Shown piece by piece: positions 1-64,000 of a stretch of 64,000 nt of DNA (within the stretch, counting starts at the first letter, position 1; each line of letters begins with the position of its first letter). Both the position numbers and the translations under genes were made by a program. Source of the DNA: Siphonodentalium dalli (lineage: Eukaryota > Mollusca > Scaphopoda > Gadilida > Siphonodentaliidae); contig CP136062.1 of the NCBI GenBank assembly GCA_032622095.1, forward strand, positions 8,709,710-8,773,709, written 5' to 3'. Below the pieces are notes generated by a model. The model made no database searches, was not told the origin of the DNA, and saw only the letters and a program-made list of their open reading frames with translations.

Positions 1-345
1 TGTCCAGGCTTGGAGAAATGAACAATCGACTATTCCTATTTATTCTTGTAGAATCTGGTAGAATAGGTGTTTAGCTAATGTCATGTCATGTAATGACGGA
101 TGGTAAACTGGTTTGAAGCAAGCAGTCTTCAGCAAGAGTATCAGGTGTCCACACTATGATAAATTGGCTTTTTCAATAATACAGGCTTCAGTGTTCTCTT
201 AAAAATTAATAGTGCATAGCAAAGAGGTGTGAATTATAAAGGGCCATAACTCTGTTAAAATATATCGGATCAAACCCATATTTTATCTTGATCTGGATAT
301 AAGTGTCAAAAATTCATATACCAAATTTGGTGTTGAACAGATGAA
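1..345 (+). repeat. Dispersed composite module fragment (Z-X type)
   Basis: This stretch resembles the modules at 31865-32330 and 34540-35000. It shares a run around 'gactattcc', then 'agaataggtgt' and 'tagctaatg', followed by 'ataactctgttaaaata' and 'tcggatcaaacccatatt'. It contains no coding signal. The window therefore probably starts inside a copy of the same dispersed family that dominates 24-36 kb. Confidence 0.6.
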
Positions 346-756
346 AAATGTTTAGTCTGGTCGGAAAAGCTACATTTGTGGAATACTAGAACCCTAGAGG
401 CATTTTTGGGGAAAAGCATGAAACTAAGTTTTCTAGCATAAATCAAGTATGCTGAATCCAATGAGGGTGCCTGTCGCTGCCTGTGACCCATATTTCACCC
501 ATAAAATCAACTTAAAGTCACATACTGTTTTATTGCCGCGAAAATACAGTAAGTCAATATCGAGACATATTTCACACTCGTTATACATATAATATCATGA
601 ACATGGGAATATTTTATTATTTGACTCACCCCTCGAGACCTTTCTGTCAGAACTATCTCATCATCTGCTATACATATATGGACAAGTATGTTATTTAATA
701 AAGTAAACGCTCTTCATGAAATCACACCCGGTTGAAAGTTGTGTGAATCACGATTA

Positions 757-862
757 AGTTGAAAATATGACGTTTTTTCACAAATATCTTCATGCTGTTT
801 GGAACTGGTTGAGTAATGTGACTTTATTTTGTGTTTTGTATATTAACTGATCATTGGAGCAT
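757..862 (+). repeat. Left arm of a large inverted repeat
   Basis: The run from 'gttgaaaatatgacg' to 'ctgatcattggagc' recurs in reverse complement at 7404-7519 with small differences; the right copy has about 10 extra bases near the middle. The pair brackets the minisatellite and the hAT transposon. A related, more diverged version lies near 46890-47010. Confidence 0.75.
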
Positions 863-889
863 TTAAATATGCAAGTATTGTGTCCTAGC

Positions 890-1090
890 CCCTTCCCTCA
901 AAAACGCGGTAAAAAATTTCACAAAAAATCACAATTGGGATTCTAGTCATATTTCAACAAGAAATGAACAGAACTTTGTAATCTAAGTGAGGCATATCAT
1001 TACCTATGAATATTCCAACTCATTGGAACCAAAATTCTTACTTTGGCTCAAAATGGCTGCCAAAATGGCCGCCAAAATATGGAAATGGTA
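890..1090 (+). repeat. Dispersed repeat, inverted copy at 46615-46830
   Basis: This segment, including 'acgcggtaaaaaatttcac' and the run of 'aaaatggctgcc' type motifs, matches the reverse complement of about 46615-46830 with moderate divergence. It links the 0.75-7.5 kb structure to the inside of the 42.7-47.7 kb element. From 1090 to 1790 I see only AT-rich sequence with scattered 'aaaatggc' motifs. Confidence 0.6.
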
Positions 1091-1789
1091 AATATTGCCC
1101 CAGCGTGTCCTGCAATCGCTTACAAATTGTGGTTCATGTATAAAATTGGCCTCCTATTCTGCCTCCTATACATTGAATACTAACATGTCTGATGCACCAT
1201 GGTTAATTGTTAATATTGTCACCACTGACACCACCAAAAATATTGGACTTTTCTCTCAAAAACTTGACATAAATATCGGCAAAAATTAACTTTTCAGGTA
1301 TGGACCATTTTTTCAAGTAAAATGTAACTGTCTTTGGATTCAAACGTGTTTATTGTTTTGGTCTATCTTAAATGTGTCACACTACGGTATTTATAGACCA
1401 AATTGCTCAAGATGGCTTCCAAAATGGCAACCAAATTTATAAAAAAAATTATTTACATATATCCCTAACATTATTCTCTGTGTTACCATAAAAGGTAGTA
1501 AATTGTGACTGACTTGGTTATTATACATGTTAGTTAATTAACTGACAACTATATGTTATATTCTGGTTGTCCCAGTTCCGTATGGGGCATGACAAATTCA
1601 TTTTAAAGTATGGAATTTTGCCAAGAACCTCTTTTGTGATTCTGGTCATATTATTGAAAGGAAATGGGCAGAACTTTGAGACGGAACCGAGATGAACCAT
1701 AATCTGTGGCTATTCTGGTCCATTATGATAACTAAAAATATCAACTGGATACAGGGTGGATGCCAAGATGGTAGTCAGGGAGTTAGTCT

Positions 1790-3086
1790 ATGATCATAGG
1801 TGAGGTGAATAGGTATACAGGGAGCTATTGTATGTCACGAATGATGTGAATAGGTATACAAGGAGTGACTATATGGTTACGTGTGGGTTGTCCATAGTAA
1901 GATGCATAGGTATACAGGGAGAGGTCACGGTCATGTGTGAGGTGAATCGGTATGAATGGAGTGACTGTATGGTGTATGGTTGTGTCTATCCAGTACGGGT
2001 TAACCCGATATGCCTGTATGGGCATTGATGTGGTGTATGGATATAGCTACATGGTCATCTATGTGTTGATTATGTATATATGGAGTGACTGTAAGGTCAT
2101 GGGTGGGATGTACATTTGTTGTCTGTATGATCATGGATGGGGTGTGTGGATAAATAGGGAGTTATTTTATGGTTACGGGTAATGTGTATAGGTATACATG
2201 GCATGACTGTATATATCTCGTGAATGTATTATCATTGGTGGGTGTATAGGGATTAGCTGAATGATCATGGATGGCGTGTATGATTATACAGTGAGTTGCT
2301 GAATTGTCATGTGTGAGGTGTATATGCAAGTATGGAAGGTATGAGTGGTCGTGTGTGCATATCTGGAAGTATATCTGGAAGGGCTGAACGGCCGTTGGTG
2401 AGGTGTATATGTATACCTGGAGTGACTCTATGGTCTAGGGTGGGCTGCATATGTATATATCGAGTGGTTATATGACTATGTGTGTCGAATAGGTATACAT
2501 GTAGTGACTGTATGGTCAATGGTGAGATGAGTACATGCAGGTATGCAGGGAGTGACTATGATCGTAAATGTAATGAGTATCTATACAGGGGTGACTAAAT
2601 GGTCATGTGTCAGGTGTATGAGTATACCTGGTGTTCCTGCTTGGTGACTCGTGGCGGTATGGTCATGTGTAGGATATACGGGTATACACAAGTGTTGCTA
2701 TATGGTCATGGGCGAGGGGTATGTGTATATAGCGAGTGGTTATATGGCCATGGATGATGTGCATATGCATACATGGAGTGACCTTCCTGACATGGCTGGG
2801 GTGTTTTAGTATATCTTGTGTCGCTATTCGGCTATGGTGTGACACATAGGGATACAGGGAGTGACATGGCCAATGGTGAGGTGAATGTGTATACAAGGAT
2901 TGACCATGATCATGTATGAATGTATTGAATAGGTACACACGGGGTGACTATATGGCCATAGGTCAGATGAAGGAGTATACCAGGTGGCATGGGTGAGGGT
3001 ATGTGTATGAAGCGAGTGGCTATGTGGCGATTGGTGAGGTATGTATACCTGTAGTGACTCTATGGTCATTGTTGTGGTGTTGATGT
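1790..3086 (+). repeat. Degenerate minisatellite, forward block
   Basis: Imperfect tandem units of roughly 40-55 bp are built around 'aggtatacagggagtgac', 'tatggtcatggg' and 'gaggtgtat'. Short open frames here run on both strands and are by-products of the repeat. The array is cut at 3086 by the hAT transposon and resumes at 6508. Confidence 0.8.
3081..3086. repeat. Target-site duplication, left copy
   Basis: 'tgatgt' abuts the left terminus CAGGG and is repeated at 6508-6513 directly after the right terminus. Confidence 0.8.
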
Positions 3087-3122
3087 CAGGGATGAGAATG
3101 GCTGAGAGTCAAAAACACTGAA

Positions 3123-3170
3123 ATGACAGCCGAAGGCTGTCCCCTTGGCCGCAGGCCAAGGTGGGGGAGG
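3123..3170 (+). repeat. Subterminal hairpins of the hAT element
   Basis: Two short perfect stem-loops follow the left terminus: 'gacagccgaaggctgtc' and 'ccttggccgcaggccaagg'. Subterminal hairpins also mark the element at 43587-44714, where 'ggagggc' and 'ggcgggc' stems are repeated. They may be transposase-binding or folding sites; that role is inferred. Confidence 0.6.
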
Positions 3171-3718
3171 GTATGGGAGCGGGTGTCCCCCTCCCATAGA
3201 CGGGGGGTTTGTGGGTTCTCCCCCAAGAAAATTTTAGATTTTTCAGTGCCCTTAGAGCGAATCTGGGCTATTCTGAAGCCAAAATTATAGTTGGAGAATT
3301 ACTAACATTTTGTATATAAATTCAATGAAAAATTATGTTAAACACATCATGCATCACATTACAGGTAGTTTTAGTACTTTATTATTGGTACCCATATTTC
3401 AGACTCACTACTGGTAGGGTATATTAAGCATGCATAATAAAGAAAATGTACTCATCGCTTTGGTTTCCTCAATATTCTGTCCAATGGTAATGTCTATCAC
3501 ACTTTCAACACAAACTATTTTAGTCTTTGAATGTAAGGTCCTCCAGGTAAAGAATACAGATCATCATCAAGTCACCATTTGTTCATTATTAATCACATAT
3601 ATACAAATGTACATTGACCACTTTACAGGTTAAATTTTCACTGACAAATCTTTCTTTTTTTCACATTTACTGAAAGCTGCTCCAGGGCTCTTTTTCTACA
3701 GTTTTTCTTCTCTCTCTG

Positions 3719-5640
3719 CTACTGTTTAGCTAGTTCTTCTTTTTGCTCTAACGCAGAGGCAGCCTTCGTTTTAGCTTTGGAGAGAGGAATACTTCGTTTG
3801 ATCTTGAGTTTCTGCTTTTTCTCTACAACAGCTTGCTTCTTCTTCTCCTTCTCCTTTTTGTAATTTGATGCTGCACTCCTTAAATTTCTGCATATATCCC
3901 GATGTACAGGCGAATGGAGAGGGTCCTTCCTTTCAAAATATTTTAGACTGGTGCTGTTTCTCGCCCTCAATCCATATTTAATACTCTGAATGGCATTAAA
4001 TGTTTCTGTGTTGAGCCTTGTTGAACGGACGTCGATAATATCACCCATAAGGTTAAATGAAGACTCAACCATGGGGCCATGGAAGATGGACAATGCAGCC
4101 TTCACTATTTTAGAGAGTGCTGGATATTTCTCTGTGGCAAATACTCCAGCCCACCACTGTACTATCTTCCCTTCTTTATAATCATAATCTGGCAGACTTC
4201 CATCGATTTGGTAGACCCTAATCTCAGTGGATATACCATCATGATCAGCATCTGTTAGAAAATTCTCCAAATGTCCAATCCCTGTGAGGTGATGCGGTCT
4301 TACCAGTGGGTCAATGCATGAAAGAGTCTTTAGAATGGCATTGTTTAGGGGTAGCTTTTTCTGCATATATCCCGCACAATTAATATAGGCATCTTCAACA
4401 TTCGCCTTAAACTCTTCCACCTGCGAGTCATTCTCTTCAAGCTTTGCAATGATTTTCTTGGCCTTGTTTCCATAGTACATATTCCGGTCATTAAGATTTT
4501 TCTTGTCAGCCATGTTCAACTTTTTCAAAAACTTTGTCGACTTCCCGGATATAATTTCTGGCTTTATGAAACAGGAAAGAAATTGCTTGAAGGTGTCCAG
4601 CTGTTTATCGTGCAATTGGTGAACCAAAGTGTCCTTAGTTTGAAATAAGCAGACGTATGCTTTCAATATACTCAGGACACTTGCATAGAAAGCCAGTTGA
4701 AGCTGTGTCTTCTCCTGTGTGTAGAAAAGTTTCTCGAAAATTCTCCTTTTTCTTTCAGTCCCATCTTTCGTCATGTTCTTTTTCCTCAGTGTTGCATGCA
4801 TCTTCTCTATTTCTGCCCTCGACTCTTTACTGATGTTCAAGGTCTTATATATTTCATCTATCACATCTTTGTAGTCAGCTCTTAAACTTTGATGAATAAA
4901 TGCATAATAGAAAATTTGCAAGGCAGGGAATAACCTCTCTGTGTCCACTGATCTATCATAAACAGACAGCCAGCGATGTTTTATAAACCTCTCTGGTATA
5001 GTAGCTCTGACTCCAACTATATCACATATTGTTTTTAGAAGCTCTCGCAGATCTGATGACCATTTAAAATCACAGTAGATGTCAGAAAACAGCCTTTCCA
5101 GATAATTTTCAAATGAGGCACAGAATCGCTTACAGCAGTTATGTATATGGTGACAAGAATCACCATCAATGTCCAATAAATGTTGAGCTTTCCCACTTCT
5201 AACACGCTGCTCAAAACCAGATTTTGATCCGCGCATTACATTGCACGAGTCAAGGAGAATCGAAACACAATTCTTCCAAGGTATATGATGGTTGTCAAAG
5301 ATATCACACACAGCATTGTAAATAGAAAAAGCATCCACCTTAATAACTTCCACTGAGCAGAGATGCTCAACTCTAACCTCTCCATCTGAATAGTATGATG
5401 TTAGAATGGTTAACATCCTCTTAAGATTTTTTCCGGTACTCTCATCGATGTTGAGTGAGAAAGGGAACTTTTGTAAATTACTCACAGTCTCTTCTGTAAA
5501 GCTTTTTCCTAACCCATATGTTAACTTGTAAGAAGCTGTCGTCCTATCCATTGTCATCATGCTGAGTGCTGGCTTGTCTTTTGATGTTGTCTGACACAGC
5601 TTCACCAGTGTTGGTGCCAGCGATAGAGGCAGGGAGTGTT
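3719..5640 (-). CDS. hAT transposase, main exon
   Basis: This encodes the catalytic and C-terminal parts of a cut-and-paste transposase acting on the element ends in the nucleus. The frame is open from a stop just upstream of 5640, includes HSLPLSLAPTLVKLC typical of the family, and ends at TAG 3719-3721. Likely RNase H-fold acidic residues are the D of NIDESTG and the D of LLDSCNV. A Cys/His cluster (CHHIHNCCKRF) follows. The C-terminal dimerisation region includes PMVESSFNLMGDIIDVRSTR, whose E fits the third catalytic position. A lysine-rich tail of about 55 residues could act as a nuclear signal. It is the downstream exon of the split gene whose N-terminus lies at 5706-6082. Family assignment is from motifs only. 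Confidence 0.85.
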
Positions 5641-5705
5641 CTCACAGATTATTATTACTAGAAGGCAAAATTAATAATCAGTGAATCAATTAAACCAGTT
5701 CTTAC
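5641..5705 (-). other. Probable short intron in the transposase gene
   Basis: The minus strand has donor GTAAG at 5705-5701 and acceptor-like 'ctgtgag' ending at 5641, or 'ccttctag' ending at 5658. Protein logic demands IATQ(E)HSLPL across the junction. The simplest junctions are one base out of phase or bring in stops, so either the exact splice site differs or another indel is present. Confidence 0.5.
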
Positions 5706-6082
5706 CTCCTGTGTAGCTATCCTGTCGCACATTGGGATACAGGTTGAATCAATCTTTGGGTTCAGCTTATTATTTGTTGACGTCTGTCCAAACATTGAGT
5801 CAAGTCTAAAGTTTGATGTCCTCACACACAAAGAATCTATGTGCACAACTGTGCTACAGTGATCTTGCATCCGCGCGATCCGTAATTTGTTAGTTTATTG
5901 CAAATAACACAGATGCACTTCCCAGAAACAGCAACTTTTTTGAAAAAATCACCGAGAATGTAATCTTTTTCTTTACCATCTTTATGACGAATTTTGACCG
6001 GCTTTTGAAACCAGGCAAATGAAAACTTATTCTTAACTCCAACGTCGTCATATCGATCGCCTTCTTTCACAATTGAATTCAT
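5706..6082 (-). pseudogene. hAT transposase N-terminal exon with BED-like finger, frameshifted
   Basis: The first ATG in the open frame is at 6082; the frame is closed upstream by a stop near 6178. It reads through FSFAWFQKPV to CICVICNKLTNYGSRG, the first half of a BED-like zinc finger. In this frame it stops near 5837. The expected second half (DHCSTVVHIDSLC, giving the paired histidines) lies in a neighbouring frame from about 5870, so a one-base indel near 5866-5872 is likely. That second frame runs to IATQE and a good donor, CACAGGAG|GTAAGA, at 5706/5705. Either this copy is inactive or the assembly has a local error. Confidence 0.7.
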
Positions 6083-6507
6083 AACAATCACTTTTAAAAC
6101 TTCTAATTTCTTTTGAAAGAGATCGCGAACCGTGAAACTCTTTTGTTCAAAACAAAAGAATGATCGCGGCAAAAATTATCCCGAAGTCCGTCGAGTCAAC
6201 GAATATCATTGGCTTGATGTCGAGCGTCGACAACAACGGAAGCGAAGCGAGCCAATGAGAAGCTACATATTAAACCGGCATGGTAGAACCGGTGTTGCCG
6301 AAAAAACAACCGGTGTCGCTCTGAATGACCGGACAATTTAGCCTTATATATCGGCCGACTGAGATCGTCGCGAATAAAAACTAACCATACCCCCCCCCCC
6401 CCCCCCCCCCCAAAATTTTCTCAGCGGATTTGCACAGATCTCAAAAACGTCCAAAATGGCTTCCAAAAAGCGGAAATCCGCCGAAAAGCGGAAAATTCTC
6501 ATCCCTG

Positions 6508-6780
6508 TGATGTATATATTGAATGTCTATTTGACCATGTGTGTGGAGAATAGGTATATGGGGGATTACCGTATAGCCAATGGTGAGGTGAATGCATGGG
6601 TATACACGGAGTAACTATATGGTTATGGGTCATGTTTAGGAGTATACCCGAAGTGCCTCCATTGTGACTCATGGCTGGATGGTCATCCGTTGTCATGGGT
6701 CAGGTGTACGTGTATACATTGGGTCACTATATTGTTATATATGTGGTGTTTATGTATATATGGAATGACTGTGTGATAAT
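6508..6780 (+). repeat. Minisatellite, forward block resumed
   Basis: The array interrupted at 3086 resumes directly after the 'tgatgt' duplication, with units such as 'gaataggtatatggg' and 'gtgaggtgaatgcatgg'. Confidence 0.75.
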
Positions 6781-6911
6781 GGGTGGCTATCGCTTTCCAC
6801 GTTTAATGTTTCCCCCATATACATAAACACCATCAAGATGGAGAACTCTCTGACATGACCTCTCTATTGATTAACATATCCTTGAGTTATTGTGGAAAGC
6901 GATAGCCACCC
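6781..6911. repeat. Inversion point of the minisatellite
   Basis: 'gggtggctatcgctttcc' at 6780-6800 pairs with its reverse complement at 6892-6911, with about 90 bp of unrelated spacer between. Upstream units are in plus orientation and downstream units are in minus orientation, so this is the centre of a large palindrome. Confidence 0.8.
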
Positions 6912-7403
6912 AAGGTACACATGTACAACCAACCCATTACCTCAGTCACCCCATATGTACACACATACCACACAAATGGCAATATAGTCACCCACTTTAT
7001 ACACGTACGCCTGACCATACAGCCATACTTGGTTATACCCGTACATACCACAAATGACGATACAGCCACGATTCACCATACATGAACACCAGGTATACTC
7101 CTACACCTGGCTCATGACCATATAGTCACTATATGTATTCATATTCATCACATTCACGATCATACATTCAGTCAGTGTATACATATTCATCTCACTATGG
7201 ACCATATAGCCACTACATGTATACCTATTCGCCATACCCATGACCATAGGGTCAATCCAGGTATACATATACACCTCACCAATGGTGAGCCCTTCCAGAT
7301 ATACCAATACCCACACACATGACCATTTATACCTTCCATACTTGCATATACACCTCACACATGACAATTCAGCAACTCACTGTATACCGTACTCATACAC
7401 GCC
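6911..7403 (-). repeat. Minisatellite, inverted block
   Basis: This is the reverse-complement array. Its 7240-7400 part aligns well with 2265-2430 in the opposite orientation, including 'gtgagttgctgaattgtca' and 'tatatctggaagggct'. Confidence 0.8.
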
Positions 7404-7519
7404 GCTCCAATGATCAGTTAATATACAAAACACAAAATAAAGTCATATTACTCAACCAGTTCCAAACAACATGAACTGATCTAAAAGATATTTGTGAAAA
7501 AACGTCACATTTTCAACTT
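7404..7519 (-). repeat. Right arm of the large inverted repeat
   Basis: Reverse complement of 757-862. Beyond it, 'ggcggccattttggcggcc' marks the same type of flank that is found near 46980-47010. Confidence 0.75.
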
Positions 7520-7559
7520 CCGGCGGCCATTTTGGCGGCCATCTTCGATGGTGAGTTTC

Positions 7560-8370
7560 AGCTTTGAGTCAAAAAAGTGTCAATATGTCTTAGCTTCACG
7601 AAAATATATACATTTGTATACATTTTAATAGATTTCCCCGCTATAATTTGCATAAAACTGACTTAGGGTCTGATCTGAAAAACGGCGGCCAGGATGGACG
7701 CATTCTTGTCTGGAGTCTACACGGCCACATTTTTTTCTTGTTAACATTGCTTAAAAGTTCAAGGACATAATAAAGAACAAAATGAGTGGGGTGATGTTAA
7801 GTCCAGGGGGTGCAAGGGTACCCCTGTTGGCTCCCGGATTATAAGATAATTCTTACGAGAATCGTCGATAGATATACAAAACAGCAATGTCTTACCGTAG
7901 GTACCTGATTACTATGATGTTAATGTTTCAGAATTATTACTGTGATGATAGTATCATGATACAACGCGGCTTTGAACGTTCCGCGAGGAGTATATAAGTT
8001 TGAGTAAGTTCAAGGCCAGTTACGTGATTTCATATACGTTGTACGATGCGCCGTATCAACAACCCCCCCCCCAACGAAGAAAACACGAAGATTTTAAAAG
8101 CCTTTTATTGAACCCTATGTTCATCCAATCGGGCGACAGGCAGTCTATTCGTGTTCGGCACCTTCGAATTATGGTAAAAAAGTTGGTTTGACACTTTTCC
8201 GCGGAAATGCTTCTAGAAATGTCTTTTCTGAGAATTACGACTAGACTAGTTTGAGTAATCCTGTCTTGGATGAATTCTATATCAAAACAAGAGTGGAAGG
8301 GGTTAAATAAACAATACCAAAATCCATATAGATGAAGAACATGCTAAAAAAAATCTAGGTAAGAAATATG
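7560..8370. other. Intergenic, no supported feature
   Basis: Mostly unique AT-rich sequence with a short C run near 8065. The small open frame at 8000-8191 has no family resemblance or splice context that I can support. Confidence 0.5.
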
Positions 8371-8374
8371 AGGC

Positions 8375-8950
8375 TGTGATGTGTCCCTGGCTCTGCCCCT
8401 ATTTGAACCAGTGACCCCATTTGAACAAATCTGAACCCTAGTCAACCAAGGTCCCTCCATACCAAATATAAGCTTAATCAGCACAATATGCCTTGAGACG
8501 AAGTCATTTTAAGAATTACTAAAAGTTATGGCCCTGGTTTCTCAACTAATCAACCTGGTGACCTCATTTGAACAAATCTGAATGGGAGATACTCAGGGAA
8601 CATCCACACCAAATATGAACCCATTAGGCCTTATAGTTCTGGAAAAAGAATTCATTCTAAGAATTACTATGAAGGATTAGAGTTGTGGCCCTGCTTTTTC
8701 AACTAATTGACCTAATGACCTCATTTGAACAAATCTGAATGAGATTCACCTAGGGAACATTGACACCAAATATGAACCTGTTCCGCCTTACGGTTCTGGA
8801 GAAGAAGATGATTCTTGACGGACTGACGGACGGACGGACGGAGACTAGTTCTGGAGAAGATGATTCTTGACGGACGGATGGATGGACAGACGGACGGACG
8901 AGGAGTGATGACTATAGCTCCACCGGAGACTTCGTCTCAGGTGAGCTAAA
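8375..8950 (+). repeat. Dispersed repeat ending in gacggacgg runs
   Basis: There are three imperfect internal units of about 160 bp, each with 'cctcatttgaacaaatctga' and 'ccaaatatgaacc'. They are followed by gacggacg tracts and a tail 'gacttcgtctcaggtgagct'. The tail reappears near 17725-17765. Repeats of this style are common in bivalve genomes (general knowledge). Confidence 0.65.
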
Positions 8951-9298
8951 AACTTATAAATTTGATAATAAAGTTATTTTCCAGAGAAGATGAGGCCTAT
9001 GCAGAATGAGGTCTCCAAAGAGTGAATTTAGTGATGCTAGCCTGCTGTACATATCATTCAAGTTCCTATCTGATAACATGAGACTGAGGTGTATGGTCGG
9101 ACAGACGGATGGACAGACAGACAGCCTGACAGATGGAGGTAGACGAGTGTCATGGGTTCAGCTCCAGACATTGGCGATCATCAGGATAGAATTTTGACTT
9201 GGTATAAGTTCACGAACAAAGTTAGATCATGCCATGAATCTCTACTCTGGCTAAATCCATAGAGATCATCAAGCCTTGAAATAGTGTGTCTGTCATTT

Positions 9299-9417
9299 GC
9301 AGAATGAGGTCCCCAGAGGGTGAATTTAGTGATGCTACCCCGCTACCATATTCACCCTCTGGGGACCTCATTCTGCTTACATCTCAGCAGAATGAGGTTC
9401 CCAGAGGGTGAATTTGT
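9299..9417. repeat. Palindromic repeat A, plus half copy
   Basis: 'gcagaatgaggtccccagag' and its reverse complement form a nearly perfect 78-bp hairpin (9299-9376), followed by a further half copy to 9417. A diverged half copy lies at 9003-9050. The same family recurs at least ten more times in the window. Confidence 0.8.
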
Positions 9418-9910
9418 ATAGGTATTATATATTTTGATATACCTCTCACGAAATTATGTGTACATAATTTTGGGGTTCGAACTAGGCCGAAACAAAAAAC
9501 TTCTCTGTTTCCGATAACATTGGGATAATTTTCCAGACAGGCAGGGATTTTTTTTTTTTACAATATTTTTTTTTAAAGCCTTTCAGCTGTGAGCGATATA
9601 ATAGTGTAATCATGGTCCCATGGTATATGGTAGATCAATGTGTATTGAAAATGAGCCAAGCATTTGATAAAAACAATTCATTCACTCTGCAGTAAGATCT
9701 CTACCAAAATTGAACTTAATAACCAACTTTTTTGCTTTTGGGATTGAGAAAAATATTCACAATGACACTCTAACAGGTAACTATAGACTAGCCTTAACTT
9801 CTGGAGAAAATTGAAGAAAAAAATTGAGGCAGGCAAGTAAATCTCAGCCAGGCAGGGTATCGGAAACAAAGAGTTTTTTTTTTCCCAAACCATGTTCGTT
9901 AAAAGAACTA

Positions 9911-10490
9911 CCTTACTCGTATTTAAATTCGCACAGTACTATTTTTCGCGCACCCATCGGTACGCGAATTTAAAATTGAGCGAAAAATTGTACGACTCCC
10001 AAGTTTAATCTAAACCACAGTCCATATGAAATACAAGAGAGATATGTTGCTGAGTTTACATGTATTATGAACGGTTGAATAGACAATTACGCCTATGCAT
10101 ATATGTATATATTTGCATTCGGCCAACCGCTATCAAGACCATTGTTCACAATGCCAAGCGACAAATCATGGTAACATAGACATTGTTGAAATGCTTGCAA
10201 AATAAATATTAATATTCCAAGTCGCCACAAAATGATGATGTATGTAGTTACTAGTTTATTGTCTACACGATGTAAATCCACCGCGATGGTGTTTAATATA
10301 CACATATACGATCTTCAGCAAAGACTGATCCGAAACTGTCATCAGCTCAACGATATACGAAAATATCACAAAAATATTACGAAAATATTTAGTTAGTTTT
10401 GAATTCGCGCAGCTAGGTGCGCGAATTTAAAGTGCGCAAATTCAAAACTGAGCGAAAAATAGTACTGCGCGAATTTAAATACGAGTAAGG
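9911..10490 (-). mobile_element. TA-target MITE at a splice donor
   Basis: The ends CCTTACTCGTATTTAAATTC and its reverse complement form long inverted repeats (about 50 bp, extended with interruptions by 'ttcgcgc' segments). The element is flanked by TA at 9909-9910 and 10491-10492. A TA duplication fits Tc1/mariner-type mobilisation. The 580-bp element has no coding capacity that I recognise. On the minus strand it begins three bases into the intron that follows the exon at 10494-10612. Confidence 0.8.
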
Positions 10491-10493
10491 TAC

Positions 10494-10612
10494 CTGAATT
10501 AAGTTCGCTGGTAGTGGAAGCTTTCACAGCCAAGCTTTTCTTGACTCTTCGGGGTGCAATGTTTGGTTGTTTACCACCCTGCTTTGGTGATTCTTCTTTT
10601 CTCTTGATGGGT
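10494..10612 (-). CDS. Internal exon of an unidentified lysine-rich protein
   Basis: The minus-strand exon is bounded by acceptor 'ctatttatag' ending at 10613 and donor AATTCAG|GTAC at 10494/10493. It begins with one base completing a codon and ends with one base of the next. It encodes 39 intact codons beginning PIKRKEESPKQGG and ending AVKASTTSELNS. The mix of Lys/Arg, Ser, Pro and Gln suggests a disordered, possibly nuclear, linker. There is no recognisable domain. The coding call rests on the open frame, the splice sites and the contrast with surrounding repeats. The next downstream exon was not found; it may lie beyond 9.9 kb or outside the window. Confidence 0.6.
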
Positions 10613-10699
10613 CTATAAATAGAATAGAATAGAACAGATTTTATTTGTCAATCAAGATGGGCAAGCCTGCAAATAGTGCAAGCCTTGAAATAGTGTGTC

Positions 10700-10860
10700 T
10701 GTCATTTGTAGAATGAGGTCCCCAGAGGGTGAATTTAGTGATGCTACCCCTCATTCTACTTACACCTCAGCAGAATGAGGTTCCCAGAGGCTTGAAACAG
10801 TGTGTCTGTCATTTGTAGAATGAGGTCCCCAGAGGGTAAATTTAGTGATGCCTCAACTGC
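10700..10860. repeat. Palindromic repeat A, two half copies
   Basis: Two partial copies of 'gaatgaggtccccagaggg' lie at about 10707-10760 and 10817-10855, joined by 'tgtgtctgtcatttgtag'. They show serial duplication of this family. Confidence 0.65.
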
Positions 10861-11048
10861 TATGGGAGACCTAGGATCAGATTGAAATTCCTCAGTTGAA
10901 GTTGGTGACATTCACTCATTAGTCACCTTGATTATGCATTTTATTTTCTGAAAATTAGGGGATATAGAAACTTCCCAGAAGAGAAAAAGTAACTAAAACC
11001 AATATTAATTTGAGACTACAGATATTTTCCAGAAGATGAGGCCTAAAA

Positions 11049-11144
11049 GCAAAATGAGGTCCCCAGAGGGTGAATTTGGTGATGCTAACCTGCTATGAGG
11101 GATGATAGCATCACTAAATTCACCCTTTGGGGACCTCATTCTGC
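11049..11144. repeat. Palindromic repeat A, complete copy
   Basis: The arms 'aatgaggtccccagagggtg' and reverse complement flank a short 'gctatgagggatgatagc' centre. Confidence 0.75.
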
Positions 11145-11505
11145 AAATGACAGGCACAGTAAACTCAGACTTGCTTGCAGACGGGTCTCAGAGACCCACA
11201 TGGTGACCCACATGGTGGTGATAATCTATACTTGAAGATGGGTCTCAGACACCCACATGGTGGTCATAATCTATACTTGTCTAATAATTTAGCTATTTTT
11301 CCTCAAATACATGCAAAATGCCTGGCCAGTTTCCGATAATGTACAATTTTAAAATACATCCATTTTCGCGAGAATCAACATTGAATTATGACATGCCACA
11401 AGTTGGGTGGGGGTGGTATATGCAGTATCATTCGTTCCATATTAGAGGTTGATTCAAAGGACATCCTCCAGGAAAAGTTTTGAAAATTCAATGAGAACAT
11501 TATTA

Positions 11506-11705
11506 CAGTAATGCCCTAATTAATTGACTCCATAACCACAGCAGAATTATGGGTAACTTTTCAGGATTTAGTCGGAAATATGGCTTGTTACCATTCTTCG
11601 GAAAGCTTTCCGATGAATGGAAACAAGCCATATTTCCGACTAAATCCTGAAAAGTTACCCATAATTCTGCTGTGGTTAAGAGGTCGATTATTTAGGACAT
11701 TACTG
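11506..11705. mobile_element. Palindromic mariner-like MITE D, copy 1
   Basis: This 200-bp element starts CAGTAATGCCCTAATTAATT and ends with the near reverse complement. It is flanked by TA at 11504-11505 and 11706-11707. Its two halves are almost perfectly complementary ('ggatttagtcggaaatatgg' and reverse). Other copies are at 49008-49224, 53600-53757 (right end lost) and 63000-63104 (left end lost). Confidence 0.85.
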
Positions 11706-11790
11706 TATGTCTTGTGATGCTTGTGCATTAATTTTATGTTTTCTCCCAGATAAATTTGGCTAATTTCTCATCAGTAATATCTCACATTAA

Positions 11791-12602
11791 CCCTTTGCAC
11801 CCTGACATCCTGAACGTTAAGCGGTCCCCACCCGAGGCGCCTGACATTATATAGTGTTTCCGACGACATAACTCGTAATGCCCTTAACTGGGACGTATTT
11901 ACATTGTACTATGCTAGTGTGTGGTGATATATGTTACAAGGTATTTCAACGAGACATTCAATTCCATGTTCATTATACATGTATATTATATTGCAACTCC
12001 CTTTGGTCGCGCCATATATTTATTACGAAATTCTTATCCTTAGCCTACGATAAAAGGCGTTTCTCAAAATCTCAAAATACACCTCTGTGCATGAGCGAAG
12101 AAACAGACCGCCTGTCACCAATTTGGCAAAAACAATCAGAGGTATGAACATGTGACTCATTTGTGCAAAGTAGATGCACAATTCTAGTTAATTTGTGTTT
12201 TGATCGCAAAATTTTTGACGAAATACTTCCCCTTTTCCGACGATAAAAAAGGAACTTTTTTCTCGAAGTAGGCCTCTGCACATGCATGAAGAAACAGACC
12301 ATCGTGTCATCAGTTTGTCTTTCAAAGTCACATGGGTAAACATGTGACAGATGTGTGCAAAGTAGAAGTACAACTCTAGTTGATATGTGCGTTTATTGTG
12401 CTGTAATTTTGTGTCAAATATCATACAATTTCCAGACCGGTATTCTGGTCTCCCGGGATATAGGAACATAAGGATTGGACCGGTATTCTGGTCTCCCGGG
12501 ATATAGGAACATAAGGATTGGACAGGTATTCTGGTCTCCCGGGATAATTGTATAGGAACATAAGGATTGGACAGGTATTCTGGTCTCATCGGCTTCAAAG
12601 GG
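11791..12602. mobile_element. piggyBac-like non-autonomous element, TTAA target
   Basis: The ends CCCTTTGCACC and GGCTTCAAAGGG lie directly inside TTAA at 11787-11790 and 12603-12606. TTAA with CCC termini is the hallmark of piggyBac-type insertions. There is no transposase inside; the open frames overlapping it are repeat by-products. Confidence 0.65.
12437..12590 (+). repeat. 44-bp tandem repeat, about four copies
   Basis: Units contain 'ggtattctggtctcccggga' and 'taggaacataaggattgg'. They lie inside the right end of the TTAA element. Confidence 0.85.
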
Positions 12603-12796
12603 TTAACATATTTAAAAAGTTACTCTCTCCCTGTATCTTCAGTCAAGTGAGTTGATGTGAATGTGAAAGGAATGCAGAATTGCGATATTTATTGTACATG
12701 TAATCGTCATTTACAGCTTTCAATATTGAACGCGAGAATCATAGTTGATTCTCATGTTTCACTTTGCGAGAATCATTTCTCATTATAAGCCCTGAA

Positions 12797-13003
12797 TGTA
12801 TCCTGCATGGCAACATATCGTATCCTGCATGGCAACATATCGCATCCTGCATGGCAACATATCGTATCCTGCATGGCAACATATCATATCCTGCATGGCA
12901 ACATATCGTATCCTGCATGGCAACATATCGTATCCTGCATGGCAACATATCGTATCCTGCATGGCAACATATCGTATCCTGCATGGCAACATATCGTATC
13001 CTG
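12797..13003 (+). repeat. 22-bp minisatellite, about ten copies
   Basis: Near-perfect tandem repeat of 'tcctgcatggcaacatatcg' plus two bases. Its 22-bp period makes several frames open on both strands, so apparent proteins here are artefacts. Confidence 0.95.
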
Positions 13004-13034
13004 ATCAAGCCTGCAAATAGCGTGTCTGTCATTT

Positions 13035-13137
13035 GCAGAATGAGGTCCCCAGAGGGTGAATTTAGTGATGCTATCCCGCATAGTGGGCTAGCATCACCAA
13101 ATTCACCCTCTAGAGACCTCATTCTGCTTAGGCTTCA
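13035..13137. repeat. Palindromic repeat A, complete copy
   Basis: The arms 'gcagaatgaggtccccagag' and reverse complement flank a centre 'atcccgcatagtgggcta', itself a small hairpin. A further half copy lies at 13330-13370. Confidence 0.8.
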
Positions 13138-13445
13138 TCTTCTGGGAAGTATCTATAGTATCAAATTAGGATTGTTTTTAGTTACATTTCCCTTCTAGGA
13201 AGTTTCTATATCCCCTAATTTGCAGAAGATAAAATTCATAATTGAGGCGCCCAATGGTGAACATCATCAACTTCAACTGGGGAACTTCAATCTGATCCTA
13301 TGTCTGCCATATCAGTTGAGAGCCTAAGCAGAATGAGGTCCCCGGAGGGTGAATTTAGTGATGCTATGCGGGATTTGCAGACTTGATCCTGATGACTGTG
13401 ACTTCACATAAGCTATGGAGAGACTCACTTCGTTTGTAAACAAAA

Positions 13446-13914
13446 TGTGACCCGCCATATCAAATCCAGTCGTAAGTCGGGATTTTTTTACCCTGTGCCA
13501 ATGCATTCTCTTATATATAAGGGATTTTTTTACCCTGTGCCAATGCATTCTCTTATATATAAGAGAATGCATTGGCCTAACAATTTTTTATCATGTTTTT
13601 TAAATAAATGTTTCTTACAAACTTTAGGACATAAAATAAAAAACATCCATTACCCTGCAGGGAGCCCCACACATATATAGAAGCATATAGAAGAGGGTCG
13701 TCTGCTCATGTTTGTCTGGGGCTCTGTATGGGTGAAATTATAAAATTGTTAAATAATACAAGAACAAATTATTAAAATTGTAAAAAATTGTTAGGCCAAT
13801 GCATTCTCTTATATATGCGAGGCGACCTATGGTCGACTCGCATATATAAGAGAATGCATTGGCACAGGGTAAAAAAATCCCGACTTACGACTGGATTTGA
13901 TATGGCGGGTCACA
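13446..13914. mobile_element. Palindromic composite element B-C-B, copy 1
   Basis: The outer inverted ends TGTGACCCGCCATATCAAAT extend through 'taccctgtgccaatgcattc'. Inside lie two B palindromes (13493-13577 and 13796-13866, core 'gccaatgcattctcttatat') around a hairpin of the C family (about 13650-13735). The second copy is at 51431-51965. No clear target duplication is visible. Confidence 0.75.
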
Positions 13915-14145
13915 AATGTGATTTACCGGCCAATGGGCATCAATTAGTCCTATTATTTTCATAATATGGGGCTAAAACATCAATTATATTAATTTAAGTC
14001 AGCATTTGCAGTGACAATGCGGAATCATTAAATAAAATCGGTTACAATTTTACAACAAAGTATTGTTGACACATCAGTCCTGATGGTGACATTAAATACA
14101 CAGCTTCAAAATCATCCAACAAAAAGTAATGTGTTGAGACATTAA

Positions 14146-14240
14146 CAGAATGAGGTCAGCCAAAGGGTGAATTTAGTATTGCTGCCGCATAGCGGGCTAG
14201 CATCACCAATTTCACCCTCCGGGGAACACATTCTGTTTAG
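14146..14240. repeat. Palindromic repeat A, diverged copy
   Basis: The arms 'cagaatgaggtcagccaaag' and 'accctccggggaacacattc' are imperfectly complementary. Confidence 0.7.
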
Positions 14241-14296
14241 GCCTTACTTTTTTGTTGGATGATCTTGAAGCTGTGGTATTTAAAGTTTAATGTTCA

Positions 14297-14386
14297 ACCC
14301 ACAGGGAGCCTCACACAGATCATGATGGAAGCATGCACTTAGGAGTGTTGTCTGCTCTGGTACATTTGGGGCTCTCTATAGGTTAG
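14297..14386. repeat. Hairpin C, single copy
   Basis: 'aacccacagggagcctcaca' opens the stem and 'ggggctctctataggtta' closes it. The conserved interior 'tgttgtctgctct' matches the core of the tandem units at 55.5-56.8 kb. Confidence 0.75.
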
Positions 14387-14392
14387 ACTCAC

Positions 14393-14496
14393 TTTTTGAT
14401 GATATTTCTGTTTATTTTTCTAATCTTTTTGTTTTTGTAATTCCAGATATCATCTTCATCCTTTTCCATCTTCTTGCGTGAACCGTTTGACCCCAT
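14393..14496 (-). CDS. Tentative upstream exon of the minus-strand gene
   Basis: An open minus-strand frame from ATG 14496 starts MGSNGSRKKMEKDEDDIW and continues Lys/Asn-rich to a good donor, AAAAA|GTGAGT, at 14393/14392. It ends with two bases of a codon, which is the phase needed by the exon at 10494-10612, so the junction would read K-PIKRK. Basic and acidic runs resemble its partner's composition. Against it, the second half is AT-rich and could be intronic, and the plus strand carries an acceptor-like 'gtaattccag' at the same place. Phase agreement alone has a one-in-three chance. Confidence 0.3.
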
Positions 14497-14608
14497 CAAC
14501 CAGAGGTCACAACTCACAAGGTCACATGGTCAATTACATTCAGTATTTGCATGCTGTATGGCTTCTGAAGGTGAAAAATAGAAGAAACTATTGGGTGGAT
14601 ATGATTAA

Positions 14609-14732
14609 CCCTTTGAGTGCCAGGTCGATTTTTGTATCAACCCATATACCCTGTGCCAATGCATTATCTTATATATGCGAGTCGACCATAGGTCGCCTCG
14701 CATATATAAGAGAATGCATTGGCCTAACAATT

Positions 14733-14765
<33 letters not shown>

Positions 14766-14858
14766 TTTTTTACAATTGTAATATATTTTATTATATTCTT
14801 TAACAGACTTATTGTGTAGGTTTAGGGCCGATTAGATCGGCCCCTGGCACTCAAAGGG
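14609..14858. mobile_element. piggyBac-like MITE with B palindrome inside
   Basis: The ends CCCTTTGAGTGCCAGG and CCTGGCACTCAAAGGG are perfectly complementary and flanked by TTAA at 14605-14608 and 14859-14862. A complete B palindrome lies at 14661-14726, followed by a long T run. Right-end relatives sit at 52115-52131, and a left-end relative at 53222. Confidence 0.85.
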
Positions 14859-14862
14859 TTAA

Positions 14863-16140
14863 AGTGCCAAAAACCGTCTGTGGTGGCTACAGCTGAAAAA
14901 TCAAACAAAGTTTCTTAAAGATGTACAATGAGAATTAACGCTCCTAAATTACTATTTCTTTGGCTTCCTGTGCAAAAAGTATTTTATACGAGCCGAGGAA
15001 CCGACCCATGAAAGCTCAGTGATCAGATATCGATTTTTCAAGGTTGTTATTTCTCGATATGTGCTATTTTTCGTGGCCTAGAAAAACATTGTCAAATGGA
15101 CGGTCTCGGACAAAATTGCGGAAAAAATCGATTCTGTTTTGTTGTTTTTAGACCAACATTGGCATTATCTCATACTTCTTGTCAAAATGATTGACTGAGA
15201 ATGCCATCAGTTGGAAGGGAATTTTCCGACCTTATGTTGGTGTCAAGTTGGAAATTTCCAACACTTGGCAACCTTGTGTCCTCGATTCTCCCCAATGGCC
15301 AATCAAATCTGCTAATTATTCTAAATTGTTTAACTGTAGTAGGAGATGTCAGGTTGGAAAATTCCAACACTTGGAAATTAAGCTCGAGGCCGAGATCTAT
15401 AGATACTGGGATTTTGCGATTTTCAAGGTCCGATTTCAAAATGTTCTCATACCAAACCGAACCATGGTCGATCCGGTGTATGTTGAGCGTCCCTCCCCAT
15501 GGCTGTGTGCATTTATGTGGAGCTATAGACTATACTAGATGTTAGGATTTATTGCAATTTTCAGGTCAAATCTAAAAGAAATCTCAAATTGTACAGCGGC
15601 ATGGTTCGCCAAGTAGATTATGTTGATCCCTCCGGCTAGTTAGTGACAACAAGGTGCAAATGGAATTACGCAAACATGTGTTTGGTCTGATTAAAGGGGT
15701 GGTGCAGATTGAATTATCAATGTGGGCCCCCCCCACAAAGGAGACCCTCTAGCCACGTCACTGGACCTATCCCTTATAATTTTACTGTGATTGTCTTGGG
15801 TTTCCTCTTCCACACGTTGTGCCATTTTGAAAATCTTAATTATGCCATCAAAACTCATTCTGCAAAAATATACACACCAGTCTGAGTCTCTATAAACATA
15901 TACGCATAATGTATACCGAAATGCATGTGGACTGTGCCCGGTTAGTGTTCGTGATTTAGTTATATAATAATACATTGACAAACACAAATGACAAATCTGA
16001 TAGATTGGTACAATCATATATGGGTATCATCGACGGCGTGTGTCATTAACGCTATAACGATGATACTTTGTGCGTTCAACCGCCACCAAATAAACTACCT
16101 GGTTTATAAAATAAACCCACTCGGTGAATACGGTCCCTTG
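14863..16140. other. Mostly unique sequence, no supported gene
   Basis: Open frames at 15180-15545 overlap on both strands without splice or family support. The only structure I see is a duplicated palindrome-bearing segment, 'gttggaaatttccaacactt' at 15248-15267 and a one-base variant near 15355-15374. Confidence 0.5.
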
Positions 16141-16149
16141 ATTCTAAAT

Positions 16150-16440
16150 TAAATTGTCAATGATACTGTAGCTCAACTTTGAATGGGAAAAATTTCATGT
16201 GTTAGAGTCAATGGAGCGATTATGAATGTGGAAAATTGAAATGTCTAAGTAATACAGTTTTATACTAAATTATCCACATGAAGAGATATATTTCAAATAA
16301 AATCCAAAATGGCCACTGCAGCTATGTTTTCCAATGAATATCAAAAAATTTGATAGCTGCCATCTAGTAGATCAATATCAAGGAAGTGGACTGTAGGATG
16401 TTCCAAAGGATTTAGTTATGCAAAGAATAAAATCCAAGAC
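16150..16440 (+). repeat. Diverged relative of the 160-bp array family
   Basis: It shares 'tttcatgtgttagagtcaat' and 'aaaatccaaaatggcc' with 17760-17900, but the remainder is diverged. Confidence 0.55.
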
Positions 16441-16449
16441 AATGATAAA

Positions 16450-17390
16450 CTTTAACTATATTTATGTGTAACTACCACGGACGCGATAACTACATTTGAA
16501 TGTAACTAATCATCCAGCGGACAACGATAAACTTTAACTATATTTATAAGTAACTACTCGTCCAACAGAGAGCGGCAACCTGTCAGTAACCCTGCTGGAC
16601 AAAACAAGTGTCCACTTAACCGCGGTGCGGTTAGCATTGCCACCGCGGCTTAAATGCAGCTACACCGCAGCTCCACCGGCTAACTACAGTTGGGCCGCGG
16701 TGTACTTGCCGATCGGCCATGGTGTAGTTGCTGCGGTGTACGTTCATTAAACTGAAATAAGACGATACAAACCATAAATCTAACCACGGTGTACATGCCG
16801 TTCAGCCGCAGTGTAGTTGCCTTTCGATCGCAGTGTACTTGCTGTTCGGCCGCGGAGTACTTGCCGTTCGGCCGCAGTGCTCAACTGCAGTTACAAACTC
16901 TGACACTGCGGCCGAACGGCAAATACACCGCGGTGCCAATGGACACTTGTTTTGTCCAGTGGGGTACATTTTTGCGGAACTATACAGAGGATAACATTAT
17001 CCTTTAACTACATGTACAGTATGTGTGTACCGGACTGCAATAACATTTAACTATTTTGTTGTTACTACTCATCCAATAGACTACGATAACCTTTCACTTC
17101 ATTTGTTTGTATATAACTACTCGTCCAATGGACAATGATAAACTTTTACTATATTTATGGGTAACTTCTCGTCCAAAGGCAACCTGTAACTACATTTGAG
17201 AGGAACTACTCGCCCCGGGGATAACATTAACCTTTAACTACATGTACTACACATGTACTACACAGACTACGATAAATTTTAACTATTTTGTGTGTAATAC
17301 TCATCCAATGGACTACGATAACATCTAACTACATTTGTGTGTAACTACTCGTCCAGCGGAAGACGATAACATTTAAATAGATACATGTAA
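16450..17390 (+). repeat. Degenerate minisatellite hosting a MITE
   Basis: Units of about 50-100 bp contain 'gtaactactcgtccaa', 'ggacaacgataa' and 'tttaactacattt'. The array is interrupted by the MITE at 16590-16964. Confidence 0.7.
16590..16964 (+). mobile_element. TA-target MITE with GC-rich interior, copy 1
   Basis: The inverted ends CCCTGCTGGACAAAACAAG and 'cttgttttgtccagtgggg' are followed by TA on the right; TA plus one extra A precedes the left end. The interior repeats 'gccgttcggccgcggtgt' in both orientations. An inverted copy is at 50601-50957. The open frame at 16789-17007 is a by-product. Confidence 0.75.
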
Positions 17391-17719
17391 ATGCCTAATA
17401 TCGCTTGTTTAAACATTTACATAATTAATGAATAACCAGCCGTTTATTTTTGTTGACATGTAGATAGCCGTGGGTTCATTTCTTCCGGTTGTCAGTCAAC
17501 CTATCACGCTGGCATTTTATCTGCCTGCTCGGTGGGGCGGTGTGGCGCTGTGTACCTTGTCCAAAGTTATCAGGTCTGACATCACCTTTGCCATATTGGC
17601 ATAAAACATAAAATGCCATGTTTTATGACCGAATGACCCCAAAATGACTCGTTCCCATTAACATGTCAACATTAACATCCATGACATATTTCATGATGAA
17701 CAGTTCGGCCTACGGATGA

Positions 17720-19480
17720 GGAGTAATGACTATAGCTTCACCAGAGACTTCATCTCAGGTAAGCTAAAAATGAAAGTGTCAATGACACTGTAGCTAAACT
17801 TGGAAAGGGAATAATTTCATGTGTTACAGTCAATGGTATGATTAGGAATGTGGAAAGTTGAAAGGCCGAGTTATGCAAGAGTAAAATCCAATATGGCCGC
17901 TGGCAGCCATGTTTTTTGCCGAATGACCCCAAAAAGACTCGTTCCCATTTACATGTCATTGTTAACATACATCAAAAATTTCATGATGATCCGACAAAAG
18001 ATACGACCTGTAGCCTGTGTCAAAGGATTTAGTCATGTAAAGAGTAAAATCCAAGATGGCTGCTGGCGGCCATGTTTTTGCCGAATGACCCCAAAAAGAC
18101 CTGTTCCCATTTACATGTCATTGTTAACATCCATCACAAATTTCATATTGATCCGACAAAAGATAGGACCTGTAGCCTGTGTCAAAGGATTTAGTCATGT
18201 AAAGAGTAAAATCAAAAATGGCTGCTGGCGGCCATGTTTTTGTGCCGAATGACCCCAAAATGACTCGTTCCCATCTACATGTCATTTTTAACATCCAAGA
18301 CAAATTTCATGAAGAATCGACCAAAGGTACGACCTGTAGCCCATGCCAAAGGATTTAGTCATGCAAAGAGTAAAATCCAAGATGGCTGCTGGTGGCCATG
18401 TTTTTTAGCCGAATGACCCCAAAATGACTCGTTCCCATCTACATGTCATTGTTAACATCCATGACAAATTTCATGAAGATCCGACCAAAGCTACGACCTG
18501 TAGCCCGTGCCAAATAATTTAGTCATGCAAAGAGTAAAATCCAAGATGGCTGCTGGCAGCCATGTTTTTTGGCCGAATGACCCCAAAATGACTCGTTCCC
18601 ATCTCCATGTCAATATTAACATCCATGACAAATTTCATGAAGATCAGATGAACAGTACGACCTGTAGCCCGTGCCAATGGATTGAATTTTGAAATCCAAG
18701 ATGGCTGCTGGCGGCCATGTTTTTTAGCCGAACGACCCCAAAATGACTTGTTCCCATCTACATGCCAATATTAACATCCATGACAAATTTCATGAAGATC
18801 AGATGAACAGTACGACCTGTAGCCCGTGCCAATGGATTGAATTTTGAAATCCAAGATGGCTGCTGGTGGCCTTGTTTTTTAGCCGAATGACCCCAAAATG
18901 ACTCGTTCCCATCTACATGTCATTGCTAACATCCATGACAAATTTCATGAAGATTCGACCAAAGGTACCACCTGTAGCCCGTGCCAAAGGATTTAGTCAT
19001 GCAAAGAGTAAAATTCAAGATGGCTGCTGGCGGCCATGATTTTTGGCCGAATGACCCCAAAATGACTCGTTACCATCTACATGTCATTGCTAACATCCAT
19101 GACAAATTTCATGAAGATCCAACCAAAGCTATGACATGTAGCCCATGCCAAATAATTTAGTCATGTAAACACTGATGTAAAGAGTAAAATCCAAGATGGC
19201 TGCTGGCAGCCATGTTTTTGGCCGAAGGACCCTAAAATGACTCGTTCCCATCTACATGTCAATATTAACATCCATGACAAATTTCATGATGATCAGATGA
19301 ACAGTACGACCTGTAGCCCGTGCTAATGGATTGAATTTTGAAATCCAAGATGGCAGCCATATTTTTTTGCCGAATGACCCCAAAATGACTCGTTCCCATC
19401 TACATGTCAACGTCAACCATGACAAGTTTCATAATGATCCGACCAATGGTACGACCTGTAGCCCGTGCTAAAGGAAATTG
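17720..19480 (+). repeat. About 160-bp tandem array, roughly ten units
   Basis: Units read 'aaaatccaagatggctgctg', 'ccgaatgaccccaaaatgac', 'tcgttcccatctacatgtca', 'gacaaatttcatgaagatc' and 'tacgacctgtagcccgtgcc'. Divergence between units is modest. The array ends in a CA-rich tract (19490-19530) and 'aaagttgagctaaaa'. Relatives in the opposite orientation lie at 60530-61120, and a looser one at 48180-48330. Confidence 0.85.
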
Positions 19481-19829
19481 TTGATGAGTCAAGCACACAC
19501 ACACGCACATACACACACACAGACAGACGACGTATACCAAGCCATGGCAATATCTCAAACTTTACAAAGTAAAGTTGAGCTAAAAAGTAGCCATTTTCAG
19601 CTTGTTATGTATATGTATGTATATGATTTATTTCAAACTGAGAAGTCCATATTAAGCATGTTTACAACATGAATATAAGAATACAATATATCAGTGTTAA
19701 TCAATAGGTTATATATATAACAGATCATTCCATAACTTGAATAGTTTAGATTTAAACATTATATCTGAATTATATATGGAACATATGATATTATTTCAAG
19801 ACTCAATCACTCTCTTACGAAAACTGAAG

Positions 19830-20647
19830 ACATATTGGGACATGACAATCTGCGGGATGGGATGGGATATGGGACAAAACGACAATCTGCGGGACAGAAT
19901 TTCAAATTGCGTGGGACGGCCGATATCTCAAGGAATACAGGGCGTAGGGGGCTCATTTTGGTGTCTAACGAAAGGCCCACATTCGCCCTATCCAAACATA
20001 TTAACCCCGCCACTGACCGGACACCAGAAGTTGCATTATTTGATCGACAACTGACCTAACATGGGGTGGAATTTGGGATAGCATGACAATCTGCGGGACA
20101 GGATTTTCAAATTGCGTGGGACGGCCGATAGCTCAAGGAACACAGCGCATAGAGGGCTACTTTTGGTGTCTAACGAAAGGTCCACATTCGCCCTATCCAC
20201 ACATATTAACCCCGCCACTGACCGGACACCGGAAGTTACATTATCCGGTCGACAACTGACCTAACATAAAATGCCACAAACACGAAAAACTGCGTTCGAC
20301 ATTAATGTTTAGAATTTAGATTTCTCGATGAATACACTAGCAAACAACAAGTTTTAGGTATCAAATAACGCAGTGGAATACTGTGCATTCGTTTTTAGCT
20401 ACAATATGGCTGTTTTAGTGCGAATATTGTAATGGCGAACACGCAAACACGCTCCGATAAAACAGCTAAAAATAGACTCGATGTTTACAATTACAGTATC
20501 GATTTCAGCCGGTATATTCAATATAATGGGCGTATAGTATATCAAAATGTAGAATTAGACACAGGGAATGTATTTTTGTCCAAATGGGTCCACCAGGCGG
20601 TGAAATTGTTGCAGAAATTCGCTCCAAGATATTCGCACTTATTTTTA
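19830..20647 (+). mobile_element. Dispersed element, copy 1 (uninterrupted)
   Basis: It starts at 'gacatattgggacatgacaa' and contains a tandem duplication of about 205 bp around 'gacaatctgcgggaca'. It ends near 'gatattcgcacttatttt'. An inverted copy occupies 35694-37822. This copy serves as the empty site that defines the insertion at 36427-37704. No target duplication or coding region was recognised. Confidence 0.7.
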
Positions 20648-20824
20648 TTTCAGTTGTGACTAAAAGCCCAGATGCCGGAGCCCAGCGACTAAAAGCCAAG
20701 TTACAAAATAGATCAACTGGTTTGAACGAATGAATATGTCAATGGTAAGACTATTCAAAAGAATATTCAAATCAAATAGTGTTTATAGACTTAAAAACTT
20801 ATGTGTCCGCCATTCATATATGCG

Positions 20825-23785
20825 GTGAAGTTCTCATATTATCTCCCAGTAATACGCGGGGGAGGTTCTCATATGAACATATTATCTGCCGGTCATACAC
20901 GGTGGAGGTTCATATTATCCGCCGGTCATACGCGAGGGAAGTTTTCTTATTATCCTCCATTCATATGCGGGGGAGGTTCTGATATGAACATATTATCTGC
21001 CGGTCATACGCGGTGGAGGTTCATATAATCCACCGGTCATACACGGTGGAGGTTCTCATATGAACATATTATCCACCGGTCATACGCGGTGGAGGTTCAT
21101 ATTATCCGCCGGTCATACGCGAGGGAAGTTCTCATATTATCCTCCGATCATATGTGGGGGAGGTTCTGATATGAACATATTATCCGCCGGTCATACGCGG
21201 TGGAGGTTCATATTATCCGCCGGTCATGCACGAGGGAGGTTCTCATATTATCAACCGGTCATACGCGAGGGAGGTTCTCATATTATCCTCCGGTCATATG
21301 TTGGGGAGGTTCTCATATGAACATATTATCCGCCGGTCATACGCGGTGGAGGTTCATATTATCTGCCGATCATACACGAGGAAAGTTCTCATATTATCCT
21401 TCGGTCATATGTGGGGGAGGTTCTGATATGAACATATTATCCGCCGGTCATACACGGTGGAGGTTCATATTATCCAACGGTCATACGTAGGGGAGGTTCT
21501 CATATGAACATATTATCCGCCGGTCATACGCAGTAGAGGTTCTCATATGAACATATTATCCGCCGGTCATACGCGAGGGAGGTTCTCATATTATCCACCG
21601 GTCATACGCGAGGGAGGTTCTCATATTATTCTCCGGTCATACGTAGGGGAGGTTCTCATATGAACATATTATCTGCCGGTCATACGCGGTGGAGGTTCAT
21701 ATTATCCACCGGTCATACGCGAGGGAAGTTTTCATATTATCCTCCAGTCATACGCGGGGCAGGTTCTGATATGAACATATTATCTGCCGGTCATACGCGA
21801 GGGAAGTTCTCATATTATCCTCCGGTCATACGATGGGGAGGTTCTCATATGAACATATTATCCGCCGGTCATACGCGAGGGAGGTTCTCATATTATCCAC
21901 CGGTTATACGCGAGGGAGGTTCTCATATTAGCCTCCGGTCATATATAGGGGAGGTTCTCATATGAACATATTATCTGCCGGTCATATGCGGTGGAGGTTC
22001 ATATTATCCGCCAGTCATACGCGAGGGAGGTTCTCATATTATCCTCCGGTCATACGTGGGGGAGGTTCTGATATGAACATATTATCCACCGGTCATACAC
22101 GGTGGAGGTTCATATTATCCGCCGGTCATACGCGAGGGAAGTTCTCATATTATCCTCCGATCATATGTGGGGGAGGTTCTGATATGAACATATTATCCGC
22201 CGGTCATACGCGGTGGAGGTTCATATTATCCGCTGGTCATGCGCGAGGGAGGTTCTCATATTATCAACAAGTCATACGCGAGGGAGGTTCTCATATTATC
22301 CTCCGGTCATATGCGAGGGAGGTTCTCATATTATTCTCCGGTCATACGTAGGGGAGGTTCTCATATGAACATATTATCTGCCGGTCATACGTGGTGGAGG
22401 TTCATATTATCCACCGGTCATACGCGAGGGAAGTTTTCATATTATCCTCCAGTCATACGCGGGGGAGGTTCTGATATGAACATATTATCTGCCGGTCATA
22501 CGCGAGGGAAGTTCTCATATTATCCTCCGGTCATACGATGGGGAGGTTCTCATATGAACATATTATCCGCCGGTCATACGCGAGGGAGGTTCTCATATTA
22601 TCCACCGGTTATACGCGAGGGAGGTTCTCATATTAGCCTCTGGTCATATATAGGGGAGGTTCTCATATGAACATATTATCTGCTGGTCATATGCGGTGGA
22701 GGTTCATATTATCCGCCAGTCATACGCGAGGGAGGTTCTCATATTATCCTCCGGTCATACGTGGGGGAGGTTCTGATATGAACATATTATTCACCGGTCA
22801 TACGCAGTGGAGGTTCATATTATCCACCGGTCATACACGGTGGAAGTTCTCATATGAACATATTATCCGCCGGTCATATGCGGTGGAGGTTCATATTATC
22901 CGCCGGTCATACGCGAGGGAGGTTGTCATATTATCCACCGGTCATACGCGAGGGAGGTTCTTATATTATCCTCCGGTCATACGTTGGGGAGGTTCTCATA
23001 TGAACATATTATCCGCCGGCCATACGCAGTGGAGGTTCTCATATGAACATATTATCCGCCGGTCATACGTGGTGGAGGTTCTCATATGAACATATTATCC
23101 ACCGGTCATACGCGGTGGAGGTTCATATTAACCGCCTGTCATACGCGAGGGAAGTTCTCATATTATCCTTCGGTAATAGGTGGGGGAGGTTCTGATATGA
23201 ACATATTATCTGCCGGCCATACGCGGTGGAGGTTCATATTATCCACCGGTCATACGCGGTGGAGGTTCTCATATTATCCTCCGATCATATGTGGGGAGGT
23301 TCTGATATAAACATATTATCCGCCGGTCATACGCGGTGGAGGTTTATATTATCCGCCGGTCATACGCGAGGGAGGTTGTCATATTATCCACCGGTCATAC
23401 GCGAGGGAGGTTCTTATATTATCCTCCGGTCATACGTTGGGGAGGTTCTCATATGAACATATTATCCGCCGGCCATACGCAGTGGAGGTTCTCATATAAA
23501 CATATTATCCGCCGGTCATACGTGGTGGAGGTTCTCATATGAACATATTATCCACCGGTCATACGCGGTGGAGGTTCATATTAACCGCCTGTCATACGCG
23601 AGGGAAGTTCTCATATTATCCTTCGGTCATAGGTGGGGGAGGTTCTGATATGAACATATTATCTGCCGGCCATACGCGGTGGAGGTTCATATTATCCACC
23701 GGTCATACGCGGTGGAGGTTCTCATATGAACATATTATCTGCCGGTCATATGCGAGGGAGGTTATCATATTATCCACCTGACACA
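20825..23785 (+). repeat. Foldback left arm: ~35/41-bp tandem array
   Basis: The short unit contains 'ccggtcatacgcgagggagg' then 'ttctcatattatcc'; the longer variant adds 'gatatgaacatatt'. Higher-order copies are visible: the block at 21962 recurs at 22667 (705 bp apart) and that at 23086 recurs at 23539 (453 bp apart). Confidence 0.9.
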
Positions 23786-23789
23786 CCCG

Positions 23790-24090
23790 AGGGAGGATAT
23801 GACCGGCGGATAATATGTTCAAATGAGGACCTCCCCCAACGTATGACCAGAGGATAATATGAGAACCTCCCTCGCGTATGACCGGTGGATAATATGAACC
23901 TCCACCGCATATGACCGGCAGATAATATGTTCATATCAGAACCTCCCCCGCGTATGACCGGAGGATAAAATGAGAACTTCCCTGGCGTATGACCTGCGGA
24001 TAATATGAACCTCCACCGCGTATGACCGGCAGATAATATGTTCATATGAGAACCTCCCCCGCGTATGACTGGCAGATAATATGAGAACCT
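23790..24090 (-). repeat. Foldback right arm: inverted tandem array
   Basis: The same units are in reverse complement ('gaacctcccccgcgtatgac'). The switch occurs within about 20 bp around 23785. Confidence 0.85.
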
Positions 24091-24269
24091 CCACCGCATA
24101 TGAATGGCGGACACATAAGTTTTTAAGTCTATAAACACTATTTGATTTGAATATTCTTTTGAATAGTCTTACCATTGACATATTCATTCGTTCAAACCAG
24201 TTGATCTATTTTGTAACTTGGCTTTTAGTCGCTGGGCTACGGCATCTGGGCTTTTAGTCACAACTGAAA

Positions 24270-26345
24270 TAACGAGAGGCCGATCACGATCGGCAGATGT
24301 TTAACCCATACCTTGGCGATAGCGACTAGCCATAACTGATAATTTGTCAAAGATATGATGATCACAGGAATTAATCCATATATCAGTACCCAACTTGAAA
24401 TCAAAAGCTCAAATAATTTGTCTTAAGAAAGGGTTAAAGTATTTGGGTTGGGGAGGAGTAGTTTTAAATCTCATAACTCTGTCCCTATTCACACAAGGAC
24501 CTCTCACTGTGAGATCCAATGGTTTAGTGATTTCGGAAGACATGTTTAGGAGTTTAAGTTAACTCATTAGAAGCAAAAGTGATAAATCCCTATCTTTGCC
24601 ACTTTTGACATGCCAGATATTCAAAATTTATTATTCACTTCTAAAGAGAAATTATAATTGCTTAGAACGACATATATGTAGGGGATTCCATCTCGTATTT
24701 AAATGGTACTTTAATTACCCCCCCCCCCCCTTCCCCCATTCTCCCCAGTTATTTGTTTATCAAATATGGACAGATATAAGATCAGATCTGACCTGTGTAT
24801 TAAATAAGATTAAGTGTTTCATAACAGGGGTGTATGGTTTTCAAAAATATATGTAGTTTATACAATTCAAAAGTATTATCTATATAATGTTATACAGACA
24901 TAATATGATGGGGATGCTGGCCCCTATGACCACTAAATCGTTCATATAAAAGAAAGTAAGTTAGCCCTCATTTGAATGGTTTCACACATTACAATGTTTT
25001 ACAAGTAGCTTGGGCACTAAAAGCCACAACCTTCAATGTTAATCTTCTAAGTGCTCTGTGGCCCCTAAAATTCAATCAACCATGAAAATGTGAACAAATG
25101 GGAAAATAAAGTTCATGGAAATACTAACATCTACCATATTGATTTTCAAAACAAGTCATCACTTACAATAGTCATGTATATTTATCTGCCTGTTTCACAT
25201 TGCATAGATAAATCATATTGGCTATCAGCTGTTGTTTTAATTTCAAATTGAAAGCACGTGTCTGAAGGGTTAATATATTTTTCAAAAATCAATTAATCAG
25301 TCAATACCAAAATTGATAGAAGTGAATAGTGTGCAAAGATACCCAATAGATATTAAGAGATATGAGGAAGAGTCCATGTACATTATAGCATGTTGTCTAT
25401 GGAAACCTTGGAAAGGGTTAATTATTTTTGAAGCAAATTAATGGAATTTAGAAGACACTTATATAGGTGAGGGGGGCCTTATATCACCCTGTAATGAAAT
25501 TTCAAGAATAGGAAAAACACCATTCTTGTGCTGCCATTAATCAATTTGACAGTTAGAATAAACAAACAGCCAGCCACCAGTGTTGTTTATCTTGCTTGAC
25601 CCACCAGAGCTCTGTATCATATGTCATCACTCATTTCATAACAGATTTCACTTGGAATGACAACATCTATAAAAATCCTCTCATATACTCTGAATGTTGG
25701 ATGATCACATGGTAATTTATTGATATCATTATATTACATGAAACTATTGCAATAAAATCTTCATATATTTTGAAAACAGGATATCACACCTAATTAATCG
25801 TATAAAACTAAAATAAATGAAAGTGTCAATTTTTTTTTATTATTTAAATTTTTTTTTATTGTTATTTAAAGTTCAAACAAAATTTAATATTTGTATATGC
25901 TAAATTTAGCAAGGAGCTAAATCTAAAAAACATTTAATTTAAAAAAAAAAAGGGTCATAACTCCTTTAAAATTAATCGGATCAAACCCATATTCGGACTC
26001 GATCTGTATTTTGGGCTGTGAAACTCACATCCCAAATTTGGTTCCAATCAGATAAAAAATGATTGAGTTATGGCAGAATGCGTGAATTATAAGTTGAAAA
26101 AGGGCCATAACTCTGTAACAAAAACTCGGATCAAACCCAAATTCGAACTCGATCTGTATTTTTGGCTGAGAAACCCATATACAAAATTTGGTTTCGATCG
26201 GATAGAAAATATTTGAGTTATCGCATTACTCGTAAAGTGTCTACGGACAGACAGACAGACGGACAGACAGACAGACAGACAGACGGACGAACGACGAGTG
26301 GTCAATCCGGGCAACAACACTATGTTTACCATACTATGGTATGGG
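24270..26345 (+). repeat. Composite module, first copy
   Basis: It opens with 'cgagaggccgatcacgatcg' (24274) and closes with the X segment at 25945-26345: 'gggtcataactcctttaaaa', a gacagacag run and the hairpin 'gtttaccatactatggtatg'. The interior (24350-25930) is AT-rich with no gene; short C and T runs occur near 24720 and 25850. Confidence 0.6.
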
Positions 26346-26822
26346 TAAACATAAAAATGGGTCGCAATATTTGTAAAACATGCTTCACTTCTACCTCTTA
26401 AAACTCTAAGTCCAAAAATGGATTCAAAACCCTCCAGAGCACTGCTGCAGCCGCTACAGCGCTGCATTGAAAAAAAATGGGTCGCAATATTTGTAAAACA
26501 TGCTTCATTTATATCTCTTAAAACTCTTAAGTCCAAAAATGGATTCAAAACACTCCAGAGCACTGCTGCAGCCGCTACAGCGCTGCATTGCAAAAAAATG
26601 GGTCACGATATTTGTAAAACATGCTTCATTACTACCTGTTAAAACTCTAAGTCAAAAAATGAATTCAACCCCCCCCCCAGAGCACTGCTGCAGCCACTAC
26701 AACGCTGCATTGAAAAAATATGGGTCGCAATATTTGTAAAACATGCTTCACTTCTACACTCCAGAGCACTGCTGCAGCCGCTACAGCGCTGCATTGAAAA
26801 AAAATGGGTCACGATATTTGTT
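26346..26822 (+). repeat. About 120-bp tandem repeat, four to five units
   Basis: Units contain 'gggtcgcaatatttgtaaaa', 'catgcttca', 'tcttaaaactct' and 'agcactgctgcagccgctac'. The same units lie at 33036-33160 and 33336-33696, each time ending at a 'cgagaggccg' module start. Confidence 0.85.
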
Positions 26823-26828
26823 AAGTCA

Positions 26829-27484
26829 AACGAGAGGCCGATCACGATCGGCAGATGTTTAACCCATACCTTGGCGATAGTGATTAGCTATTTTTATAAA
26901 TTTTATAAATCCTTACACCAACCTTTTCATGAGTGCAAAAGTTTCAACAATTCACACTTTATATAGTGATCGTGTGAAAAATATTTAGTTATCACATTGT
27001 GTCAACAGGATTGGTGGAGGATGTTAATATTTTTAAGCAAATAAACCAAATGACCCTCACTATGCAGGTTAGGGGTGTGTTATCGTCAACTATGCCAAGA
27101 ACTATAAACATAATCAATGGAAATATTTGAGTTATCAAATCGGATAGAATGGGGTTAATCTTACCCAAACTAATGAACTGATAAACACAAAATAGTCTAT
27201 GAAAAGCATGTCATTGGATTTAGAACCCCATACAATAAGTCAGTCTCAAGAATACCAGCACCATTAATATTATCCTGGAGCCCAAATGCAATTGAGGGAA
27301 TTTCAAAATAAGACATTTCCTCTAATGATGAATATTCAATTGGTGATGTATTGAAACCCTTACTGAACCTGGCTCAAAGTGAAAGGGATAATATTATATC
27401 TGTCTATCGCATAATATGTGTCTATGGAATGGTTTAATTTTAATCCCAAATCCATGCAAATCAAAAGTGGATCACCATCAACCT
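26829..27484 (+). repeat. Composite module, second copy, left part (Y)
   Basis: Nearly identical to 33695-34352; the difference I noticed is t/c in 'ggcgatagtgattag'. It ends at the target 'cct' (27482-27484) of the 4.2-kb insertion. Confidence 0.9.
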
Positions 27485-30400
27485 TAGTCGGTCTCACAAC
27501 TGGGCTCTTTAGGGAATATCCAACCACTTTCTGTTTGATATTGATTCTAGAGTACTTTTCGATGAGGAATTCAGTGGTGCCGACCGATTTTTGATAAAAG
27601 GGGCCCAAATTCCATTTTTAAGAGCCTGAATCCCAATTTTGGGGTTCAGCACTTTTTTCTCAAAGTTGTGCCTCCAATAAGAATTTTATTGACCTATATG
27701 CATCAGTGCCACATACAGGTATCATTTTCGATATTTTCTGTACCACTATCGGAAGGGATTGACCTTCAAGGAGCACTTGACACTGAAAATCCAAAATGGC
27801 CGACTTCAAATTTGCAAAAATTTAGCAAAGTCAAGAATAATTGAAATTGTGCTACCTATAGAATTATTTTCATCTTTAAAGGATCAGCACTGTTTTGCTT
27901 CCACTCATGAGTGCTTAACAAGATTTTTGGATGGAATATATTGGTCAAAGAATGAAAAACAGACATTTTCCCAATAACAAAGATTTTGGGGAAATCGTCA
28001 ATTATAGGGTATTTGATCAGTAACCTAAAACTCTTGCAATAAGGTTACCTAGTGATATAATTTGAATGAATACATGTAATTGTGAGTAGTTCATCCTTTG
28101 TTATCTAGATTTCATGGCCTTTGATGTGAGATGGCTGCCAAAATGGCTATAAATGGGATGACATATATCACATTATCATTATAAATGAGTTCAAAGTGTT
28201 ATTTTCTTTAAATTTATGGGAGAACAGGATGTTTTTATGGTATTCTAATGTTCAATTAAATTATACTCAGCCCACAAGTAGGATTAGTAAATGTTGAGTT
28301 AATACAATTCAATCAATATGTATGATTCGGTAGTTGAGCAGGTTGTGTCTTTATCAGACCCATAGCAATTTTGATTGGCCGCATGTCATCACTGCCATTT
28401 TGAATAAAGGTTCTACAATTTCCCTAACATGTACATTATTGTAGAACAAATAATGGCTTGCCCGGCATAATCATCTATACTTATATCCTGATTTAGTGTT
28501 TTTTTTTATGAATTTGAACATATATGTATATGTACACGTATATGTATTTTTGGACTAAATTGTTTCCGGTTCAAATTTGGGAGTTTGTAAAAAAACAAAT
28601 CATAAGAAAGAAAGCAATTGCAGTAATATTAAAAGATAGTGTCCTGTTCAAAACTACAAATGCATCGTTCCTTGTGTTCAACCATAAAGTGAGTTTATGT
28701 GAGCTAGGGTTATGGAATCTTATTTTGGCAAGCTTGATTCTAAAGTGTCTAAGCTTTATGGGCTTGAAATTCAGAATGCAATTCCATATTGGCAGATGTT
28801 TTTGTTGATCAGTGAATGTTGTACATGTAATTCAATATAGATCTCCATTATACTAGCACAATTTTATTTTTCATTTGATCACTTTAAATTGACTCAGTGT
28901 CAGTTGTTTTAGTTATGTGATGTACATGCAGTAACTGTATTCTTGCAAAATTTATGGTCTGCACTCTGCAGTCTTTCAAAAAACATGCTATGACCATGCC
29001 TACATATACATGTACACTGATTCTAACACTGTGATTGTCAGGTTATATTCTATGTTTGAGGAAAGTTACTATGTATTATTCATTTGTGTTGCATTGTCAA
29101 TATTAATAGGTCCCAGGAGCCCAGATGTTACTAGTGCAGAGCCAATCTAATTTGCATGAGACTGGTGTACTGCATGTCCATACTCCTAAATAAACATGAC
29201 ACTTATCACACCAAGAGTGCAAGACGTTATGGTGTCAATTTTCAACAACTGTTCTAGAATTATATTTAGACAAAAGCATGCCGTCGGGGCATGGCATAAT
29301 ATGCCCGTTTCTGGTGTAGAGTGGGGCATGTTAAGACAGAACCCATATTTTAACTTGATCTGTATACCAAATTTGGTTCAGTTCAATCGATTCAATCTAA
29401 AGTTATCATCTGGAAACTGCATATCAGGTAAAATCTAAGTCGAAAAAGGGTCATAACTCAGTCAAAATCATGCGGACGAAATCCATATTCGAACTTGATC
29501 TGTATTTTGGTATGGTAAACTAACATACCAAATTTGGTTCAGCTCACTCATTCAATCTAAAGTTATCATCCAGAAACCAAAAGCGGATGGACGGATGACA
29601 GATGGACGGATGGACAAACCATTATACATAATACGACTGATTTTTCAAACTGGCGTATAAAAAGACTCAACCATTATTTTCCACTGCCCTATATATCACA
29701 ATATATTCATATGGCAGTATTCATCCCAAGTTAAGTGATGATGCTAATAAATTTGCTATCATACTCATGTGGAGCAAAGCGATCTCAACAAATCGAGGAT
29801 AAACCACTACATGTGGAAAACATTAAAAAACATGTATATTGTGAAATATAATGAATGCTGGTTGTTACAAACTTGCCATAATTGAGATGACTATTCCTGT
29901 TGTTTTAATACCAAACATCAGCATACACATTATTAATTAAATATTTTGAAATATATATGTTTCTGAATGTTTCATACAGACTCTGGCTTTTGCATAAATC
30001 GTTCGGATTAGCCAAACTATGCAAAAATTACCAACTTTAGGTAAACTGATGGTACTCTTTCTACACAGAATCGCTTTGACATACAAACATCATAGCAATC
30101 TAGCAGTACCCATCATGATGATATAAAATTAGCAGGACCACTTAACCTTGGGTGGTATTGAAAATGAAAATATCTTTAAAATGGTAAGTTATGTGGGCTT
30201 TTAGCTATTATGAAGAATTATGATAGTGAAATTATAGACCCTCATCTTCTTCATCCTGCAACTGCTGCAACTATCTTGGCCAATCAAAATTAATGTGGGA
30301 CTGACAAAGGCCCATTCTACTATTGATTGAATAGTGATGATTCCATTATTTCCTAAATCTTTTTGTGAGATGAGTTGTCAATGATTACTTCTGAAATATA

Positions 30401-31683
30401 TACTGGTATACATGTATATGGTCATCTCGCATCTGATTACAACATGTTTTTACTATGTACAGATGCAATATCATATTAAGAACGCAACATGTGGTTGCTT
30501 TATGAAGCAAACAGCTGGTCATTCCATTTAGTAAAAGTGTTTAGCATGTTCCATAGCTTGGTCACTCAATAAATCAGATCAGCTGCTAAATGTTCATAAC
30601 AAATTTTGAAAACCATGTTCAATCTCTACATTTCTGTTGATTAGAGCCCAATCGTTACCTGAGTTTTGGTAAAGCACACCAATTTCCAAGGTATGTGTTG
30701 TGTGTCAGGGTCAATACATTCTCAGCAGCTATTTCCAGCTAATACAATTGTGCGTGGTCAATTGTGCTCAATCAGAGTCAGTCAGAGCATGCGAATAGTT
30801 CTATACGAGAATAAATCTCGTCTTCGACTCAATTGATCTGGCAAAAGAACTATGCTCTATAACCCTTACTTATTAAAATAAATTTCAAACTAATATGCAA
30901 TTCAACATTAGAATACCATAAAAGACATACTGCTCTCCTGTTAGCTATAGTTTAAATGAACTGCCACATTGCGCTCATTTACAATGATATAAATGTGATA
31001 TATGTCATCCCATCTATAGCCATTTTGGCAGCCATCTCATATAAAAGGCAGTGAAATCAATATAAAAAGGATGAACTACTCATAAATACATGTATTTATT
31101 CATATCATAGCATTTGCTATCCTTGTTTACAGCAGTGTTTGCACTACTAATCAATTACCTTAAAATTTATGATTTTGTCAAAATCTTGGTTATTGAGAAA
31201 ATGTCAGTTTTTCAATCTACGGCCAATACATTCCATCCAAAACCTTGTTGAACACCCATGGGTGGAAGCACAATAGTGCCGATACTTTAAAGTTGAAAAA
31301 AAACTCTATATGTTGCACTATTTTAAATATTCTTGACTTTGCTCAATTTTTGCTAATTTTGAAGTCGGCCATTTTGGATTTTCAGGGTCAAGAGCTCCTT
31401 GAAGGTCAATCCCGTTCTAAAATGCTATAGAAAGTATCAGAAATGATATCTCTATGTGGCATTAATCCATATAGGACATTAAAATTCTAATTGGAGGGTC
31501 AACTTTGAGAAAAAAGAGCTGAACCCCAAAATTGGGGTTCAGGCCCTTAAAAATATAATTTGGGCCCCTTTTATCAAAAATCGGTCGGCACCACTGAATT
31601 CCTAATCGAAAAGTACTCTAGAATCAGTATCAAACAGAAAGTGGTTGGATATTCCCTAAAGAGCCCAGTTGTGAGACCGACTA
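27485..31683. mobile_element. 4.2-kb non-autonomous element with long inverted arms
   Basis: The ends TAGTCGGTCTCACAACTGGG and reverse complement extend as diverged inverted arms of at least about 780 bp (to about 28265 and from about 30905), including 'aaaatggccgacttcaaat' and 'gggatgacatatatcac'. It is flanked by 'cct' at 27482-27484 and 31684-31686. The neighbouring module at 34341-34360 lacks the element and has a single 'cct', fixing both boundaries and a 3-bp duplication. A dispersed 'aaagggtcataactcag' segment lies at about 29325-29640. No transposase was recognised and the superfamily is unassigned. Confidence 0.9.
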
Positions 31684-32940
31684 CCTGGACATAACATAGG
31701 AGAATGATTAAATGAAAAGCATCAAAACCATATGATGTGTGGAGAGGGTTAATCATTTTCAATGACATCATATTATGGAACTAAGGAATGTGTGGATAAA
31801 TTTTTGTCTAAGATAAGACAACAGTGTTTGTAAAGAACAATGTCTGTAAAACAACACTACAAAGTAACAATGGACTATTCCAATTTATTATTTTAGAATA
31901 GGTGTCTTTTAGTGTGTGCATATAGCTAATGTAATAAACCTGTTTCAACAAAGGGGTTAACTTCATATTGCACAGAAAGCAGAACTCCACCAGAGAGTGA
32001 GTAATCAATCACAGTTTGACATAATTATGATAACAAGTCCAGCCATTGGTACCACTATCATGCTTTATAGCATGTAGTATCTAATGTCATAGTGATAATT
32101 AACTCATTTCAATAACACACATTGCTGTGGGATATATGTTCTCTTCAAATTCCCAGCAGTAATTACTTGAATTATAAAGGGTCATAACTCTGTTAAAATA
32201 TATCGGATCAAACCCATATTCGAACTCGATCTGTATTTAGGGGTGATAAATTCATATACCAAATTTTGTGTTGATCAGATGAAAAATGTTTTGAGTCATA
32301 GCAGCTTGGGTGAATTCTAAGTAAACATAAGAGTGAAAAGGGTTAATTAAACAATACCAAAAACCATACAGATGAAGAACGTGCTAAAAAAACCTAGGTA
32401 AGAAATATGAGGCAGATCAGAAGAAATATGTTCAACTTATTGCATTGGATAGCATGTGTGTAAAGGGTTAATTATTTTCTAAACTGATCAACCAATCAAT
32501 ACCAAAAACTATACAGGTGAGGGGTGTGTCATCATAAACCTACATATCAAATATGAACACAATCGGACAAATTTTTTTTTTCGGTTAGAGCATCGGATTT
32601 TTTTTAAATTTATTTTATTTTCGAAAAAAGGGTCATAACTCCTTTAAAATAAATCGGATCAAACCCATATTCGAACTCGATCTGTATTTTTTGCTGTGAA
32701 ACTCACATACCAAATTTGGTTCCAATCAGATAAAAAATGTTTGAGTTATGGCAGAATGCGTGAATTCTAAGTTGAAAAAGGGCCATAACTCTGTAACAAA
32801 ATCTCGGATCAAACCCAAATTCGAACTCGATCTGTATTTTAGGCTGAGAAACCCATATACAAAATTTGGTTTCGATTGGATAGAAAATGTTTGAGTTATC
32901 GCATTACTCGTAAAGTGTCTACGGACAGACAGACAGACAG

Positions 32941-32975
<35 letters not shown>

Positions 32976-33035
32976 GACGAACGACGAGTAGTCAATCCGG
33001 GCAACGACACTATGTTTACCATACTATGGTATGGG
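31684..33035 (+). repeat. Composite module, second copy, right part (Z and X)
   Basis: It resumes after the 4.2-kb insertion with 'cctggacataacatagg' and runs through to the X end with a gacagacag run and 'atgggtaaacat'. It matches 34350-35693 with only scattered differences. Confidence 0.85.
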
Positions 33036-33232
33036 TAAACATAAAAATGAATTCAAAACCCTCCAGAGCACTGCTGCAGCCGCTACAGCGCTGCATTGTA
33101 AAAAAAATGGGTCGCGATATGGGTGAAACATGCTTCACTTCTACCTCTTAAAACTCTTAAGTTGGTTTCGATCGGATAGAAAATATTTGAGTTATCGCAT
33201 TACTCGTAAAGTGTCTACGGACAGACAGACAG

Positions 33233-33267
<35 letters not shown>

Positions 33268-33696
33268 GACGAACGACGAGTGGTCAATCCGGGCAACGAC
33301 ACTATGTTTACCATACTATGGTATGGGTAAACATAAAAATGGGTCGCAATATTTGTAAAACATGCTTCACTTCTACCTCTTAAAACTCTAAGTCAAAAAA
33401 TGGATTCAAAACCCTCCAGAGCACTGCTGCAGCCGCTACAACGCTGCATTGAAAAAAAATGGGTCGCAATATTTGTAAAACATGCTTCATTTATATCTCT
33501 TAAAACTCTTAAGTCCAAAAATGAATTCAAAACACTCCAGAGCACTGCTGCAGCCGCTACAGCGCTGCATTGAAAAAACATGGGTCGCAATATTTGTAAA
33601 ACATGCTTCATTTATATCTCTTAAAACTCTTAAGTCCAAAAATGAATTCAAAACCCTCCAGAGCACTGCTGCAGCCGCTACAGCGCTGCATTAAAA
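33036..33696 (+). repeat. 120-bp units with a partial X segment
   Basis: One 120-bp unit (33036-33160), then a truncated X end with its own gacagacag run (33164-33335), then about three further units (33336-33696). This joins the second and third composite modules. Confidence 0.8.
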
Positions 33697-35590
33697 AACG
33701 AGAGGCCGATCACGATCGGCAGATGTTTAACCCATACCTTGGCGATAGCGATTAGCTATTTTTATAAATTTTATAAATCCTTACACCAACCTTTTCATGA
33801 GTGCAAAAGTTTCAACAATTCACACTTTATATAGTGATCGTGTGAAAAATATTTAGTTATCACATTGTGTCAACAGGATTGGTGGAGGATGTTAATATTT
33901 TTAAGCAAATAAACCAAATGACCCTCACTATGCAGGTTAGGGGTGTGTTATCGTCAACTATGCCAAGAACTATAAACATAATCAATGGAAATATTTGAGT
34001 TATCAAATCGGATAGAATGGGGTTAATCTTACCCAAACTAATGAACTGATAAACACAAAATAGTCTATGAAAAGCATGTCATTGGATTTAGAACCCCATA
34101 CAATAAGTCAGTCTCAAGAATACCAGCACCATTAATATTATCCTGGAGCCCAAATGCAATTGAGGGAATTTCAAAATAAGACATTTCCTCTAATGATGAA
34201 TATTCAATTGGTGATGTATTGAAACCCTTACTGAACCTGGCTCAAAGTGAAAGGGATAATATTATATCTGTCTATCGCATAATATGTGTCTATGGAATGG
34301 TTTAATTTTAATCCCAAATCCATGCAAATCAAAAGTGGATCACCATCAACCTGGACATAACATAGGAGAATGATTAAATGAAAAGCATCAAAACCATATG
34401 ATGTGTGGAGAGGGTTAATCATTTTCAATTACATCATGTTATGGAACTAAGGAATGTGTGGATAAATTTTTGTCTAAGATAAGGCAACAGTGTTTGTAAA
34501 GAACAATGTCTGTAAAACAACACTACAAAGTAACAATGGACTATTCCAATTTATTATTTTAGAATAGGTGTCATATAGTGTGTGCATATAGCTAATGTAT
34601 TAAACCTGTTTCAACAAAGGGGTTAACTTCATATTGCACAGAAAGCAGAACTCCACCAGAGAGTGAGTAATCAATCACAGTTTGACATAATTATGATAAC
34701 AAGTCCAGCCAGCCAGTGGTACCACTATCATGCTTTATAGCATGTAGTATCTAATGTCATAGTGATAATTAACTCATTTCAATAACACACATTGCTGTGG
34801 GATATATGTTCTCTTCAAATTCCCAGCAGTAATTACTTGAATTATAAAGGGTCATAACTCTGTTAAAATATATCGGATCAAACCCATATTCGAACTCGAT
34901 CTGTATTTAGGGGTGATAAATTCATATACCAAATTTTGTGTTGATCAGATGAAAAATGTTTTGAGTCATAGCAGCTTGGGTGAATTCTAAGTAAACATAA
35001 GAGTGAAAAGGGTTAATTAAACAATACCAAAAACCATACAGATGAAGAACGTGCTAAGAAAAACCTAGGTAAGAAATATGAGGCAGATCAGAAGAAATAT
35101 GTTCAACTTATTGCATTGGATAGCATGTGTGTAAAGGGTTAATTATTTTCTAAACTGATCAACCAATCAATACCAAAAACTATACAGGTGAGGGGTGTGT
35201 CATCATAAACCTACATATCAAATATGAACACAATCGGACAAAAAAATATTTCGGTTAGAGCATCGGATTTTTTTTTAATTTATTTTATTTTCGAAAAAAG
35301 GGTCATAACTCCTTTAAAATAAATCGGATCAAACCCATATTCAAACTCGATCTGTATTTTTGGCTGTGAAACTCACATACCAAATTTGGTTCCAATCAGA
35401 TAAAAAATGTTTGAGTTATGGCAGAATGCGTGAATTCTAAGTTGAAAAAGGGCCATAACTCTGTAACAAAATCTCGGATCAAACCCAAATTCGAACTCGA
35501 TCTGTATTTTGGGCTGAGAAACCCATATACAAAATTTGGTTTCGATCGGATAGAAAATGTTTGAGTTATCGCATTACTCGTAAAGTGTCT

Positions 35591-35621
<31 letters not shown>

Positions 35622-35693
35622 GACGAACGACGAGTGGTCAATCCGGGCAACGACACTATGTTTACCATACTATGGTATGGGTAAACATAAAAA
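33697..35693 (+). repeat. Composite module, third copy (no insertion)
   Basis: An uninterrupted Y-Z-X module. The sequence 'caccatcaacctggacataa' at 34341-34360 is the pre-insertion state of the locus occupied by the element at 27485-31683. Confidence 0.9.
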
Positions 35694-37822
35694 TAAGTGA
35701 GAATATCTTGGAGCGAATTTCTGCAACAATTTCACCGCCTGGTGGGACCCATTTAAAAAAAGTACATTCCCTGTGTCTAATCCTACATTTTGATATACCA
35801 TACGTCCCATTATATTGAATATACCAGCTGAAATCGATCCTGTAATTGTAAACATCGAGTCTATTTTAGCTGTTTTATCGGCGCGTGTTTGCGTGTTCGC
35901 ACTAAATTACAATACAATTACATTACAATTACAATATTCGCACTAAAACAGCCATATTGTAGCTAAAAACGAATGCACAGTATTCCACTGCGTTATTTGA
36001 TACCCAAAACTTGTTGTTTGCTAGCGTATTCATCGAGAAATCTAAATTCTAAACATTAATGTCGAACGCAGTTTTTCGTGTTTGTGGCATTTTATGTTAG
36101 GTCAGTTGTCGACCGAATTATGTAACTTCCGGTGTCCGGTCAGTGACGGGGTTAATATGTGTGGATAGGGCGAATGTGGACCTTTCGTGAGACACCAAAA
36201 GGAGCCCTCTACGCGCTGTATTCCTCGAGATATCGGCCGTCCCACGCAATTTGAAAATCCCGTCCCGCAGATTGTCATGCTATCCCAAATTCCACCCCAT
36301 GTTAGGTCAGTTGTCGATCAAATAATGCAACTTCTGGTGTCCGGTCAGTGGCGGGGTTAATATGTGTGGATAGGGCGAATGTGGGCCTTTCGTTAGACAC
36401 CAAAATGAGCCCCCAACGCCCTGTATGGAAACAAGACGATTGGTACCTTGGACGATTGGTACCTGGACGTTTCGTACCCACCGAACGATTGGTACCAGTC
36501 TGGTACCATTGGAACGATTGGTACCAGTCTGGTACCAATTCAGGGAAGACGATTGGTACCAGATAATTTATTTAATGTTTTACGAATATATATGTATATA
36601 TTATGGTGTTATATCAGTAGTTTGACTTACTGTAGACAATTGGACCTTATAAGGTAATTTTTGCAGCAGATTTAAGTGAAAAATAGCCTTAGATAATTAT
36701 GATTAATATAAATTGGCCTCAAACACATCTACATAAAATGAATAAGTTCATTTTATTAATCTTAGTATATTTATTTATCTCTTTGGTGAGCCTTTAATAT
36801 TTGTAACTTTTGCAGCATTAACGTATAGTACAGCGGCCAAACGCCAAAAGTGGTCGGGTACCCCTACCCACGATAGAACAAGTTAAAACCAACTTTCTTT
36901 GAAGGAGAAATATATACTGTAGACGAAAATGATAGTGAAAAATAACGGAATTGGTGGTGGCTATTCTCAAATCGACGATGAACGATACCCACCAGTGACT
37001 TTTCCCAGAAATTTACAATTTTGGTAAAGTGAGCACTGCGGCTATGTCCTAAGTTATTAGCCCACATTGTAGGCGCCAAAATGCCTACAGCATACCATAT
37101 CTATACCTGATATGCAAGAAGTGTTGGTTAATTTTGATTTTCGTGCCATTTGGAGCCGAAACATTTTTTTTTGTTGAAAAATCTCTCTTTTTCAAAAAAA
37201 TTATATTTTTCGAACATTATCATTCAAACGGATATTGCAATAATATTGAAATATTTAGTCCATATGGTGTAGTAGTTAGCTGTCAAGCATATGAAGAAAG
37301 AAGTTAAAAAAAAATTTGAACGGTTTGCGAGATATTGGATTTTAGCTACCCCTCCCCCAAAGCAGAGCCTCGCGAAAAATCATACTTCTAACTCGTTGAG
37401 ATAACACACATCTCAAAACACACTATGCTATTATCGTATATATGTATTCAATGGCTGGGATTCCGTTGAATACATGTGACTCACATCAATGGGTGTGGAA
37501 TAAATATGATATATTCCAATAAAACTGAAACACTATATCACAAGTAACTTTAAATATAACCCAACACAATTTTATATGGTACCAATCATCCACACTGAAA
37601 TGGTACCAATCGTCCACAGGGTACGAAACGTCCAGGTACCAATCGACCCGTGTGTACGAAACGTCCAGGTACCAAACGTCCAAGGTACCAATCGTCTAGA
37701 AGCCCCCTGTATTCCTCGAGATATCGGCCGTCCCACGCAATTTGAAATTCTGTCCCGCAGATTGTCGTTTTGTCCCATATCCCATCCCATCCCGCAGATT
37801 GTCATGTCCCGACATATTTCCT
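35694..37822 (-). mobile_element. Dispersed element, copy 2, interrupted
   Basis: Reverse complement of 19830-20647, from 'ataagtgagaatatcttgga' to 'tgtcatgtcccgacatattt', including the internal duplication. It is split by the 1278-bp insertion at 36427-37704. Confidence 0.85.
36427..37704. mobile_element. 1.3-kb insertion with 8-bp target duplication
   Basis: 'ccctgtat' flanks both sides (36419-36426 and 37705-37712), and occurs once in the uninterrupted copy near 19937-19944 on the opposite strand. The termini GGAAACAAGACGATTGG and, inverted, GGCTTCTAGACGATTGG are imperfect. Subterminal repeats are 'gacgattggtacc' and 'cgtccaggtacc'. An 8-bp duplication fits hAT- or P-like families. No transposase was recognised; the 36600-37560 interior is AT-rich. 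Confidence 0.85.
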
Positions 37823-38092
37823 CCTTAACATCAACAAAGATAACATGCGATCATTAACAAACAAACCACTAGCACTTACACGCTCAATTATAACCCATAA
37901 GAAATCTATATATGTTATAACATACAGTTAGTTTGTTCATACTTTGTTTTCTATAGTTGATCCACAAGTGAGCACAATATAAAGGAGATATATATCTCTG
38001 AAAAAGAAATGTTTTTACAGCAAACGAACATCTCGAAAATTTCCTAATTAACATATATATATATATTCGATCGAATACATATCGCTCTATAT

Positions 38093-38748
38093 GGATCCGG
38101 GCCCACTCGCCCCAGGGCCAGCTCGCCCCAAGCCGTTTTTGGGGCGAGCTGGCCCACCTTTCAGGGGCGAGCTGGCCCGGGTATTACATTTGTATTAAAG
38201 TTGTAAATAAGTTAATATATATTAATATATTAATTTCTTAAGTTCAGATTATGATATATTTCAGAGTTATGTCCATCAATTTTGACATTTAGATTACTTT
38301 AGGCACGTTTGTTAGCAATGATAATAGCCTTCAGTGTGATAGATAATCACTTTCATATGCCGACCACATACCGTATATAAGCAGTGCAATATTTATCTGA
38401 CATCATAACCACAAATATGTTCCGTTGTATCTGCGACTATATATCGAAGAATGGAGTATATTCCGACATGACGTTCGGACAAATAATGATCTCGAATGTG
38501 TGTATATTTAATTCAACATTCCAAATTCAATGATACACATCTTGGGTATCAGTTGACCGATTTGGGTATCACTTTGTATGGTATCACTTAACTCGGGTAT
38601 CACTTGACTGCAAGCCAGAGAAAGCAAGCAAAACGACCCCAAAACGACAACTTAAATAAGACATTATCCCTTGGGGCGAGCTGGCTCGGGGCGAGCTGGC
38701 CCAGGTCGACTGGGGCGAGCTGGCCCTGGGGCGAGTGGGCCCGTTTCC
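38093..38748. mobile_element. Small element with GC-rich inverted ends, 8-bp duplication
   Basis: 'ctctatat' flanks both sides (38085-38092 and 38749-38756). The ends GGATCCGGGCCCACTCGCCC and inverted GGAAACGGGCCCACTCGCCC continue into repeated 'ggggcgagctggcc' units. The GGAAAC end resembles the terminus at 36427. The AT-rich centre carries 'gggtatcacttgac' repeats. Non-coding. Confidence 0.85.
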
Positions 38749-39499
38749 CTCTATATAGTAATAGTATATTGTCTTTGTAATACAAATTGTATGTCGTCTT
38801 CTAACTTTGCTTTCAGCTCTTTTATTAGACTAGAAGGATTAATACAATCGTAAATGTCCAAATATTAAAATATGTATTAATCCGAATAGTCTAATTTGTT
38901 GGACTAATCTGAACCAAAATAAATCTGAAAATACCTGAAACTGAACACACAACAGTTAATTCTGACGAACGATTGAGTGAGTGAGCGTTCCCTTGTTATT
39001 CGGGGCATGTTTGGGCAATCCGTAACTTGCTAAAGGTTCCGGTCACTACGATGAAGCTGAATCCTTTTTAACTTATGGAACAACGCGTTTTGATATTATA
39101 ACAAATAACTAAAAAAAAACATCCATTCATTAGTTACGGTATATCCTATATTTAAATTCATTTTTTGTATGTTAATTCAAACATATCGTCAAATCGTCAC
39201 ACGTTTTAGATGTAAAACAAGTTCACGTCAGAGCACAAATCGAACACACCCACGTATTTTCCTAAAATGAAAGTTGTGACAGTTTGTTTTTTATTGTAAA
39301 ACTTTGAAAGGTGAGGTTCGTTTATTATTACCGAAGTATGTATTTATACATTTAAAGAGAGCCATTTATAGTAACAGGATAAAGATAATTAATTGAATGG
39401 GATGGAAATTTGGAATAAATAAACCACCACGGCACCGGGAGCTCATAAAAGCCGAACACAACCGAACACAACCGAACATAACCGAACACAAGTCCAAAT

Positions 39500-39920
39500 A
39501 ATGGGAAATTTCACGAATAAAGTTCATAGGCATATGTATTCATGTTCACACTATAACTATACGAACTTTGGTGGAGTTCGGGCCAATAATATGTGTTTTA
39601 TTCGATATTTTGTAAAACGCGTTTAGTGTTCGGCATAGAAAAGCCGAACACAAGTTTATGTTCGACACTCAGTCACCGGTAATTAATTAACACATAGATA
39701 TGCATAGATGTGGCGTTAGCTGGCGTTTGAGATATATAACTCTATATACAGTCTACTAAATATAAGACCACCTTGTAAAGTTCATAGGCATATGTATTCA
39801 CGTTCATACTATTACTATACGAAGTTTGGTGGAGTTTGGTTCAATAATGAGTGTTTTGTTTGGTGTTTTGTATAACGCGTTTGTGTTTGGCATAGAAAAG
39901 CCGAACACAAACTTCTGTCC
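39500..39920 (+). repeat. Direct repeat of about 140 bp with pentameric repeats
   Basis: 'agttcataggcatatgtatt' begins two copies (about 39522 and 39779), each ending in 'catagaaaagccgaacacaa'. Short 'ccgaacacaa' repeats lie at 39452-39495. Confidence 0.75.
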
Positions 39921-40304
39921 ATGATTAGATTATCCGCTGATAGATGATAATTAATATCTGCCAGAAGGGATTTGGCAGGTTTAATTCGCGAGAAAAAACG
40001 TGTTTTGTTGTCCATTTTCGTCTGCATTCTCACTAAAATGTTACCCCCCCCCCCCCTTATTATTACAAGTCATTTCGTACAATGTGGTAGTTTAGATGGA
40101 TCATACTGGACAAATGCGAACATATCAGCACGCCCCGGACTTCTAAGAAGTAGTAAATCGGTTGTCGAGTTAAGATACTCATGCGGAAATGGTTCGGAGA
40201 ATATAATACTAACCACAAAACAAATAGTTTATTGCAATCATAAGTAAACATTGTAAAATTATATATAATAGTGTTCTTGTTGGCGACATAACATCTCTTG
40301 GTGA

Positions 40305-40549
40305 TGGTGCAGGGAATTCTGGTGGAATTGATGTCAATCATAGTATACACTAAAACAGTCAAAATTGATGGACATAACTCTGAAATATATCATAATCTGA
40401 ACTTAAGAAATTAATATATTAATATATTAACTTATTTACAACTTTAATACAAATGTAATACCCGGGCCAACTCGCCCGTGAAAGCTGGGCCAGCTCGCCC
40501 CAAAAACTGCCTGGGGCGAGCTGGCCCTGGGGCGAGTGGGCACGGATCC
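40305..40549 (-). mobile_element. End fragment related to 38093-38748
   Basis: This is the reverse complement of about 38093-38345, ending 'ctggggcgagtgggcacgga'. Its left end and target duplication were not found, so it may be a truncated or larger relative. Confidence 0.7.
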
Positions 40550-40872
40550 CTGACCAACCAAGGCAGTTTAGCCTTTAGCAGGTCAGGGAGAACCCAAAAT
40601 CGATGTACTGAACCTCGATTTGTGTAAAAAACCTAGGTGGAGGCCGGTTCTTCGAGACCATGTGACCACTGGTCAAAACATATACCCATGATATAAGGGG
40701 AAACACTCTAAACCAAATATGATACTAATGGAAGTATTATAGTGTAAGTGGTATTATAGTGTAAGTGGTATACATTCAAGTCGGCCGTGGGAGAACATCA
40801 ATAGCGCTCCTCCCACCGTCCTGCAAAAGCCAGATTTGGTCACTAAGGACGTACCATATACAGATACAGATA

Positions 40873-41020
40873 CAGTGGAGTATTTCATTTTACACCTATG
40901 GGAGGGCAAATTCACATTTAATAATTAATTGTGCTTAATTAAGCGCAATCAAGCACAATTAATTATTAAATGTGAATTTCGCCTCCCATACATGTAAGTG
41001 TAAGATGAAATACTCCACAC
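40873..41020. repeat. Near-perfect 145-bp palindrome
   Basis: 'gtggagtatttcat' and 'atgaaatactccac' are the ends, and 'gcacaattaattattaaatg' with its complement lies near the centre. It is MITE-like but I could not identify a duplication. Confidence 0.7.
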
Positions 41021-41639
41021 TATATCACCAGTGGTCATATGGTCTTGAAAAACAAAAAGATACTAACAATCTGAATACACCATCGTTTCAAGAATAAAAT
41101 ACGGAATATGATGATATAAACTCAGAAAGCGCGAATGTTTGTGTGGCATAAAATTTTAACTCTTGTAATTTCGTACAAATCATCTGCCAATGAAAATGCC
41201 AAACTGGTAATAATAATATAATATAATATATTGATTTAATATTATTAAATAATATTTTATTCAACTAACAGTGATTCCTAGGGACTGTGATGTGAGAATA
41301 CACCTACAAAGTACAATTGCTGTATTCAGTTAACATAGCTGAATTCAGATATAGCGGTATCATATATAACCATCATTGAGTCGACCTACTCGTTTTGTTG
41401 CAAAGTGTTGAGTATTGTCGACACGGCGATGTCGATTATGTGTGAAAACTCACTATGGCAATTGATGTCGATCATAATGATTTAATAATTCTAATGCATT
41501 GCAGAATACATTGAAAACTATATTTAATACAATATTCAATGCCAAAGATCCAAATAGTTGAAATTAAACGAGCGAGCACAATTAACTCAACACTTTAGCT
41601 CACTGCACATTATCTGTATAATACTTTTATAATGGGTTA

Positions 41640-42345
41640 TATGTTAAGCCCTAGGGATAGCATAATTTCCCGCCATGTCCGTTTCGATCAAGGTTATGGT
41701 TAGGATCCCAATCCGTCATGTTCCAATTAGTGTTATATATGGTTATAGGGTTAGTGTTCAATCTCGGCTTGTCCCAACCTGTTAGCATACAATCATGCCC
41801 TGTCCCATCCCATCCCATCATGCCCTATCGATACCTCGCCCAGTCACTGACTCACTTCCGATTCCTTCCAGGTAAAGTTATGGTTAGGATCCCGTCCTGT
41901 CCTGGTTAGGGTTTAGTAACGTCTGATCACGTTTCATCCCATTTCTCGTCAGGCACAACCCTGTCCCTTCCCATTCCATCCCTGTCAGGGTTAGGGTCAG
42001 CACCCTGTCTGATTAGTATGGTTAAAATTACAGGCTCAGTGTTAAGGTTAGAGTTAGTATCTCTGTTCTTTTCCATCCCGGTCATGCATACTTATCCCAC
42101 CCAACTCACCATGTCCCGTCTCATCTCATCGCGCCACGCCCATCCCGCTGCATCCAATTCATTCCCACCTGTCCCAGTCAGGGAAAATTTTAAAATCCAT
42201 TAATCCATGCCCGTCATGTTTGTGATTATGATCAGGAGCATGGTTAGGCTTTGGGTCAGTATCTACATGAATCCTGACTCACGTCACGGACCATCCCATC
42301 ACGTTCCAGATAGGGATAAGGTCAGGATTCAGATTAGGGCCACTG
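41640..42345 (+). repeat. Degenerate gttagg / catcccatccc low-complexity tract
   Basis: Loose repeats of 'ggttaggatccc', 'gggttaggg' and 'cccatccc' alternate over about 700 bp. It is not a true telomeric TTAGGG array because consecutive hexamers are absent. Confidence 0.55.
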
Positions 42346-42589
42346 CACGGTCTTAGCCGTGTGATTTATCTGAGACAACTTCAGGTGAGCCACCCCACCT
42401 CACCGGAATTGTATGTTTCCGAATAAGGAATACATGTATGTGTATACCGGGAATGTTGTGATGGTAATAGGAATTATGCTATGCTGGATTGTAAGCAGAC
42501 ACTTAAACAGATGTATCTTGAGAAAAGAAAAAGTAACTAAAACAACATTTATTTGAGACTATAGATACTTCCCAGAAGATGAGACCTAA

Positions 42590-42682
42590 GCAGAATCAGG
42601 TCCCCAGAGGGCGATTTTGGTGATGCTAACCCGTTTTGTTGGATAGCGTCACTAAATTCACCCTCTGGGGACCTAACTCAGC
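42590..42682. repeat. Palindromic repeat A, complete copy
   Basis: The arms 'gcagaatcaggtccccagag' and 'accctctggggacctaactc' surround 'cgttttgttggatagcg'. Confidence 0.75.
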
Positions 42683-42719
42683 AAATGACAGACACACTAT
42701 TTGAAGGTTTGGTATCTGT

Positions 42720-45700
42720 TAGTGATGTACCGATTATCAGTATCGGGCCTATCGGCTATTGTATTATGGTCGTCGGAGGGTTAGACCCAGAATAAATTGG
42801 TAAAGAAGCAGTTTTGGTGTCATTCGACGCGGGAGAATCTCGTGTATAACATATCCAAAATCCGCTAAAATCCGCTTTGGGGAAAATTCAGAATTCAAGA
42901 TGGCGTCCAACATGGCCGCCAATAATAATGAAAATCGCAAATAGGTATTTATTCACGAAAACCCACACGACAAAATGCCAATTCGGCACCAATCATTGAT
43001 TGAAACCAATATGTTTTTGTGGGTATGAGTAGCCAATCACGATTCAAAAATCTAAGATGGCTACCAAAATGGCCACCGAAAATTGTCAAAATTTAAGTTC
43101 TGCTCAGAGGAAAGCCGAAACAACACTTCGATTGTGAGCTAACAATGTCAGACTCATTAAACATTTTGCCAATTATATCTACTACCACAATCATTTCAGC
43201 GCATAATGCTCCAACGAAGCAGTATCTACTGCAGGATCCAACATAGAAACATTCTAGTAAATATATATACGCATCAATATCTACTACACATTGATTGAAT
43301 TTCATCAATGATATGTAGACACAATGTACGCCACGGCTGGATGTGAACGCATTGAGTATTCCGGTCGATTTTAGCCTATTATTTATATGTTATGGGTAAT
43401 TGCCTCCATAGGTTCAGAATATTTAGTTTATTATCCCATTGCCAACAATAAATTATACTTGAAAAACGTCATCATTGCGAACTAACCTCAACATTGACTA
43501 TAACATTTGTTGTAGTTTTGGTTCTTTTAGGCATCTGTTATTCTTCCATGGATATGTTCACTTTACTTAGTTTGATGTACATCATACAGGGCTGGCGATC
43601 TAGAAAATCCAGGAGGGCTATTAATAGCCCTCCTAGATATGCCTAGGAGGGCTATAGCCCTCCTCAACTTTTAAAGTTATGATTTATTTTATCTGAGTTA
43701 CTACTGCCGTTAGTTTGTCTATTTTTGATGTTGTATAACTCCATTTAATTTAATTTTCTTCATGTGGAAACAAAGTGTCCACAGAGTTGTGAATGTCAAA
43801 ATCCCCCACAGTAATTATGGTAATAAAATGGTTTTATATGTTGTGATAATCTATATGTACAAGAAACAAAATGTAAGAGTATTTGTACTCAACAATTTGT
43901 CAGTCGGTGTCCAACCCATGCAACGGAATTGGGTGAGTTTGTCCACATTAAAAGCATTCTCCATGAAAGTGTAATTTTACGTAAAATACACAATCAAGAA
44001 CAATATTAAATCCAGTATATTTGCACTTGAATATTGACTGCTTTTTCTCTCAAAGTAATCCATATTCCATTGTCGATCGCAGACTGCTGCTTGCAGCGGT
44101 CAAGTCGCTATCTATAGATTTACTGGGTGTTTGCAATTGGGGACATAGAAAATAGTTTCTGAACTTTAATAATTGAATAACAGTGTAAGCTAGAATACGT
44201 GGATACATTTAGCTAATTATATTAAAATATTGTCAATCGAAGCGATAAAAGACGGCTGCAAGCTAAATACAATTTTCACTGATAGGAACCGGAAACGGAA
44301 CGAAAGGTTGAACTTAATTGGGACAGTGACATTTGGTTCTCACTATCCACAAACATGTGTCATTTTATCCAGTGAAATATATTATAAGCTCAATCTTATG
44401 AAGAGAAATTATTTATTTTGGTCATAAAATGTGTGAGAATCGATCAAAAGATCAGATTTACGAAACAGTTCGTTCCGGAATTTAATGATTCCGATATAAT
44501 TCCCATTTGACATTACCGTCAAGTCACGCATGCGCACAGTCCCCACACTGTACAATATAATTACGATTTCGATGCAGTATTTTACTCATTAAACACAATA
44601 AAATAACTAAATAATAAATGTCCTATCGTAGACGAGGCGGGCTATAAAAAGCCCGCCTTGGAAAATTCTAGGCGGGCTGTAGGCGGGCAGCCCGCCTTGA
44701 GATTTCCAGGCCTGATCATACATGTACATGTAGCATGAATGTCCTGAGATAATACGCCGTTGTTACAAGCTCTATCTGCTTCCCACTTCTGTTGTAAAAA
44801 GGCGGATATGGAGAAGGTATTTGCATCAATGATATCTATTGGCACCATCGTCCCAACTGCAAAATTTAGACTATTCACTGTACTTCGATGTAGACGGTTC
44901 TGCATCTCCAGTACGTTATTACCATTCCTCTACCCATAGGCGTAAACGTATCAACCATTTAGCATGATGAACTGGTATTTCAAGGTTGTCATTGGATAGA
45001 AATACCACATGAACATGGTGATCAACAACATGTTTGTCAAAGAAATGTGAACAATGAACATGTTCTTTTCCGGATGCTAGACAATCAAACTACCACATAA
45101 GGCTTTCATCCATGCTGATCAGTCTCAGAGCACGAAATATGTGCAAATTATTGACATGAAAACTATCTCCTGCAGACAACGTACTCTAGACCTACATCCA
45201 ATGTCATTTCCTATGAACTTTTACTTTTTGTAAAGACGGTTTCGAGTTTTGAAAATCACGCTTGTCCAAGAAGACCTCCACAGACTTACTGATTCTGTGT
45301 GTAAACAATGTACGGGGATAGTTTCCTCATACATATATGTATTTGGCACAAGTATTTTCTAGGACATAAGACATCACCATTCACCGGAGAGTTGATATCT
45401 GAGAAGAGATACATGTGTAAGAGTAAAACCACTTTTTGTACATGTCGAAATGGGGAATCCATGGGCTACATTTAGTTCCAGCTAGCACTAACAATGATGT
45501 CGAAAAATGTGCGTTCACAATCCGTTTAGTGGAAATTTATATTCATTATGTTTTACTTTCTATGGAAACCGTCCAACTAAAGAGTGTTTTTTTTCAGTGT
45601 ATCTCAACCTAGCTATAAATCGGACACGTTCCTGTTTGGTAACCTTCTTAAGAGGTTGGAGAATATGATTTTTCATACATATTCCAGGTTAAAACAATAC

Positions 45701-47690
45701 TGTACTCAATAACAGATATATATATACACGTAAAATTCTTTTTTCGAAAAGAAATCAAAGAGCAAATATCCTATTTATGACCTCTATCGTTTTCGGGGGG
45801 CCATATTGGATGTCATCTCGGATCTTAAAGTTTTTCCAAAGCTGATTTTATCCGATATCCGATAGGGTATTCTGAAGTCAAAATCGCTCTCTGCTTACTT
45901 ATTCTGGATCAACCTCTTTTGCGACTATCACGACCGTGTACCGTAAGTGTATGAAATGATGGCCGAGCCCGAGTAGTTAATATTTGCCAACCAGCGGGAA
46001 GCCACCAAAAGATTGAAAATAAATAGTTTTGATGTATATAAGGCACATAGATTAGCCAACTATCAACTTCATCCACCAGTCACAACTTCCATTATTATTA
46101 TATGACAAGCTGTGCAGAGTCTACCATTTTCGTTTTGGAAGCCATATTAGATCAAATTTATTATTTCTTTTGGTCCATTTGAGATGGAATGTTCAAAAAT
46201 AAAAGAAACGCTCAATTATTTTGTAGACAAGATCTGCTCATCCCTAAATATCAAATGTGACCAGAACACCAAAGCCGATTTTGGTTCAATTTCATACCGC
46301 ATTCGTTAGAACTAATGAGTGAAGGACCGGAGTAAACTATGACCTAAACGATTACACATGTCATTGGTGGAATGATCAGTTGACACGATCATTTAAAGGC
46401 GCATACAATTGTTCCCCAGTTCAGAGAGCAATAACTGAAAAATAGAAGTGATAGAAAATAGTATTTTTCATTTTGTCAGCCATTTTGTGTATGGAATTTT
46501 AAGTTTTTCCATAGAGCTAGCATAATGGCATCATAAAGAGGTATACAGTCATATTTATTTAGTCAATTTTATTCATCCACCACTACTTATAATCGATTGA
46601 ATGACACTCTGAGCAATATCCGCCATTTTCCATATTTTGACCGCCATTTTGGCAGCAATTTTGACACAAAGCACCAATTTGGGTTTCATTGAATTGGAGT
46701 ATTCATAGATAATGGTATGCCCAACTTACATTGTACAGTTCTGTCCATTTCTTGTTGATATATGATTGGAATCCCAATGGCGATTTTTGTGAAATTTTAT
46801 ACCGCGTTCTGTAAAATCGAATTTTTGAGGGTGTGGATGAGTCTGGGACCCCATTTATGGTATCTTTCATTGCTCCAATGCTGAATTAACATGAATAAGA
46901 CTAATCAAAGTCGCCAGTCTGAACCATTATCAAACAACAGGAACTGATCTTTAAGATATTAGGCAAAAACTTAAAATTTTCGAGTTTAGGCTGCCATTTT
47001 GGTGGCCATCTGGGACGAGGGGTTCCATTTTTGCCATAAACTGGTGGCATAATATTTTACCATCGCAAAAATGTATACATTTGTATACATATGACAACAT
47101 TTGTTCTCACTATAATCGAATTAATCTCAGTCAGAGTCTCTTTTGACTAACGGCAACCATGTTGGACGCCATCTTGGATCCTGGATTTACCCCAAAGCGG
47201 ATTTTGGATATGTTGTACAAGAGATTCTCCCATGTTGAATGACACCAAAATCGCTTCTTTATCAATTTCTTCTGGTTCAACACCCTTTTTTGCGTACCAC
47301 GACCATACTATTGGATCGGGCTGATATATATGGTATCGGTGTCGACAAAATTTACACTCCCGACCGATATCGTCAACCGATACATGTCACATACTTTTTG
47401 AATGTTGTGACACCAATTCCTACTTTGATATTAAATAAATGACAGGAATTTCCAGAGCGACTATCTTTTTGCCAAGGATTTTGGGGAATGTGAACTAAAC
47501 TGTTTTTGCGACCTGGGTATTAGTTCTTTGCCGATAATAATTTAAAAGTCAAATTGATACGGAAATTTGTTTTGTTTCTTCCAAACTTTTTTTCACATAC
47601 AAGACTTATCTGTATCGGATCGGTCAATAATTCTATTGAAAATATCGGCTATCGGCTTTTACCGATAACCCCCATATCTTTACATCACTA
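42720..47690. mobile_element. 5-kb hAT-like non-autonomous element
   Basis: 'gtatctgt' flanks both ends exactly (42712-42719 and 47691-47698). The termini TAGTGATGTA are perfectly inverted, followed by weaker complementarity around 'atcggctat'. The 8-bp duplication and TAGTG start fit the hAT superfamily. The arms share inverted segments such as 'accccaaagcggattttgga', with a further relative near 45840-45930. No transposase is present. A second element is nested at 43587-44714. Internal parts resemble 890-1090 and 757-862. Confidence 0.85.
43587..44714. mobile_element. Nested 1.1-kb CAGG-ended element
   Basis: 'atcata' flanks both ends (43581-43586 and 44715-44720). The termini CAGGGCTGGCGATCTAG and inverted CAGGCCTGGAAATCTCA are imperfect. 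Subterminal stems are repeated: 'ggagggctattaatagccct' on the left and 'gcgggctgtaggcgggc' on the right. The 6-bp duplication and CAGG ends match the transposase-bearing element at 3087-6507, so it may be mobilised by that type of transposase (inference). Its short open frames lack recognisable domains. Confidence 0.75.
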
Positions 47691-47835
47691 GTATCTGTCA
47701 CTAAATAAAACCAACAGTGACTGGTAAATGAAGATAATTTTATTTGCGTGCTTACACTGATCACTATTCACTAGTGAACTATTTTATGGGAAAATAATGC
47801 TTTTTCGGGGCTATGCACACAACATCAAGAATTAT

Positions 47836-48022
47836 CTGCCTGGTTGTGTCGCGATTACATGTAAGTCACTATTCTGCCTGGTTGTGTCGCGATTACATGT
47901 AAGTCACTATTCTGCCTGGTTGTGTCACGATTACATGTACGTCACTATTCTGCCTGGTTGTGTCGCGATTACATGTAAGTCACTATTCTGCCTGGTTTTG
48001 TCACGTTTACATGTATGTTACT
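47836..48022 (+). repeat. 38-bp minisatellite, about five copies
   Basis: The unit is 'ctgcctggttgtgtcgcgat' plus 'tacatgtaagtcactatt'. The last copy is diverged. Confidence 0.9.
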
Positions 48023-48024
48023 GG

Positions 48025-48500
48025 TTCTGATCTATGATTTTGTAGATGAGGTCCAGATGGAGCCACCAAATTTTTCGTAACCTCTTTGCATAACTAAATC
48101 GTTTGGCAAGCCCTACAGGACACATCCCTCATTCAATCGTCACCAAACTTCATATAGAGCTCCAGAGTGACCTCCAGATTCATCTCCAAATAAAGCTATC
48201 AATGAAATCATGGCTGCTGGCAGCCATCTTGGATTTTACTCTTTAGATGACTAAATCATTTGGCACACCCTACAGGCCACATCCCTCTTCCGGTCATGAC
48301 CAAACTTCATATGGATCTTTTGGGTGACCACTCGATCATGACATAAAACTCTACTCAGACTAACACTATGGGTGTTGGCCATGGTAGAGATTCGTGGCAT
48401 TATCTATGCGACCACTAGATCAGAGCCATAATTTTTGTCCCCATATTTACTTGAAAAACATGGCCGCTAGTGGTCATCTTTGAATTCACATTTGAATCCA
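48025..48500 (-). repeat. Diverged relatives of the 160-bp family
   Basis: 'cagccatcttggattttact' and 'gactaaatcatttggcac' are reverse-complement versions of the 17.7-19.5 kb units, mixed with 'accaaacttcatat' segments. Confidence 0.6.
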
Positions 48501-48546
48501 ATTGGAGAACTGTTTTTGGCATCTTCAGGATCACTTCCAAATGGTA

Positions 48547-48773
48547 GTTATCAAAGTGACTATAATATTTGTTTTCCTATGTTTTACAGCTATAGATGTT
48601 TATCAGGTTAGGATGGGTTATGGGATCATGTTTAACCCCCCCCCCCCACAGGAATTTTCCAATGACTGGCAGCTAGGTACTAATTGAAACTGACTATGAC
48701 CTTTGTTTTACTATGTATTACAGCTAGGTACTAATTGAAACTGACTATAACCTTTGTTTTCCTATGTTTTACA
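48547..48773 (+). pseudogene. Tandemly duplicated intron end with partial exon copy
   Basis: The acceptor segment 'tttgttttcctatgttttac' preceding the exon at 48775 also occurs near 48570, with a diverged version near 48705. The first copy carries the start of the same exon (codons for IDVYQVRMGYGIMFNP) and then breaks at a C run near 48636-48647, reaching a stop shortly after. The middle copy is followed at once by a stop. They look like remnants of local duplication; the first could act as a cryptic alternative exon. Confidence 0.6.
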
Positions 48774-48774
48774 G

Positions 48775-48997
48775 CTATGGATGTTTACCAGGTTAGGATG
48801 GGGGATGGGATCGTGTTTAACCCTCCACATGACTGTCCGATGGATGGCAGGTGTAGAGATATGTTCTACAACATGGAGTTCATCTTTATATGTCTGATTC
48901 CTTCGTGTGTCGTCATACTGCTCGCATACTGCCTCAGTGTTCTCATGTGTTGCAGCTCTACTACATGTAGATGCTGCTCTCAAAACTGCTGTAAAAG
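48775..48997 (+). CDS. Exon of an unidentified single-pass membrane protein
   Basis: Bounded by acceptor 'cctatgttttacag' and donor AAAAG|GTAAGTTA. The exon is 223 bp, starts with two bases of a split codon and ends with two. After MDVYQVRMGDGIVFNPPHDC it has an extracellular-type stretch with cysteines. Then a hydrophobic segment of about 22 residues (FIFICLIPSCVVILLAYCLS) precedes a cysteine-rich tail, CCSSTTCRCCSQNCCKR. The likely role is a membrane anchor with a possibly palmitoylated juxtamembrane cytoplasmic region (inference). It joins in phase to the microexon at 53010. No family was recognised and other exons probably lie upstream of or outside the window. Confidence 0.75.
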
Positions 48998-49007
48998 GTA
49001 AGTTATA

Positions 49008-49224
49008 CAGTAATGCTCTAATTAATCAACTCCTTAACAACAGCAGAATTATGGGTAACTTTTCAGGATTTAGTTGGAAATATGGCTTGTTGCTATGCAT
49101 TGGAAAGCTCTCAGCAAGAGCTTTATAAATGATGAATGGCAACAAGCCATATTTCCGACTAAATCCTGAAAAGTTACCCATAATTCTGGTGTGGTTAAGG
49201 AGTTAATTAATTAGGGCATTACTG
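49008..49224. mobile_element. Palindromic mariner-like MITE D, copy 2
   Basis: The ends CAGTAATGCTCTAATT and 'agggcattactg' lie between TA at 49006-49007 and 49225-49226. It inserted eight bases into the intron after the exon ending at 48997, just past the GTAAGT donor. Confidence 0.85.
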
Positions 49225-49239
49225 TAGTTATGAGGAACT

Positions 49240-49345
49240 CTCCTGGGGGGGTCATAACCCATAGAGACCCCCCTGGCACTTAGATTGGAGCAGACGACAC
49301 TCTGTTGTGCATGCTTCCATCTGGGGGAGGCTCCCTGTGGGTTAA
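49240..49345 (-). repeat. Hairpin C, inverted copy
   Basis: The reverse complement of the C hairpin, with 'ggagcagacgacactctg' as the conserved core and an extra 'gggggggtcat' stretch on the left side. Confidence 0.7.
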
Positions 49346-49424
49346 ACATTAAACTTTATCAGTGAGGTCTGAGATGGATGTCTTACATTACTGACCAAGC
49401 CTGAGTTTAACATGCATGTCATTT

Positions 49425-49515
49425 GCAGAATGAGGTCCCCAAAGGGTGAATTTAGTGATGCTATCCCGTATATAGCAGGCTAGCATCAACAAATTCACCC
49501 TCTGGGGACCTCATT
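49425..49515. repeat. Palindromic repeat A, complete copy
   Basis: Arms from 'gcagaatgaggtccccaaag' and its reverse complement flank 'atcccgtatatagcaggcta'. Confidence 0.8.
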
Positions 49516-49719
49516 ATATTTGCATGGCCTCATCTGCTATGGGAGACATAGATTCAGATTGATGTTCCCAAATGGTGAATATTGTGATGTACACCCATTT
49601 GGAACCTCAATTATGCAATGTGTCATCAGCCAATTTAACTAAACTAAAAGAACAAATAGAATCTAAGTTTCTATAGAAATATGATAATGTAGATACTTTC
49701 CAGAGAAGATGAGGCCTAA

Positions 49720-49799
49720 GCAGAATGAGGTCCCCAGAGGGTGAATTTGGTGACGCTAGCCCACTATGCGGGATAGTATCACTAAATTCACCCTCTGGG
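49720..49799. repeat. Palindromic repeat A, truncated copy
   Basis: The left arm is complete; the right arm stops at 'caccctctggg', where a 157-bp-type unit begins. Confidence 0.75.
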
Positions 49800-49995
49800 C
49801 TTGGTCAGTAATTTAAGACATCCATCTCAAACCTCACTGATAAAGTTTAATGTTTAACCCACAGGGAGCCTCACACAGATGAACATGCACTACAGACTGT
49901 CGTCTGCTCCTGTCTATGTGGGGCTCTCTATGGCTTAGACACTCTATATCCAAGCTTGGTCAGTAATGTAATACATCCATCTCAAACCTAAATGT
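49798..49995 (+). repeat. 157-bp-type unit with hairpin C
   Basis: One unit plus the start of another of the same sequence that is tandemly amplified at 55450-56845 ('cttggtcagtaa', 'cctcactgataaagtttaat'). Confidence 0.85.
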
Positions 49996-50225
49996 GTTAA
50001 ATGTCAGACACACTATATCCAGACTTGAGTGCAAAAAAGGTGAATAAAAGGAATATATTTTATCTTACAATTAACGCATGCGTTTAGGCATGTACAGTGT
50101 ACACATTTCACATAATTGCATTGAATTATCTGTTAACTGTCCATTTAATGCAAGCATTTGACACTCATGGAATATATTTAGCTCCATTTGCTTGTTTAAA
50201 ATTGACTGATCGAAAGATTTACCGT

Positions 50226-50445
50226 GTGCCAATGCATTCTCTTATATATGCGAGTCGACCATAGGTCGCCTCGCATATATAAGAGAATGCATTGGCCTAA
50301 CAATTTTATATAATTTTAATAATTTTTTCTTGTATTCTTTAACAATTTTATAATTTCACCCATACAGAGCCCCAGACAAACATGAGCAGACGACACTCTT
50401 CTATATGCTTCTATATATGTGTGGGGCTCCCTGCAGGGTAATGGA
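50226..50445. repeat. B palindrome plus hairpin C variant
   Basis: A perfect B palindrome at 50226-50297 ('gcgagtcgaccataggtcgc' centre) is followed by AT-rich sequence and a C-type hairpin at about 50355-50440. The same order is found inside 51431-51965. Confidence 0.8.
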
Positions 50446-50529
50446 TGTTTTAAACTGAGAAGACTTGGTCTACATATATATGGAATAATCTAGTCTAATA
50501 TAACAAAAGACACTTTACAACGGCATCAA

Positions 50530-51345
50530 CTGTAACATGGTAGAGCTAGTACATTTCCATGGTACCATGTTAGTACCATAGTAAATATCACTTTACCATA
50601 CCCCGCTTGACAAAACAAGTGTCCATTGGCACCGCTGTGTATTTGCCGTTCGGCTGCGGTGTCAGAGTTTGTAACTACAGTTGAGCACCGCGGCCGAACG
50701 GCGAGTACACCATGGCCGAAAGGCAACTATACCGCGGCCGAACGGCATGTACACCACGGTTAGATTTCTGGTTTGTATCGTCTTTTTTCAGTTTAATGAA
50801 CGTACACCACGGCAACTACACCATGGCCAAACGGCAAGTACACCACGGCCCAACTGTAGTTAGCTGGTGGAGCTCCGGTGCAGTTACATATCGGCCGCGG
50901 TGGCAACACAAACCGCACTGCGGTTAAGTGCACATGCACTTGTTTTGTCCAGCAGGGTATATAGTAGTACCAACTGTAACATGGTATAGTACCATCGTAG
51001 ATATCAATTTAATGTGGTACGGTAGTACCATGGTAAATATCACTTTACCATATATGGTAGTACCAACTGTAACATGTTATAGTACCCTAGCTAGTGCAAT
51101 TCCTTGGTAGCATGGTACATGTAGTACCATGGTAAATATCACTTTACCATGCATGGTAGTACCAACTGTAACATGGCATAGTACCATGGTAAATATCACT
51201 TTACCATGCATGGTAGTACCAACTGTAACATGGCATAGTACCATGGTAGATATCAATTTAACGTGGTAGAACCATGGTTATACCATGGTAGAGTACCCTA
51301 CCAAAGTTCCATGGTAAATATCACTTTACCATGGTAGTACTATTA
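50530..51345 (+). repeat. taccatggtaaatatca minisatellite
   Basis: Self-complementary units of about 60 bp contain 'accatggtaaatatcacttt' and 'accaactgtaacatgg'. The MITE at 50601-50957 interrupts it. Confidence 0.85.
50601..50957 (-). mobile_element. TA-target MITE with GC-rich interior, copy 2
   Basis: Reverse-orientation copy of 16590-16964 with TA at 50599-50600 and 50958-50959. The ends are CCCCGCTTGACAAAACAAG and 'cttgttttgtccagcaggg'. Confidence 0.85.
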
Positions 51346-51430
51346 TGTGGATTTTTAGATGGGAGTCTTGATCTTGTCCCATGAATTCGGGCATTTTGCT
51401 TGGGTGCTTTGGATTGTATAAATGGTTATA

Positions 51431-51965
51431 TGTGACCCGCCATATAACCCACAGGGACCCTCACACAGATGGAAGCATGCACTACATAGTGTCGTCTGCT
51501 CCAGGCTGTGTGGGGCTCTCTATGGGTTAATAGACCCGCCATATCAAATACAGTCAGAAGTCGGGATTTTTTACCCTGTGCCAATGCATTCTCTTATATA
51601 TGCGAGTCGACCATAGGTCGCCTCTCATATATAAGAGAATGCATTGGCCTAACAATTTTTACAATTTTAATAATTTGTTCTTGTATTCTTTAACAATTTT
51701 ATAATTTCACCCATACAGAGCCCCAGACAAACATGAGCAGACGACACTCTTCTATATGCTTCTATATATGTGTGGGGCTCCCTGCAGGGTAATGGATGTT
51801 TTTTATTTTATGTCCTAAAAATTGTAAGAAACATTTATTTAAAAAACATGATAAATTTTTTTTAGGCCAATGCATTCTCTATGGTCGACTCGCATATATA
51901 AGAGAATGCATTGGCACAGGGTAAAAAATCCCGACTTCCGACTGGATTTGATATGGCGGGTCACA
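51431..51965. mobile_element. Palindromic composite element B-C-B, copy 2
   Basis: The outer ends TGTGACCCGCCATAT and 'atatggcgggtcaca' correspond to 13446-13914 with the interior in opposite order. B palindromes are at 51578-51648 and 51870-51917 (the latter shortened), with a C hairpin at about 51705-51790. An additional C hairpin is inserted near the left end at 51446-51532. Confidence 0.8.
51446..51532 (+). mobile_element. Hairpin C inserted with 12-bp direct repeats
   Basis: The 87-bp C unit lies between two copies of 'gacccgccatat' (51434-51445 and 51533-51544). The other copy of the host element (13446-13914) has this sequence once, so the unit was added here. This suggests that C can move as a separate unit. 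Confidence 0.65.
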
Positions 51966-52199
51966 TATTTTCAAACAAGTTATGTGAGATCGTCGTCATA
52001 ACCGATTTCATAAACTACCTTCAGCATCTTCAACTTCTATCTTCTTTATCAGACTTTTTTTTTTTTAGGGCCGATTTTACAGACTGTAAATTATGGCCGA
52101 TGAGATCGGCCCCTGGCACTGAAAGGGTTAATGGTTTGCTCCCTTGATATTTTGTTCCTCTTTAATGCTTAATTGTCTTCAAATGTAATTTCCTTTTAA

Positions 52200-52932
52200 C
52201 CCTTTACCCAACAAAGCGGCCAAAAACGCCCAAATAAAGCTTCAACAGCCTAAAATATCTTCGGTCTGTCTCAATAACACCATTCAAATATGGATATCAT
52301 ATGCGAGTCGACCATACCGCTATTCTCAAAGTAATTGACCAGAAAAACGGGGTGATACCCCGGTCATGACCGTGGTGATACCGGTAATAAACGGTAGCGG
52401 TATCGAGGCGGTCATGGCGTGGAGATACGGTATTGGGCGATAATGATACCGTGGTTTTTTAGCGGGCACCGCATTAATTTTGTTGAATACCGCGGTGATT
52501 TTCATGGAACTCTTTTAGGGGAGGTATTTACTCACACATAGTTGTTCGCGTTAACAAGCGGTATCAGTACCGCGGTATTGGAGGATACCGCGGTATAGTA
52601 CCGCCATATTAACGGGGTGACACCACGTTATTGGTGGTCAATTACTTTAAGTATAGCGGTAGGTCGCCTCGCATATATAAGAGAATGCATTGGCCTAAAA
52701 AAAATCTTTTTTAACAATTTTTCTTACATTCTTTAACAATTTTATCATTTTTTCTTACATTTTTTAACATTTTTTATAATATTTTTCTACATTCTTTGAC
52801 AATTTTATCATTTTTAATATGTGTTAATATGTGTTAAGCCAATGCATTCTCTTATATATGCGAGGCGACCTATGGTCGACTCGCATATATAGGAGAATGC
52901 ATTGGCACAGGGCCGTTCTGTTGGGTAAAGGG
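52200..52932. mobile_element. piggyBac-like element containing B palindromes
   Basis: The ends CCCTTTACCCAACA and reverse complement lie inside TTAA at 52196-52199 and 52933-52936. It contains one intact B palindrome (52838-52910) and one B palindrome split by the MITE at 52317-52659. Confidence 0.8.
52317..52659. mobile_element. TA-target MITE inserted in a B palindrome
   Basis: The ends CCGCTATTCTCAAAGTAATT and near reverse complement are flanked by TA (52315-52316 and 52660-52661). Removing it restores the usual B centre 'cgaccataggtcg', which proves the insertion. The interior is rich in 'taccgcggtat' motifs. Confidence 0.9.
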
Positions 52933-53009
52933 TTAATGGTTGCTCTCTTGGCATTTAATTCTCATGGCATTTAATTCCTTTTTAATGCTTTGCTCTTTTG
53001 GCATTTCAG

Positions 53010-53036
53010 AAAGAAGAAAGAAGATGCTGAGTACAC
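53010..53036 (+). CDS. 27-bp microexon of the membrane-protein gene
   Basis: It lies between acceptor 'cttttggcatttcag' and donor TACAC|GTGAGT. Joined to the exon ending at 48997 it stays in frame and gives CCKRKKKEDAEYT, a basic juxtamembrane stretch right after the cysteine-rich tail. The correct phase at both ends and the matching chemistry support it; its small size keeps the call uncertain. Confidence 0.55.
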
Positions 53037-53599
53037 GTGAGTATTCATTAATTGGCTCCCTGCATGGAGCCCCCACACAGAAAGAAACATGTCTTGATGA
53101 GTTATATTTGCTACCCTGTTGTGTGGGGTTCCAAAGGGGTGGATTAATTTAATCTCTTTACTCTTTTTTCTTTTCAATGAAGAGTTACAACCCTCATTTC
53201 TTCATTTTGTTGATGTTTAGCCCTTTCAGTGCCAAGTCCGATTTTTGTATCAACCCATATTTCCTTGATCATTTTTCAAATTTATTGATTATAATATTGT
53301 GATACATTGATGGAAAGATCTCGAGCTCTTAGCCATAAATTAAATTTATATCAAATTATTAATTTTGATTTTAAGATAACCTATTAACCTGAACGTTTAC
53401 AGAATACATCTTTGACTCAAATTACTTAGTTTTCTATATATTATCGATATTAGTTCGTTGTTATTATCGGGAATTTATTGAAAATGGTTTGACCCCTTAA
53501 GTTGAGCCTTTTTTTGACTTGGAGTTTTGCACCATAAATATTTGCCTGAGAATGTGATATGTGATAGTTATATAAGTTGGACAAAGTTGTGAGGGGGTA

Positions 53600-53757
53600 C
53601 AGTAATGCCCTAAATAATTGACTCCTTAACCACAGCATAATTATGGGTAATTTTGCTAAGAGCTTTCCACTGAATATCAACAAGCCATATTTTCGACTAA
53701 ATCCTGAAAAATTACCCATAATTCTGCTGTGGTTAAGGAGTTGATTATTTAGGGCCT
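53600..53757. mobile_element. Mariner-like MITE D, copy 3, right end lost
   Basis: TA then CAGTAATGCCCTAAATAATT at the left. The right side stops at 'attatttagggc' without the terminal 'attactg'. Confidence 0.8.
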
Positions 53758-53775
53758 AGACATCAACCACCATGG

Positions 53776-54018
53776 GAACCTGTGCACCACTGAGGTATGT
53801 CTGAACCTGTGCACCACTGAGGTATGTCTGAACCTGTGCACCACTGAGGTATGTCTGAACCTGTGCACCACTGAGGTATGTCTGAACCTGTGCACCACTG
53901 AGGTATGTCTGAACCTGTGCACCACTGAGGTATGTCTGAACCTGTGCACCACTGAGGTATGTCTGAACCTGTGCACCACTGAGGTATGTCTGAACCTGTG
54001 CACCACTGAGGTATGTCT
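53776..54018 (+). repeat. 27-bp minisatellite, nine copies
   Basis: Perfect units 'gaacctgtgcaccactgagg' plus 'tatgtct'. The period is a multiple of three, so one minus-strand frame stays open as a nine-residue repeat; I do not regard it as a gene. Confidence 0.95.
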
Positions 54019-54300
54019 GACTTTGTCTTTGTGGAGTTATCCTCCCTTTTTTCGACTTAGAAAATTTTCAATACAGGGGTATACCTTTGTCCGAGCTTTT
54101 ATTCCTACATATTTTGTTCAATTTTGTTTACACTTGGCACAGATATTCAGTACCATGGGAACCTGTGCACCTGGGATTATGAAGTCTGTCCAACTTTTTA
54201 TCCCCCTTTTTCGACTTAGAAAATTTTCATTTAACTTAATGTTTACTGACATGTGAAACATCTTAGGACAGTCACACCTATAGTTTCAGCAGATATATGT

Positions 54301-54915
54301 AATACTAGAAGGTGACCCGACTTCGTCCGGGCTTTCACCTTGAATTGTCCATTTTGAAGGTGAAGGTCAGGTGGGGGTCACAATTTGACCCGTCGAAAAC
54401 ACTGCCAGGACAAAAGTACCCGACAAAAGTACCCGTCGAAATCCATCCGGTTTTACCCGATTTGACCTTGAATTGATCATTTTGAAGGTCAAGGTCAGGT
54501 CGGGGTCATGATATGACCCGTCCAAAACAATCAGTGGACAAAAGTAACCCCACGTATCAAATTTCGTCGAAATCCCATCAAAATTGGCGATTTGACCTTG
54601 AAGTTACCCGATTTCAAGGTCAAGGTCACGTCGCACAGGCAAATGAATATGCTTATGAGACTCCCCATACGAAAGCACCCACACATACCAAGTTTCATCG
54701 AAATCCCGTGATATTCGGTCGTTTGACCCTGAAATGACCCGATTTCAAGGTCAAGGTCACGTCGCACGGGCAAATTAATAGGCCTATGTCACTCCCCGGC
54801 CGAAAATACCCCCACATACCAAGTTTCATCGAAATCGGGTCGGCTGTTTTCGAGTTCATCGCGAACACACACACAGACACACACACACACAGATCTTCCA
54901 AAATATATAATAGAT
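54301..54915 (+). mobile_element. Dispersed repeat with ggtcaaggtcac units and CA tail
   Basis: It starts near 'actagaaggtgacccgactt', has about four units with 'atttcaaggtcaaggtcac' and 'ccaagtttcatcgaaatc', and ends 'acacacacacacagatcttcca'-like with 'aaaatatataatagat'. A microsatellite and A-rich end suggest a retroposed or LINE-tail-derived element (inference). Confidence 0.6.
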
Positions 54916-55032
54916 GTGATATAAGTCAGACTAATTTCAGCAGTTATTGCCTCTAATGAGACACATGCGTATTCAGTTAATTGTGTAAGAAAAGCCATGC
55001 AACCAGGCCTGAGTTTATTGTGTCTGATTTAT

Positions 55033-55125
55033 GCAGAATGAGGTCCCCAGAGGGTAAATTTAGTGACGCTATCCCACATATTGGGCTAGCATCACTAAAT
55101 TCAGCCTCTGGGGATCTCATTCTGC
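55033..55125. repeat. Palindromic repeat A, complete copy
   Basis: Arms from 'gcagaatgaggtccccagag' and reverse complement; the centre is 'atcccacatattgggcta'. Confidence 0.8.
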
Positions 55126-55338
55126 TTAGGCCTCATCTTCTCTGGAATTTTTTTTATTATCACATTTCTATAGAAACTTCTTCACATAGATTCTATTTCT
55201 TTTTCGGTTCAGTTTCTCTATATCCCCAAATTGGCAGACGACACATTGCATAATCTAGGTTACCAATGGGTGTACATCACAATATTCACCATTTGGGAAC
55301 TTTAATATGTCTATGTCTCCCATAGCAGATGAGGCCAT

Positions 55339-55430
55339 GCAGAATGAGGTCCCCAGAGGGTGAATATAGTGATGCTAGCCTGCTATACAGGATTTAATCA
55401 CAGAATTCACCCTCTGGGGACCTCATTCTT
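55339..55430. repeat. Palindromic repeat A, complete copy
   Basis: Arms from 'gcagaatgaggtccccagag' and 'ctctggggacctcattct'; it lies just before the 157-bp array. Confidence 0.8.
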
Positions 55431-55449
55431 CAAATGAGAGGCACACTAA

Positions 55450-56845
55450 ACTCAGGCTTGGTCAGTATCCATCTCAAACCTCACTGATAAAGTTTAATGT
55501 TTAACCCACAGGGAGCCTCACACAGATGGAAGCATGCACTACAGAGTGTCGTCTGCTCCAGTCTATGTGGGGCTCTCTATGGGTTAGACACTCTATATCC
55601 AAGCTTGGTCAGTAATGTAATACATCCATCTCAAACCTCACTGATAAAGTTTAATGTTTAACCCACAGGGAGCCTCACACAGATGGAAGCATGCACTACA
55701 GAGTGTCGTCTGCTCCAGTCTATGTGGGGCTCTCTATGGGTTAGACACTCTATATCCAAGCTTGGTCAGTAATGTAATACATCCATCTCAAACCTCACTG
55801 ATAAAGTTTAATGTTTAACCCACAGGGAGCCTCACACAGATGGAAGCATGCACTACAGAGTGTCGTCTGCTCCAGTCTATGTGGGGCTCTCTATGGGTTA
55901 GACACTCTATATCCAAGCTTGGTCAGTAATGTAATACATCCATCTCAAACCTCACTGATAAAGTTTAATGTTTAACCCACAGGGAGCCTCACACAGATGG
56001 AAGCATGCACTACAGAGTGTCGTCTGCTCCAGTCTATGTGGGGCTCTCTATGGGTTAGACACTCTATATCCAAGCTTGGTCAGTAATGTAATACATCCAT
56101 CTCAAACCTCACTGATAAAGTTTAATGTTTAACCCACAGGGAGCCTCACACAGATGGAAGCATGCACTACAGAGTGTCGTCTGCTCCAGTCTATGTGGGG
56201 CTCTCTATGGGTTAGACACTCTATATCCAAGCTTGGTCAGTAATGTAATACATCCATCTCAAACCTCACTGATAAAGTTTAATGTTTAACCCACAGGGAG
56301 CCTCACACAGATGGAAGCATGCACTACAGAGTGTCGTCTGCTCCAGTCTATGTGGGGCTCTCTATGGGTTAGACACTCTATATCCAAGCTTGGTCAGTAA
56401 TGTAATACATCCATCTCAAACCTCACTGATAAAGTTTAATGTTTAACCCACATGGAGCCTCACACAGATGGAAGCATGCACTACAGAGTGTCGTCTGCTC
56501 CAGTCTATGTGGGGCTCTCTATGGGTTAGACACTCTATATCCAAGCTTGGTCAGTAATGTAATACATCCATCTCAAACCTCACTGATAAAGTTTAATGTT
56601 TAACCCACATGGAGCCTCACACAGATGGAAGCATGCACTACAGAGTGTCGTCTGCTCCAGTCTATGTGGGGCTCTCTATGGGTTAGACACTCTATATCCA
56701 AGCTTGGTCAGTAATGTAATACATCCATCTCAAACCTCACTGATAAAGTTTATTGTTTAACCCACATGGAGCCTCACACAGATGGAAGCATGCACTACAG
56801 AGTGTCGTCTGCTCCAGTCTATGTTGGGCTCTCTATGGGTTAGGG
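55450..56845 (+). repeat. 157-bp tandem array, nine units
   Basis: Unit starts recur every 157 bp (55607, 55764, 55921, 56078, 56235, 56392, 56549, 56706), after a first slightly shorter unit. Copies are almost identical; the last three share a g-to-t change in 'cacatggagcc'. Each unit carries one C hairpin. Confidence 0.95.
55503..55585 (+). ncRNA. 83-nt hairpin C, first of nine (possible small-RNA source)
   Basis: 'aacccacagggagcctcaca' pairs with 'tgtggggctctctatgggtt'. By eye this gives about 24 paired positions with two mismatches and wobble pairs, followed by a further short stem and a loop around 'actacagagtg'. Length and shape resemble a microRNA precursor, but any palindromic transposon can fold this way. 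Further copies start at 55660, 55817, 55974, 56131, 56288, 56445, 56602 and 56759. No expression evidence is available. Confidence 0.3.
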
Positions 56846-56849
56846 TAGG

Positions 56850-57358
56850 CAGTTGTTACCGGCCGGCTAAGGAAGGTTCGATAGTTGACCTTGACATGAC
56901 ATGACCTTTCGTGACGGAAGTAAAATTTATATTTCGCGCATGCGCTATGTGCAATTTTTCGTACTTGAGTAAAATGAAGCAAACAAAGTTTTTCATCTTG
57001 CTGAATTCAAACTTAATTGATTAGAACACGTATTTGAATACGATTATCAGAGTTTACCGAAATTGAATGTGGTATTGAGTGGGAACGTTACGTCCTTCCA
57101 TATGAATTCAACGACTATTGGCTGATGAACTGGTTAAAAATTAGATTTGAATCGAAGTTCGAGTGACAGTGACGATGACCGTGACGGTGAATCGTGATAT
57201 TGACATTCACATTGTTGTTGACATTTTTGATTGAATTTTGTTAGCGGCAATTTAACACTCGGGTCTCAACGAGAGAAATTGAGCAACCTTGTACATCAGC
57301 GAACATTCTCACAAGAAGAAAACCACAGTGTTCACAAGTGATCTACTAATGTTTTAAA
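56850..57358 (+). promoter_or_regulatory. Possible promoter region
   Basis: Unique sequence begins directly after the array. It contains GCGCATGCGC at 56936-56945, matching the NRF1-type palindrome, and several 'gtgacgg' and 'gacatgac' motifs. It precedes the small ORF at 57359. The evidence is motif-level only. Confidence 0.25.
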
Positions 57359-57472
57359 ATGCAAGTGACTACTGGAACACAACAACAGCAACACTCAAGT
57401 CTCAACACTGACAACAGTGTGTATAGCAACGCCAACAGAATGAAAATGTACCAACTACACTGTGGAATTTGA
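57359..57472 (+). CDS. Small ORF, 37 codons, low confidence
   Basis: ATG 57359 follows an in-frame stop a few codons upstream and runs to TGA 57470-57472. It begins MQVTTGTQQQQHSSLNTDN; the Gln/Ser/Asn-rich composition is unusual for random AT-rich sequence. It may be a 5' leader ORF or the start of a gene in the otherwise unique 57-64 kb segment. No homologue was recognised. The hydrophobic minus-strand frame at 57533-57748 nearby lacks an ATG start. Confidence 0.25.
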   Translation: MQVTTGTQQQQHSSLNTDNSVYSNANRMKMYQLHCGI

Positions 57473-58239
57473 CAATACTATTATAAATAAGATTTGGACT
57501 GCATTGGTCTTAAGTCAAGCTGGAGTACATATTCAATTGCAATGGAATTGTGGGTGTACAAGTGCCAAAAGACTCAATAGTTTATTTACAGTTACTAGTA
57601 GTAGTACTACCAGTACCACTACTGCCTGATGAATAAATCCAGTGATTTTCAGTTCTATTTCATCATTGGAAAAGATGCAACACCATTCACTCAGCTTCAA
57701 CAAATACGAGTTCCACTGTTGAGAATGACCGTCACCATGGACTGTCAAAATGAAACATCAGACTGACCAAATTCTTCAATTGTTGAATAAATCATGTACT
57801 ACATGTTATATGATATGATGTAGTAGATATCCATATAAATGAATAATTTCTTCTTTGACTGCCACCCCATAAAATCAATCCAGCATAACCTTGGAGACCT
57901 ACATGAAGCATACATATTACATATATAAATTCAAAAGAGAAGGTTTAAACATGTATATTATATTGAGAGTCCCAACACACTAACCAGTAACCAGTAACCA
58001 GATATGTTTTTATACTATAATTACTACAGTAAAAGTAAAACAATTTTGGGAAACAAATTTACAATTTCTTCTGTACTTTAATTTGAAGCATTTCACTGTT
58101 CAGGCTCTAACTTGAACCTGGTAATTGTTTGCTTATATCATGTAGCAAGGATTAATTAGACAAATAAATACACAAGGAGTAGATATATATTCCAACTATA
58201 TATGCATCAGATAAAATGATTTAAGCGTTGCACCGGGTA

Positions 58240-58890
58240 AAGAATGAGTAATTTATTAGGGCCCCTTCAAGTCATTTCAATTAATTATCACATGAGGTAA
58301 ACATCACCCATTGCTTGACAATAATCAAAGTTACCACTATCTTATAAGGTGATAACAGATGCTCTTTATTGCTATAAATTATATTTGTGCGTTTTTAAGT
58401 CATCTGATGTTAATGGCACTTATCCCATGACACTCCCCATGTCAAATTACCCACACATTTTCTGAGCTGATAATAAATGCTCTTCATTGATCATATATGT
58501 TAAGATAATTTATTAGTTCCCCTTTAAGTCACCTGAGGTGAAAGCGCCTAGCCCATGGTCAGGTGACCCCTGTGTACCAATTTTCATACATATCGTCAAA
58601 GCTGATAATGAACGCTCTTTATTGTTCATCACATATGATAATATAATTTTAAAGTTTGCCTTTAGGGTCAATGGCACCTATCCAATGGTAATCCTGGGTA
58701 AATTTATCCCTACATACCTTACCAATTTCAAGTGACCAGGGTCCAACTAGTTTGGGTTTGTCATTAATTATTTAATTAAAATTATTTATTGGTGCCCCTT
58801 TAAGTTGTCTGAGGTCAATGCCACTTATCCTATGACACTCAATTTGCCCATGTGTACCAATTTTCATCAACTCCTCTAGCCAAAATATAT
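58240..58890 (+). repeat. Degenerate repeat with 'cccctttaagtc' units
   Basis: Units of about 150 bp share 'gctgataataaatgctctt', 'ttagttcccctttaagtca' and 'gtgtaccaattttcat'. More lie at 60110-60480 and 61130-61330, with an inverted one at 59740-59900. Confidence 0.65.
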
Positions 58891-59106
58891 ATAAAATATT
58901 TGTGTATGTGAATTTTTTTTCCATGGTGGGGAGATATACAGAGTTGGGAAAGATAAACAGGGGCAGATGACGTGGTACGTGTACACCAGTACCAGACAAT
59001 CTTGATACAGAGAATATCAGAAGGTATCTTTGTTGAAGACTTATAATCAGTTTTGTCCATATTTTGCCAAGATAAATTATATTAACCCGCTTGCAGCATT
59101 AAAGAT

Positions 59107-59300
59107 CCTGTGCCAGTGCATTCTCTTATATATGTGTCTCCCATAGGGAGAATGCACTGGTTTACAAGGTTGAGGTAAATATTGTTAGGTCAAGGTATGC
59201 TCTCATATATGTGAGGATCCCTATGGGAGACTCATATATAAGAGAATGCACTGGCACATGATCTTTATATATGTAAGAGAATGCATTGGCACAGGGTTTT
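59107..59300. repeat. Diverged B palindromes
   Basis: 'gtgccagtgcattctcttat' and reverse versions occur three times with a different centre ('tctcccataggga'), confirming that B exists as a variable family. Confidence 0.75.
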
Positions 59301-60499
59301 TCACAAAATTTCAAGAAGTCCCAATCATGGAATGGTTAATTATAAATGACCATATTGGCTCAATATTGGGAATATAAATTAATAGCAAATTTAAATAGCA
59401 AAATTGTTATTTTGTACATACATGTATATGTTTCACTGGTGTCCAAACTAGACTGAATTTTAAGGTAAATAATGTGAATGACTTGTTCATTTTCAGTAAA
59501 TAGTACTTAATACTCCATTGGAATTAACCCTTTTATAACTAAACAATGTGGTGAATTGGTGATAGGAGTGGGGTTTATCCACTAGATAACACAACCCAAT
59601 TTTTTTAACAGTTGGGAATTTCATACCTGGTATATTTCAAACTAACTATAAGTCGAAAATTTTCTGATATTTATTTTTGCATTTATACTATAGGGACTAA
59701 ATGCGTTTTTTTTCTTAGTAAAAAAACCCATACATGTAGATGATCAATGAAGAGCGCTTGTTATTAGCTCAGAAGATATGTGGGATAATTTGTGCACACA
59801 GAGATAAATTGACATAGGGAGTGTCATGGGATAGTTGATATTGACCTCAGATGACTTAAAGAGGCACTAATAATTACAAATAAAGAGCGTTTATTGTCAA
59901 CTTAAAGAAAGAAACTGTGGGAATGTGCCAAATTCTACATATTCTGGTAAAGTATTTTAAAAGCAAGAGCAAAATTAAATAATTGAAATCCATATGCTCT
60001 ACTTTTCTCATATTAACATTATATATACTAGATTGAACAAAGTGTTAAAAAATTACACAAAAAATTGAAGAAAATTAATCTCCAGAAAAAGTTTTCTCGA
60101 ACACTATCTTTTAATTGATAATGAAGTTAATAAACGCTCTTTAGTGCCAATTATTAGTGCATCTAATCTTAGGTCAATGACACCTATACCATGAAACCAT
60201 GGAGCTGATAACAACAATTCTCCATAGGTCATCTACATGTATGTTAGTATAATTTATTAGTCCCGCTTAAGTCATTTGAGGTCAAAGGTGCCTATTCCAT
60301 TTTATTCCCCTGGTCAGGTGAACCATATGGTGTACCAATTTTCCTACATATCGTCTATACTGATGAGGAATCCTCTGTATTGCTCATATCTGATAATATA
60401 ATTATTAAATCCCTTTTAGTGTCAATGGCACATATCCATTTGTACAAACTGGGCCAATTTACCCCGGCATAAAATGTAAAGCCTTTCACCATTTTGGGT

Positions 60500-61120
60500 T
60501 TTTGAATTTTTTTAGCTCAACTTTACTTTTTAAGCTTGAGCTATTGTCATGGCTTTGTCATCCGTGTGTGCGTGCGTACCTTTGGTCGGATCATTATGAA
60601 ATTTGTCATGGCTGTTGCCTTTAACATGTAGATGGGAACGAGTCATTTTGGGATCATTTGGTAAAAAAAACATGGCCGCCAGCGGCCATCTTGGATTTCA
60701 AAATCCAATCCATTAGCACAAGCTACAGGTGGTACAGTTCGTCTGATCATCATGAAATTTGGCATGGATGTTAATATTGACATGTAGATGGGAACGAGTC
60801 ATTTTGGGGTAGTTCGGCCAAAAAACATGGCCACCAGCAGCCATCTTGGATTTTACTCTTTGCATGACTAAATCCTTTGGCACGGGCTACAGGTTGCATC
60901 TTTGGTCCGATCATCATGAAATTTGTCATGGATGTTAACAATGACATGTAAATGGGACAGAGTCTTTTTATGGTCATTCGGCAAAAAAAAAACATGACTG
61001 CCAGACGCCATCTTGGATTTTACTCTTTGCATAACTACATGTAGGCCTTTCAACTTTCCACATTCCTAATCACTCCATTGACTGTAACACAAAAATTCTT
61101 CCATTGACATTGACACTTTC
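60500..61120 (-). repeat. 160-bp family, inverted copies
   Basis: Three to four units read as the reverse complement of the 17.7-19.5 kb array ('gggaacgagtcattttggg', 'ccatcttggattttactctt'). They start from 'agctcaactttac' and end with the same leader, 'cattgacactttcat'. Confidence 0.8.
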
Positions 61121-61329
61121 ATTTAATTAAAATTTGATTATTAGTGCCCCTTTAAGTCACATGAGGTCAACAACACCTATCCGATGGCACTCATCGGGTC
61201 AATTTACCACAGTGAATAAATGTTCAACTATTCAATTCCAGATGCCAATATATAATTATTTATTTAGTTAAATTAAATATTAGTGTCTTTTTAAAGATAT
61301 ATGCGCCTTTCTTGTGATACTCCCAGTGT

Positions 61330-62710
61330 CAACATGAATCCATTTTTTAAAATATTGTTTCAGGGCTTTCTTGTGAGACATATTTTAAGGTCACAACCTG
61401 TTATTTCTTCAACAAATGCCAAACATTGATTTTGATAATAGACACAAATTTTCACTTTGGCCAAGGGCTTAGGTCCAATCTTATCTGCTGAATCTTAAAT
61501 ACATGGAAATATCTAGTTCTGGGTTAAATAGCCTTGATAATAGTGCAAGGATGGATACCTTAAAGGTATACATTTTTTTTCTGGTTATTGTTCGAATTTT
61601 AAAAAGATCAGAATATTTTTCACCATATAATGTATTTCCATGACAAATATTTAGCACAAATGTTAATGCATATGGAATTATGGATTTCTATATACTTCAT
61701 CCTTTTTCTCTGCACTATTCCTAATTTCTGGAACATTTATTTGAATCTGTGATAGTGCTAAACCTATATAATATCCATGCACAAGTCAACTGTGTATGGC
61801 TTGACTGGAGGCCCAAGTGGCAGTTTTTTCTCTATTGGTGTTGGGGAAACGATGGATGTCCTGTGCATAAATTTAATAATTAGGTGTCACTTGAGTAAAT
61901 AGGTGGTTGTTATATTATATTATCTTATTGTTCTTTGTCTTGATATGGATAAATCTTCAAAATGAGATCTTAGCCCACCAAATGTGCTTATAGTTGGTAC
62001 AATGATCCAGCTTAATATCATGAATATCCATGCTTTTGACCAGCAAGGGCCATCATGGTAAACATACAGTTAGATTAGGTGAATAACCACTTGTGATTTG
62101 TATAGGATTTTGCCTACTGCAGTGGTAATGTAACAGTATGCTGTGGGGCAGATGTTGGATTAAATCAGCCAAGTTATACACCTTTTTGGTCAGGAAGAAA
62201 TACTATATACATCTAAAATTCCCTGGATCTGTATTTGTGAAGAAATCTTGAAAGTCTAGTGCATTTATGAGAACAAATGGCAAACCCAGAGTAACATGTC
62301 ATCTCCCCTGGATATTCCCCCACCCTGGACATTTCCCTCCTGGATAGCACCCCACCCCACCTATAAATAAAAAAATTGACTCCTTTTATATTGTTCGATC
62401 CTGAATTGGCCAGAAAAAATACTTTTTGAGATTTAATTATATTTTTTATATATATTTTTTTTTTCAAGTGAGAATATTTTTTTTTACTCTGTGATTACTG
62501 ATATTGTTTTATCCTGAAATGTCCAGCAAAATGTTTTTGATATGATTATTGATTTTAGAGTTATCCATCTTCAACCCTGTTTGACCATGTGTTTATGCCA
62601 ACTTTATGGGCCACATATTATTACACATCTCGAGAAATAACAAACTTAAAAAATTTATATCTGTTCACTCTGAACTTTGATGGGTGGGATCCTCAAATTG
62701 AATCAAATAT
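61330..62710. other. AT-rich sequence, no supported feature
   Basis: I see no repeat family or coding exon here. Long T runs lie near 62450-62490. The minus-strand open frame at 62213-62467 has no support. Confidence 0.5.
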
Positions 62711-62714
62711 TTAT

Positions 62715-62975
62715 TGAAAATGTGCTGAAGGGTACACAGGATTTGTGATCGGCACGAACACCATTACTTAAATTGTGTTTATGAAAGTCTGGCGCCCATT
62801 AGCAGTTTGTTTTCAGTACCGGTACATTTTAATATTCATTGGAACGTAAACAATTATTCTCTAACAGAAATCATGGCAGATACGCAAACTGAATGCCTTT
62901 AGAACGATATTTCAAACCCTGTGTACCCTTCAGCACATTTTGAAAATCCTGTGTACCCTTCAGCACTTTTTTGGT
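62715..62975. repeat. Inverted repeat with duplicated arm
   Basis: 'gctgaagggtacacaggatt' near 62723 is complementary to 'cctgtgtacccttcagcac', which occurs twice near 62920-62965. Confidence 0.75.
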
Positions 62976-62999
62976 GAGAGTGACCCCTTCAGCGGGGAT

Positions 63000-63104
63000 T
63001 TGTTCAAGATTTAGTTGGAAATATTGCCATATTTCCGACTAAATCCTGAAAAAATTCCCATAATTCTGCTGTGGTTAACGAATCATATACTTAGAGCATT
63101 ACTG
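63000..63104. mobile_element. Mariner-like MITE D, copy 4, left end lost
   Basis: It ends 'ttagagcattactg' followed by TA at 63105-63106. The left half is shortened to 'gatttagttggaaatat'. Confidence 0.75.
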
Positions 63105-63805
63105 TACTGTACATTGTTGAACTTGGAATGTCCCACAAAATTTCACTCCACTATAAAATTATTTTTCACAAAAATGTAAGTTTGTCATATTTCTAACAAT
63201 AATTATGTTATCACTGCTAGACAATTTTTTTGTTGGTGGAATTCACATCATGAAAAAAAAAAAGGTTTTGAGTGACGGTGAATGATATATAAACACGTCT
63301 GGTGAGCTTTAATTAATGCAGGGTGGGATGAAAATCTTCAAGACTGAACTCAACTATTGAACATAGTGAAGATAACCACAACCGACTATTTTCAACAACT
63401 GACACTTAGGCCTATGACTTAAATTTAAATTTTGTGTCAATGCTGAACCTGACCGGATTGACAACATTGGAAAAATAACATTTCTACAGTTAAGTTATTT
63501 TTAACAAAACCAACTATGGTGCATTGAGAGGGGTGGGGTTGGTGACCGACATTTGGGGCTTCTTATTAATCTTAAATTAATACCCCCCACCCCCAAAAAA
63601 TGGAATTAATTTGGATTGAAATAAATTTAATCATACTGTTATTAATATTCTATACTAGACCACTAGTAATATTATAATTTCAACAATTAGAGTCTGGATT
63701 TGTACTGTTCCTTTCACTGTGTCAGATTAACAATGTCAATGCTGGTTAGCTGCTGCTGGTGTGTACATTCACTTTGTGAATGTGATGACTGATGTTGTGT
63801 TGCAG

Positions 63806-63866
63806 AGTTCTAACTTCTATCTTCATGGACATTGCGGTAGTCTGTGGGAGAATTGTTGACTCTTAA
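63806..63866 (+). CDS. Candidate terminal exon, low confidence
   Basis: Acceptor 'gatgttgtgttgcag' is followed by sequence that, in the phase left by the microexon at 53036, reads TVLTSIFMDIAVVCGR and stops at TAA 63864-63866. The phase fit is suggestive, but the intron would be 10.8 kb and there is no homology support. Other exons may intervene. Confidence 0.2.
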
Positions 63867-64000
63867 CTTAACTAGTCATGAATTAACAGAATTTCAGAAT
63901 CCCACACTCAGGACATTGCCAGACTCTGTGAGTGTGACTCACTGACTCGGTGTAACTTTGACTGACTCTGACTCGTCTGAGACGATCACGATGCACAACA

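Follow-up and report, generated by a model that had tools for sequence, protein, structure and literature searches.

The nine hairpins that stand in tandem at 55467-56843 of the window (the whole 64,000-nucleotide stretch of Siphonodentalium dalli DNA analysed here, C2:8709710-8773709) are very probably one arm, lengthened by repetition, of a foldback DNA transposon that is small, non-autonomous and common in this genome. What is observed in favour of this reading is the ends and target duplications of related elements, the layout of their arms, the variable number of repeats that these contain, the youth of an array whose units match at 99%, and its site near a chromosome end. The hairpin is transposon-borne, and as far as its sequence tells there is no good sign of its being preserved as an RNA.

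The array and its hairpin

The features that make up the array are as follows.

55467-56843, plus strand: tandem array of nine hairpins; the 157-bp unit is made of a 74-bp spacer (X) and an 83-bp hairpin (HP)
55503-55585, 55660-55742, starts at 55817, 55974, 56131, 56288, 56445 and 56602, and 56759-56841, plus strand: the HP hairpins, 83 nt each
56840-56850, plus strand: outer end of the array; the unit sequence is lost 4 nt past the GGG of the last HP and the GGCTTG terminus is absent, so that the right end is not intact

A first-pass annotation had described nine near-identical units of 157 bp, each with an 83-nt hairpin, and this description holds: TRF gives a period of 157, 8.8 copies and 99% matches (score 2719), while the core GTCGTCTGCTC recurs nine times in register, at 55548 + 157n. 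With the unit at 56019 as reference, five of the units, this one among them, are identical and two differ at a single position; a single change, on the left edge, also marks the first unit, and the last has three and is cut right after its hairpin. The annotation was also right in seeing a recent tandem amplification of the hairpin. An RNA of 103 nt with one HP is predicted to fold at -54.4 kcal/mol (z -7.0) when read from the plus strand, and the same stretch at -49.9 kcal/mol (z -5.9) from the minus strand, a stability on both strands that is to be expected of a palindrome.

Seven diverged copies had been proposed outside the array. They are real, with cores at 13697 (+), 14347 (+, one mismatch), 49288 (-), 49899 (+), 50384 (-), 51491 (+) and 51735 (-), and the core word, with at most one mismatch, has 16 matches in the window where shuffles predict 0.19. 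Three of the seven (13697, 50384, 51735) form a second subfamily, HP2, identical to the HP consensus in 68 of 91 alignment columns; the two align with a score of 101 as against 29 +- 6 for 1,000 mononucleotide shuffles, and have loop and mismatches in common. Two of the outside copies need separate mention, the second adjoining an element, Q, which is described below.

14296-14384, plus strand: HP copy that has diverged (82% to consensus), preceded by 14 nt left over from X
50358-50439, minus strand: HP2 hairpin adjoining Q sequence

When the genome was scanned (2.23 Gb in 9 contigs), a degenerate HP pattern found 12,206 matches and its reversed control 0. Counted over the whole genome with a 40-bp core and at most three mismatches, the array's own subfamily, HP1, has 1,937 copies and HP2 has 18,310, the control giving 0 in both cases. 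Collections of viral and prokaryote sequences contain the hairpin core in 1 and 3 stretches, which their number and titles lead us to take as chance.

A foldback element as probable carrier

HP1 appears, with good confidence, to be at home in a non-autonomous foldback element that has ends CAAGCCTG...GGCTTG, a palindromic core, arms made of X-HP and target duplications of 8 bp. Three elements of this family lie in the window.

55002-55462, plus strand: core of the foldback element bearing the array, with palindromes 55030-55128 and 55338-55432 within inverted arms 55002-55125 and 55339-55462
49256-49936, no strand assigned: second element, hairpin on both arms; HP (minus) 49256-49343, X (minus) 49344-49403, core 49425-49799, X (plus) 49798-49855, HP (plus) 49856-49936
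13006-13385, plus strand: HP-free member of the family, with the target duplication ATCCTGAT (8 bp) on either side

Inverted arms thus surround a middle domain, as is expected of a foldback element, and the element of the array displays an end-like CAGGCCTG at 55004 and an inner CAGGCTTG at 55453. Exact duplications of 8 bp lie directly outside the CAAGCCTG/GGCTTG ends in 4 of 149 end pairs drawn from 17 loci; the elements so flanked (L030, L062, L064 and window 13006-13385) measure 248-574 bp, and three of the four contain HP. When right flanks were permuted between loci, pairs from one locus being left out, 0 of 5,000 runs reached four duplications. The size of 8 and the ends had been spotted by eye in L062 and L064 before the scan, so that the independent cases are L030 and the window element. 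The stricter scan and the permutation replaced an earlier scan that tolerated two mismatches (2,617 pairs) and dropped low-complexity flanks, and which had found 3 exact duplications as against a total of 7 at four shifted controls.

A target duplication of 8 bp is the pattern of hAT- or P-type transposases, and ends and duplications together point to an element of the cut-and-paste type. A remnant of a hAT transposase is found in the window at 3719-6175 (minus strand), with a 640-aa frame that has a Dimer_Tnp_hAT domain (E 2.4e-5); in the ranges scanned around the hAT-like frame 3719-5641, there was no CA...TG end pair with an 8-bp duplication. Helitrons and Helentrons are not known to make a target duplication, and membership in that group was rejected because the relatives of the array have duplications of 8 bp.

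Module maps of 22 array loci (the window, L010 and L051-L070) place the palindromic core inward of the X-HP run in 18, counted by eye; the exceptions are L056 and L066, which start with HP, L069, without a core in the stretch fetched, and L065, where the core lies about 290 bp off. The opposite arm carries HP-X in inverted orientation in L010, with 34 nt of HP, and also in window element 49256-49936; past 49936 there is further partial X and end sequence, to 50027, and a target duplication was not seen for this element. The X-HP runs of the arms contain from 1 to 9 repeats, the variable repetition that characterizes foldback arms. Where the outer end can be read (20 of the 22 loci), nine stop at HP by eye, eight at a GGCTTG-like terminus (L052, L054, L056, L058, L062, L064, L068, L069) and three continue into X (L060, L065, L070). 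A script put at 10 the number of loci in which the unit is lost no more than 8 nt from HP; among them is L062, where inspection by eye recognizes a GGCTTG end, diverged but complete, together with its target duplication. For the element of the window array neither an intact right terminus nor a target duplication was found, and its insertion is therefore deduced from that of its relatives, whose arm layout and repeat runs make the window array look like one arm of such an element. Just past the right end of the window, at C2:8774052-8774968 (L069), there is a second array of 157-bp units, with six hairpins in the same orientation.

The hairpin in other MITE families

The same hairpin has entered a MITE with TTAA ends, and also, at two places, the MITE that we name Q. 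In nine of the loci fetched, the TTAA MITE (ends TTAACCCTTTACCC...GGGTAAAGGGTTAA) bears HP at its right end, and the sequence that follows on the right is of seven kinds (L021/L024, L023/L032, L036, L037, L038, L043, L048). Among the 40 places listed by a query without HP, 19 parents were fetched and none of them has the hairpin, from which it follows that HP was acquired by that MITE; the query locus itself, L043, is among the same 40 places and does carry it. In Q, HP2 is central, and the ends TGTGACCCGCCATATC and a probable TA target were both recognized by eye. The window contains two such elements.

13446-13914, plus strand: MITE Q, TIR TGTGACCCGCCATATC..., with HP2 in the centre at 13652-13733
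51431-51965, plus strand: Q element whose left TIR contains HP (51446-51528), enclosed by two 12-bp GACCCGCCATAT copies, and which has HP2 (minus) at 51709-51790

The location of HP in the left TIR, between the two GACCCGCCATAT copies, is that of four Q elements (window 51446, L039, L041 and L045); L044 and L025 have the same HP variant as these loci, with left flanks that are different or degraded. L071 is a Q without HP; as a clean empty site for HP2 it was dropped, being only partly comparable, as about 27 bp also differ.

Presence in other MITE families is not explained by a repeat purely internal to the arm, and we must consider the view that HP is itself mobile, a MITE-like palindrome of 83 bp (TTAACCC...GGGTTAA) that would insert near the ends or centres of other transposons and then be amplified in tandem. 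It would account for the diversity of the surroundings of HP (154 copies at 63 loci, of which 19 copies are HP2, fall into 31 left and 38 right flank clusters, in 58 combinations), for its absence from the 19 fetched parents of the TTAA MITE, for its place in Q between copies of GACCCGCCATAT, which may be a target duplication of 12 bp (L071 being a Q that lacks the hairpin), and for the variety of tandem units built around it (89, 118, 121, 128, 151 and 157 bp). We nevertheless hold it to be unlikely, as no consistent target duplication accompanies the hairpin and as the contexts in which TTAA borders at least one copy number no more than 7 of 22 on the left and 11 of 34 on the right, the contexts being moreover not independent; on these counts insertion at TTAA was rejected as a general rule for HP. 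It is similarly doubtful, if conceivable, that the 83-bp hairpin is a transferable module, acquired near the ends or in the centre by three or more MITE families that differ in their ends (the family with 8-bp duplications, Q and the TTAA MITE), which would itself drive recurrent arrays of varied unit length and seed satellites at chromosome ends.

Tandem forms and chromosome position

The foldback arm, which we prefer as the origin of the array, is not the only layout in which HP is repeated. Arrays of about 89 bp per unit, made of HP only (no X, and 10 bp from GGG to the next CCC), have 15 units in L095, 18 in L096, 8 in L097, 6 in L099 and 7 in L100, and speak against the arm reading in that they demonstrate that HP can amplify outside the arm layout. 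Further unit lengths are 128 bp (L098), 121 bp (L101), 118 bp (L040) and 151 bp (L022). The units are tandem and homogeneous as in a satellite, in arrays that, so far as seen, are short (at most 9 units at 157 bp, 15-18 at about 89 bp).

The 157-bp arrays and the HP1 core are concentrated towards chromosome ends, a bias that has to be understood as a result on close relatives, the matches scored or listed being the best or the first ones. All 22 loci with 157-bp units lie within 16 Mb of a contig end (expected share 0.129), in a set drawn from the best 40 of 1,428 candidates (39 places, further units of one array being left out, merged at 300 kb into 22). Among the matches listed for the exact HP1 core, 39 of 46 loci do so (expected share 0.119); here 91 of 100 matches listed are on C1-C6, and 57, taken without further units of the same array, were merged into 46. 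The controls give 7 of 39 for the HP-free TTAA MITE query and 9 of 40 for Q with HP2. The size of C3 used for these distances was obtained by subtraction. At C6:227.66-227.85 Mb (including L060), five near-identical HP arrays follow each other about 46-47 kb apart, which suggests tandem segmental duplication.

Is the hairpin kept as RNA?

The first-pass annotation saw in the array a possible small-RNA locus; the hairpin would then be transcribed and cut by the microRNA or hairpin-RNA pathway. A long hairpin, stable on both strands, speaks for this, and there is a precedent elsewhere for the passage from MITE to microRNA, hsa-mir-548 having been derived from Made1 in the account available from PMC1784062. 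We consider this fate highly improbable here. An Rfam search at E up to 10 recovered no family at gathering score, hence no known microRNA family; the two cores have some 20,000 copies; and substitutions are not biased towards those that keep pairs. This last result, which the annotation had itself proposed as decisive against its reading, comes from the array loci only (158 hairpins, 111 of them distinct, at 29 loci), a set that is not free of selection, as L095-L101 were picked by the exact core and the other loci for their likeness to the unit. In it a standard pair is kept in 44 of 167 stem events, where 53.3 +- 4.9 are expected, and one of four double stem changes is compensatory. Natural copies keep 31.96 of 34 pairs, as against 31.85 when changes are placed at random (52 copies). 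Stem substitutions comprise C>T 16 and G>A 21 at G-C pairs, A>G 6 and T>C 16 at A-T pairs. As for the inner GTCGTC, said to be retained in diverged copies, it contains a CpG whose two positions vary more than any other site in the hairpin (12 and 15 events). Nor was a plus-strand gene that would run past 53036 and have the array in an intron, on its transcription path, borne out: four plus-strand stop-free frames of the region 48.5-53.1 kb (starts 48496, 48735, 48898 and 52937) have no Pfam match at E 0.1.

A more general function, that of an RNA or DNA structure conserved as a signal (a ribozyme, for instance, or a hairpin on which mobility depends), might be read in the loop and mismatches that the two subfamilies, identical in 68 of 91 columns, have in common, and in the 157-bp units, where divergence between loci leans towards conservation (HP 0.092 vs X 0.127, 74 units). 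Outside CpG, array loci have 2.46 events per site in the stem and 3.77 at unpaired sites (P 0.11). A mixed sample gave a stronger contrast, with 3.9 events per site in the stem vs 8.7 at unpaired sites and natural copies folding better, in 40 of 57 cases, than with changes placed at random (P 1.3e-5); it was set aside because it includes many of L011-L050, picked by a pattern that fixes stem letters. The same bias affects HP2, for which copies chosen by the hairpin pattern diverge by 0.0144 as against 0.077-0.115 in their flanks, a strong apparent conservation that stems mainly from the choice of copies and is largely gone once these are chosen on the flank alone. Twenty Q copies were accordingly selected on an exact 37-bp left flank. 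All twenty have HP2, two with deletions in it, and its substitution rate (0.0157) is about that of the near flank (0.0190 in the next 60 nt rightward and 0.0108 in the following 60 nt), which also argues against a small-RNA locus. The outer end of the element, 120-180 nt rightward, is at 0.088, and the sequence left of the chosen flank at 0.071, or 0.025 without L102 and L103, which are not homologous there. HP2 therefore resembles its right neighbour and is somewhat less diverged than the left; this left-hand difference could favour a signal, and yet flank-chosen copies display no clear extra conservation of the hairpin. Further, TTAA MITEs free of HP have moved, as has the HP-free element with its target duplication. 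A structured signal thus has, in our judgement, very little chance of being the explanation.

Other repeats in the window

Several other repeats of the window deserve to be recorded. Within 20834-24111 a large array with units of 35-43/111 bp (CATATTATCCGCCGGTCATACGCGGGGGAGG) is directly followed by the same unit reversed (23797-24111), making a big inverted pair. One layout is present three times, at 25947-26757, 32625-33698 and 35295-35624: a 150-bp dimer leads to a GACA microsatellite and, in the first two only, to a 121-bp array; we take this to recall pearl/Helentron-like elements. At 53776-54020 a 27-bp unit has 9.1 copies with 100% matches and is open in several frames; at 12798-13003 a 22-bp unit, GTATCCTGCATGGCAACATATC, has 9.4 copies and adjoins the duplication-flanked element 13006-13385. 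Other long palindromes, at 40888-40999, 59085-59282 and 14655-14723, have a weak likeness to microRNA models, far below gathering scores, and are likely to be further MITE hairpins.

How the array may have formed

We can therefore understand the array as a foldback arm that grew. Unequal exchange or gene conversion would add X-HP repeats to the arm, a gain that may be favoured near chromosome ends; the hairpin would be a by-product of the inverted-repeat architecture, and the 89-bp arrays of HP only may represent a later, satellite-like step. One and the same genome displays forms that resemble stages on the way from transposon arm to satellite, from the single hairpin through arms of up to 9 units to HP-only arrays of 15-18 units. 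The case moreover illustrates plainly that copies picked by the letters of the hairpin itself give a false appearance of conservation, a pitfall in searches for microRNAs or ribozymes.

Comparison with known systems

Galileo (of the P superfamily) and FB elements have long inverted arms with internal tandem repeats, as does the present foldback element. The repeats of Galileo contain additional transposase binding sites (PMC4079207). Literature matches listed for hairpin words included no paper on the subject by title. The closest published case found is that of Tetris and its repeat TIR-220, followed by the pearl/DTC84 elements of bivalves.

Tetris, of Drosophila virilis, is described in the text available from PMC4079207 as a foldback element with target duplications of 8-9 bp in complete copies, for which a transposase was not found, and whose TIR-220 repeats expand, in certain regions of the chromosomes, into satellite arrays. 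The window array, as arm repeats of a foldback element, has the same arrangement as TIR-220 (PMC4079207). The differences are that the repeat is of about 220 bp there and of 157 bp here, where each repeat holds a long hairpin; that the arrays of Tetris are in beta-heterochromatin whereas ours are near chromosome ends; that its arms alone reach 1,735 bp, while our duplication-flanked elements measure 248-574 bp as a whole; and that the present hairpin also occurs in other MITE families.

The MITE-like pearl/DTC84 elements contain short internal arrays, of up to six monomers, and DTC84 has a palindrome near the repeat junction, with linked satellite sequence dispersed along with transposons (PMC5139131). 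Short arrays in MITE-like elements and a palindrome are thus common to both systems, a likeness that is one of description only. The same source, in its available text, assigns one group of arrays to elements of the Helitron superfamily (PMC5139131), whereas the family that bears the present array has ends and target duplications of 8 bp that point to the cut-and-paste type.
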